A model generated the notes under the pieces. That model saw only the letters and a program-made list of their open reading frames with translations. It made no database searches and was not told the DNA's origin. The translations under genes were made by a program, and so were the position numbers. Source: a virus. From it: a DNA stretch of 46,986 bases. Positions 1-46,986 of this stretch are shown here, one piece after another. The stretch is taken from IMG/VR virus record IMGVR_UViG_3300024999_000160, positions 1 to 46,986 of that record. One strand, 5' to 3'. The first letter of the stretch is position 1. Each line of letters starts with the position of its first letter.

Positions 1-2
1 TT

Positions 3-122
3 AGCAATGAAAATGATATTGATGATTTAATTGAGGAAATGGGATTGGACGGAGTGGCTAGGATGATGGTTAAGAAGATGAGGAATTATTGTGATTTTAA
101 GAGGATTGCTGGGATGGGGTGA
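3..122 (+). CDS. 3' end of an unidentified protein (partial)
   Basis: An open frame enters from the left window edge and ends in TGA after 39 visible residues. The fragment begins SNENDIDDLIEEMG and ends KRIAGMG; it is acidic then basic, has no recognisable motif, and its GA-rich codon use resembles the 4.5 kb DGGHR gene. The start lies outside the window, so function cannot be judged. Confidence 0.5.
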   Translation, partial: SNENDIDDLIEEMGLDGVARMMVKKMRNYCDFKRIAGMG

Positions 123-152
123 GGTGAGAAATTCTAAAAAATCACAAAAAAT

Positions 153-171
153 AATCCCCAATAAGGGGATT
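153..171 (-). terminator. Hairpin terminator, minus-strand reading
   Basis: A perfect 7-bp stem (AATCCCC / GGGGATT, loop of 5) is followed, on the minus strand, by a T-rich run (ATTTTTTGTGATTTTTT). It lies downstream of the small minus-strand reading frames at 189-358 and probably ends their transcript. Confidence 0.6.
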
Positions 172-188
172 TGGTGAAAAGTTAGACT

Positions 189-263
189 TTAGCTAAGTTT
201 CATCCTCCATGAATTCTCATGTTCAATGAATATGCGTGGGTTGTTTAAATTATGCCAGTACAT
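189..263 (-). CDS. Possible 24-residue peptide
   Basis: ATG to TAA frame beginning MYWHNLNNPRIF and ending RMKLS. It starts 2 nt after the stop codon of the 30-residue membrane peptide and has no Shine-Dalgarno of its own, so it could only be translated by coupling. It sits between that peptide and the terminator. No family recognised; it may be untranslated. Confidence 0.22.
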   Translation of the reverse strand: MYWHNLNNPRIFIEHENSWRMKLS

Positions 264-265
264 GA

Positions 266-358
266 TTAAAATAGTGTGCTACCAATATTTACTATCTGAA
301 TAATTGAATATCCGAATCCTACTAAACCTGAAAAAATTAATCCTGCTCCTAAAATCAT
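266..358 (-). CDS. 30-residue hydrophobic peptide
   Basis: A minus-strand frame with an ideal ribosome-binding site (AAGGAGG, 9 nt before ATG) encodes a 30-residue peptide beginning MILGAGLIFSGLVGFGYSII. It is almost entirely one Gly-rich membrane helix. It reads away from the plus-strand module starting at 490 and is followed by a minus-strand terminator at 153-171, so it looks like a stand-alone unit. Size and composition fit a small membrane regulator, a holin-like peptide or a type I toxin; nothing in the sequence decides between them. Confidence 0.6.
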   Translation of the reverse strand: MILGAGLIFSGLVGFGYSIIQIVNIGSTLF

Positions 359-489
359 ATTAATTACCTCCTTCAAATTTTGATTTATTTTTTGTTTTAA
401 TGATTAATGGTTTTCTCGTTCGCGACCATGATTGTATTATTACCAAAGTAAATTAATTTATACATGGAAATTAGAAGGGAGAAGTTTTT

Positions 490-615
490 ATGTTAAAAAA
501 TTTAGAGGTTTTATTAAATATTGCTTCATATGGTTTTCTAGCAATGATTTGTGTAACGATTGTTAGAATTGGAATGAAACTTTGTGGTATTAAAATTTTT
601 GACGATAGGAGGTAG
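490..615 (+). CDS. 41-residue single-span membrane protein
   Basis: Starts at ATG behind GAAGGGA and encodes 41 residues: MLKNLEVLL at the N-terminus, a membrane helix over about residues 9-30, then a short basic tail ending FDDRR. The last codons (AGG AGG) double as the Shine-Dalgarno of the next gene, so the two are translationally linked. It opens a run of small membrane proteins leading into the VirD4-like ATPase, the arrangement expected for small membrane parts of a secretion or transfer apparatus. No named family recognised. Confidence 0.6.
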   Translation: MLKNLEVLLNIASYGFLAMICVTIVRIGMKLCGIKIFDDRR

Positions 616-620
616 TTAAT

Positions 621-851
621 ATGTTAGTTGAACCCTTTCACACTAGTATATATCCTATTATGGTACAGATAGCGATGATCATGGTTTTATATTCAATCTC
701 AGTTTTAGGCTACTCCCAAATAAGACGACCAGACGTAGCTCAAATGGTGGAAAAACTCAGAGGATTGCTTTTTGGATTTTTACTTGTTAAATGTTCTTAC
801 ATTATTGTAATGTTTATAAACAATACCGTAGATAAAATTGTAGTTAAATGA
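621..851 (+). CDS. 76-residue two-span membrane protein
   Basis: Encodes a 76-residue protein with two probable membrane helices (about residues 10-30 and 46-68) and a short cytoplasm-like loop carrying RRPD and EKLRG. AGGAGG sits 8 nt before the ATG, inside the previous gene. Small two-helix proteins just ahead of a VirD4-like ATPase recall pilin-like or VirB2/VirB3-like subunits of Gram-positive transfer systems, but the sequence itself does not prove this. Confidence 0.7.
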   Translation: MLVEPFHTSIYPIMVQIAMIMVLYSISVLGYSQIRRPDVAQMVEKLRGLLFGFLLVKCSYIIVMFINNTVDKIVVK

Positions 852-861
852 GGTGATAGTT

Positions 862-1212
862 ATGTCTGACCCACTTTTTCAACTTCCTAATCCATTTACA
901 CCTAATCCAAACTTTAACACCCCAGAAGACAATTTTATTGAAAGAGGAATATCTAATGGGATTGAACGTGGAATTGGTAAAGTTGGAGATCACATAATGA
1001 ATCGCGGTCAGGTAAAATTGGATTCATTTGCACATAATTTACCTGAAATTGCAACTTTAGCATTAATTATGTATCTTATGTATTTAGGTTATATGTCTTT
1101 TATTAAAAATGGTCGGGGAAAGAACTATGAATTTGATTTCTCAAAATTATATACTGTTTTTATGATATATATTGTCTTTAAGTTGGTTTGGAAAGTAATT
1201 CTGAAAATTTGA
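862..1212 (+). CDS. 116-residue membrane protein with Pro-rich N-terminus
   Basis: The best start is the ATG at 862, because the upstream in-frame GTG at 853 lies inside the Shine-Dalgarno GAGGTGAT. The protein has a Pro/Asn-rich N-terminus (QLPNPFTPNPNFNTP), an amphipathic stretch with two ERGI motifs, and two probable membrane helices near residues 64-85 and 96-114. It sits 10 nt after the 76-residue membrane protein and 16 nt before the ATPase gene, in one operon. Likely a membrane part of the same transfer or secretion complex; no family recognised. Confidence 0.7.
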   Translation: MSDPLFQLPNPFTPNPNFNTPEDNFIERGISNGIERGIGKVGDHIMNRGQVKLDSFAHNLPEIATLALIMYLMYLGYMSFIKNGRGKNYEFDFSKLYTVFMIYIVFKLVWKVILKI

Positions 1213-1228
1213 GAAGGAGGATTATATT

Positions 1229-3631
1229 ATGCAACAAAATACACTAATTAAGATTAGAGGTAAAGAAATTCTTCCTAGATTAAAAAAGGAAACTTTTGGA
1301 TATAAAGTTTATGAGATAACCCCTAGTAGATTTATAGAAAGTGGAAAATCAATTGAGTCAATTTTAGACACAATTCACGCAATCAATGAAAGTAAATTAA
1401 AATATGATTACCTAAATAAATCAATTGTTCTAAATCAACTAAGCCCTATTTATTATGAAGTATTATTTAAAGGAAAAAATATTTTATTTAATTACGTGAT
1501 TCCAGACAAATACTCATCTGTATTGTCTAAGAAGATAGATACTGTATTTAGAGTTGCCGCAGTAAAAGAAATTGAGGATTATTTTAATGAATTTAACAAT
1601 AAATATTATTCTACCTTTGCTCAGAAAAAGCATTTTATGTTTTCGCTTAACTCAAATTATACTGACAATAGTGGGTTATTAGAAAATCTATTATCGGTTA
1701 GTAATTCTGTTTTGCCTGAAGATAAAGTTCTTTTACAACTAGCAATTTCTCCGTTACATGAAAAATGGAAAGAAGATTGGGGCAAAGCAAATATTAAACA
1801 TAAAAATGGAGAAGAATTGCCAGTTCATCCTAGTACGATTATTTCTGTTGTTGAAAATGTAATTGGAGGAGTTGAAAGTTTCTTTGATTTGATAGATATT
1901 GTTGTTGGCGTAGATAAAAAAGAAAAAGAAGCGTATAAAAAGAAGAATAAACAAGTTGAAAAATGGGGGAATAATGTTTATCGCAATGCCCATCAAAATA
2001 ATCAGAAAGTGACATTTAATGGATTTGAGACTCAGATTAGAGTTTATTGTACAAGCGAAGAAAGAACTAGATATTATCAAAAGATATTTTCTGGAGTTTT
2101 TAAGATATTAGACGCAGATCAGGAAATTGAATTTGTTACAATTGGTAAGCATAAGGGGGCTGGAAGGGTGTTTATTGAGAGATTAACTGGTAAAAATATT
2201 TTTTGTACAAAGGAATTAGTGGCATTTTTGAAATTACCGGATAGAAGGATGCAGATGGATTTTAAGAGTGCAATGAAGGGTGCTATTCAGAATACTGAGA
2301 ATAAGATTCCTCAAGAATTAAAAGGAGGTAAAATTAAAATCGGAGATGCCATGTATAAAGGCACTAAAATTCCAACTTATTACCCAACTGATTATGCTAT
2401 GAAAGCTATGCCAAAAGTTTTGGTTGGGCCAATGAGAGCAGGGAAAACCGAAAAATTAAAGCATTTTATTCTTGAGGCAATTAAAGATGGGGATAGTGTA
2501 ATTTGTATTGATACAATAAAAAATTGTGAAGTTGTTTCAGATGTTCGTGACCATATGCCAGAAGAATTTAAGGACAAGTTGGTGATATTGGATTATAGCA
2601 ATATAAGACTTAGATTGCCGTTAGCATTCAATGAGATTGTAGACGTTGAATTCACTGACCATATAGATCAAATGATGGCAGCTTCTCACCTTACAGGTTC
2701 ACTTATTGGATTTGTAAATGCCGTTTCAGGATTTGATGCTGAAGGTGAACTTAGTCCTAAAATGAAAAGAAATTTATCAGTTGCAGGAAAATTAGTTTTA
2801 TCCCAAAAAGGATCTACTATTAAAGATGTATTTGATGTTCTCCAAGAAAGAGACATTAGAGACAAATTTATTAAATCATCTGGATTGCCAGAAAGCAACA
2901 CTATAATTCAACAATTAAGAATGTTAGATGATAAAAATGGAGGGACAACTTATTCTATGGTATCTGGTATTCTTGATAGGGCTAGTGCAATTATGAATGA
3001 TTATGCAAGCGAAACTCTTCTTTCTACTCCTAGCAATGAAGAGATTAACTTCACCAAATTTGCCAATGAGGGAAAATGTGTTTTAATAAAAATGTCAGAC
3101 AATGTATTTGATAGAGAGGCATTGAAACCATTAGTGACATTTTTATATTTTAAAATATGGTTAGCAGTTGCTACAGCAAGAGCAAAAATAGACAAGCCTA
3201 GAATGTGCCACTTAGTATTAGATGAGATCCATAATTTTCCAGAAATAAGTTCCTTTTTATCGGCTAAAGCCAAGGAATCAGCAAAATTTGGATTGAGCTA
3301 TTTATTAACATCCCATTACCTACCAGATTTACGGAAATTACTTCCTAATTTAAAATCTGCTGGTTCAAATTTTATTTTATTAGGAGGAACAAGTAGAGAG
3401 AATTATAAACTTCTAGAAACTGAATTAATGCAACAAAATATTAGTATAGAGGAAGCTATGGAAACTAAACCATTCCATTCATTAAATATTATTAATTATA
3501 ATCGGCAATATGCTGTGTACATTAGTAAGTCTTATCCAGAATGGAGTAAATGTGGATGGCTAAAAAAAGTTGATAGAAGTTATTTAGATTTAGAGCATTC
3601 AAAGAAATATGGCTTACCATTTGAAGGGTAG
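1229..3631 (+). CDS. VirD4/FtsK-HerA-like ATPase (type IV coupling-like protein)
   Basis: An 800-residue P-loop ATPase. The Walker A motif GPMRAGKT lies at residues 400-407 and a Walker B motif HLVLDEIH at about 661-668, followed by a sensor-like TSHYLPDL segment. This arrangement belongs to the VirD4/TraG/HerA branch that moves DNA or protein through membranes. The first 350 residues match no domain I know and have no obvious N-terminal membrane anchor, so anchoring may come from the small membrane proteins just upstream. AAGGAGG precedes the ATG by 8 nt. No relaxase is visible in the window, so conjugation is possible but not shown; a role in phage DNA handling is the alternative. Confidence 0.8.
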   Translation: MQQNTLIKIRGKEILPRLKKETFGYKVYEITPSRFIESGKSIESILDTIHAINESKLKYDYLNKSIVLNQLSPIYYEVLFKGKNILFNYVIPDKYSSVLSKKIDTVFRVAAVKEIEDYFNEFNNKYYSTFAQKKHFMFSLNSNYTDNSGLLENLLSVSNSVLPEDKVLLQLAISPLHEKWKEDWGKANIKHKNGEELPVHPSTIISVVENVIGGVESFFDLIDIVVGVDKKEKEAYKKKNKQVEKWGNNVYRNAHQNNQKVTFNGFETQIRVYCTSEERTRYYQKIFSGVFKILDADQEIEFVTIGKHKGAGRVFIERLTGKNIFCTKELVAFLKLPDRRMQMDFKSAMKGAIQNTENKIPQELKGGKIKIGDAMYKGTKIPTYYPTDYAMKAMPKVLVGPMRAGKTEKLKHFILEAIKDGDSVICIDTIKNCEVVSDVRDHMPEEFKDKLVILDYSNIRLRLPLAFNEIVDVEFTDHIDQMMAASHLTGSLIGFVNAVSGFDAEGELSPKMKRNLSVAGKLVLSQKGSTIKDVFDVLQERDIRDKFIKSSGLPESNTIIQQLRMLDDKNGGTTYSMVSGILDRASAIMNDYASETLLSTPSNEEINFTKFANEGKCVLIKMSDNVFDREALKPLVTFLYFKIWLAVATARAKIDKPRMCHLVLDEIHNFPEISSFLSAKAKESAKFGLSYLLTSHYLPDLRKLLPNLKSAGSNFILLGGTSRENYKLLETELMQQNISIEEAMETKPFHSLNIINYNRQYAVYISKSYPEWSKCGWLKKVDRSYLDLEHSKKYGLPFEG

Positions 3632-3641
3632 GTGATTATAA

Positions 3642-4181
3642 ATGGCAATTATAGATTATCCAATTACCACCAATTTTCATGAGAAGGACTGGTTTCACCC
3701 TAATCACCATACGGGTATCGACTTAGCTGTTCCCTTGTTTACACCAATCGTAAGTCAAGACAGTGGAATTGTGAGTCTTACAACAGATAAATGGTTAGGC
3801 AATGCTGTAAGGTTAAAACTTAAAAATGGTGAAACAATTGTTTATGGACATATAAGCAAATATGAAGTTTATGATAGACAATGTGTAGATAAAAATCAAT
3901 TACTAGCTTTATCAGGTGGAGATCCAAAAATGCCAAATCAAGGTCGCACAACAGGCCCACACGTTCATGTAACTCTTATAAACTCATCTAGTCAGATTGT
4001 TTCTCCATATAATTATCTATTTAATCATGATAACTTTTATCAAAATAATAATAATTCTAGTCCGTTTTTATTTTCTATAATGTTAATTATTTTATTTATT
4101 GTATTTTATAAATTTAGAAAAATATTTGCTTATGGACTGACTGTATTTCTTATTTTATTAGTAATTTTTATTGTATCATAA
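3642..4181 (+). CDS. Membrane-anchored M23-family peptidase
   Basis: A 179-residue protein with an M23 (lysostaphin/LytM-like) domain at about residues 15-125. Zinc ligands fit H23 and D27 (HTGID) and H109 in the PHVH motif, with H70 (YGH) and H107 as catalytic-site histidines. The C-terminus holds two membrane helices (about 133-178). Such enzymes cut peptidoglycan cross-bridges. Placed 10 nt after the VirD4-like gene, it most likely opens the wall locally for the transfer apparatus, like the VirB1 role, rather than acting as an endolysin. It lacks a signal peptide and is probably held by the C-terminal helices. Confidence 0.85.
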   Translation: MAIIDYPITTNFHEKDWFHPNHHTGIDLAVPLFTPIVSQDSGIVSLTTDKWLGNAVRLKLKNGETIVYGHISKYEVYDRQCVDKNQLLALSGGDPKMPNQGRTTGPHVHVTLINSSSQIVSPYNYLFNHDNFYQNNNNSSPFLFSIMLIILFIVFYKFRKIFAYGLTVFLILLVIFIVS

Positions 4182-4204
4182 TAAATATAAAGGAGTTGAT
4201 TTTA

Positions 4205-4354
4205 ATGGATGAAAATTCCAGAACATTTATTGAACAAGCAATTAATTTTCTTCAATTAGCTACTGATAAGCATGGCAAAGTTTAAAAAGATAAAGTAAGA
4301 ATTATAAAGAATGTGATTGAGGAATTGGAAGATGTTTTGTATAAGAGGGAGTGA
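4205..4354 (+). pseudogene. Small ORF with in-frame TAA (26 residues, or broken 49-codon gene)
   Basis: AAAGGAG precedes an ATG that reads 26 residues (MDENSRTFIEQAINFL through KHGKV) and meets TAA at 4283-4285. The same frame then continues without interruption for 22 more codons (KDKVRIIKNVIEEL...YKRE) to TGA at 4352-4354, right in the terminator stem. The continuation has the same helical, charged character as the first half, so a single nonsense change in a former 49-residue protein is likely. Alternatively the 26-residue product is genuine. No family recognised. Confidence 0.45.
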
Positions 4355-4377
4355 TAGTTGTCACTCCTTTATTTTTT
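4348..4377 (+). terminator. Rho-independent terminator of the transfer-like operon
   Basis: Stem GGAGTGA / TCACTCC with a 6-nt loop, followed by TTTATTTTTT. It closes the plus-strand operon of the small membrane proteins, ATPase and M23 peptidase. Confidence 0.85.
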
Positions 4378-4420
4378 GAGATTATTTTTAATAAATTTTA
4401 TAAAAAGTTGGTATTAAAAC

Positions 4421-4448
4421 TTGCGAAACTAATAAAATAGATTATAAT
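4421..4448 (+). promoter_or_regulatory. Promoter of the DGGHR-motif gene
   Basis: TTGCGA (4421-4426) and TATAAT (4443-4448) are separated by 16 nt, directly upstream of the gene at 4534 and just after the previous terminator. The expected RNA start is near 4455. Confidence 0.65.
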
Positions 4449-4533
4449 AGTGTGAAAGGGTTGATTTTAGATGATTTTTAAATTTGATAAAAGTGGAAAT
4501 ATGGAAAATATGAAAATGGAAGGAGATATTGAT

Positions 4534-5949
4534 ATGGGTAGGAAAAGTAATAAGGATAAGTTTCAACAGGTGGATGTTGGTTTGATTAATCAGGCAAAGG
4601 AAGAGGTAATGAATACTATGAGTGAAACTGCTGCAGGATTTGAAAGTCTGGATGAAATTGTTGGTGATGAGGATATGGTTCAACAACATGAAATGGAGTT
4701 AGTTAAGGAAATGGAATCTGAGAGTGATAGGATTTGGGATAGAGGGAGTAGAGATGGGATTGTTGGGGATAGTGCAGGTGATGATGAGAGTGATAAATCT
4801 GTAATGTCTGATGAAGAATTGAAGCAGAAAATGAGAGAAAGAAATATGGGTAGTGCCAATATGCCTAGTTTAAGTAATAAGATTAAGATGGAGGAAAATA
4901 AGGGGAAAGAATGGGAATTTGAATTTGGAAAATGCTATCCAATTCATAGATTTGGCAAAATTCACAAATGGCAAACAGCAATGAATGCTGATGAGATTAG
5001 TAATTTGTATAAATCTGGTCAAATTTATTATGATTTCGAAATTCAACGAGGATTTAAGAGCAATATAAAAGGCGAAAAAAGACCTCTTATAACACCTAAA
5101 CACGTAGACGATATCCTAAAACCTATGCAATCCAATACAATTGCAGGAGGGGCTTTGACATTCTGTTATTTTAAAGAATATGATGAAGAACTTGAATACG
5201 ATGAATCAAATAATACGCTTGTATTTCACAATAAGTTAGCAATAGTTGATGGAGGCCATCGCGTATTTTCGTGTATGAAAATGAAACGTTTGAATAAAAA
5301 AGATAGTTCTAATCCTGATCCGAAAATATTTGAATACCCAGTATTTATTGAATATATGACTAGAGAACAAGCTATGGCTCTGTTCAGTGAATACGCCAAA
5401 GAAGGCAAAAGAATTGGGAAAAATAAAGCTGAAGCATTAAATGTTTTTGATGATTCATATAATATGGCAAAAGAAATTATTGAAACTTCAGAATTACACA
5501 ACAAGATCGAAACAGTTAATTCTTTACCAAAAGAAAACAACATCATGCTTTTTAGCACGCTTATGAATGGCATAAGAATTTTTAAGATTCAGACTAAGAA
5601 AGATGCTATAGATGTTGTTGAGTTCTTATCAAAATTTTGGTCAGAGTTAATCTATTTATTTAAAGATCAAATGGGTAATATGGAGTACAAACAAAGACAA
5701 GAGATACGAAAGCAAACATATTTATTGGAACCAATGTTTCTAACTGGATTGTTCCACCTGAGTAAAGAAATGATGGAAAATCCTGATAATTGGATTCAGA
5801 AATTAAGTAAGTTGAAAGAGGGCAATTTTTTTTCAAGAGATAATCAACTTTGGATAAGAAATATTACTAGGGAGGGTGGAAAAACAATTAATACTAGTTC
5901 TACTCAAAAATTTATAATTGATGCAATTCTCAATAAAGTTATGAAGTAA
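4534..5949 (+). CDS. DGGHR-motif protein (DndB / DGQHR-like)
   Basis: 471 residues from the ATG at 4534, chosen because GAAGGAGA lies 7 nt before it; an in-frame ATG at 4471 would add 21 residues but lies almost at the RNA 5' end. The first 110 residues are acidic and low-complexity. The rest has a DGGHR motif at 239-243 (IVDGGHRVFS), a variant of the DGQHR signature of DndB-type and related ParB-fold proteins, preceded by a (D)FEIQRGF motif of the kind seen in that fold. DndB proteins bind DNA and repress phosphorothioation genes, but no dnd genes are here. A plasmid or phage DNA-binding role is likely; catalysis is unproven. Confidence 0.65.
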   Translation: MGRKSNKDKFQQVDVGLINQAKEEVMNTMSETAAGFESLDEIVGDEDMVQQHEMELVKEMESESDRIWDRGSRDGIVGDSAGDDESDKSVMSDEELKQKMRERNMGSANMPSLSNKIKMEENKGKEWEFEFGKCYPIHRFGKIHKWQTAMNADEISNLYKSGQIYYDFEIQRGFKSNIKGEKRPLITPKHVDDILKPMQSNTIAGGALTFCYFKEYDEELEYDESNNTLVFHNKLAIVDGGHRVFSCMKMKRLNKKDSSNPDPKIFEYPVFIEYMTREQAMALFSEYAKEGKRIGKNKAEALNVFDDSYNMAKEIIETSELHNKIETVNSLPKENNIMLFSTLMNGIRIFKIQTKKDAIDVVEFLSKFWSELIYLFKDQMGNMEYKQRQEIRKQTYLLEPMFLTGLFHLSKEMMENPDNWIQKLSKLKEGNFFSRDNQLWIRNITREGGKTINTSSTQKFIIDAILNKVMK

Positions 5950-5966
5950 ATTAAATTTAAGAAAAA

Positions 5967-6000
5967 ATATGCGTATCTACAATTAAGTAGATACGCATAT
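5967..6000. terminator. Bidirectional terminator between convergent genes
   Basis: A perfect 14-bp stem (ATATGCGTATCTAC and its complement) with a 6-nt loop lies between the convergent DGGHR gene and the homing endonuclease gene, with A/T-rich flanks on both sides. Confidence 0.85.
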
Positions 6001-6016
6001 AATATTATTTATTACT

Positions 6017-7804
6017 TTATAAACATTCATTGTAATATTTCCAAACCATTTCCTTTCCAGTTTCTGGATGTTTGCCAGTATATTGTTGTTTTCCCTTACA
6101 ACATTTTACTATGCCTGAGTTATCAATATGTTTATATTTTTCTCCGGCCTCTTTTATAGATTCAAATATTTCTCCAGTTGTTAAACATATTACCTTCTGT
6201 TTATTTAAACCTTTTTCTTGAGCATTATTTATTATGTCTTTAATCTGAATCTCTGTTTTCGTAATATATTCTTCATAATACATAAAAACTAATTTTTCTC
6301 CTGTTTTTTGATTCCTTCCTGCTAATTTATTTTCTATATGACAACATTCAGACAAACTAGTGGCGTTTATATTATATTTTTTTGAAGCCATAACCATATT
6401 TTCAAATATTTCACCTGTAGTTAAACATATTACTTTTATATTTATATGGTCTTTATTTTTTCTCGCCTCTACTGGGTCATAGTCACACCATCCTAATTCT
6501 ACACCTTGTTTTAAAAGTCTTCTGGCACTCGTCTTACCAAGTTTTAAATATTCACCTATTTTTACTATATTGTTAATCCCTTTATTCCATAAATCACATG
6601 CCTTCTTAACCAAAGTTGAACATGCGTATTCATGACATTTAAGCCAATCTATATCTTCTTCATTGAAATCTAAAAGTTTAGGCAAATCACTTTTCATTAT
6701 ACTATTCCTTATCCATTCCAATGTAGAATTCCTACAATCTAAAACTATGTAATTCTTAATATTATTTTCCCTAGCTAATTTTTCTTTATTTTTGTCATTT
6801 TCTTGTATTTCACTAAGTGGTGTTTTACGATTGCTTGTAAAAGAACTCTCCTTGTAATGCTGTTCCCCGTGTGCCTCACAAACAATTCCATTTATCTTAT
6901 CGATGTAAAAATCATATTTATAATTACTGCACCATTTAAAAGTTGTTTTTGATAATTGTGTCTGAAAATCTTCTCTTAATAACTGTTCAAATACATTAAA
7001 TAAAAATTTCTCTGGGTAACTTATGTTGTCTCCGCATTTTGGACAACTTATACCAGACCTTATTAAATTTGGTATTGTCATATGCTTCTTGTGACCGCAT
7101 TCAGGACATTTAACCGATGCTTGTTTTCCACTCCCTGATGATAATTTAAACATATCTTCTTTATTTACTAAATATATTTCTAACTCAGGATTGGTAGTAG
7201 AAATTGAATTACACTTATTACAAGAAATACTTCTCTTACAACCACTTGTAAAACTACTGATATTCTTTAACTCTGAACCATGTTCTGAATGATTAAAGCA
7301 CTTAAACCAGTAACCTTTCTTATCAAACCCACTGGAACTATAACTAACATCATTTGGGGTTAACATATTACCATTCTTATCAATATTTAAATCGTAATCC
7401 CAACGAGATAAAATATAGTCTGCTAGTTCTTTTGATAGATTTAAGTAGCACCATTGATAAAAAGATATTCCATTTTTTAATTTAATTTTTCTTGTTTTTT
7501 CTGCTCCAAATAATTTTAAAGAACATTTATTGCAGTAATATTTCCCATCTTCTTTAACACATTTTAAATAATCTACCCATTTAATATTTGTTAATATTTC
7601 TCCACAACCATCACATACAACTTCAACTCTTGATGTACAATTATCCATTAAATCTTCTACTTTAACTATTATTTTTGTTCCCCTTTTAACAGTTAATCTT
7701 CCTCTAGAATCAATATATTTCGGAAGATTATACCCCTTGCCCTCATAAAATGTTATCGTTTTACCAACTAATCCAACCAAAACCTCTGTACTTATCAATC
7801 CCAT
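6017..7804 (-). CDS. Zinc-ribbon / PD-(D/E)XK homing endonuclease with NUMOD repeats
   Basis: 595 residues from ATG 7804, preferred over a start 12 codons upstream because AAGGAAAGGGG lies just before it. Several CxxC pairs in the N-terminal half (CDGCG, CNKC, CPECG, CPKCG) form zinc ribbons. Around the middle, YKYDFYIDK...CEAHGEQHY followed by KNKEKLARENNIKNYIVLDC fits the nuclease core of the Vsr-like/EDxHD group. The C-terminus has two copies of a NUMOD1-type DNA-recognition repeat beginning VICLTTGEIFE. Such enzymes spread their own gene by cutting alleles that lack it. It stands alone between two terminators, not in a recognisable intron. Confidence 0.8.
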   Translation of the reverse strand: MGLISTEVLVGLVGKTITFYEGKGYNLPKYIDSRGRLTVKRGTKIIVKVEDLMDNCTSRVEVVCDGCGEILTNIKWVDYLKCVKEDGKYYCNKCSLKLFGAEKTRKIKLKNGISFYQWCYLNLSKELADYILSRWDYDLNIDKNGNMLTPNDVSYSSSGFDKKGYWFKCFNHSEHGSELKNISSFTSGCKRSISCNKCNSISTTNPELEIYLVNKEDMFKLSSGSGKQASVKCPECGHKKHMTIPNLIRSGISCPKCGDNISYPEKFLFNVFEQLLREDFQTQLSKTTFKWCSNYKYDFYIDKINGIVCEAHGEQHYKESSFTSNRKTPLSEIQENDKNKEKLARENNIKNYIVLDCRNSTLEWIRNSIMKSDLPKLLDFNEEDIDWLKCHEYACSTLVKKACDLWNKGINNIVKIGEYLKLGKTSARRLLKQGVELGWCDYDPVEARKNKDHINIKVICLTTGEIFENMVMASKKYNINATSLSECCHIENKLAGRNQKTGEKLVFMYYEEYITKTEIQIKDIINNAQEKGLNKQKVICLTTGEIFESIKEAGEKYKHIDNSGIVKCCKGKQQYTGKHPETGKEMVWKYYNECL

Positions 7805-7848
7805 AATAAATCTATCCCCTTTCCTTAATAAGAGCCACAATTGGAATA

Positions 7849-7882
7849 AGACGCTTAAGTTCTAAGGAAAACTCAAGCGTCT
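7849..7882. repeat. Inverted repeat upstream of the homing endonuclease gene
   Basis: AGACGCTT and AAGCGTCT form an 8-bp stem, extended by AGTT/AACT after a one-base offset, ending in CGTTTTA on the plus strand. It lies in the endonuclease leader; it could be a terminator for plus-strand reading or a leader hairpin. Confidence 0.4.
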
Positions 7883-7963
7883 CGTTTTACCCTTGACATG
7901 CTTCGAATCACATCAAAGAACCAATATTAAATTCAATTTTACCTAAAAAACCACAAACAAAAA

Positions 7964-7985
7964 GAGAGCACCCAATCGCACTCTC
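7964..7985 (-). terminator. Probable minus-strand terminator
   Basis: Read on the minus strand, GAGAGTGC / GTGCTCTC forms an 8-pair stem with two G-U pairs and a 6-nt loop, followed by TTTTTGTTT. No convincing minus-strand gene precedes it; a transcript ending here would run antisense to the small-RNA unit at 8120-8255. Confidence 0.5.
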
Positions 7986-8083
7986 AAAAAATAAATTAAT
8001 ATAAAATTCCATCGTTATATTTACTAGGAAAACATACTTTTATTGGATACTCTATCCATCCCACTCACCCAAACCCCAAAATC

Positions 8084-8113
8084 TTTACAACTCAACCAAA
8101 TCCATGTTACAAT
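8084..8113 (+). promoter_or_regulatory. Promoter of the small-RNA-like unit
   Basis: TTTACA (8084-8089) and TACAAT (8108-8113) with an 18-nt spacer. The predicted start near 8120 coincides with the first base of a 9-bp stem. Confidence 0.55.
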
Positions 8114-8119
8114 AAACAC

Positions 8120-8255
8120 ATTGAGTTATTTTCATTGTCCTTCATTCTCTAGTTCAAATTAACTCAATAAGCTTCTATCAAGTTTCTATCGTCTTATTAT
8201 TTCTGCTAAACAGAAGAATTTGGTGCTGTACAGCCAAATCTTCTGTTCTTTTTAT
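8120..8255 (+). ncRNA. Candidate structured small RNA or attenuated leader (~135 nt)
   Basis: The stretch has no convincing ORF but holds a 9-bp stem (8120-8128 with 8160-8168) at the predicted 5' end. It ends with a long hairpin (8209-8216 with 8240-8247, plus 8218-8223 with 8234-8239) followed by CTTTTTA. This is the layout of an independently terminated small RNA, or of an attenuator for the zinc-ribbon gene 90 nt downstream, which has no good promoter of its own. I recognise no known RNA family. Confidence 0.45.
8209..8255 (+). terminator. Terminator of the small-RNA-like unit
   Basis: AACAGAAG / CTTCTGTT (8 bp) with an inner 6-bp stem ATTTGG / CCAAAT and a loop containing CTGTACAG, followed by CTTTTTA. 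Confidence 0.75.
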
Positions 8256-8343
8256 ATTTATAATAGTTAAAATAATCCAGAATATATTTGTATTTTTATG
8301 GATACAATAATCAATATACTAAACTTAGGAGGTAAATCATCAC

Positions 8344-8592
8344 ATGGAAGATTCTACACAAGAAAATCTACGCACTATCAACAAACAAACCATATCTAAT
8401 CAATCTAAAACCTGTCCAATATGCCAATCTAACAAAGTAAAAACCATGGGTATGAATGCAAGAATGGAATTTGACGCAATTGGTATTTCCGGCCCATTCC
8501 CTACTATTACTTATATGTGCACTGAATGTGGATATCTTATGCTTTTTAAGGAAGTTATTATTGATTTAGACGAATTAGATAAGCTTAAATAA
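8344..8592 (+). CDS. Small zinc-ribbon protein
   Basis: An 82-residue protein with a clear AGGAGGT ribosome-binding site. It has one zinc ribbon: CPIC at residues 24-27 and CTEC near 60-63, separated by a hydrophobic segment (FDAIGISGPFPTITY). The C-terminus is acidic. It resembles small nucleic-acid-binding zinc-ribbon proteins of Bacillota plasmids and phages. It is the only plus-strand gene between 6 and 47 kb and is closed by its own terminator, which suggests independent regulation, possibly through the terminator at 8209-8255. Confidence 0.75.
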   Translation: MEDSTQENLRTINKQTISNQSKTCPICQSNKVKTMGMNARMEFDAIGISGPFPTITYMCTECGYLMLFKEVIIDLDELDKLK

Positions 8593-8604
8593 ATGGTTAT
8601 ATTG

Positions 8605-8637
8605 AAACTCCTAACCGTTATAAGCAGTTAGGAGTTT
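8605..8637. terminator. Bidirectional terminator
   Basis: A perfect 11-bp stem (AAACTCCTAAC / GTTAGGAGTTT) with TTTTGTTTA on the plus side, between the zinc-ribbon gene and the convergent gene ending at 8658. Confidence 0.85.
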
Positions 8638-8657
8638 TGTTTACTTATTATAAATTT

Positions 8658-9452
8658 TTATATTGTTATATTAATAGTCTTAACGGGTTCTCCTGTTCCG
8701 ATATAAACACCTTTCATACATTGAAACATTTCTGGATACTTTTCAGTCAGCAAATTAGCTGTTTCGACTGAATAATCAGTAATTTCAACGGAATAAGTTT
8801 TCTTAGGCATTTCTTTTACGTTAATATCTTCAGAAACACTTTTCAAAGCTTCACTAATTTTTCTTCCTTCATCTTTTGTTTGTTTTATCGCAACATCTAA
8901 TGCCTCTACAACATTCCAAACTTTATGATTTCTAATCTGATTATCATGATTCTGCTCCCATACAGATACTTGTTTTACTAATGGTTTTTTAATCGCACAG
9001 CCACTATCTGTCTCATACTCAGAATACATTAATCTCCAATCATATTTACTAATTAAATCCAACGTATCTCTAAGAGATTTTAATGTTGATATGTACAAGT
9101 TCATATCATTACTTCTTGATTGAGAAGATTGAGAACTATTTATTGAGCTTAAACTTTCTCTTATTTTGGCAAGTTTATCATTCAATTTTACTGCTTCTTT
9201 TTTAAGATTTTTAACAATTCCATCATAGAAATTCACTTGAATGTTATTTTCATATACTAAATTACACTCTTCTAAAATTCTGATTGATTTATCAATAAAT
9301 ACTGGCGCTCCCTTATAATAAAGATTGTAGTTACCATTATTCCCTTTTACTACAGCATTTGGATATCCATTAAGCTTACTATAGAAAGATTCGCTACATT
9401 TAATTTCCACTACACCATTTAAATTACAGTTTTTCAAATTTTCAATTCTCAT
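8658..9452 (-). CDS. 264-residue protein with coiled-coil middle, unknown function
   Basis: The start is ATG 9452 (MRIENLKNCN), directly behind AAGGAGGAAAT; the frame is open 28 codons further up, but those codons cover the ribosome-binding site. The middle (about residues 75-115) is Lys/Glu/Ser-rich and likely coiled coil. The C-terminal part (SVEITDYSVETANLL...) looks like a compact alpha/beta domain. No catalytic motif recognised. It is the last gene of a series of small minus-strand genes, and 270 nt without a convincing gene separate it from its upstream neighbour. Confidence 0.7.
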   Translation of the reverse strand: MRIENLKNCNLNGVVEIKCSESFYSKLNGYPNAVVKGNNGNYNLYYKGAPVFIDKSIRILEECNLVYENNIQVNFYDGIVKNLKKEAVKLNDKLAKIRESLSSINSSQSSQSRSNDMNLYISTLKSLRDTLDLISKYDWRLMYSEYETDSGCAIKKPLVKQVSVWEQNHDNQIRNHKVWNVVEALDVAIKQTKDEGRKISEALKSVSEDINVKEMPKKTYSVEITDYSVETANLLTEKYPEMFQCMKGVYIGTGEPVKTINITI

Positions 9453-9721
9453 TAATATTTCCTCCTTCAGTGGTCGGTCACTACCCATTTTTATTATTGC
9501 TTTACTTTGAAACCATGCCATACCAATTACTTGCACATTAACATTATAATATTACACTTAGTTTCTTCTTCTAAATTGAAATTTGTATTCCATATAGCAC
9601 TTAATTCACTGTCTCTCACCTCTTCCCAATTAGATTTATATATTATTCATCAATAATCTACTGCCTATCTCAGCAAATCATTAATAAAACATTATTAATT
9701 AATAAAAATATACTAAAACAA

Positions 9722-10069
9722 TCAAATCAAACATCTTGATCTCAACTCCTCAATCCTATTATGTATACTTTTCAATATGACATCCGATTGAGACAGCATT
9801 TTAAAATTTTTATAATCTTTCTTCTTTAGATTGATCTCCAATAATTCATTCATATGATCAATCTCACTACTAATCCATTTATCCAAGACTTTAATTTTAT
9901 CTACAATCACCATATATTCTTTAGGTAATGTAGCATCACGATAAATGTAGACTGCATTGAAAAGATCACTATGAGCATAATCCCTTAAAATATTCACCAA
10001 TGTTCTATAATTCATATAATCTGAGTCTAATCTCACTTGTCTCATTTCTTCACAAATTTTAATAATCAT
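9722..10069 (-). CDS. 115-residue helical protein, unknown
   Basis: AAGGAGG precedes the ATG by 8 nt. The product is mostly alpha-helical and charged (MIIKICEEMRQVRLDSDYMN...), with a Lys-rich segment NLKKKDYKNFKML and a basic C-terminus ending SRCLI. No motif identified. Part of the block of small early or accessory genes. Confidence 0.65.
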   Translation of the reverse strand: MIIKICEEMRQVRLDSDYMNYRTLVNILRDYAHSDLFNAVYIYRDATLPKEYMVIVDKIKVLDKWISSEIDHMNELLEINLKKKDYKNFKMLSQSDVILKSIHNRIEELRSRCLI

Positions 10070-10141
10070 TAAAATTCCTCCTTGATGATAAGGCCATCAC
10101 CCTTTATTTTTTATTTGCTCTAACTACATAAATTATTTCCC

Positions 10142-10168
10142 AAAGAGTGTTACCAACCAGCACTCTTT
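10142..10168 (-). terminator. Hairpin after the 46-residue gene
   Basis: AAAGAGTG / CACTCTTT (8 bp, 11-nt loop) overlaps the stop codon of the gene ending at 10168. On the minus strand it is followed by GGGAAATAATTT, so it is a weak terminator or a processing hairpin. Confidence 0.45.
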
Positions 10169-10308
10169 TACCTATCATCTTCCTTACCCATCAAAGCCAT
10201 AACTTCATTCTTGCCATTCTTACCACCAAGAATCATTGCCCAATTATCTCTCGCTTCATCTGAAAATGTAGGCCAAACTGATTTTAATTCGCTGTAGAGT
10301 TTTTGCAT
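10168..10308 (-). CDS. 46-residue protein, unknown
   Basis: Excellent ribosome-binding site (AAGGAGGTGATAT) before the ATG. The peptide MQKLYSELKSVWPTF... continues with a Gly/Lys turn (LGGKNGKNEV) and ends KEDDR. It is soluble, with Trp residues flanking an acidic patch. No family recognised. Confidence 0.65.
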   Translation of the reverse strand: MQKLYSELKSVWPTFSDEARDNWAMILGGKNGKNEVMALMGKEDDR

Positions 10309-10344
10309 TTTATATCACCTCCTTTCAACAATCTATTTTATATT

Positions 10345-10656
10345 TTACTCATTAACATTTAATTCTCTCATACGAACAGATTTAATTTCTTTATATGGTT
10401 CTCCATTTTTCTCCCAAATATTCTTTACAAAATAAGTAATTCCACTAATATTAATCATCTCATCTGCTCCAACCTTAATCTCTTTTAATATTTCATTGTA
10501 TTTTTGCTCTGCATCTTTCTTAGATACAAATAGTTTTTCATAATTTAATCCATATTGAAAATCCCTTATGTTTTCCTGATAGAATTTAGAATAGTTTTTT
10601 TCAATAGGTTGATAGTTGATGATATCTGTATCTTGAGTTACTTTATAAATTTTCAT
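10345..10656 (-). CDS. 103-residue protein, unknown
   Basis: Begins MKIYKVTQDTDIINYQP behind AGAAAGAAGG. A mixed alpha/beta pattern (ISGITYFVKNIWEK; EPYKEIKSVRM) with a Lys/Glu-rich helix (FVSKKDAEQKYNEIL) in the middle. The KKDAE-helix followed by beta strands recurs in small phage proteins, but I cannot assign a function. Member of the accessory block. Confidence 0.65.
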   Translation of the reverse strand: MKIYKVTQDTDIINYQPIEKNYSKFYQENIRDFQYGLNYEKLFVSKKDAEQKYNEILKEIKVGADEMINISGITYFVKNIWEKNGEPYKEIKSVRMRELNVNE

Positions 10657-10683
10657 ATTAATCCTTCTTTCTAATTTTATTTT

Positions 10684-10854
10684 TTATTTATTAATAACTG
10701 CTTCTTGCTTAACATCTTCAAAATACTCATCAAATTCTTTTCTAATACTGGAATCCCACTGAGTAGTAATGTAAATGTCATACATAATATTCTTAATTTC
10801 TTCATCTGTTTTGGCATTTTTGATTTCAAGTAGACTTTCTTCGATGTAGTTCAT
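10684..10854 (-). CDS. 56-residue acidic protein, paralogue of the gene at 10918
   Basis: Starts MNYIEESLLEIKNAKTDEEI after AAGGAGGTGATAAAT. The N-terminal 30 residues match the pattern of its upstream neighbour (NYI.EL..EIKKAKTD.EI.NI), so the two are partial paralogues sharing a helical module with different C-termini. The protein is acidic and soluble. Function unknown. Confidence 0.65.
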   Translation of the reverse strand: MNYIEESLLEIKNAKTDEEIKNIMYDIYITTQWDSSIRKEFDEYFEDVKQEAVINK

Positions 10855-10917
10855 ATTTATCACCTCCTTTCAGTTAAATTTATCAAACACTCGAATAAAA
10901 AGTGTTAATACCAATTA

Positions 10918-11226
10918 TTAAGTCTTTTTAACAGGAATATCAAACATACTTTTAAAGAAATCAACATATCCAATATGATAAATCTTCTCTTCATCCACTT
11001 CTTTCTCATCAAAATCATACCAACTTTTATAGATTGATATTCCATTATAACTTAAATCTATTTCATATGGTTCAATAACTTCATCGTTGGGCAGAATATC
11101 ATTCTTTAACGCATCTTTCATTTGGATAATTGGTTTACATAAATTTTCTAAAATATTTATGATTTCTACATCTGTTTTTGCTTTTTTAATTTCTTGGACA
11201 AGTTCATTAATATAGTTTAATTTCAT
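10918..11226 (-). CDS. 102-residue protein with shared N-terminal module
   Basis: Begins MKLNYINELVQEIKKAKTD, matching the start of the next gene downstream, then carries its own acidic C-terminal domain (EPYEIDLSYNG...). The ATG overlaps the stop codon of the upstream gene (ATGA), indicating translational coupling with the Cys-rich neighbour at 11223-11531. No known family. Confidence 0.65.
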   Translation of the reverse strand: MKLNYINELVQEIKKAKTDVEIINILENLCKPIIQMKDALKNDILPNDEVIEPYEIDLSYNGISIYKSWYDFDEKEVDEEKIYHIGYVDFFKSMFDIPVKKT

Positions 11227-11531
11227 GTTTGATGCTCTTTGATTACTATATTAACCTCTTCCTCATGACCACGAATTTTTTTCTCAAACTCAACAATTAT
11301 TGGTTTAAGATGATTTTCTAGATGGCATCTTTTGTCTCCAAATGCTTTATAGCAATATTTCCTATCACTACAATGACCTCCGCAATCACTATCAAATCCC
11401 TGACTCCAATTTTCTTTAAATGGATTCCATTTTGATTTAATACACCAAATATGATCTTTGTCAATTTTCTTATGCAATGTTTGCATCTTTGTCCAATCAA
11501 TGTCTATATATATTCTTCTTACTGCTACCAT
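11223..11531 (-). CDS. 102-residue Cys/His-rich, probably zinc-binding protein
   Basis: AAGGAGA precedes ATG 11531. Residues about 29-70 hold Cys and His in the order WC...CGGHC..RKYCYK...KRCHLENH, enough for one or two zinc sites; the flanks are helical and basic. Stop and start overlap the next gene by ATGA. Likely a small nucleic-acid- or protein-binding zinc protein; the exact family is not recognised. Confidence 0.65.
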   Translation of the reverse strand: MVAVRRIYIDIDWTKMQTLHKKIDKDHIWCIKSKWNPFKENWSQGFDSDCGGHCSDRKYCYKAFGDKRCHLENHLKPIIVEFEKKIRGHEEEVNIVIKEHQT

Positions 11532-11553
11532 GCTAATTCTCCTTTATATTTAT

Positions 11554-12855
11554 TTAAGCAACTAATTTCAAATTATTAATTATGTATTCACTGTTCAAAT
11601 TGTTTTTAATTAAAATATCTTCCAATATGCTATCAATATTTTTAAATTCAGTGTATGGTATTCTAATCAATTTAATTTTCTTGTTTTCACAATAAGTATT
11701 TTTAATTTTATCGTTAATTTTAGTCTTTTCAAAATTTAGTTTAGCCCTTTCTTCACTTATTCCTCCATATCTTACTGGTCTGGTATGGTGCTCTCCATCG
11801 TATTCGATAATCCATTTAATTTTATTATTTATGTATACGACAAAATCAAATGGCAAAGGATTTATATTTTTACACTTACTAAAGATATGTTGCATTTTAT
11901 ATGTTAATTTATTATTGTCTAAATACAATTTACACTGAAGTTCTCCTGTACTAATATTTTTACCAATATACTCAACTAAATCAAATTTCTCTGCAAAATC
12001 TTCTATGCCATTATGTTTAGTATATAAATATCCATATGCCCCTTTATTAGTCTTCTTTATATACTCTGGCTTAACATTACCACCCAAATCTTCATATAAA
12101 TCTTTAATTAATCTAAAACATTTCGAATCATTCCAATAAACAAAATGTTGATTAGTTATATTCTCTATATTATTTTGTTTACAAAATGTCGCATAATTTT
12201 CATAATGACCAGTTATCCATTGATACAATTTACCTAAATTATAATCGTTCAATGTTTTTCTACTAATAATCGAATTAGTTTTTTTATGTAAATCGATAAT
12301 TGTTTTTGTCGCACTTTCATTGTCCCAATTAGTTTTCATACTATCTTTTAATATATAAGAGATATTATTATTTTCACAGAAATTCCTAATACCATTACAG
12401 TTTTGTCTAATCCATCTTTCTAGACCACTATTCCTTTGCATAAGTTCATTAGTTGAGAATATTCCAAATGCTTTATAAAATTCTAATATTTCTTCTTTGG
12501 CAATTTCCTCGTTCCTTCTTCTCCTTTCTTTTATCTGAGTATAATTTGGATCTCCATAGAATTTAATCCTTTGTCTGTGTTTGTCACATAGTCCTTTTGC
12601 GGTAGCCTTATTGCCACAACCGTCTATACTACACCCATGTAGACTTATACACTTTAAACATTGTAGTTTAGATTTATCTCTTTTGAGTATTTGCAATAAA
12701 CTATCTGGACTTCTATCCCATTCATCGTCACACCAATTACATTTTATCTTTATAGGAGTTTTTGCGTCTATGTATGCTCCTATTACACTTAATCGCTTAT
12801 CGCTTAAATTATAAATTTCCTCTTCTATTATTTGTTGAGACTTTTTCATTGTCAT
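11554..12855 (-). CDS. Zinc-finger / PD-(D/E)XK homing endonuclease-like protein
   Basis: 433 residues. The N-terminus has CNWC and CLKC pairs and a CSIDGCGNKATAKGLC finger, followed by two helical recognition-like repeats with spaced GLERWI and GKLYQWITGHYE motifs. The C-terminal nuclease core reads PFDFVVYINN...WIIEYDGEHH, then a helix with FEKTKINDKIKN and a strand KLIRIPY, the Vsr-like/EDxHD pattern also present in the 6-7.8 kb protein. The start ATG has only a weak ribosome-binding site. It directly follows a gene broken by a 44-bp duplication. Probably a mobile endonuclease gene. Confidence 0.72.
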   Translation of the reverse strand: MTMKKSQQIIEEEIYNLSDKRLSVIGAYIDAKTPIKIKCNWCDDEWDRSPDSLLQILKRDKSKLQCLKCISLHGCSIDGCGNKATAKGLCDKHRQRIKFYGDPNYTQIKERRRRNEEIAKEEILEFYKAFGIFSTNELMQRNSGLERWIRQNCNGIRNFCENNNISYILKDSMKTNWDNESATKTIIDLHKKTNSIISRKTLNDYNLGKLYQWITGHYENYATFCKQNNIENITNQHFVYWNDSKCFRLIKDLYEDLGGNVKPEYIKKTNKGAYGYLYTKHNGIEDFAEKFDLVEYIGKNISTGELQCKLYLDNNKLTYKMQHIFSKCKNINPLPFDFVVYINNKIKWIIEYDGEHHTRPVRYGGISEERAKLNFEKTKINDKIKNTYCENKKIKLIRIPYTEFKNIDSILEDILIKNNLNSEYIINNLKLVA

Positions 12856-12912
12856 ATTTAATTTAACACCAACTTTTAATATTTATTTTTATTTAACATA
12901 ATTAACCTAAAA

Positions 12913-13117
12913 CTAGACCAATTCCCACAACTCATATCTATTGGCACAAACACATACATAAATCTTCTTCTCTTGTTAAATATGATTGATATTTCTTTTA
13001 ATCCTTTGTGTTTCTCTTGTTAAATATGATTGATATTTCTTTTAATCCTTTGTGTTTACCATGTTTATGAAACCACATTCCCTTATTTCTAATTTTTACG
13101 GCAGTTTTAGAATTCAT
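12913..13117 (-). pseudogene. Small gene broken by a 44-bp tandem duplication
   Basis: An ATG at 13117 with AAAGGATG upstream opens MNSKTAVKIRNKGMWF..., rich in Lys, Arg and His. After about 30 codons it enters a 44-bp tandem duplication (12968-13057), shifts by two bases and stops. Beyond the repeat a well-formed C-terminus exists in another frame (KKIYVCVCANRYELWELV, ending at 12913). The intact ancestor was probably a 50-60-residue protein. The current product would be 39 residues. Confidence 0.5.
12968..13057. repeat. Exact 44-bp tandem duplication
   Basis: Two back-to-back identical 44-bp units (12968-13011 and 13012-13055), each beginning TTCTCTTGTTAAATATG, with two more matching bases. 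Only two copies and no spacer, so not a CRISPR. Because 44 is not a multiple of three, it disrupts the small gene it lies in. Confidence 0.9.
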
Positions 13118-13157
13118 AAAACACCACATCCTTTAATTTGTGTATTTTGTAATTAAT

Positions 13158-13215
13158 TAGCAGAGTAAAAAACCCCTCTGCTATGGGTTATCATTTACTG
13201 CCCACCACAGTAAAT
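13158..13215. terminator. Two hairpins downstream of the 186-residue gene
   Basis: First stem TAGCAGAG / CTCTGCTA (13158-13165 with 13176-13183), with an A/C-rich loop. Second stem ATTTACTG / CAGTAAAT (13193-13200 with 13208-13215). Both are perfect 8-bp stems. They lie just after the minus-strand gene ending at 13240 and probably end or stabilise its RNA; neither has a long U-run. Confidence 0.45.
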
Positions 13216-13239
13216 ATTACTAACCATGTTTAATAAATT

Positions 13240-13800
13240 TTATATATAGTTTACTACTTCTTTCTCAAACTCAGGACTAAACTCCCACTTATCAAGTATT
13301 GCTCGTATATGATAATGTCCGTTTAATCCTCCTAGTTTATAAGCATATTCATCTTTTTCTTGTTCTGAGAAATTCATCCAATTATAGGCAATAAGATTAA
13401 ACAAACTTAATCTAGATATTTCTTCATATTCTATTTCTGGACTTGTTGCGGTATTTAATAAATTATTAATAGCTAAATCAATATCTTCATCTTTTACAAC
13501 GATATTGCCTTTTTCAACATGAAGAAACATCATTAATTTGTTTTTCTTAGACAATTCCTTCATATATTCAGTTGCTAGTATTTTTGAAACAAATGGTACA
13601 ACAAATTGTACTTTAGGTACAACGTTAACAGCTAACTTATTATATTTCTTTGATTCTGAATTTGTGATAAATATTTTCAGAACTGCTACAGCATAATTCA
13701 TATCACTGTCTAAATTAAAGGTTTTTAATTTCTCATTTAGAATAGTGTGACTTTTTTCATCGAGTTGGACTTGGGTTTCAATATTAATATTTTTAGACAT
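13240..13800 (-). CDS. 186-residue protein, unknown
   Basis: Starts MSKNINIETQVQLDEKSH behind GAAAGGGG. Predicted mixed fold with a Lys-rich central helix (EYMKELSKKNKLMMF) and a Trp/aromatic C-terminus (IAYNWMNFSEQE; HYHIRAILDKWEF). No catalytic motif or membrane helix. It lies immediately downstream of the Cas12f-like gene on the same strand, about 90 nt apart, so co-expression is possible, but nothing links it to CRISPR function. Confidence 0.65.
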   Translation of the reverse strand: MSKNINIETQVQLDEKSHTILNEKLKTFNLDSDMNYAVAVLKIFITNSESKKYNKLAVNVVPKVQFVVPFVSKILATEYMKELSKKNKLMMFLHVEKGNIVVKDEDIDLAINNLLNTATSPEIEYEEISRLSLFNLIAYNWMNFSEQEKDEYAYKLGGLNGHYHIRAILDKWEFSPEFEKEVVNYI

Positions 13801-13891
13801 AATTTGCCCCTTTCTATTTTAGTGTAGGTCACAACCCTATTTATATTAATCCTTGGTGGGTAAGGAGTTAATAACGTGTTAAAACTAAATA

Positions 13892-15220
13892 CTAAACAAC
13901 CATTTCCCTCTTAAACTTACTCATCATCTTAAACCACTCCACAATAATACTATCAATCATTGGAATACTAATATTCTTGGCAGCATTTATATCTGCATTT
14001 TCTTCATGACCACATGTAACACATTTAAACTTTGCTTGATTCCCCTTACAATCCCTATTGGCATCATCAATACATCCACAATGACTACATCGCTTACTTG
14101 TGTACTTTGGGTCAATCAATATAAATTTAATACCTTTTTCTTCACATTTATATTTAGTTTTATTCTGAAGATCAAAATATGCCCAATTCTTTAAAAATGT
14201 TTCGGATTGTTGTTCTGAAAAACCACTTAGATTTTCCATTTGCACAGTACCACAATTGTATTTTAATGCAGTATCAACTATATTTTTGCTAACTTTATGG
14301 TTATATGTATCTCTAAATTTACTAACCTTATCTCTAGTTTTCTCTACTGGTTTCAATCTAACTTTTCTACCATGCCCTATTCTCCCATTGCCAACTATTT
14401 TAATAGCAATATACATTTGTTTATTTCTTGCTTCAATCTTTTGTCTATAATGAATTAATTCATCTCCATTAATCTTACATTCTTTCCATGACATTCTATC
14501 CCACTTTTGAGTATCAATATTAAATACTTGCATAGTTGCTGTATTAACAATTCCTAAATCAACGCCCAATACCTTATTCATATCTAATTGTCTTTCAATT
14601 GGTTCAAAATTAAAACTGATTATTAAATACCATTTCCCTTTTTTATCTTCTATAATTTGTGCTGATCCTTGTTTATAAATACCTAAGATTATCTTATTTA
14701 ATATTGATTTTCTACTATCATCTAAACTATCAATTAGAAAACTTACTCGTTTTATATTATTTTCTTTTTGATATAATCTATTAAATAAACTGCATTCAAC
14801 TTCAAATCCTTTGTTGCCCTGAGATATTTTATAATTTATATTATGAACAATGAGTGGAATACTCTGTTTAAAATTTGATAATGACACTTGACCTTTGAAT
14901 AATCCTTTTTTTATATCATCTTTAAATCTATTAGAAACAAATTGTCTAGTTTGAGCCACATTACCACTATTATGTATATTCATAACTTCATTCATTCTAT
15001 TCTCTACCCAAGACCCATGATTCTTGCCAAACTTTTCTTTCTCATTTATATTCATGCCATTCTTTTGCTTGTATTCCATATTCTCTACGGCAAAAGTGTA
15101 ACAATAAGTTATTGCCTTATTAGATGCTAACCACGATTGATATCTTAAATCTTTCAGTATTTGTTTATAATTATTTATCTCATTACAATTTTTAATTGCA
15201 ATTTTAATACACTTATTCAT
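13892..15220 (-). CDS. cas12f1: Compact Cas12f1-like CRISPR nuclease (type V-F / V-U3-like)
   Basis: 442 residues with a split RuvC domain: D221 (GVDLGIVN), E329 (VQMEN) and D410 (ENADINAAKN). A zinc finger with C378, C381, C400 and C403 sits between the last two. The stretch GHGR...RDKVSKFRDTYNH, the FLKNWAYFDLQ motif and the ID(P)KYTSKRCSHCG block match the miniature Cas12f1 effectors as I know them, more closely than ordinary IS605 TnpB, and the 400-500 residue size fits. No tnpA is nearby. Upstream on the same strand lie a repeat array and an anti-repeat RNA, the set expected for tracrRNA-dependent Cas12f. A domesticated TnpB is the alternative. ATG is preceded by AAAAAGGATTG. Confidence 0.87.
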   Translation of the reverse strand: MNKCIKIAIKNCNEINNYKQILKDLRYQSWLASNKAITYCYTFAVENMEYKQKNGMNINEKEKFGKNHGSWVENRMNEVMNIHNSGNVAQTRQFVSNRFKDDIKKGLFKGQVSLSNFKQSIPLIVHNINYKISQGNKGFEVECSLFNRLYQKENNIKRVSFLIDSLDDSRKSILNKIILGIYKQGSAQIIEDKKGKWYLIISFNFEPIERQLDMNKVLGVDLGIVNTATMQVFNIDTQKWDRMSWKECKINGDELIHYRQKIEARNKQMYIAIKIVGNGRIGHGRKVRLKPVEKTRDKVSKFRDTYNHKVSKNIVDTALKYNCGTVQMENLSGFSEQQSETFLKNWAYFDLQNKTKYKCEEKGIKFILIDPKYTSKRCSHCGCIDDANRDCKGNQAKFKCVTCGHEENADINAAKNISIPMIDSIIVEWFKMMSKFKREMVV

Positions 15221-15246
15221 AATAAAATCAATCCTTTTTAATATTT

Positions 15247-15512
15247 TAGTTTTTTAAATATCTTATGTAAAATGTAACAATCTTCCGAGTATAAAGAAAG
15301 AGAAATAATAAGCTTACATCTTATATGTATATAAGATTGTAACAATAAATACGGGATGCCCAAAACATTCTTAGCTCTTATACCTTATACATATGCAAGT
15401 TTAGAGGCTGCTATCTTATACCTTACACATATATGCAAATTGTAACCTTGCTTCAAGATTGTGTTGATATATACATTGATCTTACATCTTATACATATAT
15501 ACAAGTTGTAAC
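15247..15512 (-). CRISPR. Short, decayed CRISPR array upstream of cas12f-like gene
   Basis: Read on the minus strand, five related units start GTTACAA and end near ATGTAAG: 15512-15481 (32 nt), 15446-15415 (32 nt), 15406-15377 (5' end lost), 15343-15313 (31 nt) and a decayed last unit at 15278-15247. Intervals are 34, 8, 33 and 34 nt, so three spacers keep CRISPR-typical length and one is nearly deleted. Units differ from each other by several bases. The array is oriented like the cas gene and ends 27 nt before its start codon. Iterons or regulator sites are the alternative, but the matching anti-repeat upstream argues for CRISPR. Confidence 0.7.
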
Positions 15513-15577
15513 TACTTATCCTCACAAGCCCATCATACCAAAGCTTACAACTCACTAAAATGCGAATCTATTAAATT

Positions 15578-15893
15578 GTTACAATTTGTATATACATATA
15601 AGATGTGCTGACGGTATTTGTGCCAGCAGTTTCAATGGGTGCGAATATCCTAGTGTTTTTATGTACGCTTTACACTCGCATTATTCCCATTACCTCATCG
15701 AGAGCAATTTAACCTTATAAATAAGGATTTACAAACCCTTCTTCGATTTTAGGCCACTAAGTCTGCCTTTATTTTAAGATAATGATTGTGAACTTAATAA
15801 TTTATGTATAGTTTAAATCGGTAGTTTTTTGTTTTTTCATTATCAATTTCGTCACACCCTTTCACATTAATATTTTATTTATCAATTCAACCT
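15578..15893 (-). ncRNA. Candidate tracrRNA with 3' anti-repeat
   Basis: At 15578-15606 lies a copy of the CRISPR repeat in inverted orientation. As minus-strand RNA it would pair with the first repeat over 28 of 29 positions, two of them as G-U pairs. Before it the RNA can fold several stems: TGCTG/CAGCA (about 15630-15608), a TGCGA/TCGCA hairpin (about 15680-15640), CCTTAT/ATAAGG (about 15724-15711) inside an outer ATCGA/TCGAT stem. An upstream sigma-A-like promoter predicts a start near 15893. Structured 5' part plus 3' anti-repeat is the known tracrRNA layout for Cas12f. The 5' and 3' ends are inferred. Confidence 0.65.
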
Positions 15894-15899
15894 ATAATC

Positions 15900-15928
15900 A
15901 GTTTACCATAGGTGGAAATACCTGTCAA
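15900..15928 (-). promoter_or_regulatory. Promoter of the candidate tracrRNA
   Basis: On the minus strand, consensus TTGACA (15928-15923), a 17-nt spacer and TAAACT (15905-15900). No long ORF follows within 600 nt, so the transcript is probably non-coding. Confidence 0.7.
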
Positions 15929-16084
15929 GTTTTATTTTGTAAAATTTATTTATTAATTTGATTATCATTATTCTCTCACCTCGCTTTCTACTCTCTCATC
16001 ATACCACTAGCAAATAATGTTGTCAAAGATAATTTTATTTTTATATTCATAAGAAAAGAAAAAGGAGAAAGGGAGATGCAGTAA

Positions 16085-16264
16085 TTATTTATTCGGTTTA
16101 TTAACTTCTACATCTTTATCCTTATAAAACTCATCATACCCACTGATACAATTTTTGTGTTCAGAATCGGTAATTAATTTCATATTGTGTAATTTATCGA
16201 AGAATCCCTTACAAATCATTTCCTCAAAAAAATTATTGTTTCTGTCTTTTTCTGTTTGTTGCAT
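16085..16264 (-). CDS. 59-residue protein, unknown
   Basis: AAGGAGAAG precedes ATG 16264. The product begins MQQTEKDRNNNFFEEMI, has a CKGFFDKLHNMK segment and a Lys/Asp-rich tail (YKDKDVEVNKPNK). Soluble, with no motif recognised. It is the nearest gene on the upstream side of the tracrRNA promoter. Confidence 0.6.
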   Translation of the reverse strand: MQQTEKDRNNNFFEEMICKGFFDKLHNMKLITDSEHKNCISGYDEFYKDKDVEVNKPNK

Positions 16265-16312
16265 TCTTTACTTCTCCTTCTGATACTATATTAAGCTCGC
16301 AGGAGTATATAT

Positions 16313-16429
16313 TTAATCACTCTCTATTACAAAATCATGTGACTTATCTTCCCATAGTTTTTGAACATTATCGTCAACAAATACAAAATAATCTGACTTG
16401 TATTGTTCTAATTCATCTACCAATTTCAT
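16313..16429 (-). CDS. 38-residue acidic protein
   Basis: The best start is ATG 16429 (MKLVDELEQYKSDYF), with AAAGGA 10 nt upstream; further upstream codons in this frame lie inside the previous gene and lack a ribosome-binding site. The gene overlaps the end of that gene by 17 nt, so it is probably translationally coupled. Acidic and helical, function unknown. Confidence 0.5.
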   Translation of the reverse strand: MKLVDELEQYKSDYFVFVDDNVQKLWEDKSHDFVIESD

Positions 16430-16730
16430 CGTTAAATATTCCTTTAATAAATTTAATCGATTTGTTCTTAATAATATAATTATCATTGGAATAATCCATT
16501 TGTTCAACGTTATTGTTTCCTTTATACTCTTGAATAGGTAATTTGTATTCTAATACCTCATACTTAATTCCAATTTCAGTATTCTCATCCTTTACAAAAT
16601 CATAAGGTACATCAAGATATCCTTCAATTACATCCTTTATTGCATCTTCTTTAGACTCAGCCATAACTTCAAAAACATCCCATTTGTATTTATTAAAAAT
16701 AACAATTACAGTATATTTTTTAATTTTCAC
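16413..16730 (-). CDS. 105-residue protein, unknown
   Basis: Starts at GTG 16730, since GGGAG lies 8 nt before it. The N-terminal part (KIKKYTVIVIFNKYKWDVF followed by an ESKEDAIKD helix) looks like a small beta-alpha domain similar to other small phage proteins that alternate strands with a KEDAI-type helix. The C-terminus is Asn/Lys-rich. A good promoter lies just upstream. Function unknown. Confidence 0.6.
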   Translation of the reverse strand: MKIKKYTVIVIFNKYKWDVFEVMAESKEDAIKDVIEGYLDVPYDFVKDENTEIGIKYEVLEYKLPIQEYKGNNNVEQMDYSNDNYIIKNKSIKFIKGIFNDEIGR

Positions 16731-16783
16731 ATTTATCACTCCCTACATCCAATTACCAATATACATCACTCTTTATTACATTA

Positions 16784-16812
16784 ATTATAGCAGATAAACA
16801 ACATGAAATCAA
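16784..16812 (-). promoter_or_regulatory. Promoter upstream of the 105-residue gene
   Basis: On the minus strand TTGATT (16812-16807), 17-nt spacer, perfect TATAAT (16789-16784), about 55 nt before the GTG start. Confidence 0.7.
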
Positions 16813-16827
16813 AAAGTAATCAATAGA

Positions 16828-16845
16828 AGGGGAATTTAATCCCCT
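16828..16845 (-). terminator. Terminator of the 100-residue gene
   Basis: AGGGGA / TCCCCT stem with a 6-nt AT loop directly after the stop codon of the gene ending at 16852; followed by TCTATTGATTACTTTTTG on the minus strand. Confidence 0.6.
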
Positions 16846-16851
16846 GTCCAA

Positions 16852-17154
16852 TTATCTGCTTTTCTTCATTTCCTCAAATTCACTAATAACCATTGGATTC
16901 ACATATGACATAATTTTGTGTATAAATTCATCTGTCAAATTCATAGTAACCACTAAAACAAATTTAGACTCTCTATGACTAACAATATCACTTTCTGATA
17001 TAAAATGCTTAGTTTTCTGAACAAAATCTTCATATGGTATTTTGTCAATCATTAAATCCAATCTGCAATTATCTGAAAAATTACAATCTACTTCATTTCC
17101 AATATCTTCCCCTAAAACTTCGTTTAATACCTCAGAAATAACCGCATGTAACAT
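16852..17154 (-). CDS. 100-residue protein, unknown
   Basis: The ATG at 17154 (MLHAVISEVLNEVLGED) is preceded by GGGAGAG at 10 nt and is preferred over a start 15 codons upstream that would lie on the promoter. Alternating hydrophobic strands (KFVLVVTMNL) and acidic helices; the C-terminus ends EEMKKSR. It forms its own transcription unit between the promoter at 17190 and a terminator. No family recognised. Confidence 0.6.
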   Translation of the reverse strand: MLHAVISEVLNEVLGEDIGNEVDCNFSDNCRLDLMIDKIPYEDFVQKTKHFISESDIVSHRESKFVLVVTMNLTDEFIHKIMSYVNPMVISEFEEMKKSR

Positions 17155-17189
17155 AATATTAACACTCTCCCTTTGTTCTCGATAGGTAT

Positions 17190-17218
17190 ATTGTAGCATG
17201 AGTCGGAGCAGAGTGCAA
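17190..17218 (-). promoter_or_regulatory. Promoter of the 100-residue gene
   Basis: TTGCAC (17218-17213), 17-nt spacer, TACAAT (17195-17190) on the minus strand, 35 nt before the ATG at 17154. Confidence 0.7.
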
Positions 17219-17235
17219 GCAATTTTTATTTCTGT

Positions 17236-17280
17236 ATTAAATGATAATTGAATTTGTGATTGAATTTATTATCATTTAAT
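17236..17280. repeat. AT-rich inverted repeat
   Basis: Perfect 12-bp arms ATTAAATGATAA (17236-17247) and TTATCATTTAAT (17269-17280) around a 21-nt loop that itself contains TTGAATT twice. It lies 18 bp upstream of the -35 of the promoter at 17190-17218. It could be a regulator site or part of a replication or partition region; the surrounding 100 nt are very AT-rich. Confidence 0.5.
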
Positions 17281-17386
17281 AGTTTAGTATTTATTAAAAT
17301 GTTTATCAAAACAATTATCATATTAATTATAATTTATAAAACATAATTCAAATCATAATTAATATTAATAGAAACATAAAATTAAA

Positions 17387-17425
17387 AGAAAAAAATAGAG
17401 GTAATCCAATTAAGGACTCCCTCTA
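17387..17425 (-). terminator. Strong minus-strand terminator
   Basis: TAGAGG-g-AGTCC / GGATT-a-CCTCTA stem with a TTAATT loop, followed on the minus strand by TTTTTTTCTTTT. It ends a transcript that includes the structured region after the helicase gene. Confidence 0.8.
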
Positions 17426-17548
17426 AGGATGAAAGAAAGAGCTATAAATGAATCACTTATATTTGTTATGATATATTATTTTAGTATTTATGTAAATATT
17501 AAATTTATTTATTAGTTTAAAACAAAAAATTAAATTAAAGAACATATC

Positions 17549-17811
17549 CCAAATTGAGCGTCAAGCGAAATTTGGTAAGGTAATCTTTTGGCACAAAAGT
17601 TACCGCATACCCTCGTCGTTCCTTTGACTTGTCACAAGACAATAAATATATTGTAATGAATACACTAGTCCTTGCAGGAAGCTTTTCATTACAGTAATTT
17701 TGTTGTCACAAAATTCCTTCCATGAATATAATATTGTAATTATTTTTACAATTTGTATCCCTAAATTATACATTTATCTATAATATAGAAAGATGTATAG
17801 AAAAGGGATAC
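17549..17811. other. Densely structured non-coding region (six consecutive stems)
   Basis: No ORF, but six stems in a row: CCAAATT/AATTTGG (17549-17575); GGTAA-CTTTTG/CAAAAG-TTACC (17579-17604); TGTAATGA/TCATTACA (17652-17693); AATTTTGT/ACAAAATT with a 4-nt loop (17696-17715); ATTGTAA/TTACAAT (17733-17752); and GTATCCCT/AGGGATAC (17755-17811) with a nearly matching 16-bp inner stem. It lies between the helicase stop codon and a strong terminator, so it would be a 3' UTR or processed RNA. A single-strand origin or transfer origin is another reading. No known RNA family recognised. Confidence 0.6.
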
Positions 17812-17817
17812 ACTATA

Positions 17818-19440
17818 TTATAATTCTAATGTTTTTACAATTGTCCAATAAGTATATTTTTTAGGTTTCCCATCTTCTCTTTTAGAAGTTTTTGTTGCAG
17901 TTACTTTATATGGTAATTTTAATGTTTTCTCCATAATACTATTAAATGTATCAGGATGCATCTTTTTAGTTCCTTGTAATAAACTTCTATTAATTTGATA
18001 TGCTTCGCTTGTTAATAATTCTTTGAGTTTTATTTGATCTTCCTCTAACACCTTTGTATCAAGTAAAGATTCCAAATAACTCTCTAATGTTTCAATATCT
18101 TCATCTAAAATTACTTCTTCTATTAAATATTCTTCCTCAAAAGTATCTTCCAAATTCAACCATCCTAACTGCTCACGAATATATGTAAATTTATCAGTAA
18201 TTTCAAATTGTTTAATCATATATTCGGCAAATTTAATATCTTTCTTTAATCTTACTTCTCCTATAGGATTAACCATAAACTCATTTGTTACAGAATCTTT
18301 GTAGATAATATCATCACTAATCTTGCTAAGTTTATTATCATATTTGTGATTAAATTCATTTTTATTATCATCTTCTAACATTAATAAATCTATATCTGCT
18401 AATTTCCTATTGTATTTTCTTAATAATCCTTGAAATGCCTTCTTTGATCTTGTTGAGATATAGAGATTAATTTCTTGGGGATTGTCAATTAAAATCCTCT
18501 TTCTTCCGAGCATTTGTAAAGTTGATACCTTATCCCATGCTAATATTACTATATTTGTAAGAAGATCATCTTTTATATTGATTCCATTGTCTAACGCCTT
18601 GGATGCTATTAATACTTTCTTTTGGAATATATCCTCATTAATTATAGACATTAATTCATCAGACTTTGTTCTTGATTTAATTATAGAGCATTTATCTTCT
18701 CCAATATCATCCATTATTTTCTTTCCATCTTTTAAATCGCTAATGAATATTAACCATTTTTCATCGCTTGTATTATTTAATATCATATTAGTAATTATTT
18801 CTACGTAATTATAATGTTCGATATATTTTACTTTTACATTTGAATAATCCTTACCAGTTTTATAGGTATGTATCTTTGGTTTGTTTCCCATTATTTTATC
18901 TATGGCACTATTCATATGAAATGTAATAGGTTTACCAATTTCATCCATAGTAGCACTCATAAATACTTTTATAAGATTAGGATATTGTGCTACTATTAAT
19001 TTTTTATATGTAAATCTACATAAATTATTATATCCTGAGTCTGATAATACAAAGTGACATTCATCTAAGATTATTGCTGAATACTTACTTAAATCAAACA
19101 ACTTCCCTCTGTAATTTTCATTTAATGAACTATGTTGAAGAGCATGATATGAACAAACTGTAACATGACCAATAGTTTTTGTACCATCTAGTTCTTCTAA
19201 TGTCTCAGGTATTTTTAATTCATGTGATTCTAATAAACGTTTTTTAACTTGCCTCTTTAAATTTGTTCTATTTGATACGAATAATACTTTACTTGGTGAC
19301 ATATAAGGCATGAAAATATTCTCTATGAAATAATTCTTACCTGTCCCTGTCTGTGCTTCAATGATTACTATATCTCTTGGTTTCCATTTTCTATAAGTGT
19401 CTCCTATGATATTCGATACATAATCTAGATTTAATTTCAT
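17818..19440 (-). CDS. SF2 DEAD/DEAH-like helicase
   Basis: 540 residues with helicase motifs in order: motif I EAQTGTGKNYF (residues 28-38, with Asn after the P-loop Lys instead of Ser/Thr), motif II ILDECH, motif III MSATMDE, motif V-like ASKALDNGIN and motif VI QMLGRKRI. It would couple ATP hydrolysis to nucleic-acid translocation, in phage or plasmid replication or in transcription. The C-terminal 180 residues are acidic, then basic, and may set the partner. GAAGGAGG precedes the ATG. Downstream is a long structured non-coding region that may be part of its mRNA. Confidence 0.85.
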   Translation of the reverse strand: MKLNLDYVSNIIGDTYRKWKPRDIVIIEAQTGTGKNYFIENIFMPYMSPSKVLFVSNRTNLKRQVKKRLLESHELKIPETLEELDGTKTIGHVTVCSYHALQHSSLNENYRGKLFDLSKYSAIILDECHFVLSDSGYNNLCRFTYKKLIVAQYPNLIKVFMSATMDEIGKPITFHMNSAIDKIMGNKPKIHTYKTGKDYSNVKVKYIEHYNYVEIITNMILNNTSDEKWLIFISDLKDGKKIMDDIGEDKCSIIKSRTKSDELMSIINEDIFQKKVLIASKALDNGINIKDDLLTNIVILAWDKVSTLQMLGRKRILIDNPQEINLYISTRSKKAFQGLLRKYNRKLADIDLLMLEDDNKNEFNHKYDNKLSKISDDIIYKDSVTNEFMVNPIGEVRLKKDIKFAEYMIKQFEITDKFTYIREQLGWLNLEDTFEEEYLIEEVILDEDIETLESYLESLLDTKVLEEDQIKLKELLTSEAYQINRSLLQGTKKMHPDTFNSIMEKTLKLPYKVTATKTSKREDGKPKKYTYWTIVKTLEL

Positions 19441-19474
19441 TAATTGCTTGCCTCCTTCAAAATGGTATAGAAAA

Positions 19475-19651
19475 TTAAGTGTTTCTTAATTTTTCTTTTA
19501 ATTGATTTAATTCAGTCATTGCTTTAGAAAATTTATCAGTATCCTCGAAACTGTAAACAGTGTCAGTGCCAAATCCTTGTTTGTAATATCTGAATCCTAA
19601 ATAACTAAGTGCTTCTGCTAAATATCTCTTGCGAATTTCATAAGTTTTCAT
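19475..19651 (-). CDS. 58-residue DUF5659-like protein
   Basis: Begins MKTYEIRKRYLAEAL and continues through a SYLGFRYYKQGFGTDTVYSF strand-turn to an FSKAMTELNQL helix. This beta-turn-beta-helix pattern is typical of the small DUF5659-type phage proteins (assignment from memory). The ribosome-binding site is modest (AAGGAAT). Function unknown. Confidence 0.6.
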   Translation of the reverse strand: MKTYEIRKRYLAEALSYLGFRYYKQGFGTDTVYSFEDTDKFSKAMTELNQLKEKLRNT

Positions 19652-19731
19652 TAATAATCATTCCTTCTTTTTTTATTTTTCTCTCTAATAGGATATTTTA
19701 CTAAAATGTACTTACCAATCCTCATTCTCAA

Positions 19732-19842
19732 TCATAATTCATTTGCTATAACTTTTTCACGTTCATTTTCATATTGTGAATCATGTAATACTTTAATCAA
19801 TAAATCTAATTTTTCCTCATTTAGTCGCAAAAATCTATGCAT
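19732..19842 (-). CDS. 36-residue helical peptide
   Basis: AAGGAGAT lies ahead of the ATG. The peptide is MHRFLRLNEEKLDLL followed by KVLHDSQYENEREKV, strongly helical and amphipathic. It sits between two other small genes in the same direction. Unknown function, but the ribosome-binding site and the position support translation. Confidence 0.5.
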   Translation of the reverse strand: MHRFLRLNEEKLDLLIKVLHDSQYENEREKVIANEL

Positions 19843-19870
19843 TGTTTAATCTCCTTTATTTTTTAATTAT

Positions 19871-19903
19871 TTAAGGAGTCATCCGTGATGGACAACTCCT
19901 TAA
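19871..19903. repeat. Intergenic hairpin
   Basis: TTAAGGAGT / ACTCCTTAA, a 9-bp perfect stem with a 15-nt loop, between the 68-residue and the 36-residue genes. No U-run follows on the minus strand, so it is more likely a processing or weak pause site than a full terminator. Confidence 0.5.
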
Positions 19904-19935
19904 ATTAAGTAATATTCATTCACCAACCGTTCACA

Positions 19936-20142
19936 TTAATCAAAACTAAATTCAACATCATCTTCAAATATCTTATTATATAATTCAGTTAATCCAATTG
20001 TATAAGTGTCTACAACGTCATCATTATCATTTATAATATGGACATTGAATGTGTGATTTGAATGATCAATTTTCATATTAACAAAGAAATCCTCATTTAC
20101 TTTTAATAGTGATTTAATTTCTTCAATTCTTGATTTGCTCAT
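19936..20142 (-). CDS. 68-residue acidic protein, unknown
   Basis: AAGGAGGAAT precedes the ATG. MSKSRIEEIKSLLKVNEDFF is helical; the remainder forms strands and an acidic tail (DDVVDTYTIGL; FEDDVEFSFD). No motif recognised. Small, acidic, soluble; part of the accessory block. Confidence 0.65.
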   Translation of the reverse strand: MSKSRIEEIKSLLKVNEDFFVNMKIDHSNHTFNVHIINDNDDVVDTYTIGLTELYNKIFEDDVEFSFD

Positions 20143-20172
20143 ATTTTATTCCTCCTTAAAATTATGTATTAT

Positions 20173-20310
20173 TTAATCTACGTTCTTTTTGCAAATATAA
20201 ATACGTCCATCTTCATACGATTTCACTGTTTTATTTCTTTCAAGCATCACTTTATCAACAATTTTATCATCCTCTAAATAATCTCTAGTTATAATTAAAC
20301 ATAAGACCAT
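20173..20310 (-). CDS. 45-residue ORF overlapped by the GIY-YIG gene
   Basis: A frame MVLCLIITRDYLEDDKIV ending GRIYICKKNVD. Its ATG lies inside the last codons of the upstream homing endonuclease gene (16-nt overlap in another frame) and has no Shine-Dalgarno. The protein-like C-terminal 40 residues suggest that this is the tail of a gene that lost its original start when the endonuclease gene was inserted, or that an internal GTG/ATG start is used. Confidence 0.4.
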   Translation of the reverse strand: MVLCLIITRDYLEDDKIVDKVMLERNKTVKSYEDGRIYICKKNVD

Positions 20311-21095
20311 TTATATCCATAAGCATCATTTATCCTATTTTTTATACAATCATTGATTTTATTTCTATTTTTTATACCAAGATATTGCAAAACATCTTTA
20401 GTGTTGTCCCATATCTTTATTAAATTACCAAACAAATCATATTGTCCGACTTTATTGTTTTTAATGTAAAAGTTAGAATTGTTAACAATTAAATTTTCGC
20501 CAACCACGACATCTCTTGAATATTTCCATATAAAACCATTTGTTTGGGCGTATCTATTACTACAACATGCGTATATATTTTGCTTGTATATATTTACGGC
20601 AATAGATGCACTTAAAGCAGAATCCCACTCTTCAATAAATTCTCCTTTTAAAGTATATTGACAAACTGGCACTAATTGAGACTCAATAATTTTTATATTG
20701 GCTTCCTTTGTTCGTTTTCTTCCTTTGTTCGCTTCGCTGATTTTTTTCTTGTTATCTTCAGTTATTGCACACCCTTTACTACCTTCACCTCCTAATGTTA
20801 AATTATATCCAGTATTATATGTATCATATTTTGAAATATTGTCTGTTTCCTTTTCACATAATTCATCCCAAGAATCTGCAAATTCTATAACTTCTATAGT
20901 AAAATTTTCAATGCCATATTTTCTTATTGCATGATGTAATGCACTATTATATCTTTTATTTTTTGCATCCTTGATATGTTGTTTAAATCTTTTTTTATGA
21001 CCTTGTGTAGTTATTCCAATATATTTCTTACTATTTATTAAGTTTTCTATTAGATATACTTCATATCTCTCGTTATTAACCACTTTTTCTTGCAT
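20295..21095 (-). CDS. GIY-YIG homing endonuclease
   Basis: 266 residues. The GIY-YIG nuclease fold covers about residues 10-105: VYLIENLINSKKYIGITT, then R..QH, the conserved Arg/Tyr region NKRYNSALHHAIRKYG, and an acidic E near CEKETDNI. A NUMOD3 DNA-binding motif follows (KKKISEANKGRKRT, about 116-130), and the C-terminus has two NUMOD1/IENR1-like repeats (PVCQYTLKGEFIEEW; KVGQYDLFGNLIKIW). The ribosome-binding site is AAAAGGCGG. Stand-alone, next to a small ORF it overlaps. Such genes copy themselves into empty alleles. Confidence 0.88.
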   Translation of the reverse strand: MQEKVVNNERYEVYLIENLINSKKYIGITTQGHKKRFKQHIKDAKNKRYNSALHHAIRKYGIENFTIEVIEFADSWDELCEKETDNISKYDTYNTGYNLTLGGEGSKGCAITEDNKKKISEANKGRKRTKEANIKIIESQLVPVCQYTLKGEFIEEWDSALSASIAVNIYKQNIYACCSNRYAQTNGFIWKYSRDVVVGENLIVNNSNFYIKNNKVGQYDLFGNLIKIWDNTKDVLQYLGIKNRNKINDCIKNRINDAYGYKWSYV

Positions 21096-21139
21096 TTTAA
21101 TACCGCCTTTTCATATTTTATTTGCCTTTATTTATTATT

Positions 21140-21198
21140 GAAAAGCAGACGAACACTAAGGCTTGTGTTTTTCGATGATCAGTCTAGTCTGCTTTTTC
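21140..21198 (-). terminator. Long imperfect inverted repeat
   Basis: GAAAAGCAGAC (21140-21150) pairs with GTCTGCTTTTTC (21187-21198); inside it AACAC pairs with GTGTT. Located between the BRO gene terminator and the GIY-YIG gene, it may act as a further terminator or leader hairpin. Confidence 0.45.
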
Positions 21199-21214
21199 AT
21201 GTGCTTTTAAACAC

Positions 21215-21246
21215 AAAAAAGAACATCATTTTTTAGATGTCCTTTT
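21215..21246 (-). terminator. Terminator of the BRO gene at 21261
   Basis: On the minus strand AAAGGACATC / GATGTTCTTT (one G-U pair) with an A-rich loop, followed by TTTTTTGTG, directly after the stop codon. Confidence 0.65.
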
Positions 21247-21260
21247 ATCTATTTAAAATG

Positions 21261-22292
21261 TTAAAAAGTTGATTTTGCAACAAATCTAAACCAAGCACAA
21301 ACTCTTTTATCAAAATCTATTCCTAACTCATCAAATGTAGGAAGTTCTTGATATGGAAATTTAGTTTGCCATTTATAATATCCTTCACTCTTAACGATTT
21401 TTGGATTTCCAGTATTCCAATCTTTTGTTGCACTTGTCATGTAATTATGAGAAAATGGATGAGTATTTATTTCTATCCATTCGTAATCTTCTGGTTCATA
21501 ATAATTTAGTGCATTCTCTAATTTAGATAATTCCTCATTCTTCTCATTAATTATTTTTCCTTGATTGTTTATTATTCTAGTCTTATACGCCTTCTGTCCT
21601 CCACTAACCTTCAACCTTAATGATTCTTTATCTTCTTTAATTATCTTAATTAAATCATCACAAATTGTAATAAGTGCAATATGTTTACTGTCTCCTCGAT
21701 AAATATCTATTCTATCTTTTAACCCTTGTTCAATATTCTTCATCATTTTTACTCTGAATTCCGTATCCCTAACTTTATATTTATAAAACTCTTTTACATC
21801 TTGATATGTATTATGTATTAGTTCAATATTCTCTGTTTTAAAAGTATTCTTTAACTTAGGTAATGAATACTTAGTTAGTTTATCAACTTGAATTTCAGTT
21901 GCATTATCTTTTATGTATCCACCATTTTGTCTGATAGATGGCAATACATCAAGAGTTACCCATTTCCTAAATACCCTCGCATTCTTTGCATCACTTTCTA
22001 AGCATAAATCATAAAAACTATCTTCATTAATGTATGTGTTCTCATAATCTATATCTTTTGTGATTTCAAATAAGTTTGACGCTGTGTCAAACCCTTTAAT
22101 ACCAAGGGTTTCACAAATATTTACTATTCTCTTCTTGTATAAATATAATTTTCCTTTTGCCAATGATGTATATCCCAGTCCAAAACAAATATCACTTATG
22201 TTGAATGTATCTACTCCATTAATCTTTTTAATTCTCAATTTTCCAAACACATCACTATTAAATATTGTTACATCATTATTATTATTTTCCAT
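21261..22292 (-). CDS. BRO-family protein (phage antirepressor-like)
   Basis: 343 residues. The N-terminal BRO-N domain is clear: strands FGKLRIKKINGVDTFNISD, the ICFGLGY helix, then DSFYDLCLESDAKNARVFRK and WVTLDVLPSIRQNGGY (to about residue 130). BRO-N proteins are DNA-binding regulators, often antirepressors, in phages and large DNA viruses. The 200-residue C-terminal part contains a helical region and an aromatic domain (YYEPEDYEWIEINTHPFSHN) that is not the usual KilA or ANT domain and that I do not recognise. AAGGAATG precedes the ATG. Confidence 0.85.
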   Translation of the reverse strand: MENNNNDVTIFNSDVFGKLRIKKINGVDTFNISDICFGLGYTSLAKGKLYLYKKRIVNICETLGIKGFDTASNLFEITKDIDYENTYINEDSFYDLCLESDAKNARVFRKWVTLDVLPSIRQNGGYIKDNATEIQVDKLTKYSLPKLKNTFKTENIELIHNTYQDVKEFYKYKVRDTEFRVKMMKNIEQGLKDRIDIYRGDSKHIALITICDDLIKIIKEDKESLRLKVSGGQKAYKTRIINNQGKIINEKNEELSKLENALNYYEPEDYEWIEINTHPFSHNYMTSATKDWNTGNPKIVKSEGYYKWQTKFPYQELPTFDELGIDFDKRVCAWFRFVAKSTF

Positions 22293-22363
22293 TTTATCAT
22301 TCCTTCTTTCGTTATTTATTTCCTTACTATTAAAATTAATTAATTACTTAGACAAAACTATTT

Positions 22364-22546
22364 CTATCTCTCATGATTTTTCCAAAGCAAATAAGTGTCT
22401 TTTGTTTCCTCTCGGTCAAATTTATGCCACATTTTATTTGTTGCATAATGAATTCCAACATCTTTAACGACTTTTCCTCTTGAAATGTAAAACTGTACCA
22501 TTTTTAAATCATACAGGTAAACATATTTATCTTTTGAATCTTCCAT
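22364..22546 (-). CDS. 60-residue DUF5659-like protein
   Basis: ATG 22546 (MEDSKDKYVYLYDLKMVQFY) follows GGGAGGTGAGAGG; six codons of open frame upstream cover this site and are excluded. The layout LKMVQFYISRGKVVKDVG, then a strand with KMWHKFDREE and a final helix, matches small DUF5659-type phage proteins, similar in plan to the 58-residue gene at 19475. Unknown function. Confidence 0.6.
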   Translation of the reverse strand: MEDSKDKYVYLYDLKMVQFYISRGKVVKDVGIHYATNKMWHKFDREETKDTYLLWKNHER

Positions 22547-22592
22547 CCTCTCACCTCCCTTCAATGAATCAATTAATTTTGGACATAATAAA

Positions 22593-22622
22593 GAGAGAAC
22601 TTTAAATTAATAAAATTCTCTC
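22593..22622 (-). terminator. Hairpin upstream of the DUF5659-like gene
   Basis: GAGAGAA / TTCTCTC with a 16-nt AT loop; TTTATTATG follows on the minus strand. It likely ends the lysis transcript or the small frame at 22760-22846. Confidence 0.55.
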
Positions 22623-22759
22623 AAATCGAACTAAATCACCTAATATTACGTTTTATACCCTATTTTACCTCTCTTATGCTTCCGTTATCTCTTGATTACT
22701 TCAATTTACTACCCAGTCTATACCTATCCTATAAAACTGGAATTTTAAGTGATAACTAT

Positions 22760-22846
22760 TTATTTATCTTCTGTCTTTACTGCCAAATACATAATATAAA
22801 TAAACCATAAACATAATCCAACAATTACTGCTACAAAACGAATCAA
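22760..22846 (-). CDS. Possible 28-residue membrane peptide
   Basis: TTG-started frame with AAGGAT about 12 nt upstream. It encodes LIRFVAVIVGLCLWF followed by IYIMYLAVKTEDK, a single membrane helix with a charged tail. It lies just after the two holin-like genes and before a terminator, the place expected for an extra lysis peptide. The start codon and short length leave this uncertain. The remaining DNA in 22547-23074 shows no other convincing gene. Confidence 0.35.
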   Translation of the reverse strand: MIRFVAVIVGLCLWFIYIMYLAVKTEDK

Positions 22847-23074
22847 TATATTTGTACCAATCCTTATCCTTGAGTGTGAATTTTGACCTAAAAACTAATA
22901 TTTTCACAATCCTGAAACCTTACTCTAGCAATACTTTCACGGCCTACAATATTATGATTCGCACAAAAATGGGTTTATTTTGAGTCAGAATTGTTTTTGT
23001 GTCAGTTTGTATCATATAGATTTTATGAACGCTTACAGAGCTTCTAATTAATGATTTTTAGCTTATTCTGAAGA

Positions 23075-23446
23075 CTAATCAACTTTATCTGTTTTTTCTA
23101 CTGCACTTTCGTCAGATTTAAATTTACCAGTAAGAAAGCCAGTCATTTTAATATAAACCTCTTTCCCGTACCATGCATAACTAGAGAGCATCAACATACG
23201 AGTTGCGGTTGCTAAATCAAGAGTTTGATCATTTACATTTACCACAACAATATCCGAATTTAATTTTCCGATAATTATAACTAAAACAAAACAAAAGACA
23301 ATAATAACTCCTTTTACTAACCCCTGCCAAAATTTTGTTTTATCAAACTTTTGTTGAAAAATAGAACTGACAGAACCTAAAATAATGTTAACTATTACTA
23401 AAACCAATAAACTACCACCAAGTAATAAACTTTGTTGATCAAACAT
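23075..23446 (-). CDS. Holin-like two-helix membrane protein
   Basis: 123 residues from the second ATG (MFDQQSLLLGG), because AAGGAGA abuts the first ATG three codons upstream. Helix 1 spans about residues 5-28, helix 2 about 43-61 (GVIIVFCFVLVIIIG), a weaker hydrophobic stretch follows near 80-95, and the tail is charged (KFKSDESAVEKTDKVD). Position right after a canonical holin gene and the endolysin suggests a second holin, an antiholin or a lysis-timing protein. Confidence 0.65.
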   Translation of the reverse strand: MFDQQSLLLGGSLLVLVIVNIILGSVSSIFQQKFDKTKFWQGLVKGVIIVFCFVLVIIIGKLNSDIVVVNVNDQTLDLATATRMLMLSSYAWYGKEVYIKMTGFLTGKFKSDESAVEKTDKVD

Positions 23447-23467
23447 TTTAATCATTCTCCTTAAATT

Positions 23468-24010
23468 TTATTTATTTTGATCTAATCCTAATATTTTTTT
23501 ATACTTATTCTTAATGAAATCACGTACAGGTATTAAACCCGATCCTCCCATAGCAATACCGTTCTCTAAAACACTTGAAACTTCTACAAACACAATTGCA
23601 CTATATATAACACCTGAAATTTCTTTACCAAATAGAATTCCATCTACTACACATAGTTGATTAGAAATGTACATTAATATTGCATATAAAATAACTTTTA
23701 CTGATATCCCATTCTTTAATTGTCTACTTGTCAGTTTTTTTTCTTGCCATGCCTTAAAATAGTTAGAGAAATTTAATGAATCATAATTAGTTATCACAAT
23801 ACTAATATGTTTCGTTAAAATATCAACTATGGATAAAACTAATATAAAGACAACAATTTCTTTTGGATAACCAATTTGACTCAAGAAGACACCAAAGATA
23901 AAACTTAAAAGAAGTATTCCTCTGTCAAAAAAACGAGCGATAATATCTAATGCTTGTAAATATATTTCATTCCACATATTATTTTTGTCCACCTCTTTCA
24001 CAATTGACAT
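23468..24010 (-). CDS. Phage holin (toxin-secretion/lysis holin family)
   Basis: 180 residues with helices at about 28-48, 52-70, 105-123 and 130-150. The block KLTSRQLKNGISVKVI and the later SSVLENG segment are typical of the four-helix phage_holin_4 family (TIGR01593-like, from memory). The protein would form membrane lesions that release the endolysin. GAAAGGGG precedes the ATG. It follows the amidase gene, separated by hairpins, so it is partly independent in expression. Confidence 0.85.
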   Translation of the reverse strand: MSIVKEVDKNNMWNEIYLQALDIIARFFDRGILLLSFIFGVFLSQIGYPKEIVVFILVLSIVDILTKHISIVITNYDSLNFSNYFKAWQEKKLTSRQLKNGISVKVILYAILMYISNQLCVVDGILFGKEISGVIYSAIVFVEVSSVLENGIAMGGSGLIPVRDFIKNKYKKILGLDQNK

Positions 24011-24051
24011 TTGACTTTGCCCCTTTCTTATGATATTATTCCAACTAAGGT

Positions 24052-24111
24052 TAACAAAGCTCGTACTTTGTTTTACCTAGCAAGTCTCAGATCGGGCAGT
24101 TCTGAGCTTGC
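24052..24111. repeat. Two hairpins in the holin leader
   Basis: AACAAAG / CTTTGTT (24052-24058 with 24065-24071) and GCAAG-CTCAGA / TCTGAG-CTTGC (24080-24111, one bulged T). Both sit 40-100 nt before the holin start and could time its expression. Confidence 0.55.
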
Positions 24112-24154
24112 GATACATAAACAATAGAATATAAATAATTTTTTATGGTAGCAA

Positions 24155-24182
24155 AGAGGTGTAAATATATTATTACACCTCT
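24155..24182 (-). terminator. Terminator of the amidase gene
   Basis: A perfect 10-bp stem AGAGGTGTAA / TTACACCTCT with an AT loop, 20 nt after the amidase stop codon; TTTGC follows on the minus strand, so termination is probably partial. Confidence 0.65.
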
Positions 24183-24202
24183 AGTTGAAGTTTGTTTTAT
24201 AA

Positions 24203-25057
24203 TTATCCTAGATACTTTCCGACAGCTTGAGCAGTATCATACTTCGTATTTCCACTCAATAAAATCTCATTTTGATGATTTACAGAACCACCTCCGACAA
24301 TGATCAATTTCTTAGCACTCATAGCTTCTTTTGGGATAGTCCCATTAAACCTAGTAAATAAAGCACAGTTTCCATTCTTTACACAGACATCATGACCACT
24401 CCAATAGTCTTCCTTTGAAAATAAAAGTACAGCAACGTCTAACACATTATCATCTCCTTGATTATTATTTATTGTTGATTGAGTAATTGAGATTGCTTGT
24501 TCTTTATAGGCCAATCCTAAGAAATTACATATACCTCTTGCTATAGCACTCGAAACCTTATCATCCCACTTAGAATCTTTCATTAATGCTTCTTCTTTAG
24601 GATTAGAAATAAATCCAATTTCAGTTAATATAGCAGGACAATCTGTTTCACGTAAAACATGATAGTTAGCAGTCTTTAAGCCTCTGTCAAATAAATTGGT
24701 GGCAGGAACTAATTTTTGATGCACTGCTTCTGCCAACACTCTGCCTTTTCCAACAGATGTTAGTGAAAATGTTTCTACACCATGCGAGTCTGCTGAGTAA
24801 GAATTACAGTGAATTGAGATAAAATAATCACTTTTCCAAGCATTTGATTTATTTGTCACATCATATAAATCTCCATCTTGATATACTAATGTTTCTATCC
24901 CATTAAATTTGAGTTTATTAGAAACTAAATCAGCTATCTCTTTTGTTTCAATATATTCTTTATATCCTGTTGCTCCAATTGCACCTGGATCATATCCATT
25001 TGAATCTGAATTATTGACTCCTTTTGGGCCATGACCTGCATTGATAAAAATTTTCAC
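24203..25057 (-). CDS. Endolysin: N-acetylmuramoyl-L-alanine amidase (Amidase_3)
   Basis: 284 residues starting at GTG (AGGAAGGTG upstream). The Amidase_3 domain covers residues 1-180: zinc ligands H9 (NAGHG), a Glu in the EYIETKE helix (37-40) and H83 (SIHCNS), with catalytic E146 (LTEIGFISN). It cuts the MurNAc-L-Ala bond. Residues about 205-284 (VLDVAVLLFSKEDYW...KLIIVGGGS) form a C-terminal domain like the CW_binding_2 wall-binding repeats. No signal peptide, so release depends on the neighbouring holins. Confidence 0.93.
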   Translation of the reverse strand: MKIFINAGHGPKGVNNSDSNGYDPGAIGATGYKEYIETKEIADLVSNKLKFNGIETLVYQDGDLYDVTNKSNAWKSDYFISIHCNSYSADSHGVETFSLTSVGKGRVLAEAVHQKLVPATNLFDRGLKTANYHVLRETDCPAILTEIGFISNPKEEALMKDSKWDDKVSSAIARGICNFLGLAYKEQAISITQSTINNNQGDDNVLDVAVLLFSKEDYWSGHDVCVKNGNCALFTRFNGTIPKEAMSAKKLIIVGGGSVNHQNEILLSGNTKYDTAQAVGKYLG

Positions 25058-25091
25058 TATTTCACCTTCCTAAATTTTATTTCCAAATTCC

Positions 25092-26504
25092 CTATACATC
25101 TTCCCTAACAAAAACAACTTTAGCATTCTTAAATTCCCATTGATCTTTCATAATTCTGCGCACATCATTTGCTTCATTTTTATCAGCAAAATTACCTATT
25201 GCTACTTTGTAATATTTTCCAATCTGATTAACAAAAATATCATAATTAAATCCTCCATTAATCAATTCATCGACTAGTTTTTCAGCATCACTTTCTATTT
25301 TGGTAGATAAAACTTGCACAGAATAATACTTATCAGTATCCACAATTGTTATGTATTTTGTGTCTGTTTTGTTTAAATATTTTGCATTAACTTTAACTTT
25401 ACCAATTGAATTTGAATTTGCAATTAATAAGCCATTGCTATCTATTGTTGCAATAGATGGATTTGAGGTTGACCATTCTGCTTTATCTGTAACGTATTCT
25501 TCTGTTTTATGATTATTATTTGCTATTGCACTTAGCTGTAAAGAATCCCCATAAAATAATTTTGTTGCATTTAATTCAGAAGTTATATCTAATTTTTTTA
25601 TTTTTGATAATGGATCAGGTGGGAATTTAGATTCGTTGGAGTCTATTATTGCATATGCCTCACGAAATGGAAAATCGGCAGAAAGCCAACAATAACCTTT
25701 CATGGGAGAATTCCAATTTTCTCCCCAACTATTCTGTTCAAGATAATACAACTTACCTGGAACAACGTCATAAGAATATCCTATTAATACTCCCGAATGA
25801 TTCCCAAAATATGTATGGTAAGTATAATCAGGATTAGAAATGATGCCATCAGGACTTGATGGGTTCATATAATTTGAGTATACGGGGAATGTAACATAAA
25901 TTGGTGATATGGTCTGTATTGCAGTTTTAATTTGTTCATCTGAATTTAATTTTATATAGTTATCTATTCGATGATTTTTTGCTTCGTCAATCATGGGTTG
26001 AGTTATTTTTGCATGAAGTTCGTTATAGTTACCATTGTCTGGGAAAGTTTCAAAACTACAATCGCCAAAATATTTAATTCCATTCAAGGCATTAATGCTG
26101 TACATTCCGTTCCCTTTATAAGATCCCCATCTGTAAGCGTATATGAAACCATTAGAAAAATCCATATCTGGAGCATCAGAATTTAATGACATTGTTGTTA
26201 AAATCGATCTGAGGGCAAAAGAAACACAACCAGGGTAGGAGCCTTGATCTAGAACTTTTGAAAGATGAGGTATGACATAAGAATTAGCATTTAAATTAGT
26301 TGTTTTTATTATATTTTTATTTTCTTCCATATAATCTGAAAACGATATAGAACCTGTCTCATTTGGGGATGGAATTGCGTCAAGCACACGTTGAGTGTTA
26401 TTTTGTGGTTGATTATTGTTTGTATTGGCAAGTAAAGGTAATTGGTTTCCTAATAATAAACTTGTAGATAAAATTAAAGATAATGCTAATTTATTTAATT
26501 TCAT
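25092..26504 (-). CDS. Secreted papain-like (C1) protease with Big_2 and SPOR domains
   Basis: 470 residues with a signal peptide (MKLNKLALSLILSTSLLLG, cleavage near LLANT). The C1A-type catalytic set is visible: oxyanion Q87, C93 (QGSYPGC), H236 (GNHSGVLIGY) and N258 (QNSWGENW). Residues about 305-385 form a Big_2-like Ig domain (SATANN-type strands, STSNPSIATIDSNG) and about 390-468 a SPOR-like domain (YYSVQVLSTKIESDAEKL) that would bind denuded peptidoglycan. It lies 34 nt upstream of the endolysin start in the lysis cassette. A secreted wall-targeted protease is uncommon there; it may modify surface proteins or act in lysogeny. Confidence 0.85.
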   Translation of the reverse strand: MKLNKLALSLILSTSLLLGNQLPLLANTNNNQPQNNTQRVLDAIPSPNETGSISFSDYMEENKNIIKTTNLNANSYVIPHLSKVLDQGSYPGCVSFALRSILTTMSLNSDAPDMDFSNGFIYAYRWGSYKGNGMYSINALNGIKYFGDCSFETFPDNGNYNELHAKITQPMIDEAKNHRIDNYIKLNSDEQIKTAIQTISPIYVTFPVYSNYMNPSSPDGIISNPDYTYHTYFGNHSGVLIGYSYDVVPGKLYYLEQNSWGENWNSPMKGYCWLSADFPFREAYAIIDSNESKFPPDPLSKIKKLDITSELNATKLFYGDSLQLSAIANNNHKTEEYVTDKAEWSTSNPSIATIDSNGLLIANSNSIGKVKVNAKYLNKTDTKYITIVDTDKYYSVQVLSTKIESDAEKLVDELINGGFNYDIFVNQIGKYYKVAIGNFADKNEANDVRRIMKDQWEFKNAKVVFVREDV

Positions 26505-26635
26505 TTTGATCTCCTTTTAAGAAATAAAAAAGATAGGACATAAATATCTACCCCCTTTGTATTGGAAATATTTTTCTAATAACCAAATAAATTTACAATT
26601 CAAAATGTTTTATATTTCTGACCTAAATAATTAAT

Positions 26636-26665
26636 AAAAGAGAGTGATTAATTTCACTCTCTTTT
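26636..26665. terminator. Integrase terminator
   Basis: A perfect 12-bp stem AAAAGAGAGTGA / TCACTCTCTTTT with a TTAATT loop, 34 nt after the integrase stop; it can act in both directions. Confidence 0.85.
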
Positions 26666-26699
26666 AAATGTGTATTATAAGTTAATAATTATTTTAAAC

Positions 26700-27683
26700 T
26701 CATTGGTTAAAACATTTTTTATATGTTTGGTTAATTTGATCTTCTGTAACATCGATATATCCCATAGTGGTAGAAACTGAACTGTGGCCCATAATTTCTT
26801 TTACAACGCTTAAATTTGCTCCACTCGAAGTCATATTTGTACATAAAGAATGGCGAAAAACATGTGGATGTAGTGACTTAGTTATTCCTGAACGCAAAGC
26901 AATGATTCTAATTTCTCTTTGTATTCCCTTCATTGATAATTTTCTATACGGTTTCCTAATTGTTATAAATAAAGCAGAATCATCATCTGTCCTAGATTCT
27001 AAATATTTATTTAAATAAAATTTTGCTTTAAATCCAAAATGAACGATTCTTTCTTTATTTCCTTTACCTATTATATGTATTGTCATATTCGCCCAATTAA
27101 TATCATTAAATCTATCAATATTATATATTTCCTGAAGTCTGCATCCTGACGCATACATAATCTCAACCATGCTTTTTTCTCTAAGAGTTACACAAGATTC
27201 TCTAACTAATTCCAATTCTTCGATTGTTAATGCTTTTGGTAATCGTTTCTCTTTCTTAGGAGTCTTGATATTAAAAGCATTATCTTTTGCGATAATATCT
27301 TCATTCCTTAACCAACTGAAGAAAGTTTTTAATATGGAGATTTTCTTTGACAGTGAACTAATTTTTAATTTATCCCATTTACTCAAATACATTCTAATAT
27401 CATTAGTTGTGATATCTTCTGCTTTTTTATGAATATGTTTTGCAAAAATGGATAATTCTAGTTTATAACTTTTTAGGGTTGATTCGCTTAACCTCTCTAT
27501 TTTTTTACCAGAAATAAATAAATTTATCTTTTCTTGTAGGTCTGTATAATCATCAGTATATGTAGTCATTGAAATATTATATTTTGATATTATAGAAAAT
27601 AAATTATGTATTTCTAAGTCTGTATTTAATTGAGGAAAATTATTTATTATTTCTTGTTGAAGCAAATCATTATAAATTGACAT
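26700..27683 (-). CDS. Tyrosine recombinase / phage integrase (XerC/D-like)
   Basis: 327 residues from ATG 27683; a TTG four codons earlier sits on the ribosome-binding site. The N-terminal SAM-like core-binding domain covers about residues 45-130 (SESTLKSYKLELSIFAKHI). The catalytic domain has R182 (GCRLQEIYN), a beta-hairpin Lys (GKGNKERIV), H274 and R277 (LHPHVFRHS), H300 (MGHSSVSTT) and nucleophile Y309 (GYIDVT), so all active-site residues are present. It would integrate or resolve the element. Its promoter and start codon are covered by two copies of a palindromic site, suggesting autoregulation. No att core could be identified. Confidence 0.93.
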   Translation of the reverse strand: MSIYNDLLQQEIINNFPQLNTDLEIHNLFSIISKYNISMTTYTDDYTDLQEKINLFISGKKIERLSESTLKSYKLELSIFAKHIHKKAEDITTNDIRMYLSKWDKLKISSLSKKISILKTFFSWLRNEDIIAKDNAFNIKTPKKEKRLPKALTIEELELVRESCVTLREKSMVEIMYASGCRLQEIYNIDRFNDINWANMTIHIIGKGNKERIVHFGFKAKFYLNKYLESRTDDDSALFITIRKPYRKLSMKGIQREIRIIALRSGITKSLHPHVFRHSLCTNMTSSGANLSVVKEIMGHSSVSTTMGYIDVTEDQINQTYKKCFNQ

Positions 27684-27752
27684 AGTATGTACCAATTCCT
27701 TTCTTTTTATTCATTTGTTCTCTAGGAAAATAATATCATACTATGCCAATTT
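27674..27752. promoter_or_regulatory. Paired palindromic operator-like sites at the integrase gene
   Basis: AAATTG-a-CATAGTATG at 27674-27689 and its near-complement CATACTATG-c-CAATTT at 27737-27752 match at 15 of 16 bases. Each contains the 9-bp palindrome CATA-N-TATG. The right copy fills the -35/-10 spacer of the integrase promoter; the left copy covers its start codon. Confidence 0.6.
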
Positions 27753-27758
27753 ATGCAA
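27730..27758 (-). promoter_or_regulatory. Integrase promoter
   Basis: TTGCAT (27758-27753), 17-nt spacer, TATTAT (27735-27730) on the minus strand, about 45 nt before the ATG. Confidence 0.6.
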
Positions 27759-27816
27759 GGAAAATAATTATTTATTAGTTTTAGTTAGTGAACTTCTCCT
27801 ATCTACTATACAGTAA

Positions 27817-28068
27817 CTACATTGGTAATCCTTCGTCCTTTTCTATTGCATCGATGCAATGATTCGGGTCTATTTTATTCAGTAAAGAGCAGATAAATTT
27901 ACATAATCTGCAATCCTTTTTGACTAGGTGCTTTCCCATTCGACTACTCATTGTTTCATCAGGACAACCGCCTAAAACTGTGTTGAAAAATTGATCAATC
28001 GAAATAAGCAAATTCCAGATGTATCTTTTCGTCTTCTCCCATAAATATCTTTTCACCGTGCTCACCAC
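27817..28068 (-). CDS. Small conserved-type phage tail-region protein
   Basis: 83 residues, GTG start overlapping the stop of the upstream gene; an internal GTG at 28056 is an alternative. The sequence NLLISIDQFFNTVLGGCPDE followed by TMSSRMGKHL and a C-terminal CRLCKFICSLLNKIDPNHC block recalls a small protein family often found beside phage tail-fibre genes; I know no function for it. One amphipathic or membrane-associated helix near residues 17-32 is possible. It ends the tail operon before the integrase. Confidence 0.65.
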   Translation of the reverse strand: MVSTVKRYLWEKTKRYIWNLLISIDQFFNTVLGGCPDETMSSRMGKHLVKKDCRLCKFICSLLNKIDPNHCIDAIEKDEGLPM

Positions 28069-28526
28069 ACAAATACTTCGACTTGTTCAACTGTAGTGAT
28101 TGTCGGGGCTAAAATTTGTGCTTTCATTTCAAAATAGCGAAACAACTTTGACTCCATATGTGTTTGACCATCTATAGCAAGTTGAATAAATTGCTCTCTT
28201 GCATGAGGCACTACCCCCGCATCACTGGTCGGCCAATCAATTGTTTGAATAGTTGGAACTAAGGCAAGTAAAGCCATCTTCTTTCCGAAGTTCCCCTGAT
28301 ACTCAATATCAAATTTGTATTGATGCTCTACATCTGTACAGAAGGATGAAAATCCATTCAGAATATCTTGGTTGCAAGCTGTGTTCAGTTCTATGATTTT
28401 TTGTTGTTGGATTTCTGAAAGAGTAGGGCGAGAGGCAAGCAATTCCGCTTCTCTCTGTGCTATTTCTTCAGGTGTGAAGTCAACTTCAATTATTCCATCT
28501 TTTGTAATAATCAATTTGTCTACCAA
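28062..28526 (-). CDS. Tail-fibre-associated protein (DUF4376-like)
   Basis: 154 residues from a TTG start, with GGGGGTGAAG ahead of it at the end of the previous gene. After an acidic start (DFTPEEIAQREAELLASRPTL) the segment IIELNTACNQDILNGFSSF and the later YKFDIEYQGNFGKKMALL match the DUF4376 pattern common in tail-fibre assembly proteins. It probably helps assemble or cap the fibre encoded just upstream. Confidence 0.75.
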   Translation of the reverse strand: MVDKLIITKDGIIEVDFTPEEIAQREAELLASRPTLSEIQQQKIIELNTACNQDILNGFSSFCTDVEHQYKFDIEYQGNFGKKMALLALVPTIQTIDWPTSDAGVVPHAREQFIQLAIDGQTHMESKLFRYFEMKAQILAPTITTVEQVEVFVW

Positions 28527-29345
28527 TTACTTCACCCCCATAAGAATTAATTGAGAGCCTACGCTAAACATGGCAGAGTTTATATTAAGAATGGATATCT
28601 TTGATATTGTATTAACAGCGGTAGTTACTCCATAGAACGTACTTGGATAGGTATAAAGACTAAGATCCGTATAACCACTAATTGCAATTATACTATTTTG
28701 CTTTAATGGGACATTTGTTAGTAACGCCTCTATAAAATTAGAGTAATTAAGGTAAGTTCGTCCTAAATCAAAATATGTCGAAGTTGAGGCGTTGCCACTT
28801 GTCTGACCAAAAGATACATTTCTATAAGTACTAGTACTTAGGTCATTAATTCTTAGTACGAGTTGTTCCCCATTTGACTGGTTATTGTTTAGGCTCATTA
28901 GCAATTTAAAGAATCTATAATTAGTTAGGTCTAAATTTAAAAATTCAATTACTCCGACAGCACTTGCTAAATTAACCTCAGCTATTTTCTCCCATGCCCC
29001 GTCACTCAAGCTAACTGTTTTCCACTCAGGAGCTGTTTCACCTGCATTCATGGCGAGTAGTTGACTTGCTGTTCCTTTTGGTAATCTTGTTAATGCATCT
29101 ACGCCCGAACCGTAAACTATATCTCCTGCTGCGATATTCGCAATTCCGATGTTTCTAGGCGTGTGTGCGTCTGTCGCATCTTCCGCCAAATGCGACACAA
29201 CAGTGTTGCTTAAATTTGTCACATTAGTATTTGTAGTATCTAAAGCACTCTTATTTGCTTTCTCGACTATTTCCCCTGCACCATTTAAAACAGAGATTTC
29301 ATTTGATATGTTCTCTACATCTTGTATTATTTTTGGTTTTGACAA
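28527..29345 (-). CDS. Tail fibre protein
   Basis: About 272 residues; TTG 29345 is preferred because GAGGTG lies 9 nt before it, while GTG 29357 is inside that site. The N-terminal half is coiled-coil and fibre-like (VVSHLAEDATDAHTPRNIGI, DIVYGSGVDALTRL); the C-terminal half is a Ser/Thr/Asn-rich beta domain (KIAEVNLASAVGVIEFLNLD...) ending SQLILMGVK, like lectin-type fibre heads. Likely a receptor-binding or fibre protein. Confidence 0.75.
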   Translation of the reverse strand: MSKPKIIQDVENISNEISVLNGAGEIVEKANKSALDTTNTNVTNLSNTVVSHLAEDATDAHTPRNIGIANIAAGDIVYGSGVDALTRLPKGTASQLLAMNAGETAPEWKTVSLSDGAWEKIAEVNLASAVGVIEFLNLDLTNYRFFKLLMSLNNNQSNGEQLVLRINDLSTSTYRNVSFGQTSGNASTSTYFDLGRTYLNYSNFIEALLTNVPLKQNSIIAISGYTDLSLYTYPSTFYGVTTAVNTISKISILNINSAMFSVGSQLILMGVK

Positions 29346-29406
29346 TTCAATATTCACCTCGTTTTCTATAAATGTTTAATAATCTATTATTAGTAGATAT
29401 GCATTT

Positions 29407-30759
29407 TTATCCAGTTACCGTCCATCCCTTACCTGTAGCAATTGTTCTAGTACATGTCGCTGCTCCCGTAGAACCTGTAATATTTACAGTTTTGGATGTA
29501 ACTGTTGGCAATGAAGTAAATATCGTATCTAGTTGCGCAGCAGTTAAAGCCGTATATTGCAGATCAAGTTGTGGGGCAGTAGCATCGCTAAATGTACTTG
29601 AAGCATGAAATATTAAGGTAGCTACTTTATTAAGTTTACCTGATGTACCTTTTAACCCCAATTTAGATACTTTAGCATTTGATAAATTAATAGAAGTAAG
29701 TTGCTCACAATAATCAAACATAGTGGTAGCTATTATAGATGATGAGTTTAATGCAAAATTTGTGGTTATTAATGAAGATAGATTGTAACAGCTATTAAAC
29801 ATAGATGAGGCATTTGTTACTGATACCATACTACTTATATCTATATTTAATAGATTGTAACAGCTATTAAACATAGATGAGGCATTTGTTACTGATACCA
29901 TACTACTTATATCTATATTTAATAGATTGTAACAATTAGAAAACATAGATGATGTATCTATTACTGATACCATACTACTTATATTAACGCTTTGTAGATT
30001 ACGGCAGTTAGAAAACATAGATGAGGCATTTGTTACTGATACCATACTACTTATATCTATATTTTGTAAAGAATAGCAGTTAGAAAACATAGATGATACA
30101 GTTATTACTGATACCATACTACTTATATCTATATTTTGTAGCTTATGGCAACTAAAAAACATATATGATGTAGTTGTTACTGATTCCATACTACTTATAT
30201 TAACGCTTTGTAAAGAATAGCAGTTAAAAAACATATATGATGTAGTTAAACAAGACAATAGCAATTCTTTTACATTGAAACTTTCGAGTAACCCACAACT
30301 AACTATTGGTGATGTTGCTTTATAAAAAGCGTTTGCCAATGTAGTAATATTAATTGCATTAAAAACACAAGACAAAATGTGATGTGCTTGGTTTTGTGTT
30401 GCTAGTGAATGTGATGTAACAGCAAAAGAAGTTAAATTCCCACTTACGGGGCTAATAACTATCTTAAACGTAGTATATCCTCTGCTACAAACCTGACCAG
30501 CTCCTACCGTATAAGTATGTTGAGCTGTTGCTCCACTATCAAAATTCCCACTCGTTCCATCTCCCCAATCGATATGATACTGGCCTGAAGATGTAGTACA
30601 GATGAATGCATAAGTTGCCATTGTTGTATCTGCAACTAATAAGTTTATATTTCCATCAGCACAATTATCAATATTTATCCAATCTGATGGAGCAATCCAA
30701 GGCGCTACAGTAATCCCATCCATTAGACTGTTACTTAATAATTTATCACTTAATAACAC
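29407..30759 (-). CDS. Tail protein with PKD-like domain and DUF285/BspA leucine-rich repeats
   Basis: 450 residues. About residues 45-110 form a PKD-like beta domain (YHIDWGDGTSGNFDSG). From about 165 to 345 there are seven or eight 24-residue repeats of the kind SSMFSNCYNLLNIDISSM, the bacterial surface LRR (DUF285) pattern. The C-terminus (LDTIFTSLPTVTSKTVNITGS) resembles the end of other phage fibre proteins. Two repeats are DNA-identical 72-bp tandems (about 29785-29928), showing recent repeat expansion. Probably a surface-binding adhesin on the tail. No signal peptide, consistent with virion assembly. Confidence 0.8.
   Translation of the reverse strand: MLLSDKLLSNSLMDGITVAPWIAPSDWINIDNCADGNINLLVADTTMATYAFICTTSSGQYHIDWGDGTSGNFDSGATAQHTYTVGAGQVCSRGYTTFKIVISPVSGNLTSFAVTSHSLATQNQAHHILSCVFNAINITTLANAFYKATSPIVSCGLLESFNVKELLLSCLTTSYMFFNCYSLQSVNISSMESVTTTSYMFFSCHKLQNIDISSMVSVITVSSMFSNCYSLQNIDISSMVSVTNASSMFSNCRNLQSVNISSMVSVIDTSSMFSNCYNLLNIDISSMVSVTNASSMFNSCYNLLNIDISSMVSVTNASSMFNSCYNLSSLITTNFALNSSSIIATTMFDYCEQLTSINLSNAKVSKLGLKGTSGKLNKVATLIFHASSTFSDATAPQLDLQYTALTAAQLDTIFTSLPTVTSKTVNITGSTGAATCTRTIATGKGWTVTG
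29780..29938. repeat. Identical 72-bp tandem repeats in the LRR gene
   Basis: Two adjacent 72-bp units, each containing AACAGCTATTAAACATAGAT and ending near CTATATTTAATAGATTGTAA, are identical, and neighbouring units are close variants. In-frame (24 codons), so repeat number can change without breaking the gene. Confidence 0.8.
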
Positions 30760-31088
30760 TATTCATCAACCTCTACTCCCCATATACGATATTTCAGATC
30801 AGTTGCCACCTCTCCCTTAACATATATTTTCTCTGTAGCAAATAAAGGAGCATTTAAATCAGTTACAATCCTAGTGTCTTTTAAAGGAATTTGCTTATCA
30901 CCACTTAATAAAGTTGTTCCAACTTTCAAATTACCATACTTATCTGCTACATTAGAATTATATATCCAAAATCCTTGAATATTAAAGATTCTGCCCGAAA
31001 CAGGTGTATAATCTACTCCTCCATCTTGAATTGCAACTTCACTATCTGTCATTGAACCTTCAAATTTTTTATAAATATCTACTGCCAT
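30759..31088 (-). CDS. 109-residue tail-module protein
   Basis: Starts MAVDIYKKFEGSMTDSEVAI with the ATG overlapping the upstream stop (TAATG) and ends overlapping the start of the LRR gene, so the three are translated in series. All-beta character (GRIFNIQGFWIYNSNVADKYG; LKYRIWGVEVDE). It may be a small fibre connector or collar; no family recognised. Confidence 0.65.
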   Translation of the reverse strand: MAVDIYKKFEGSMTDSEVAIQDGGVDYTPVSGRIFNIQGFWIYNSNVADKYGNLKVGTTLLSGDKQIPLKDTRIVTDLNAPLFATEKIYVKGEVATDLKYRIWGVEVDE

Positions 31089-31849
31089 TATCGTCTAACC
31101 CCCATCTGTAATCGTTTCATTTTTTGTAAATAGTCACTCTGCTCTACCTTACTATTAATCTCATCCTGCAACCCTTGACTTAATTTAATCTTCTCAATGC
31201 TTAAATCATTCAATTGACTTCCAGATACTAAATCATCAACATCTACAATTTTCTTCAAAACAGCAAAATAAATTTTCTCTTCAGTATTTATACTCCATCC
31301 AGTCAGGTCAATACTAATTCCATCTACTCCTAAAGTGAAATTTTCATTCTCAAATAATTCTACTCCCATATAACTAACCATAAGAGAATCTGTCGCTTGT
31401 GAGTATGAAACGCCAATAGGAATATTTGTTACTCCATCGGTTAACGCTTGATATGTAGATTTAAGCGTAGTTGAATATACATTGCTATCCCAATTAGTTT
31501 TTTCTGTATCAGAAACTAAACGATGCGTAGAATCATCACTTAACTCAGATAAAGAAGTAGGAATAGCATTTTGTATCTCTGTCAATAATCCTGCTACCAT
31601 AAATAATTGAACTTTATCTCCAATTATAAATTCCTTGGCAGTAGTTCCATCTTTCGCTCTTCCTATAGTAAATATATTTCCATTCTTTAATGTTACTTCT
31701 ACAATCTCATTTGAAGTATTGCTCCCCAAGGTTATATAGAATGGAGTTGGAGGAAAATTATCTTCAGTTACAGTAATTGTTAAGTCAGAAACTCCTACTG
31801 CTGATGCTAGAACACTTTCTGAATTATTAGACACATTATGAAAACTCAT
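31088..31849 (-). CDS. Tail fibre / structural protein
   Basis: 253 residues with AAGGAAGTG before the ATG. The N-terminal 85 residues are a small beta domain (SESVLASAVGVSDLTITVTE, FYITLGSNTSNEIVEVTL) of the kind seen at the start of phage fibre proteins. The middle has a LSELSDDSTHRLVSDTEKTN segment, a repeat motif common in tail fibres, and the C-terminus is helical. A shaft or adaptor role is likely. Confidence 0.72.
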   Translation of the reverse strand: MSFHNVSNNSESVLASAVGVSDLTITVTEDNFPPTPFYITLGSNTSNEIVEVTLKNGNIFTIGRAKDGTTAKEFIIGDKVQLFMVAGLLTEIQNAIPTSLSELSDDSTHRLVSDTEKTNWDSNVYSTTLKSTYQALTDGVTNIPIGVSYSQATDSLMVSYMGVELFENENFTLGVDGISIDLTGWSINTEEKIYFAVLKKIVDVDDLVSGSQLNDLSIEKIKLSQGLQDEINSKVEQSDYLQKMKRLQMGVRR

Positions 31850-31903
31850 ATAATCACTTCCTTTTAATTTGATTAGAGGATGTTAGTGCTAAAATTTTTT
31901 ATA

Positions 31904-32791
31904 TTATTTTGCATATGTATCATTAAACTTAATAATCCTTCCAATAGTGGTATGTCCAACATTATACTCATTTGCTAGTTGTTCATAAGTATAATCACCA
32001 CTTATATATTTTTCTCTTATTTCTATAATTTGCTCATTATTCAGTTTTATTGCTGATTTTGATATTTTATCTTTAGTTTCTTTTGAGTGATGTTTGCCAT
32101 ACATATAACTCTTATTACCCTTTAGTGCCAAACTTATATTTTGTTTGTGCTGCTCTGATTTTGGTTTGCCTTTACCCGATTCGGACATTTTACCTTTAGT
32201 TTCTTCAGATAATTTCTTTCCTTTATTTACTTTTGATAATTTTAATTTAGTTTCATCCAATAAATGCTTGCCATAATTATGATTTTTTTCTCCCCTTTTC
32301 GCATCACCAATTTTCTTCTTAGTCTCTTTAGATAATTTCTTTCCTTTATTTGCTAAACTTAATTTTTTACGAGTTTCTTCAGATTTTGGTTTGCCATACA
32401 TATAGCATTTCTGACCTTTATTTGCTTCTGACATTTTCTTTCGAGTTTCTTCCGACATTTTTAATCCAGCATTAGTTCCTCCTCCAGAAGAGATATTATA
32501 ATAGTCATTACTTTTAACTGCATCATGTTCTTTTATAAACATTATTTCTAATTTATTTAATTCTTCTTTTGAATATGCAATCGCAATAATTTCTCTACTA
32601 AAATTTTCTTTGCCATATTTCTTAATAGCACTTTTTAAATGTATTCCACTTCCTAAATAAGATTTCCATCTATTATCAAATATCTTCTGACCTATATATT
32701 TCTTGCCATTAATTATATTAGTGGTTATATACACGAAACCATAAAGATTAATTATTTCTATTTCATATGTATATTTTATTGTTTTACCCAT
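31904..32791 (-). CDS. GIY-YIG homing endonuclease with NUMOD3 repeats
   Basis: 295 residues. GIY-YIG domain at about residues 16-110 (GFVYITTNIINGKKYIGQK; SAIKKYGKENF; acidic residue in KLEIMFIKEHD). Then six to seven NUMOD3-type motifs, each like SEETRKKMSEANKG or LSKETKKKIGDAKRG, and a final helix-turn-helix (YEQLANEYNVGHTTIGRII, about 270-288). GGAAGGAGA precedes the ATG. It is inserted in the tail operon immediately downstream of a terminator. The many tandem NUMOD3 motifs indicate a long DNA-recognition arm. Confidence 0.88.
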   Translation of the reverse strand: MGKTIKYTYEIEIINLYGFVYITTNIINGKKYIGQKIFDNRWKSYLGSGIHLKSAIKKYGKENFSREIIAIAYSKEELNKLEIMFIKEHDAVKSNDYYNISSGGGTNAGLKMSEETRKKMSEANKGQKCYMYGKPKSEETRKKLSLANKGKKLSKETKKKIGDAKRGEKNHNYGKHLLDETKLKLSKVNKGKKLSEETKGKMSESGKGKPKSEQHKQNISLALKGNKSYMYGKHHSKETKDKISKSAIKLNNEQIIEIREKYISGDYTYEQLANEYNVGHTTIGRIIKFNDTYAK

Positions 32792-32831
32792 ATTCTAAAA
32801 TCTCCTTCCAGTATTAGAGAATTAAATGGGG

Positions 32832-32861
32832 AAAGACACTATGTACTGGCATAGTGTCTTT
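32832..32861. terminator. Terminator, first of a related pair
   Basis: A perfect 12-bp stem AAAGACACTATG / CATAGTGTCTTT with a 6-nt loop, T-rich on the plus side. Sequence and flanks (TGGGGAAAGACAC, GTGTCTTTTAATTAC) resemble the hairpin at 34370-34397. Confidence 0.8.
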
Positions 32862-32923
32862 TAATTACACTCATTAAATTTCGAACTCTAATAAGCAACC
32901 ATTTTAACCTAATTTATTAATAT

Positions 32924-33238
32924 TTATTGAACAATTATCTGCACAATCCCGACAATAACCTCTACATTTCGACTCGTGTCGTTACCACCTGTACCAAGTA
33001 AGGGGTTGATTGTCATTTTTATTCGCAAATTACCAGTAACTGTAGGTTCTAACAAAACTGAACATTCCTTTTTTACATTATCAAATTGTGCTGTCCCAGA
33101 TGATAAAATAGTTCCTGAACTATTTACATACTCATATGTGGCAGATTGAAATTCGAAATTACTACCGTCACTAGAAAGAACAGATAACGAGCACGTTTTG
33201 CGTTCACCAATATTAAAAATTATATTAATCACCTCCAA
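32924..33238 (-). CDS. 104-residue beta-rich tail protein
   Basis: All-beta product (IIFNIGERKTCSLSVLSSDG; SATYEYVNSSGTILSSG; NVEVIVGIVQIIVQ), similar in style to small Ig-like tail or carboxypeptidase-like domains. The start is unclear: the TTG and GTG codons at the 5' end form part of the ribosome-binding site GGAGGTGATT inside the previous gene, so translation may begin up to seven codons later at an ATA or ATT. It is coupled to the 14-residue-repeat protein, and both lie between two matching terminators. Confidence 0.6.
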   Translation of the reverse strand: MEVINIIFNIGERKTCSLSVLSSDGSNFEFQSATYEYVNSSGTILSSGTAQFDNVKKECSVLLEPTVTGNLRIKMTINPLLGTGGNDTSRNVEVIVGIVQIIVQ

Positions 33239-34346
33239 TAATTATATTGATATCATATTTATCATTTATTTCTCGAACTAAATAGTTACTATTAATTAAA
33301 TTAATGCAATAATTATCATCTAATTCCTTAGTTGAATAATTCTCACTAAGATAATTAATCTTATATATTTTACTAGCAACTGGTTCTGGATTAAAAAGTC
33401 TCCTTAAAGTATCATAAACATTCGTAATAAAACTTGATACTTTACGTTTAGTGGATACTAAAACATCTACAATTACAATATTTTTACGTTTTGTATCGAC
33501 ATTAAAACTGTTTAAAACCGTTATTCTACGTTGGGTATTTATTGCAGAAGTGGTTGTCAAATAAATTTTACGATATGTGTTAGCATTAATAGAAGCTGAA
33601 ATGGCTACTCTTCTTCTGGAATCTGAATTAAAACTATTTGATACTGCAACTCTGCGTTGAGTGTTTATGACTGAACTACTTACAATATATGTTCGTCTAT
33701 TTATATCTGATTGAACATTAGAAGATACTACTACTTTCCTCTTAGAGTCAAATATTGATGATATAGAGTTTTTTACTCTCCTAATTACATTAAGATTTGA
33801 TAGAGTGTCTAATACTGTTCTTCTTTTTACATCTGAATCAGTAGTAACATTTACCAAAACTTTCCTCATCAAATCTAAGTTAATATTTACATTGAATAAA
33901 TTCTTTACAATCCTCAATGTGTCAACATTAAATATATCTGTTAATGTGACTTTTCTCTTTGTTTCATGGTTAGAGGAAATTGTATTTGCAACTTTACGTT
34001 GAGAATCAAAATTTAAACTTGGGTTAATGAGTATCTTTCTTTGAACATCACTATTTAGAGAAGGATTGATTATGATCTTACGGTTTATATCAATCTGTAA
34101 ATTTGATGTATTTACAATTTTAAGTAATGTGTCACATTGAGATATAATTTGGTTGGTAATATTTAAGTTTGTATCAATATTTGATGTTTGAGTTATGTTT
34201 ATGTTGCGTTGTATATCAGAAAAATTTGTTATTAAAGTTGAAAGATTTCTTGATGTGTCTGCATTAAATGAAACTGAATAAATTATCTTGCCTGAACTAT
34301 TTAGTAAAAAACTGTTAAATTGAGGGGTGTTGAATATGGTTATCAC
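33225..34346 (-). CDS. Tail protein built of about 20 fourteen-residue repeats
   Basis: 373 residues, GTG start. From about residue 20 to 310 the chain is a regular repeat of 14 residues with the plan x-x-S-x-N-x-D-x-x-R-(R/K)-V-x-x, for example NPSLNFDSQRKVAN and SNSFNSDSRRRVAI. The alternation of Asp and paired basic residues with a hydrophobic every few positions suggests a beta-solenoid or ladder with a strongly charged face. The C-terminal 60 residues (YKINYLSENYSTKELDDNY...) look like a cap or trimerisation part. By position a fibre shaft or adhesin; no named family recognised. Confidence 0.65.
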   Translation of the reverse strand: MITIFNTPQFNSFLLNSSGKIIYSVSFNADTSRNLSTLITNFSDIQRNINITQTSNIDTNLNITNQIISQCDTLLKIVNTSNLQIDINRKIIINPSLNSDVQRKILINPSLNFDSQRKVANTISSNHETKRKVTLTDIFNVDTLRIVKNLFNVNINLDLMRKVLVNVTTDSDVKRRTVLDTLSNLNVIRRVKNSISSIFDSKRKVVVSSNVQSDINRRTYIVSSSVINTQRRVAVSNSFNSDSRRRVAISASINANTYRKIYLTTTSAINTQRRITVLNSFNVDTKRKNIVIVDVLVSTKRKVSSFITNVYDTLRRLFNPEPVASKIYKINYLSENYSTKELDDNYCINLINSNYLVREINDKYDINIIIGGD

Positions 34347-34369
34347 ATCCTTGTTTTAGGTGTAATGGG

Positions 34370-34397
34370 AAAGACACCTGTGTCGGCAGGTGTCTTT
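34370..34397. terminator. Terminator, second of a related pair
   Basis: AAAGACACCTG / CAGGTGTCTTT (11 bp, 6-nt loop) between the 14-residue-repeat gene and the gene ending at 34450; near-duplicate of the hairpin at 32832-32861. Confidence 0.8.
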
Positions 34398-34449
34398 AAT
34401 TACTCTTATAAATCTGACCTAAATCATAAGAACAATATTTATTTATTGA

Positions 34450-35058
34450 TTAAACCGCCTCAATCTGTGCGGTTATTTGTAACTTTGTACTTATATCGTT
34501 GTTCGGAATTTCCGTATCGACAGCCTTCGATTTTACGTAAAGTGTATAATTGACAGGTGTAATTTGAGAAGTTATTGTCAAGGGATCGCCAAAAGCTTCC
34601 CATGTATTACCATCTAAACTTAATGCCCACTTATTTGCATTTGCTCCAGTGGGTGTAATTACGGTATTGACACCGCTGCTGGTTTGATACCCACTATCAC
34701 ATCTAATAGCTAATTTTAGAGGGTCTGAAATTTGGTTTTCCGTTGCATTGAGTGTGAAGCTAATTGGAACGCTGGCGGTTGTAATTGCAACACCACTCTC
34801 ATGAGCATGCACCATTGCTGAAACAGTGTATACTCCAGTAATAGGATTATAAGCCGTAGGAGTAATTGTTTCCTGATTTCCACCTGTATCAATTACACTA
34901 GTGATTCCCACTTGCATTTTTGTTGGATCTGTCGCTATTAAACTTGTTGCACTAATTAATGTTGCTCCATTAAGCGTTGTGTTTCCCACCGATTCTGATA
35001 CAAGCGTACCATCGGTAAGAGATACTGTGGGTGCTCCTTGATAAATGTGAATGTACAA
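34450..35058 (-). CDS. Tail structural protein with Ig-like domains
   Basis: About 202 residues from TTG 35058, placed 7 nt after AAAGGTGG; the GTG at 35070 lies in that site. The sequence is Thr/Ser/Val-rich, with two probable Ig-like beta domains: residues 1-90 (YQGAPTVSLTDGTLVSESVG; NPITGVYTVSAMVHA) and 95-200 (VPISFTLNATENQISDPL; WALSLDGNTWEAFGDPL). Typical of tail ornament or fibre-associated proteins. Ends the segment that follows the Cys-rich gene group. Confidence 0.65.
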   Translation of the reverse strand: MYIHIYQGAPTVSLTDGTLVSESVGNTTLNGATLISATSLIATDPTKMQVGITSVIDTGGNQETITPTAYNPITGVYTVSAMVHAHESGVAITTASVPISFTLNATENQISDPLKLAIRCDSGYQTSSGVNTVITPTGANANKWALSLDGNTWEAFGDPLTITSQITPVNYTLYVKSKAVDTEIPNNDISTKLQITAQIEAV

Positions 35059-35186
35059 ATTATATTCCACCTTTCATTTACTAAAATTATTTATTATTTC
35101 TTTGAACACAACAAAAAAGAAAGAAGAATAAATCTTCCCTTAAAATCAAAACAAAATATACAATCCTATCCTAATTTATTTTATAT

Positions 35187-35579
35187 TTACTTCCTATCGA
35201 CCATCCTAAACATTCCTTGCTTTATAACCACCAACTTCTTCAAATTAAAATCCAAACTATATCCAACTTTATTATTCCTATCCATACAATAATTATAAAC
35301 TTTTGTACCAAAACATTTTAAAACATTATCCTTAAACAACATTTCTTTTTCTATTACTAAATCTGCAAACATGTCTTTAAATTTATTCAAATTAAACTCA
35401 TTTGCAGATTCATTTGTATCATTTAGATATGATTGAAATAAATTTTGAAGTGACTTAATCTGCAACCCTAACAATTCTAATCTATTACATACTTCTGTTG
35501 GAAAATCTATAAATATTTTTTGTTCAGGAGTAAGTTTGATTATTTCATCTAATAAATTTTTCGCTAATATTTTTTTCAT
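35187..35579 (-). CDS. 130-residue helical protein downstream of the rSAM/Cys-rich pair
   Basis: Begins MKKILAKNLLDEIIKLTPEQ and is helical and charged through to residue 90, with a C-terminal strand pair (KVGYSLDFNLKKLVVIKQG). Two Cys (CFGTKVYNYC) lie near residue 90. It starts 2 nt after the stop of the previous gene. It could be a chaperone or accessory factor for tail assembly or for the Cys-rich protein; no family recognised. Confidence 0.6.
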   Translation of the reverse strand: MKKILAKNLLDEIIKLTPEQKIFIDFPTEVCNRLELLGLQIKSLQNLFQSYLNDTNESANEFNLNKFKDMFADLVIEKEMLFKDNVLKCFGTKVYNYCMDRNNKVGYSLDFNLKKLVVIKQGMFRMVDRK

Positions 35580-35581
35580 TA

Positions 35582-36022
35582 TTATACCCCTAACGACTGT
35601 ATTTTGTCTATTGCTGATTTTATTCTTGCGCTATCACCAAGAAAAATTGAAATTCCAACAACAACTGTATAATATTTAAAACTATTAATAGAGCTTAATA
35701 ATGCTTTATCAATAAAATCTGCCAAACTTTGCTTGTTATTATAGTTAATGTTTTTTGCCTCTAAGATTCCTAGCATTAATTCTCTTCTTTCTTCTAATAT
35801 AGTTAAAGTATTTATTATTTTTATAACTATTTCATTATTACTTATATTAGAAGATTCAATTATCCTATCAATATTTTCATAAATAAGGGTATTAAATTCT
35901 ACATGTGTTTGAGTTATCGTGTTTAAATTATTTATTTCTGTTTCAATAGTAGAATCATTTATTTTTACTTTGGCACTAAGTGACAATAGAGACGTTAGAA
36001 TAATTATTTCTTCATTTGTCAT
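35582..36022 (-). CDS. 146-residue helical protein, unknown
   Basis: Starts MTNEEIIILTSLLSLSAKV behind AAAAGGAGTG. Predicted almost wholly helical, Ile/Asn-rich, with a hydrophobic C-terminal helix (FKYYTVVVGISIFLGD) that could be membrane-associated or buried. It belongs to the four-gene string after the Cys-rich gene. Possibly an assembly chaperone; nothing is certain. Confidence 0.6.
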   Translation of the reverse strand: MTNEEIIILTSLLSLSAKVKINDSTIETEINNLNTITQTHVEFNTLIYENIDRIIESSNISNNEIVIKIINTLTILEERRELMLGILEAKNINYNNKQSLADFIDKALLSSINSFKYYTVVVGISIFLGDSARIKSAIDKIQSLGV

Positions 36023-36038
36023 ATATTTTACACTCCTT

Positions 36039-36287
36039 TTAACCTAATATTATTATTCTTTTACAAGCAGGACACTCTGCTACCATATCTTTATTCCATA
36101 TTAAACGATCTCTGCAAATATAGCATGACCAAGTACCTCCTTTATCATCGCCAAAAATACCTAACCCATAAACAGTATCCCGTTTAAGCATTGATAATAA
36201 TTCTGGAGTATTATATAATTTTCCTAATAGATTTGCTTCGAGAATTTCTCTCACTGTATTAATATTGCCTATATTGTATTCTTTCAT
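36039..36287 (-). CDS. 82-residue zinc-ribbon (rubredoxin-like) protein
   Basis: AAAGGAGTG precedes the ATG. Residues 1-45 are helical (NTVREILEANLLGKLYNTPE). The C-terminal part holds CYICRDRL and CPAC, a four-Cys knuckle pair of the zinc-ribbon or rubredoxin type (Cys near 55, 58, 72 and 75). It lies 20 nt after the Cys-rich gene. A metal or electron-handling role beside a radical SAM enzyme is an attractive but unproven idea; structural zinc binding is the simpler reading. Confidence 0.65.
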   Translation of the reverse strand: MKEYNIGNINTVREILEANLLGKLYNTPELLSMLKRDTVYGLGIFGDDKGGTWSCYICRDRLIWNKDMVAECPACKRIIILG

Positions 36288-36307
36288 TAAATAAACACTC
36301 CTTTAGT

Positions 36308-37360
36308 TTAGTTTAAATTTTCAACCATTAATGTTTGAATATAAGTAATTGTATCAGTAATGTCGCTCGTTAAAATTATATCTCCTACAGAAACAGTATG
36401 GTTTATAGAAGGATTAAATAGGTGTTCATCATCAAATATTTTTTGAAGATGTTCTTTATATATTACCCCACCACTTGTTGGTTCCACTGTATATGTATCC
36501 AACGTTGGTAATTCCATACTTCTTCTTGAAAATTCATTTCGTAAAGCATTCTTAAGTTCTGGAAAATCAGTTGGTAATATACGCCCTTTATTCCTAATAT
36601 TTAATCCTAAATCCGCAATAGTTTGAGATGAACTACTTGAAGTACATGCATTATCACATTCTCCAGTGCAAGTTCCAGTACAGGTAGCACCACATCCACC
36701 ACAGCTATTGGTGCAAGTTCCAGTACACAATCCAGTACATGTTCCCATACACCCTGTACAAACATTAGTACAACCACCAGTACAGTTTCCACCACATGAT
36801 ATAGTACACGTCCCCGTACAACCAGTACAAACATTGGTGCAAGCATTTGTACAACCTGTACAAGTTGCTGTGCAAGTACCTGTACAATAATTAGTACAAC
36901 CATCTCCGCAAGCTCCTGTACATGCTCCTGTGCAAGTACCAGTGCAAGTATCAGTACAACTAGTGCAACCTCCTATACAACTAGTACAACCAATACAACT
37001 ACCAGTACAACTAGTGCAATCTCCCGTACATGCAATTCCACAACCAGAACATGAATCGGTACACGTTCCTGTACATCCTGTTACACAACTAGTACAAACG
37101 TCTGTGCAACTAGTAGTGCAAGCATCTGTGCAAATATTGGTACAAGTGCCAGTACAATCATAGGTGCAAGTACCAGTACAATTAGCACCACATTCTACAG
37201 AACAAGTTCCAGTACAACTTGTACATGCTCCAAAACACCCCTCCCCACAACCACCCGTACAAGTTCCATCGCATGCACCACAACTACCTGTACAAGTTCT
37301 ATCACAAGTGCCAGTACAACTCGTGTAACAACCTCCTGTACAATCTCCTGTACAAGACAT
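36308..37360 (-). CDS. Giant CxxxC-repeat protein, probable rSAM substrate in the tail operon
   Basis: 350 residues. Residues 1-240 consist of about 63 Cys, every one spaced CxxxC (about 50 times) or CxxC (12 times), mostly as C-T-G-x-C (CTGTC, CTGDC, CTNVC); the other residues are nearly all Thr, Gly, Ser, Ala, Asn and Asp. There is no His or Lys in the repeat. After a Ser run, the last 105 residues form an ordinary acidic domain (TIADLGLNIRNKGRIL...VGDIILTSDITDTIT). The radical SAM/SPASM gene lies 20 nt upstream. I infer that the repeats are crosslinked by it, like giant ranthipeptide or CXXX-repeat RiPP precursors. Plain metal or disulfide binding is the alternative. Confidence 0.7.
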   Translation of the reverse strand: MSCTGDCTGGCYTSCTGTCDRTCTGSCGACDGTCTGGCGEGCFGACTSCTGTCSVECGANCTGTCTYDCTGTCTNICTDACTTSCTDVCTSCVTGCTGTCTDSCSGCGIACTGDCTSCTGSCIGCTSCIGGCTSCTDTCTGTCTGACTGACGDGCTNYCTGTCTATCTGCTNACTNVCTGCTGTCTISCGGNCTGGCTNVCTGCMGTCTGLCTGTCTNSCGGCGATCTGTCTGECDNACTSSSSSQTIADLGLNIRNKGRILPTDFPELKNALRNEFSRRSMELPTLDTYTVEPTSGGVIYKEHLQKIFDDEHLFNPSINHTVSVGDIILTSDITDTITYIQTLMVENLN

Positions 37361-37380
37361 ATTTAATCACCATCCAATCT

Positions 37381-38715
37381 TTAAGTATTTATTTTTCTAT
37401 TTAAGCCAATAAGATTTTTTATCGTATCATTTGATATATTTAAAGGGAAATTTCTATTAAGTCCAAGTTTATCATAAAGTTTTGACCAATACGCATTATT
37501 AGCTAATACCCTTGCGTGATGCATATCACAAATAAATGTTGCCCTATGATTTGGATCACCGAATTTATCATAATTATATCCAGTACATAAAGCACACCCA
37601 CTTGCAATCTGACAATTATTGCATTTATCTGTTGATTGTGTTGACATTGTTACTTGAACTAATTGATTTAACCATTCATTTTCACCCTTTGCATCCAATC
37701 CCTTATAAATATCCCCAATTGATTTTTCTTCTCTGTTAGGAGTTGACAGCGAATATTTCATAAATCTAATGCAAGGGAAACATCTTCCATCTGGAGCAAT
37801 TGCCAACATTGAACCGTTCCCACCACAATAGTTTCTATCTTCCGTCAATGGTTTACCAATTGTTTCATCGAATAGTGATATAAAATTATTTTTATATAAC
37901 TCATTATCTATTACATAATCAGCTAATTTAATCATTTGTTCATATAGTATTTTTGCATGTTTTTTCTTCCATCCTTCTTCAAATACGCAATTTGCAAATA
38001 TAATCTTTATTCCCATATTCCAAAGATTTAAAGCAGCATCAAAAAGATAATGAACGTTATCAGGAGATAAGGTTAATTTAGTTCCAGGGTTATTATCCAT
38101 TTCTAACCATTTTTTAACTGATTTAACTACAATATCATAACTTCCTGATCCATCTGGAAACACTCTACAAGAATCATGTAACTCCTTATTTCCATCTATA
38201 GTTATTCCAATACTTACTTTCCCTTGATTTCTTTTCAGAAATTGCTCAACTTTTGGAGTGTTAAAAAGAATTCCATTAGAAGTAAAACTAATCATATAAT
38301 TTGTTGCCCAAGGGCTATCAACCTCAAATGCCTTGAATTTAAAATATTCTACGATATAATCCATTAAATCTATTTCTAATAATGGTTCCCCACCAATAAA
38401 TTCAAGAATTACAGCAGGACTCTTCTCTTCGGTAAAATATCCATTTACTTTTTCTTTATTAAAGAGAAAATCTACAGCATCTTTAGCAATTTCTTTTGTC
38501 ATTGTTGCATTTGATTTGTGGGTCTCGTAGCAATATTTACAATTGAGATTGCAACGTTCAGTAACAACAAAAGTAATATTCTTTACTTTCAAATCGGGAT
38601 CAATTGTACATCCTTCTAATGGTTTTTCTTTGTCACTCATCACCAATTTACTAAAATAATCTTGCCATTGTTCATTATCTGCTGAAGTTAAATACAATCC
38701 ATTTTTAGGTTCCAA
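37381..38715 (-). CDS. Radical SAM/SPASM peptide-modifying enzyme
   Basis: 444 residues from a TTG start behind AAAAGGTGG. The radical SAM cluster motif is C55, C59 and C62 (TERCNLNCKYCYE), with the GGEP motif at 108-111. The SPASM region holds C297 (YCGGNGS), C312 and C315 (GRCFPC), C365, C368, C374, C377 (CNNC...CALC) and C396, enough for two auxiliary Fe-S clusters. This layout is typical of maturases such as SCIFF/ranthipeptide and sactipeptide enzymes, which build thioether bonds from Cys. The next gene encodes the CxxxC-repeat protein, the obvious substrate. Its place in a phage tail operon is highly unusual. Confidence 0.88.
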   Translation of the reverse strand: MEPKNGLYLTSADNEQWQDYFSKLVMSDKEKPLEGCTIDPDLKVKNITFVVTERCNLNCKYCYETHKSNATMTKEIAKDAVDFLFNKEKVNGYFTEEKSPAVILEFIGGEPLLEIDLMDYIVEYFKFKAFEVDSPWATNYMISFTSNGILFNTPKVEQFLKRNQGKVSIGITIDGNKELHDSCRVFPDGSGSYDIVVKSVKKWLEMDNNPGTKLTLSPDNVHYLFDAALNLWNMGIKIIFANCVFEEGWKKKHAKILYEQMIKLADYVIDNELYKNNFISLFDETIGKPLTEDRNYCGGNGSMLAIAPDGRCFPCIRFMKYSLSTPNREEKSIGDIYKGLDAKGENEWLNQLVQVTMSTQSTDKCNNCQIASGCALCTGYNYDKFGDPNHRATFICDMHHARVLANNAYWSKLYDKLGLNRNFPLNISNDTIKNLIGLNRKINT

Positions 38716-38756
38716 TTTATTAAACCACCTTTTATTTATTTTGTTGCATTATAAAG

Positions 38757-38783
38757 TGGGAAAGAAGAAATTATTCCTTCCCA
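38757..38783 (-). terminator. Hairpin between spike and rSAM genes
   Basis: TGGGAA / TTCCCA outer stem, with further GAA/TTC pairing inside. Read on the minus strand it follows the spike stop codon and ends in CTTTATAATG; likely partial termination, lowering downstream expression. Confidence 0.4.
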
Positions 38784-38793
38784 TTTTAAACTA

Positions 38794-41700
38794 CTAAGAA
38801 ATCATAATTAACATCCAAATTCTATTTACATCCTGACCACTGTAATTTTCCAATGCTTTGCCTATTACTGTTCCAGAAATGTATTTAGTTGATGCCATAG
38901 CAATACCACAAGTTTCAGATGCTACAAGCAAATCTCCAATTTTTACTTCACCAGCAACTTTAACCCTAACCCTTCCAGCCACCCCGACCGGAGCGAATTT
39001 TATAGTATCATCTTCACTTCCTTCTCCTCCAATACATTGAGCAAAATCGTCAGAATAGACTCCTACAACTAAATTATCATAAGCATATCTAGATTTTATA
39101 TATCCTTTGCCATTGGGATTTTTGCATATAACATCTCCTACTTCTATTTCTTCATCTTTTAAAAAATATTCAGCATAATCATTATAAAAAGCATTGAATG
39201 TTTTAGTTGGATAAAAATATCCTGAATAATTTAATCTAGTAGTTCCTGATGGTGCGATTGTTGTTTTATCAAACTTGCCATTTGTACTAGATGCTGAATA
39301 TTGAACAAATAAATTCAATAATGCTTCTTTTTCAGCATAATATGTTTGAAATTTTGCCAAGAAAACTGTTCTATCTATGTTACTTGTAATTGTTAAATTT
39401 GATAACAATGGTTCTATATATGTTCTTAAAGCATAATGTGCATTGGTATATGCTGTATGATCAGATACACCATAATTGGAGGTACTAGAAATAATCCCAT
39501 TATATTCATCATAAATAACAGTCCATTCCCTTTTTACAACTTTCTTTTCTGTCGCTGTGAGCTTTGAATCATCTGCCATTTCGGTCAATAATTCCATAGC
39601 TTGAGTGTCTAATATTTTTGCCCAAGTGTAAGAAGCAACAGAAGTTGAGTCTGCCAAATAGAAATCTGTATATGTTCCTATATAAGCACCAGGCGTTTCA
39701 CCTGAATTTGAAGTAAAAGTTAATCCACCATCGTCAGAATACTTAACATGGAAATAAGGCGTCAAACCATTTGATCCTGGAGTTCCTGGAGTTCCATCTG
39801 TACCTGTTATTTTGTTCCAAACATACATTGAAGGATTCGAAGAAGCAGTTGGACTAGAATCTGAATAAGTTCCCAAATATGTTCCAGATGCAAAGTTAAA
39901 ACCTACTGTTCCATCAGAATCATATGCAAAAGCAATATGAAGATATGAAGCTTTTGTATCAGCATATGTTTTCGCAGAAGATGCAATGAACTGTAATAAT
40001 TCACCTCTTGCACTGTAATAATCATTAAACTTATCATCAAATTCATCTCTAGTAATATTTGTAGTTTTTGTTAAATCACCTAAAATTGGTGTAGGATTAC
40101 TAATATTGTTAGGAAGAATAGTTACAAAAAGATAAGTATATACTGCATTATAAGCATTACCATATATTGTGTAATATGTTGACATCGTCGATGATGGATA
40201 TAATAATACTTGTGCATCTAAATTAATTTTTTCTAAAACAATTGCATCCCATATTGGTTTTAATTTTATTTTTTCACTTTTTGTTATTTTACCTCCATCA
40301 GAAATATCTTCTAATTCTTCTAATATACTTGTAGCATCTAATTGTGCTTTATTTGCTATTGCTTTTGTTATATTTGCAACAACATTGTCCGTATACTCTG
40401 AAGAATCAATCCAATCAGAAGAAAGATAACTTCCCTCCAATCTTTCAACTATACAAATTTTCAACTCTCCTGTTGATTGTTGTCGCCATAAATCTTCAAA
40501 ACTATATGGTGGCTGAGGTGTTGAGATAAAAATTCTGCGATTTGTATCTAACGACCCATATTCTTTTGAAGCATCAGACAATGCTTTAATTACATCTGTA
40601 TTGGTTATCAAAACCCATTGATAGTCTGAAACAACATAAGAGAATCTATAAGAATTTTTAGAAGATACATCGTAAAATAAATCACCCAAATGGTAATTTT
40701 TAATAGTATTTGAACTCCAATTTATACTAGGTATATTTATTAACGATGGAGCATAGTTGTAGAAGTAACATTCAACTTTCAATCCATCTATATCACCTTG
40801 ACTTTGAAAACTGGTACTATCTGCTGTATAAAGAACATTTACAAAATTTATTAAACTACTTGAAATTATGGAATTAGAATTATCTGCTTGTACTGTAGAT
40901 ATTTTATTAAGAAGAAGTGATTTTGTACTTTGTACATTTTCAAAACATGTTTTAACTTGACCTTTTTCTTCTGCTGTTACAGGTAGTGGATATAAGCTAC
41001 TATCTTTGTCTATCCATGTGTTAAGTATGTTAGTTAAAGCAGTTAAGGCATTTTGATAATCTGTCTTTTCAGTTTCTCCTGTTTTATCTAATCCTAAAGT
41101 TGTTGCAAGTGTAATTAAAGGAGTAGATTCTGCAATTACTGATGCTAAATCTGATGCTAAATCTTGAGATTCCTTTATGGTTATTGAACTATCACTAAAA
41201 GCATTATTAATCTCTGCTCCTAATCCAATTATTGATTCAGCTAATCCAGATATTGCATCTCCAATATAATTACGTGCAACTCCCATAATCGCCTTAAGCA
41301 ATGTAATTTTAGCATCATAATAAGAATTAAAATTATTTATAAACGTAGCACTAACAATTGTTGAGCTTGATGTAATAACTGATAATATAGGAGAAATATA
41401 AGCACTAAAATTAGAATAGGCAGTTTCATAAATTCCTAATGCAGAAACTACATCTGGATAATCAATTGTATTATAATAACTTGCTTGTAGTTCAATATTA
41501 GATTTTTCACTTACAATTGTATCCCAATATTTTTTAACAACTTTTTTTTCTGTGGAAGTTACTGTTGTGTTTAATGCAACTTTATTGATATCTACCATTG
41601 CTACTATTTTATCTGATTCTGCTGTTTGTACTGCTAATATTGCTTCTGCTGAGATTACAGAAGTTCCAATAGCAATTCCTTGAGGAGTTCCATCTACTAT

Positions 41701-44700
41701 TTTTGTGGAAATATCTGCATATGGTGCATGACTTCCACTATCACAAAATACTTCTAATGCTGAACCTTTAAATAATCCTGGAATTCCAATTAAGGCAAAC
41801 GGGAATTTGCCTGTTCCTGTATCTGTTCCCGTGCCACCAATTTTAATCATTGCATTTAATAAATTAGCATTCCATCCAATTGAATTATAAGAAGTCAAAG
41901 CAACAATCACTGTATCATCTAGTGTATTTAATTTTGTTGCTAAATCTAATCTTGCTTGATCGTCTGCATATGTATCATACAATTGAGTAAAAATCACCGA
42001 CAAATCTTCTCTACTAATAACTGTTAACATTAATCCTCTACCAGATACTCCACTAGCACTAATTGATTTTTTGTTAAGTTTTAAATAACGAACAGAATTA
42101 TGATTTGCCCCAGTACCTCTTATAGAAATTTCTCCATCTATAGAGTATTCAGGAGTTTTTAGAGTAATTGCATTATTTAAAGCCAATTTCGTACTCATTA
42201 CCAATTTAAACTTATTAAGTAGTAGCTTTTTCTCTAATGTTTTCATTTTTTTGGGATAACTTATTAACGACAATCCAACCCATTTATTCAATTCTACTTG
42301 TAATCCATCAACGCCACATGACACCACTGTTCCAGTCAAAGAATTTTGATAATTATCTATCAATGTAGTAGAAACTGACATACTGTTTGCAATATCAATT
42401 ACATCATCGCTTTCATCTAATATGTTATTAAATGATAAACCCAACGAAACGGATTCGTCATAAGTAATTAAACCACCTTTTGCAAATGTCTCAATATCAG
42501 TCTGCATTGAAACGATAGCAACATTTGCTTCAAATATTTGTTCATCAACATAGGTTAGCTCATTTTCTTCTCTAATTTGTAGAATTATAGAATTTAATAT
42601 TTCTTTAGTGGATTCTACTTTCTTTAAATTGTTATTTATCGTCCTACCCTTACTGGCGGATATTTTAATTGGATATTGTGAAGATAATTGATCCAACCAA
42701 TCATCTATTGAATTAAGAGCAGTAGAAATTGCAGATTCATAATCACTTTCTGCATCATTTAAGTCACCATTATCCTCGATTATTTCTTTTAATGTGTTTG
42801 CAATTGCAACAATATCATCAGATTCAGTTTGGACAGCAGTAAATAAAGGGTCTAATATATTAGATTCTGCCTCCGTAATACTTCCTTTTTTAATGTAAAT
42901 ATTAACTTGAGTTTGAAAATCACTTAATGCTGTATTTAATTCTGCCACCTGTGTTTCAACATAATTTTTTGCATCATTTAAACGAGCGTTTCCAATTGCA
43001 TTGATTAAAATTGATTTTGTATTTTCAACCGTTTTAAATAAATTACTAATGGTAATTCTTTCATCTTCAGGACTACTATCACTAATAATTTGGATAGGAT
43101 AATTTGGTTGGTCAATCCAATCACTTCTTAACTCTGCTTCTAAAGCATCTAAAGCATTATTGTAGTTATCTGCTTCTGTTGTAATTTCAAGATCATATGC
43201 AATATTTAAAATATCTTCCGATTCTGCTATTGCTTGTTCTAATGTTAATTTTAAAGCATTTGCTTCATCTTTTGTGATAAATCCATCTGCACCAAATCTA
43301 TTGATATCAATACTTAAATTTAACAAAGATCCTGTCATCTCTTGAATTTGTAAATCAATATATTCTGTAGCATTATCTTGAGATTTATCCCATTTCATTT
43401 TATTGATATCGATTACATCTACCACAGAGGTTGTTTTATAAATTACATCAGCAAGTTTGGAGTTTTTGCTTTTTACATTAGAAATTGTTAATTGTATTTC
43501 AGCACTTTCGAAGTCAAAATTTACTTCAATTATTCTAGCCGTTATATCTATTCCTAATTGTTCATGCTTAATAGATATTGAATCACCTAAATTAATTTTA
43601 TCCCAATTAGATTGTTCGCTTATTATTTCAAGAAAGTTTACTATGTTAATTTGGATTACAGTTTCTGGATATTTCCTTTTCTCCATTTCGTCTAATCCAT
43701 AAATATACAGCTCTTCTGCACTTATAAGCGAATCATTTGTCCAGTCTTTTTCATAAATATATGGAATTAATTCTGCTAATAATTCAGGAGTAAAATATGT
43801 TTCATAAGACATATCAGTTGCAATTTGTTTGATACTAGCATTTATAACATCAATTTCTGCTTGTTTTGCATCAATTAATAACTGTAAGGCATCAATTTCT
43901 ACTTGTTTTGCTATTTTTTGATCAGTATAAGTTGTTTTCTTCGACCCACTAGCAGTTACAAGATTATCATCAATAATTTTCATTTCATCGATTAATATTG
44001 TCATTGCGTTTGTTAATGCTGTCATTTCAGTTTGCTTTGTTGTTAAAGTTGCTAACAAGGTAGGAAAATCATCTTTATGTTGAGTTAATAATATTTGATA
44101 ATCTAAAATCTTATGACATAAATTATCCGACATATAATCTGAATGGGCAATTACTTCTCTAGTTTCTTCATTCCTTTGAAAAGGGAAAAGAAAGTTGCTA
44201 TAATTTTCTATATAAGATTGACCAGTTGGGTTTATCCCATTGATTGTTAATCCGTCTTTGCCATATAATTTTAATCTAGTACAAAATAATTCACTATCTA
44301 TATTTTGCACAATGGTTCTAAGATATCTTTTATTTGAAATTTGCAACCCTTTATTTATCCCAATGTTATCAAGAGTAGAAAAGTTTACTTTTCTAGTATT
44401 AGAATCAAATTTTGCAATCAGATTAAATTTTTCAGCAATTTCAAGAATGAAATCAAGTTTTGTTTTAACACTTACTTCAAATGAACGATATACAGAATCT
44501 AGTTCAATGGGATAATCACCCAGAAGCCAACCAGTTTCTTTGAGAATTCCTTCATAATTTGTAGTCGTAGTAGTTGATATTCCATCTGTTATGACGGTTG
44601 TATCTCTAGAAAATCCATCTACGCTCATAATTTCTGATAATTTTACAGAATTAATTGTATATTTTCTAATTGATTTATTTTTTAATTCATATTCAAGAGA

Positions 44701-45024
44701 GTAACAATTAATTTGTAAGAAATCTGTATTATCATCTGAATTTGGAGCAGGGTTATCTATAACAAAAAAAGCAGTATATTCTCCTAAAATTAACTTTATG
44801 AGGAATCTATTTTTAACTTGATCGCAATGAATATTATGTTGAAGTTCATGGTTAATATCTAATTGATAAGGTAAATCAAAAGTTAATTCATTCATTGTTG
44901 TTAAGTTTAGTTTCAGGTTTGCTGAATAATGTTCTTTTAAAGATGCTATAATTGTTTTATCTGGTTTGCAAAGATATAATTTAGGGCGTTGAGGGGCTTT
45001 GGATAGGTCTATATCTAAAAACAT
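38794..45024 (-). CDS. Giant tail-tip/spike protein (2,076 residues)
   Basis: The first ~520 residues resemble the baseplate-hub/tail-endopeptidase class of siphoviruses (FDLPYQLDINHELQHNI; FFVIDNPAPNSDD; Gp37-like). Then follow long helical repeats, each with a G-x-I-T-x-x-E-S pattern and an IWDAI/LFTAVQ-type helix (about 530-1,660), and beta modules with a collagen-like GTPGTPGSNG stretch (about 1,760). The C-terminal ~135 residues (YNDYAEYFLKDEEIEVGDVI...NRIWMLIMIS) match the peptidase_G2/intramolecular chaperone type that trims and trimerises fibres. AAAGGAG precedes the ATG. It probably forms the central tail spike and contacts the cell wall. Confidence 0.85.
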   Translation of the reverse strand: MFLDIDLSKAPQRPKLYLCKPDKTIIASLKEHYSANLKLNLTTMNELTFDLPYQLDINHELQHNIHCDQVKNRFLIKLILGEYTAFFVIDNPAPNSDDNTDFLQINCYSLEYELKNKSIRKYTINSVKLSEIMSVDGFSRDTTVITDGISTTTTTNYEGILKETGWLLGDYPIELDSVYRSFEVSVKTKLDFILEIAEKFNLIAKFDSNTRKVNFSTLDNIGINKGLQISNKRYLRTIVQNIDSELFCTRLKLYGKDGLTINGINPTGQSYIENYSNFLFPFQRNEETREVIAHSDYMSDNLCHKILDYQILLTQHKDDFPTLLATLTTKQTEMTALTNAMTILIDEMKIIDDNLVTASGSKKTTYTDQKIAKQVEIDALQLLIDAKQAEIDVINASIKQIATDMSYETYFTPELLAELIPYIYEKDWTNDSLISAEELYIYGLDEMEKRKYPETVIQINIVNFLEIISEQSNWDKINLGDSISIKHEQLGIDITARIIEVNFDFESAEIQLTISNVKSKNSKLADVIYKTTSVVDVIDINKMKWDKSQDNATEYIDLQIQEMTGSLLNLSIDINRFGADGFITKDEANALKLTLEQAIAESEDILNIAYDLEITTEADNYNNALDALEAELRSDWIDQPNYPIQIISDSSPEDERITISNLFKTVENTKSILINAIGNARLNDAKNYVETQVAELNTALSDFQTQVNIYIKKGSITEAESNILDPLFTAVQTESDDIVAIANTLKEIIEDNGDLNDAESDYESAISTALNSIDDWLDQLSSQYPIKISASKGRTINNNLKKVESTKEILNSIILQIREENELTYVDEQIFEANVAIVSMQTDIETFAKGGLITYDESVSLGLSFNNILDESDDVIDIANSMSVSTTLIDNYQNSLTGTVVSCGVDGLQVELNKWVGLSLISYPKKMKTLEKKLLLNKFKLVMSTKLALNNAITLKTPEYSIDGEISIRGTGANHNSVRYLKLNKKSISASGVSGRGLMLTVISREDLSVIFTQLYDTYADDQARLDLATKLNTLDDTVIVALTSYNSIGWNANLLNAMIKIGGTGTDTGTGKFPFALIGIPGLFKGSALEVFCDSGSHAPYADISTKIVDGTPQGIAIGTSVISAEAILAVQTAESDKIVAMVDINKVALNTTVTSTEKKVVKKYWDTIVSEKSNIELQASYYNTIDYPDVVSALGIYETAYSNFSAYISPILSVITSSSTIVSATFINNFNSYYDAKITLLKAIMGVARNYIGDAISGLAESIIGLGAEINNAFSDSSITIKESQDLASDLASVIAESTPLITLATTLGLDKTGETEKTDYQNALTALTNILNTWIDKDSSLYPLPVTAEEKGQVKTCFENVQSTKSLLLNKISTVQADNSNSIISSSLINFVNVLYTADSTSFQSQGDIDGLKVECYFYNYAPSLINIPSINWSSNTIKNYHLGDLFYDVSSKNSYRFSYVVSDYQWVLITNTDVIKALSDASKEYGSLDTNRRIFISTPQPPYSFEDLWRQQSTGELKICIVERLEGSYLSSDWIDSSEYTDNVVANITKAIANKAQLDATSILEELEDISDGGKITKSEKIKLKPIWDAIVLEKINLDAQVLLYPSSTMSTYYTIYGNAYNAVYTYLFVTILPNNISNPTPILGDLTKTTNITRDEFDDKFNDYYSARGELLQFIASSAKTYADTKASYLHIAFAYDSDGTVGFNFASGTYLGTYSDSSPTASSNPSMYVWNKITGTDGTPGTPGSNGLTPYFHVKYSDDGGLTFTSNSGETPGAYIGTYTDFYLADSTSVASYTWAKILDTQAMELLTEMADDSKLTATEKKVVKREWTVIYDEYNGIISSTSNYGVSDHTAYTNAHYALRTYIEPLLSNLTITSNIDRTVFLAKFQTYYAEKEALLNLFVQYSASSTNGKFDKTTIAPSGTTRLNYSGYFYPTKTFNAFYNDYAEYFLKDEEIEVGDVICKNPNGKGYIKSRYAYDNLVVGVYSDDFAQCIGGEGSEDDTIKFAPVGVAGRVRVKVAGEVKIGDLLVASETCGIAMASTKYISGTVIGKALENYSGQDVNRIWMLIMIS

Positions 45025-45068
45025 TTTTATATTTCTCCTTTCATGAAGTGTGAATTATACATGTATTA

Positions 45069-45839
45069 TTAAAGCATTTTAAATTGATACTTAAATTGAA
45101 TTTTCATATTTCCAAAGCATTGAAGAGAATTTACCCCTCTGAGCATATTCAAGAATACTCCATTATGATTGTCATATCTGTAGGTTAATGGAATAGACGT
45201 AGTGATTTGTTCATTTTCACTATCAATATTTAAATCCTCATTTGCTGTAAGAGATGTTAACGAGAATATTTTTCCTCCGTTAGAATTATTAACTATTGAT
45301 ATATCTCCATCTCCTATTTTTTGAAGCGAAAGTATTGGTTGACAATCAACATCTCCATTATTTATAAAGGTTAGATTTGTACCGAGAGTTAGATTTGAAG
45401 ATAAATCGTAGATAGGCGATGTATAAATGGGAGAATAAATATATTCATCTTTACATCTCATTTGAATAGTTATATATCCCTGAAAATTCCCTGTATGTAT
45501 TAGTGTAGAACTACTTTCTAAAATACAGTAAAATATCTTATCAGGTATTGATTCAAAAACCAGTGGGCAATAACTTTCTTGTGAGAGCCATCTTTTCAAG
45601 GAGCGAAGTTTATCTTCATCAAATGAATCTGAGAACGCTATGGTCAAATTTAGTGTTCTAGGATTTGATTTTACTTCAACAAAATAAGGAGATGATTTTC
45701 GAGTTGTAATTTCTTTAATTTCTCTATCACTAATAAAATTTTCTTGATATAATCCCGTATCTACTGTACAATTAATCACTCCGAAGTCAATTGATGATTG
45801 ATTATTATATGTAAATACAAGGGATTCTGATATTGGCAT
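45069..45839 (-). CDS. Distal tail protein (Dit)
   Basis: 256 residues, ATG behind TAGGAGGCG. The N-terminal half has the Dit pattern (LVFTYNNQSSIDFGVINC; FISDREIKEITTRKSSPYF; LNLTIAFSDSFDEDKLRSLK; WLSQE); the C-terminal half is a galectin-like beta domain (FINNGDVDCQPILSLQKIG). Dit forms the hexameric hub between tail tube and tip, and by convention its gene directly precedes the tail-endopeptidase gene, as here. Confidence 0.88.
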   Translation of the reverse strand: MPISESLVFTYNNQSSIDFGVINCTVDTGLYQENFISDREIKEITTRKSSPYFVEVKSNPRTLNLTIAFSDSFDEDKLRSLKRWLSQESYCPLVFESIPDKIFYCILESSSTLIHTGNFQGYITIQMRCKDEYIYSPIYTSPIYDLSSNLTLGTNLTFINNGDVDCQPILSLQKIGDGDISIVNNSNGGKIFSLTSLTANEDLNIDSENEQITTSIPLTYRYDNHNGVFLNMLRGVNSLQCFGNMKIQFKYQFKML

Positions 45840-45869
45840 TAATTTTCGCCTCCTATTAATTTTCTATAT

Positions 45870-45902
45870 AAGAAGAATCCACAGTGAATGTGGATTCTTC
45901 TT
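45870..45902. terminator. Strong terminator between BRO gene and Dit gene
   Basis: A perfect 14-bp stem AAGAAGAATCCACA / TGTGGATTCTTCTT with a 5-nt loop and AT-rich flanks. It separates the regulatory genes from the tail operon, so the tail genes need their own promoter or antitermination. Confidence 0.85.
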
Positions 45903-45942
45903 AAAATATATGATATAATATTATTGCATGAATTTAAATTCT

Positions 45943-46701
45943 TTATCCGACTTGTTGCTCTAACAACAGGTCTTTCTTTTTGTCTAAAACCTTTCTAATA
46001 AAATCCAATGCCTTATTTGTACACAGTGTTGTACAGATACTCTCTAATCCATTGCTAGTCCTCATAGGAGTTATCTTGACTTTGAATAAATTTGCTTTAA
46101 TATACTGAGAGTAAGGATGATTTTTATTAAAATTTCCATCTGATAAAATCTTTTCCTCTCTCAATACTTTCATTAAGGAATTCCTACCACACCCTAATGT
46201 ATCAGCTACTTGCTTGAAATTCAGTAAAGAATCTGAGTTCATAAAATCGTCATACATTTGTACTTTTGGTTTCTGATCCTCTAATTGTTTAGATAAATCA
46301 GATGCTAATTGAAGTGCCTCAGATAATGTTTTGGGAACATTGAATTTTAGTTCAATATTACCTAACCTTATTCCCTCTAATAAATCATATACCCAATCAT
46401 AAAAATCATTGGCCTTTGGTTGTTTACTAAATCTACAAACTTCATAAACTCCTTTTGCGCTGTATAAATAAGTTTCTTGCTTTCCACTAGAAGGGGTATC
46501 AATCTGTACCCTCTTCGAAAACTTATCTAATCTTTCTTTATTCCTACTGTGAATGGTTTTAATTGAGTCTCTTGGATTGCCATATTCAAGAGATTTTCCA
46601 ATTTGCTCTCTTGTCATCCAAACTTCACCATTTTCGTCTTTCCATAAGTCACATTCAACGCCGTTAAAATTCTCTTTCCTAAATAATACTAAATTATTCA
46701 T
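45943..46701 (-). CDS. Phage antirepressor: BRO-N plus KilAC/ANT domain
   Basis: 252 residues from ATG 46701, chosen because AAGGATGGG lies 7 nt before it; it overlaps the upstream stop codon. BRO-N domain about residues 1-105 (VECDLWKDENGEVWMTREQI; SAKGVYEVCRFSKQPKAN; FYDWVYDLLEGIRLG). The C-terminal ANT/KilAC domain (LLNFKQVADTLGCGRNSLMK; LREEKILSDGN; YFKVKI-like strand) spans about 160-250. Antirepressors of this type counteract a prophage repressor. It is terminated before the Dit gene. Confidence 0.9.
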   Translation of the reverse strand: MNNLVLFRKENFNGVECDLWKDENGEVWMTREQIGKSLEYGNPRDSIKTIHSRNKERLDKFSKRVQIDTPSSGKQETYLYSAKGVYEVCRFSKQPKANDFYDWVYDLLEGIRLGNIELKFNVPKTLSEALQLASDLSKQLEDQKPKVQMYDDFMNSDSLLNFKQVADTLGCGRNSLMKVLREEKILSDGNFNKNHPYSQYIKANLFKVKITPMRTSNGLESICTTLCTNKALDFIRKVLDKKKDLLLEQQVG

Positions 46702-46986
46702 CAAATTGCCCATCCTTATATCCTAAAATCTTGTAATATAAGCATGAGTCACAAATTGGAATATCTAGTTTTTCATCTTCAAACTTTGAACCATAGTTTC
46801 CTCTTCCTTGAATCGACCATTTTGTTTCATATGGCAAGTCAATAATATTATGGCATAAGCGGCATTTAGTAGGATTTTCACTAATACATAAATCAATTTT
46901 CCCATTAATCAATTCAATGCTCACAACAGAACCATAGATGTCTTTTCCTTCAGTTAGCATAATCTCGGTAATTTGGTCTTTATCGA
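46694..46986 (-). CDS. Zinc-ribbon protein, N-terminus cut by the window edge
   Basis: The frame is open to the right edge. An internal ATG at 46960 would give 88 residues but lacks a clear ribosome-binding site, and the eight codons before it (DKDQITEI) fit the protein, so the true start is probably outside. CRLC and CDSC pairs (about residues 33-36 and 70-73 from that ATG) make a zinc ribbon. The stop overlaps the antirepressor start, so the two are coupled. Function unknown. Confidence 0.65.
   Translation of the reverse strand, partial: DKDQITEIMLTEGKDIYGSVVSIELINGKIDLCISENPTKCRLCHNIIDLPYETKWSIQGRGNYGSKFEDEKLDIPICDSCLYYKILGYKDGQFDE

Follow-up and report, generated by a model that had tools for sequence, protein, structure and literature searches.

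Why does a phage carry, between the genes of its tail, the gene of a radical SAM (rSAM) enzyme of the kind that matures peptides, and directly beside it the gene of a protein with 63 cysteines? The question is raised by a virus contig from IMG/VR, 46,986 nucleotides long and called the window in the following, in which the rSAM gene lies upstream of the cysteine-array gene with a spacer of 20 nt (37361-37380; Table 1). The Dit-like gene and the gene of the 2076-aa YOMG_N/Prophage_tail protein come before the pair, and tail-fibre-like genes come after it. Homing endonucleases, antirepressors and YomG in the window suggest that the virus is an SPbeta-like siphophage. Its tail region also encodes a 373-aa protein (33225-34346) of degenerate repeats of about 20 residues with an R-K/R motif.

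Table 1. Genes and domains at the rSAM/cysteine-array locus of the window, with the basis of each assignment
Feature	Position	Strand	Basis
Radical SAM/SPASM maturase, TIGR04115 family, 444 aa, TTG start	37381..38715	(-)	Profile score, invariant Cys
Cys-array protein, 350 aa, 63 Cys; proposed substrate, tail-associated	36308..37360	(-)	Spacing, shuffles, relatives beside rSAM
Cys tract, residues 3-239, CxxxC/CxxC, loops rich in Thr/Gly/Ser	36644..37354	(-)	Sequence
Conserved all-helical domain, residues 240-350	36311..36643	(-)	Alignment of 28 sequences and AlphaFold2
130-aa protein, remote TIGR04116 relative, probable maturation partner	35187..35579	(-)	hhalign, predicted fold
146-aa helical-looking protein, accompanies the cassette within the clade of the window	35582..36022	(-)	Homologues beside the pair
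82-aa protein, CxxC...CxxC zinc-ribbon-like pattern, insert in the window cassette	36039..36287	(-)	Sequence
2076-aa tail protein (YOMG_N, Prophage_tail), upstream context	38794..45024	(-)	Domain matches
Distal tail protein (Dit-like), upstream context	45069..45839	(-)	Domain matches

The enzyme and the cysteine array of the window

The window enzyme has a CxxxCxxC motif at C55, C59 and C62 and seven more cysteines at positions 297, 315, 365, 368, 374, 377 and 396, and in an alignment of 14 relatives all of these, together with GGEP, are invariant. With the NCBIfam model TIGR04115, entitled 'radical SAM peptide maturase, CXXX-repeat target family', it scores 433.1 bits against a cut-off of 350, and with the second-best family, PapB, a thioether-forming ranthipeptide maturase, 196.1 bits against a cut-off of 340; the 14 aligned relatives all match both models. 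In Pfam, Radical_SAM is above its cut-off and SPASM reaches 19.6 bits against 21.5. Among solved structures, 5wgg (E 1e-41), the SCIFF maturase CteB, has the sequence profile nearest to that of the enzyme. A sequence-only reading of the locus had placed a SPASM-type rSAM enzyme 20 nt upstream of the cysteine protein, which stands, and had proposed that the enzyme be compared with CXXX-repeat and ranthipeptide maturase profiles, a comparison that comes out for the former and against the latter. It had also stated that a heavily crosslinked, rigid or metal-loaded tail element would be new. Since NCBIfam already defines TIGR04115 for CXXX-repeat targets, the enzyme is not of a new kind; what is new is its structural context in a phage, and the scale. 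We know of no product of any TIGR04115 enzyme, and the thioether chemistry considered below therefore rests on the relatives PapB and CteB.

All cysteines of the 350-aa protein lie within the tract, and the 62 intervals between them are of four residues in 50 cases and of three in 12, with no other length, so that the strict spacing of about 63 cysteines claimed earlier is in fact exact. In 2000 composition-preserving shuffles of the protein, the number of intervals of 3 or 4 was 15.6 on average and 28 of 62 at most. The tract is not a microsatellite or other simple DNA repeat, because its 50 CxxxC units have 47 distinct DNA sequences (and 35 distinct peptides) and both cysteine codons are used (49 TGT, 14 TGC). 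The loops were described as mostly C-T-G-x-C, which is an overstatement, as TGx is found in 21 of the 50 CxxxC loops. They are rich in Thr, Ser and Gly and nearly devoid of Pro, with no conserved acceptor residue beyond the Thr/Ser/Gly bias. Asp and Glu make up 4.4% and 1.9% of the CxxxC loop positions and position +4 from each CxxxC cysteine is the next cysteine, so the idea of a Cys-to-Asp link fits poorly. The window protein has no match to the repeat model TIGR04114 at E 0.01; a phage relative (L013, whose cysteine protein has 193 aa) scores 21.3 bits with this model and the protein of phage SPN3US 19.6, against a cut-off of 20.

Conservation of the cassette across phages

A first search gave ten viral rSAM relatives, most with an adjoining cysteine array, and a profile scan gave 373, of which the best 80 were taken. 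Among the 91 rSAM-bearing loci examined (some loci overlap, and several are the same contig), a cysteine-array ORF recognised by a fixed rule lies near the rSAM gene in 87. Of the other four, one (L220) has a shorter array, a 68-aa protein with 11 Cys, one (L011) has its array on the same 188-kb contig about 110 kb from the rSAM gene, and two (L179, L226) are short contig fragments. The distinct pairs number 67, one cellular-looking locus (L012) among them; all are on the same strand, 65 lie within 1 kb of each other, and the median gap is 332 nt. The pairing is conserved. The coupling of enzyme and cysteine protein in the sequence-only reading is thereby seen in essentially every intact relative: the adjacent pair, which it had suggested looking for, recurs in other phage tail operons, and rSAM genes lacking any cysteine partner, which it had named as contrary evidence, were looked for in these loci and not observed, the four exceptions being accounted for as above.

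Loci L008-L011 seemed to hold a broken, partnerless rSAM gene, which is explained by TAG being read as Gln. Gut- or rumen-type phages (L008, L010, L011 and L154) apparently read TAG in this way, and the TAG codons fall inside the rSAM gene and also inside the cysteine tract of L154. When viral contigs were searched for the bare pattern of eight CxxxC, most matches were microsatellites or lay in the wrong frame; the handful that looked real (L052, L066, L069, L070 and L087) are all in records with an rSAM gene. Cysteine-repeat proteins were also seen in two viral contigs where no rSAM gene was detected in the available stretch, one with CNPY repeats (L116, 7939-9015) and one of 860 aa with 141 Cys (L108, 1392-3974).

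The tail-operon setting, too, extends beyond the Dit-like and YOMG_N genes of the window. From a mechanically made list of 144 large neighbour proteins 74 were picked by hand and scanned with PHROG. Of the 25 families most frequent among them, 15 belong to the tail fibre, to the tail (collagen-like proteins included) or to the baseplate, one is an endolysin and nine are unnamed, and the setting between tail genes is kept across diverse phages. The phages that carry the pair range from apparently SPbeta-like siphophages and phages with contractile tails to gut phages that seem to be TAG-recoded and, with a diverged version, jumbo phages in culture. A scan of genome contigs from one query sequence gave a sole match, L150, a contractile-tail prophage in Desulfosporosinus with the same cassette; TIGR04115 occurs in 1 of 46 genomes of its family and in 1 of 398 of its phylum, the same genome both times. 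In the rSAM tree the window enzyme groups with that of L150 at full support, and because the two enzymes group together the cassette is seen to move between tail types.

Selection on the cysteines is seen in the jumbo phages SPN3US (Salmonella), phiEaH2 and others (Erwinia) and CR5 (Cronobacter), which have a diverged rSAM gene; that of SPN3US scores 125.6 bits with TIGR04115, far under the cut-off. SPN3US and the Erwinia jumbo phages can be grown on common laboratory hosts. In all 12 loci two tandem cysteine arrays of about 130-140 aa, largely unannotated, lie about 2 kb upstream of the rSAM gene and adjoin virion structural genes. When the 12 phages are aligned, 39 of 41 cysteine columns are invariant, and both TGT and TGC are used in 38 of these 39; of the 113 ungapped columns in the loops, just 24 do not vary. 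Purifying selection on the cysteine itself is strong, because its columns remain invariant despite synonymous codon change while the loops drift. In SPN3US (NC_027402) both array genes, at 143413-143817 and 143828-144220 of the phage and at 23414-23818 and 23829-24221 of locus L134, are missing from the annotation, and gp100/SPN3US_0166, which overlaps one of them, is called in the wrong frame. Beside the jumbo-phage rSAM gene there is a second, shorter rSAM-like gene without CxxxCxxC (L134, 21346-22140; L135, 19200-19979), possibly a non-catalytic partner.

Two further parts of the cassette recur. In the relatives, the gap of the pair often holds a TIGR04116-like protein of about 105 aa, and 2 of 39 such proteins match the TIGR04116 model itself. 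The window's 130-aa protein has no direct match to that model; hhalign aligns it with the profile of the 105-aa family, which includes a TIGR04116 member, at 95% and E 3.8e-8, a match that emerged only with 39 sequences and not with three. In its predicted fold (pLDDT 84) a strand is followed by two long helices and, at the end, by two more strands, and it is probably the maturation partner. The other part is a helical domain of about 105 residues, common to the cysteine proteins, which stands before the tract in most relatives and after it in the window, the order having switched several times across the rSAM tree. Its motifs E..RR and P...E are kept in 28 sequences of both orders and its AlphaFold2 model has a pLDDT of 85, so that what had been called an ordinary C-terminal domain is a folded and conserved one. 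Fold searches of the PDB with both models gave no relatives, and a search of BFVD gave one unnamed viral protein (TM 0.70, E 0.012). The 146-aa protein of the window has homologues adjoining the pair in L003, L004, L005, L007 and L150, and none like the 82-aa protein was noticed beside the pair among the relatives. No RRE-type recognition domain was identified for the cassette. By eye, iron-sulphur assembly-like proteins come right after the cassette in L006 (9966-11213) and L007 (11342-11764), perhaps supplying the rSAM enzyme.

Proposed chemistry and location of the product

The near-perfect pairing, the family membership and the conservation of the cysteines argue strongly that the tract would be modified by this rSAM enzyme. 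The array might instead bind metal, or form a rod stapled by disulphides, with the enzyme acting elsewhere or marginally. The CxxC/CxxxC spacing would suit either, and there is a precedent in the tail of phage Milano, which is also covalently cross-linked, by disulphides (PMC10811340); these are spread over tail proteins of the ordinary kind, and the description has no enzyme dedicated to making them. The one-to-one pairing, at nearly every locus, with a dedicated CXXX-type maturase would then be left unexplained, and we regard such an array as very improbable.

For a tract modified by the enzyme, we infer with moderate confidence that the bonds are thioethers, since PapB and the SCIFF enzymes form thioethers; counting against this is that the Cys-X3-Asp acceptor of PapB is missing in the window tract. 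SPASM peptide maturases are chemically varied, cyclophane formation included, which together with the lack of a conserved loop acceptor speaks for some other radical reaction (epimerisation, hydroxylation, C-C, C-O or Cys-to-Cys cross-links), the cysteines having other roles as well. This is unlikely, however, as the closest families form thioethers, as does the enzyme of the closest solved structure, and no other residue of the tract comes near cysteine in conservation.

To our mind it is fairly probable that the enzyme introduces a series of thioether cross-links into a protein that is associated with the tail and is probably of adhesin type. The cassette would be a phage-borne CXXX-repeat rSAM maturation system, with a tail-associated protein rather than a secreted peptide as its substrate. 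The rSAM/SPASM enzyme, with SAM and three iron-sulphur clusters, expected to be [4Fe-4S], would abstract hydrogen from residues of the short loops rich in Thr, Ser and Gly, and nearby cysteine thiols would then be joined to those loop carbons. Serial action along the tract would lead to dozens of small thioether rings, and the ringed tract would be a rod or tip that is covalent, rigid and resistant to proteases. The TIGR04116-like product would probably serve in substrate recognition or delivery, and through the helical domain the rod would probably be anchored to the tail tip or fibre, with an adhesion role there.

As to location, one array (L154, 1000-3063) lies inside a tail-fibre-like protein, followed by a C-terminal intein/Hint-like domain; another (L087) is fused to a weakly matching F5/8 type C-like domain and a third (L231) to a Gly-rich domain. 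The intein/Hint-like end of L154 might cleave or splice the fibre. The cysteine protein may accordingly be present in the virion with an adhesin role, and a rigid adhesin or fibre-tip rod is our best guess of its function. A modified protein outside the virion, secreted or displayed during infection or lysogeny as a RiPP-like signal, an antimicrobial or a means of superinfection exclusion, and encoded in a late operon by position only, would agree with the cellular relatives, which resemble secreted peptide systems. Yet by eye the phage proteins have no obvious export signal, some are fused to tail-like domains, and the setting between tail genes is conserved, all of which makes this rather unlikely. 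No published virion proteomics detecting the cysteine protein was found in the open literature; mass spectrometry of SPN3US virions used fixed cysteine carbamidomethylation and a database of 273 sequences (PMC10052503), so that non-detection there is uninformative.

The cassette among known systems

The gp38 fibre-tip adhesins of T-even-type phages, Gly-rich and of polyglycine II structure, resemble by description the proposed product as Gly-rich repetitive proteins encoded beside the fibre gene, but to our knowledge they are neither Cys-rich nor matured by an enzyme. Of the peptide systems, PapB/PapA (the ranthipeptide freyrasin) has the nearest other enzyme family and repeated cysteines at four-residue spacing. 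PapA, however, uses Cys-X3-Asp where the phage +4 residue is cysteine, and the phage enzyme is below the PapB cut-off; PapB links Cys to Asp or Glu and tolerates changes of spacing (PMC9413430). The SCIFF maturase and QhpD are likewise rSAM/SPASM thioether formers, the former linking Cys to Thr and the latter placing thioether bonds inside a functional protein, beyond small peptides (PMC8326336), but the window enzyme is below their cut-offs and their targets carry few cross-links.

In a search of open papers no report of phage rSAM/Cys-array tail proteins was found, and the pairing in phage tail operons appears to be unreported so far; nor has chemical stapling of a tail component, as suggested here, been described for a virus in the open literature. 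We give an even chance to there being a widespread, unrecognised class of phage tail proteins stapled by dozens of rSAM-made thioether rings. If this is true, a virion would for the first time be seen to have a structural element built by a radical SAM enzyme, and viruses would make a tail part by radical chemistry so far met chiefly in natural products of peptide type and in a small number of enzymes. The TIGR04115 group, uncharacterised to date, would gain a function, and there would be a genetically coded route to stapled rods.

The closest likeness is to the CXXX-repeat system itself (TIGR04115, TIGR04114/04117, TIGR04116, TIGR04119), with which the phage cassette shares an enzyme above cut-off and an adjoining CXXX-repeat target, together with a partner that resembles TIGR04116 remotely. 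The phage target differs in being larger, in lying in a tail operon, in its number of Cys, from 11 to about 100, and in the folded domain that it usually has; a Tat signal was not seen, and TIGR04119 is absent from the scanned window genes around the pair and from the other scanned neighbours. Cellular forms differ from phage forms in size, domain fusion and operon setting. The cellular-looking L012 has a Tat-type signal, TIGR04115, TIGR04116, TIGR04119 and Tat-like genes. On the Anaerococcus plasmid pAPRE01, TIGR04115 stands beside a peptide of 56 aa whose four Cys follow the CxxxC spacing, at a locus with a lanthipeptide region and ABC transporter genes. This minimal cellular TIGR04115 system (L248, 44-2517) holds the peptide, with CKLMCVHTCRYSC, the rSAM gene and, as a fragment of 41 aa, what looks like the beginning of a TIGR04116 protein.
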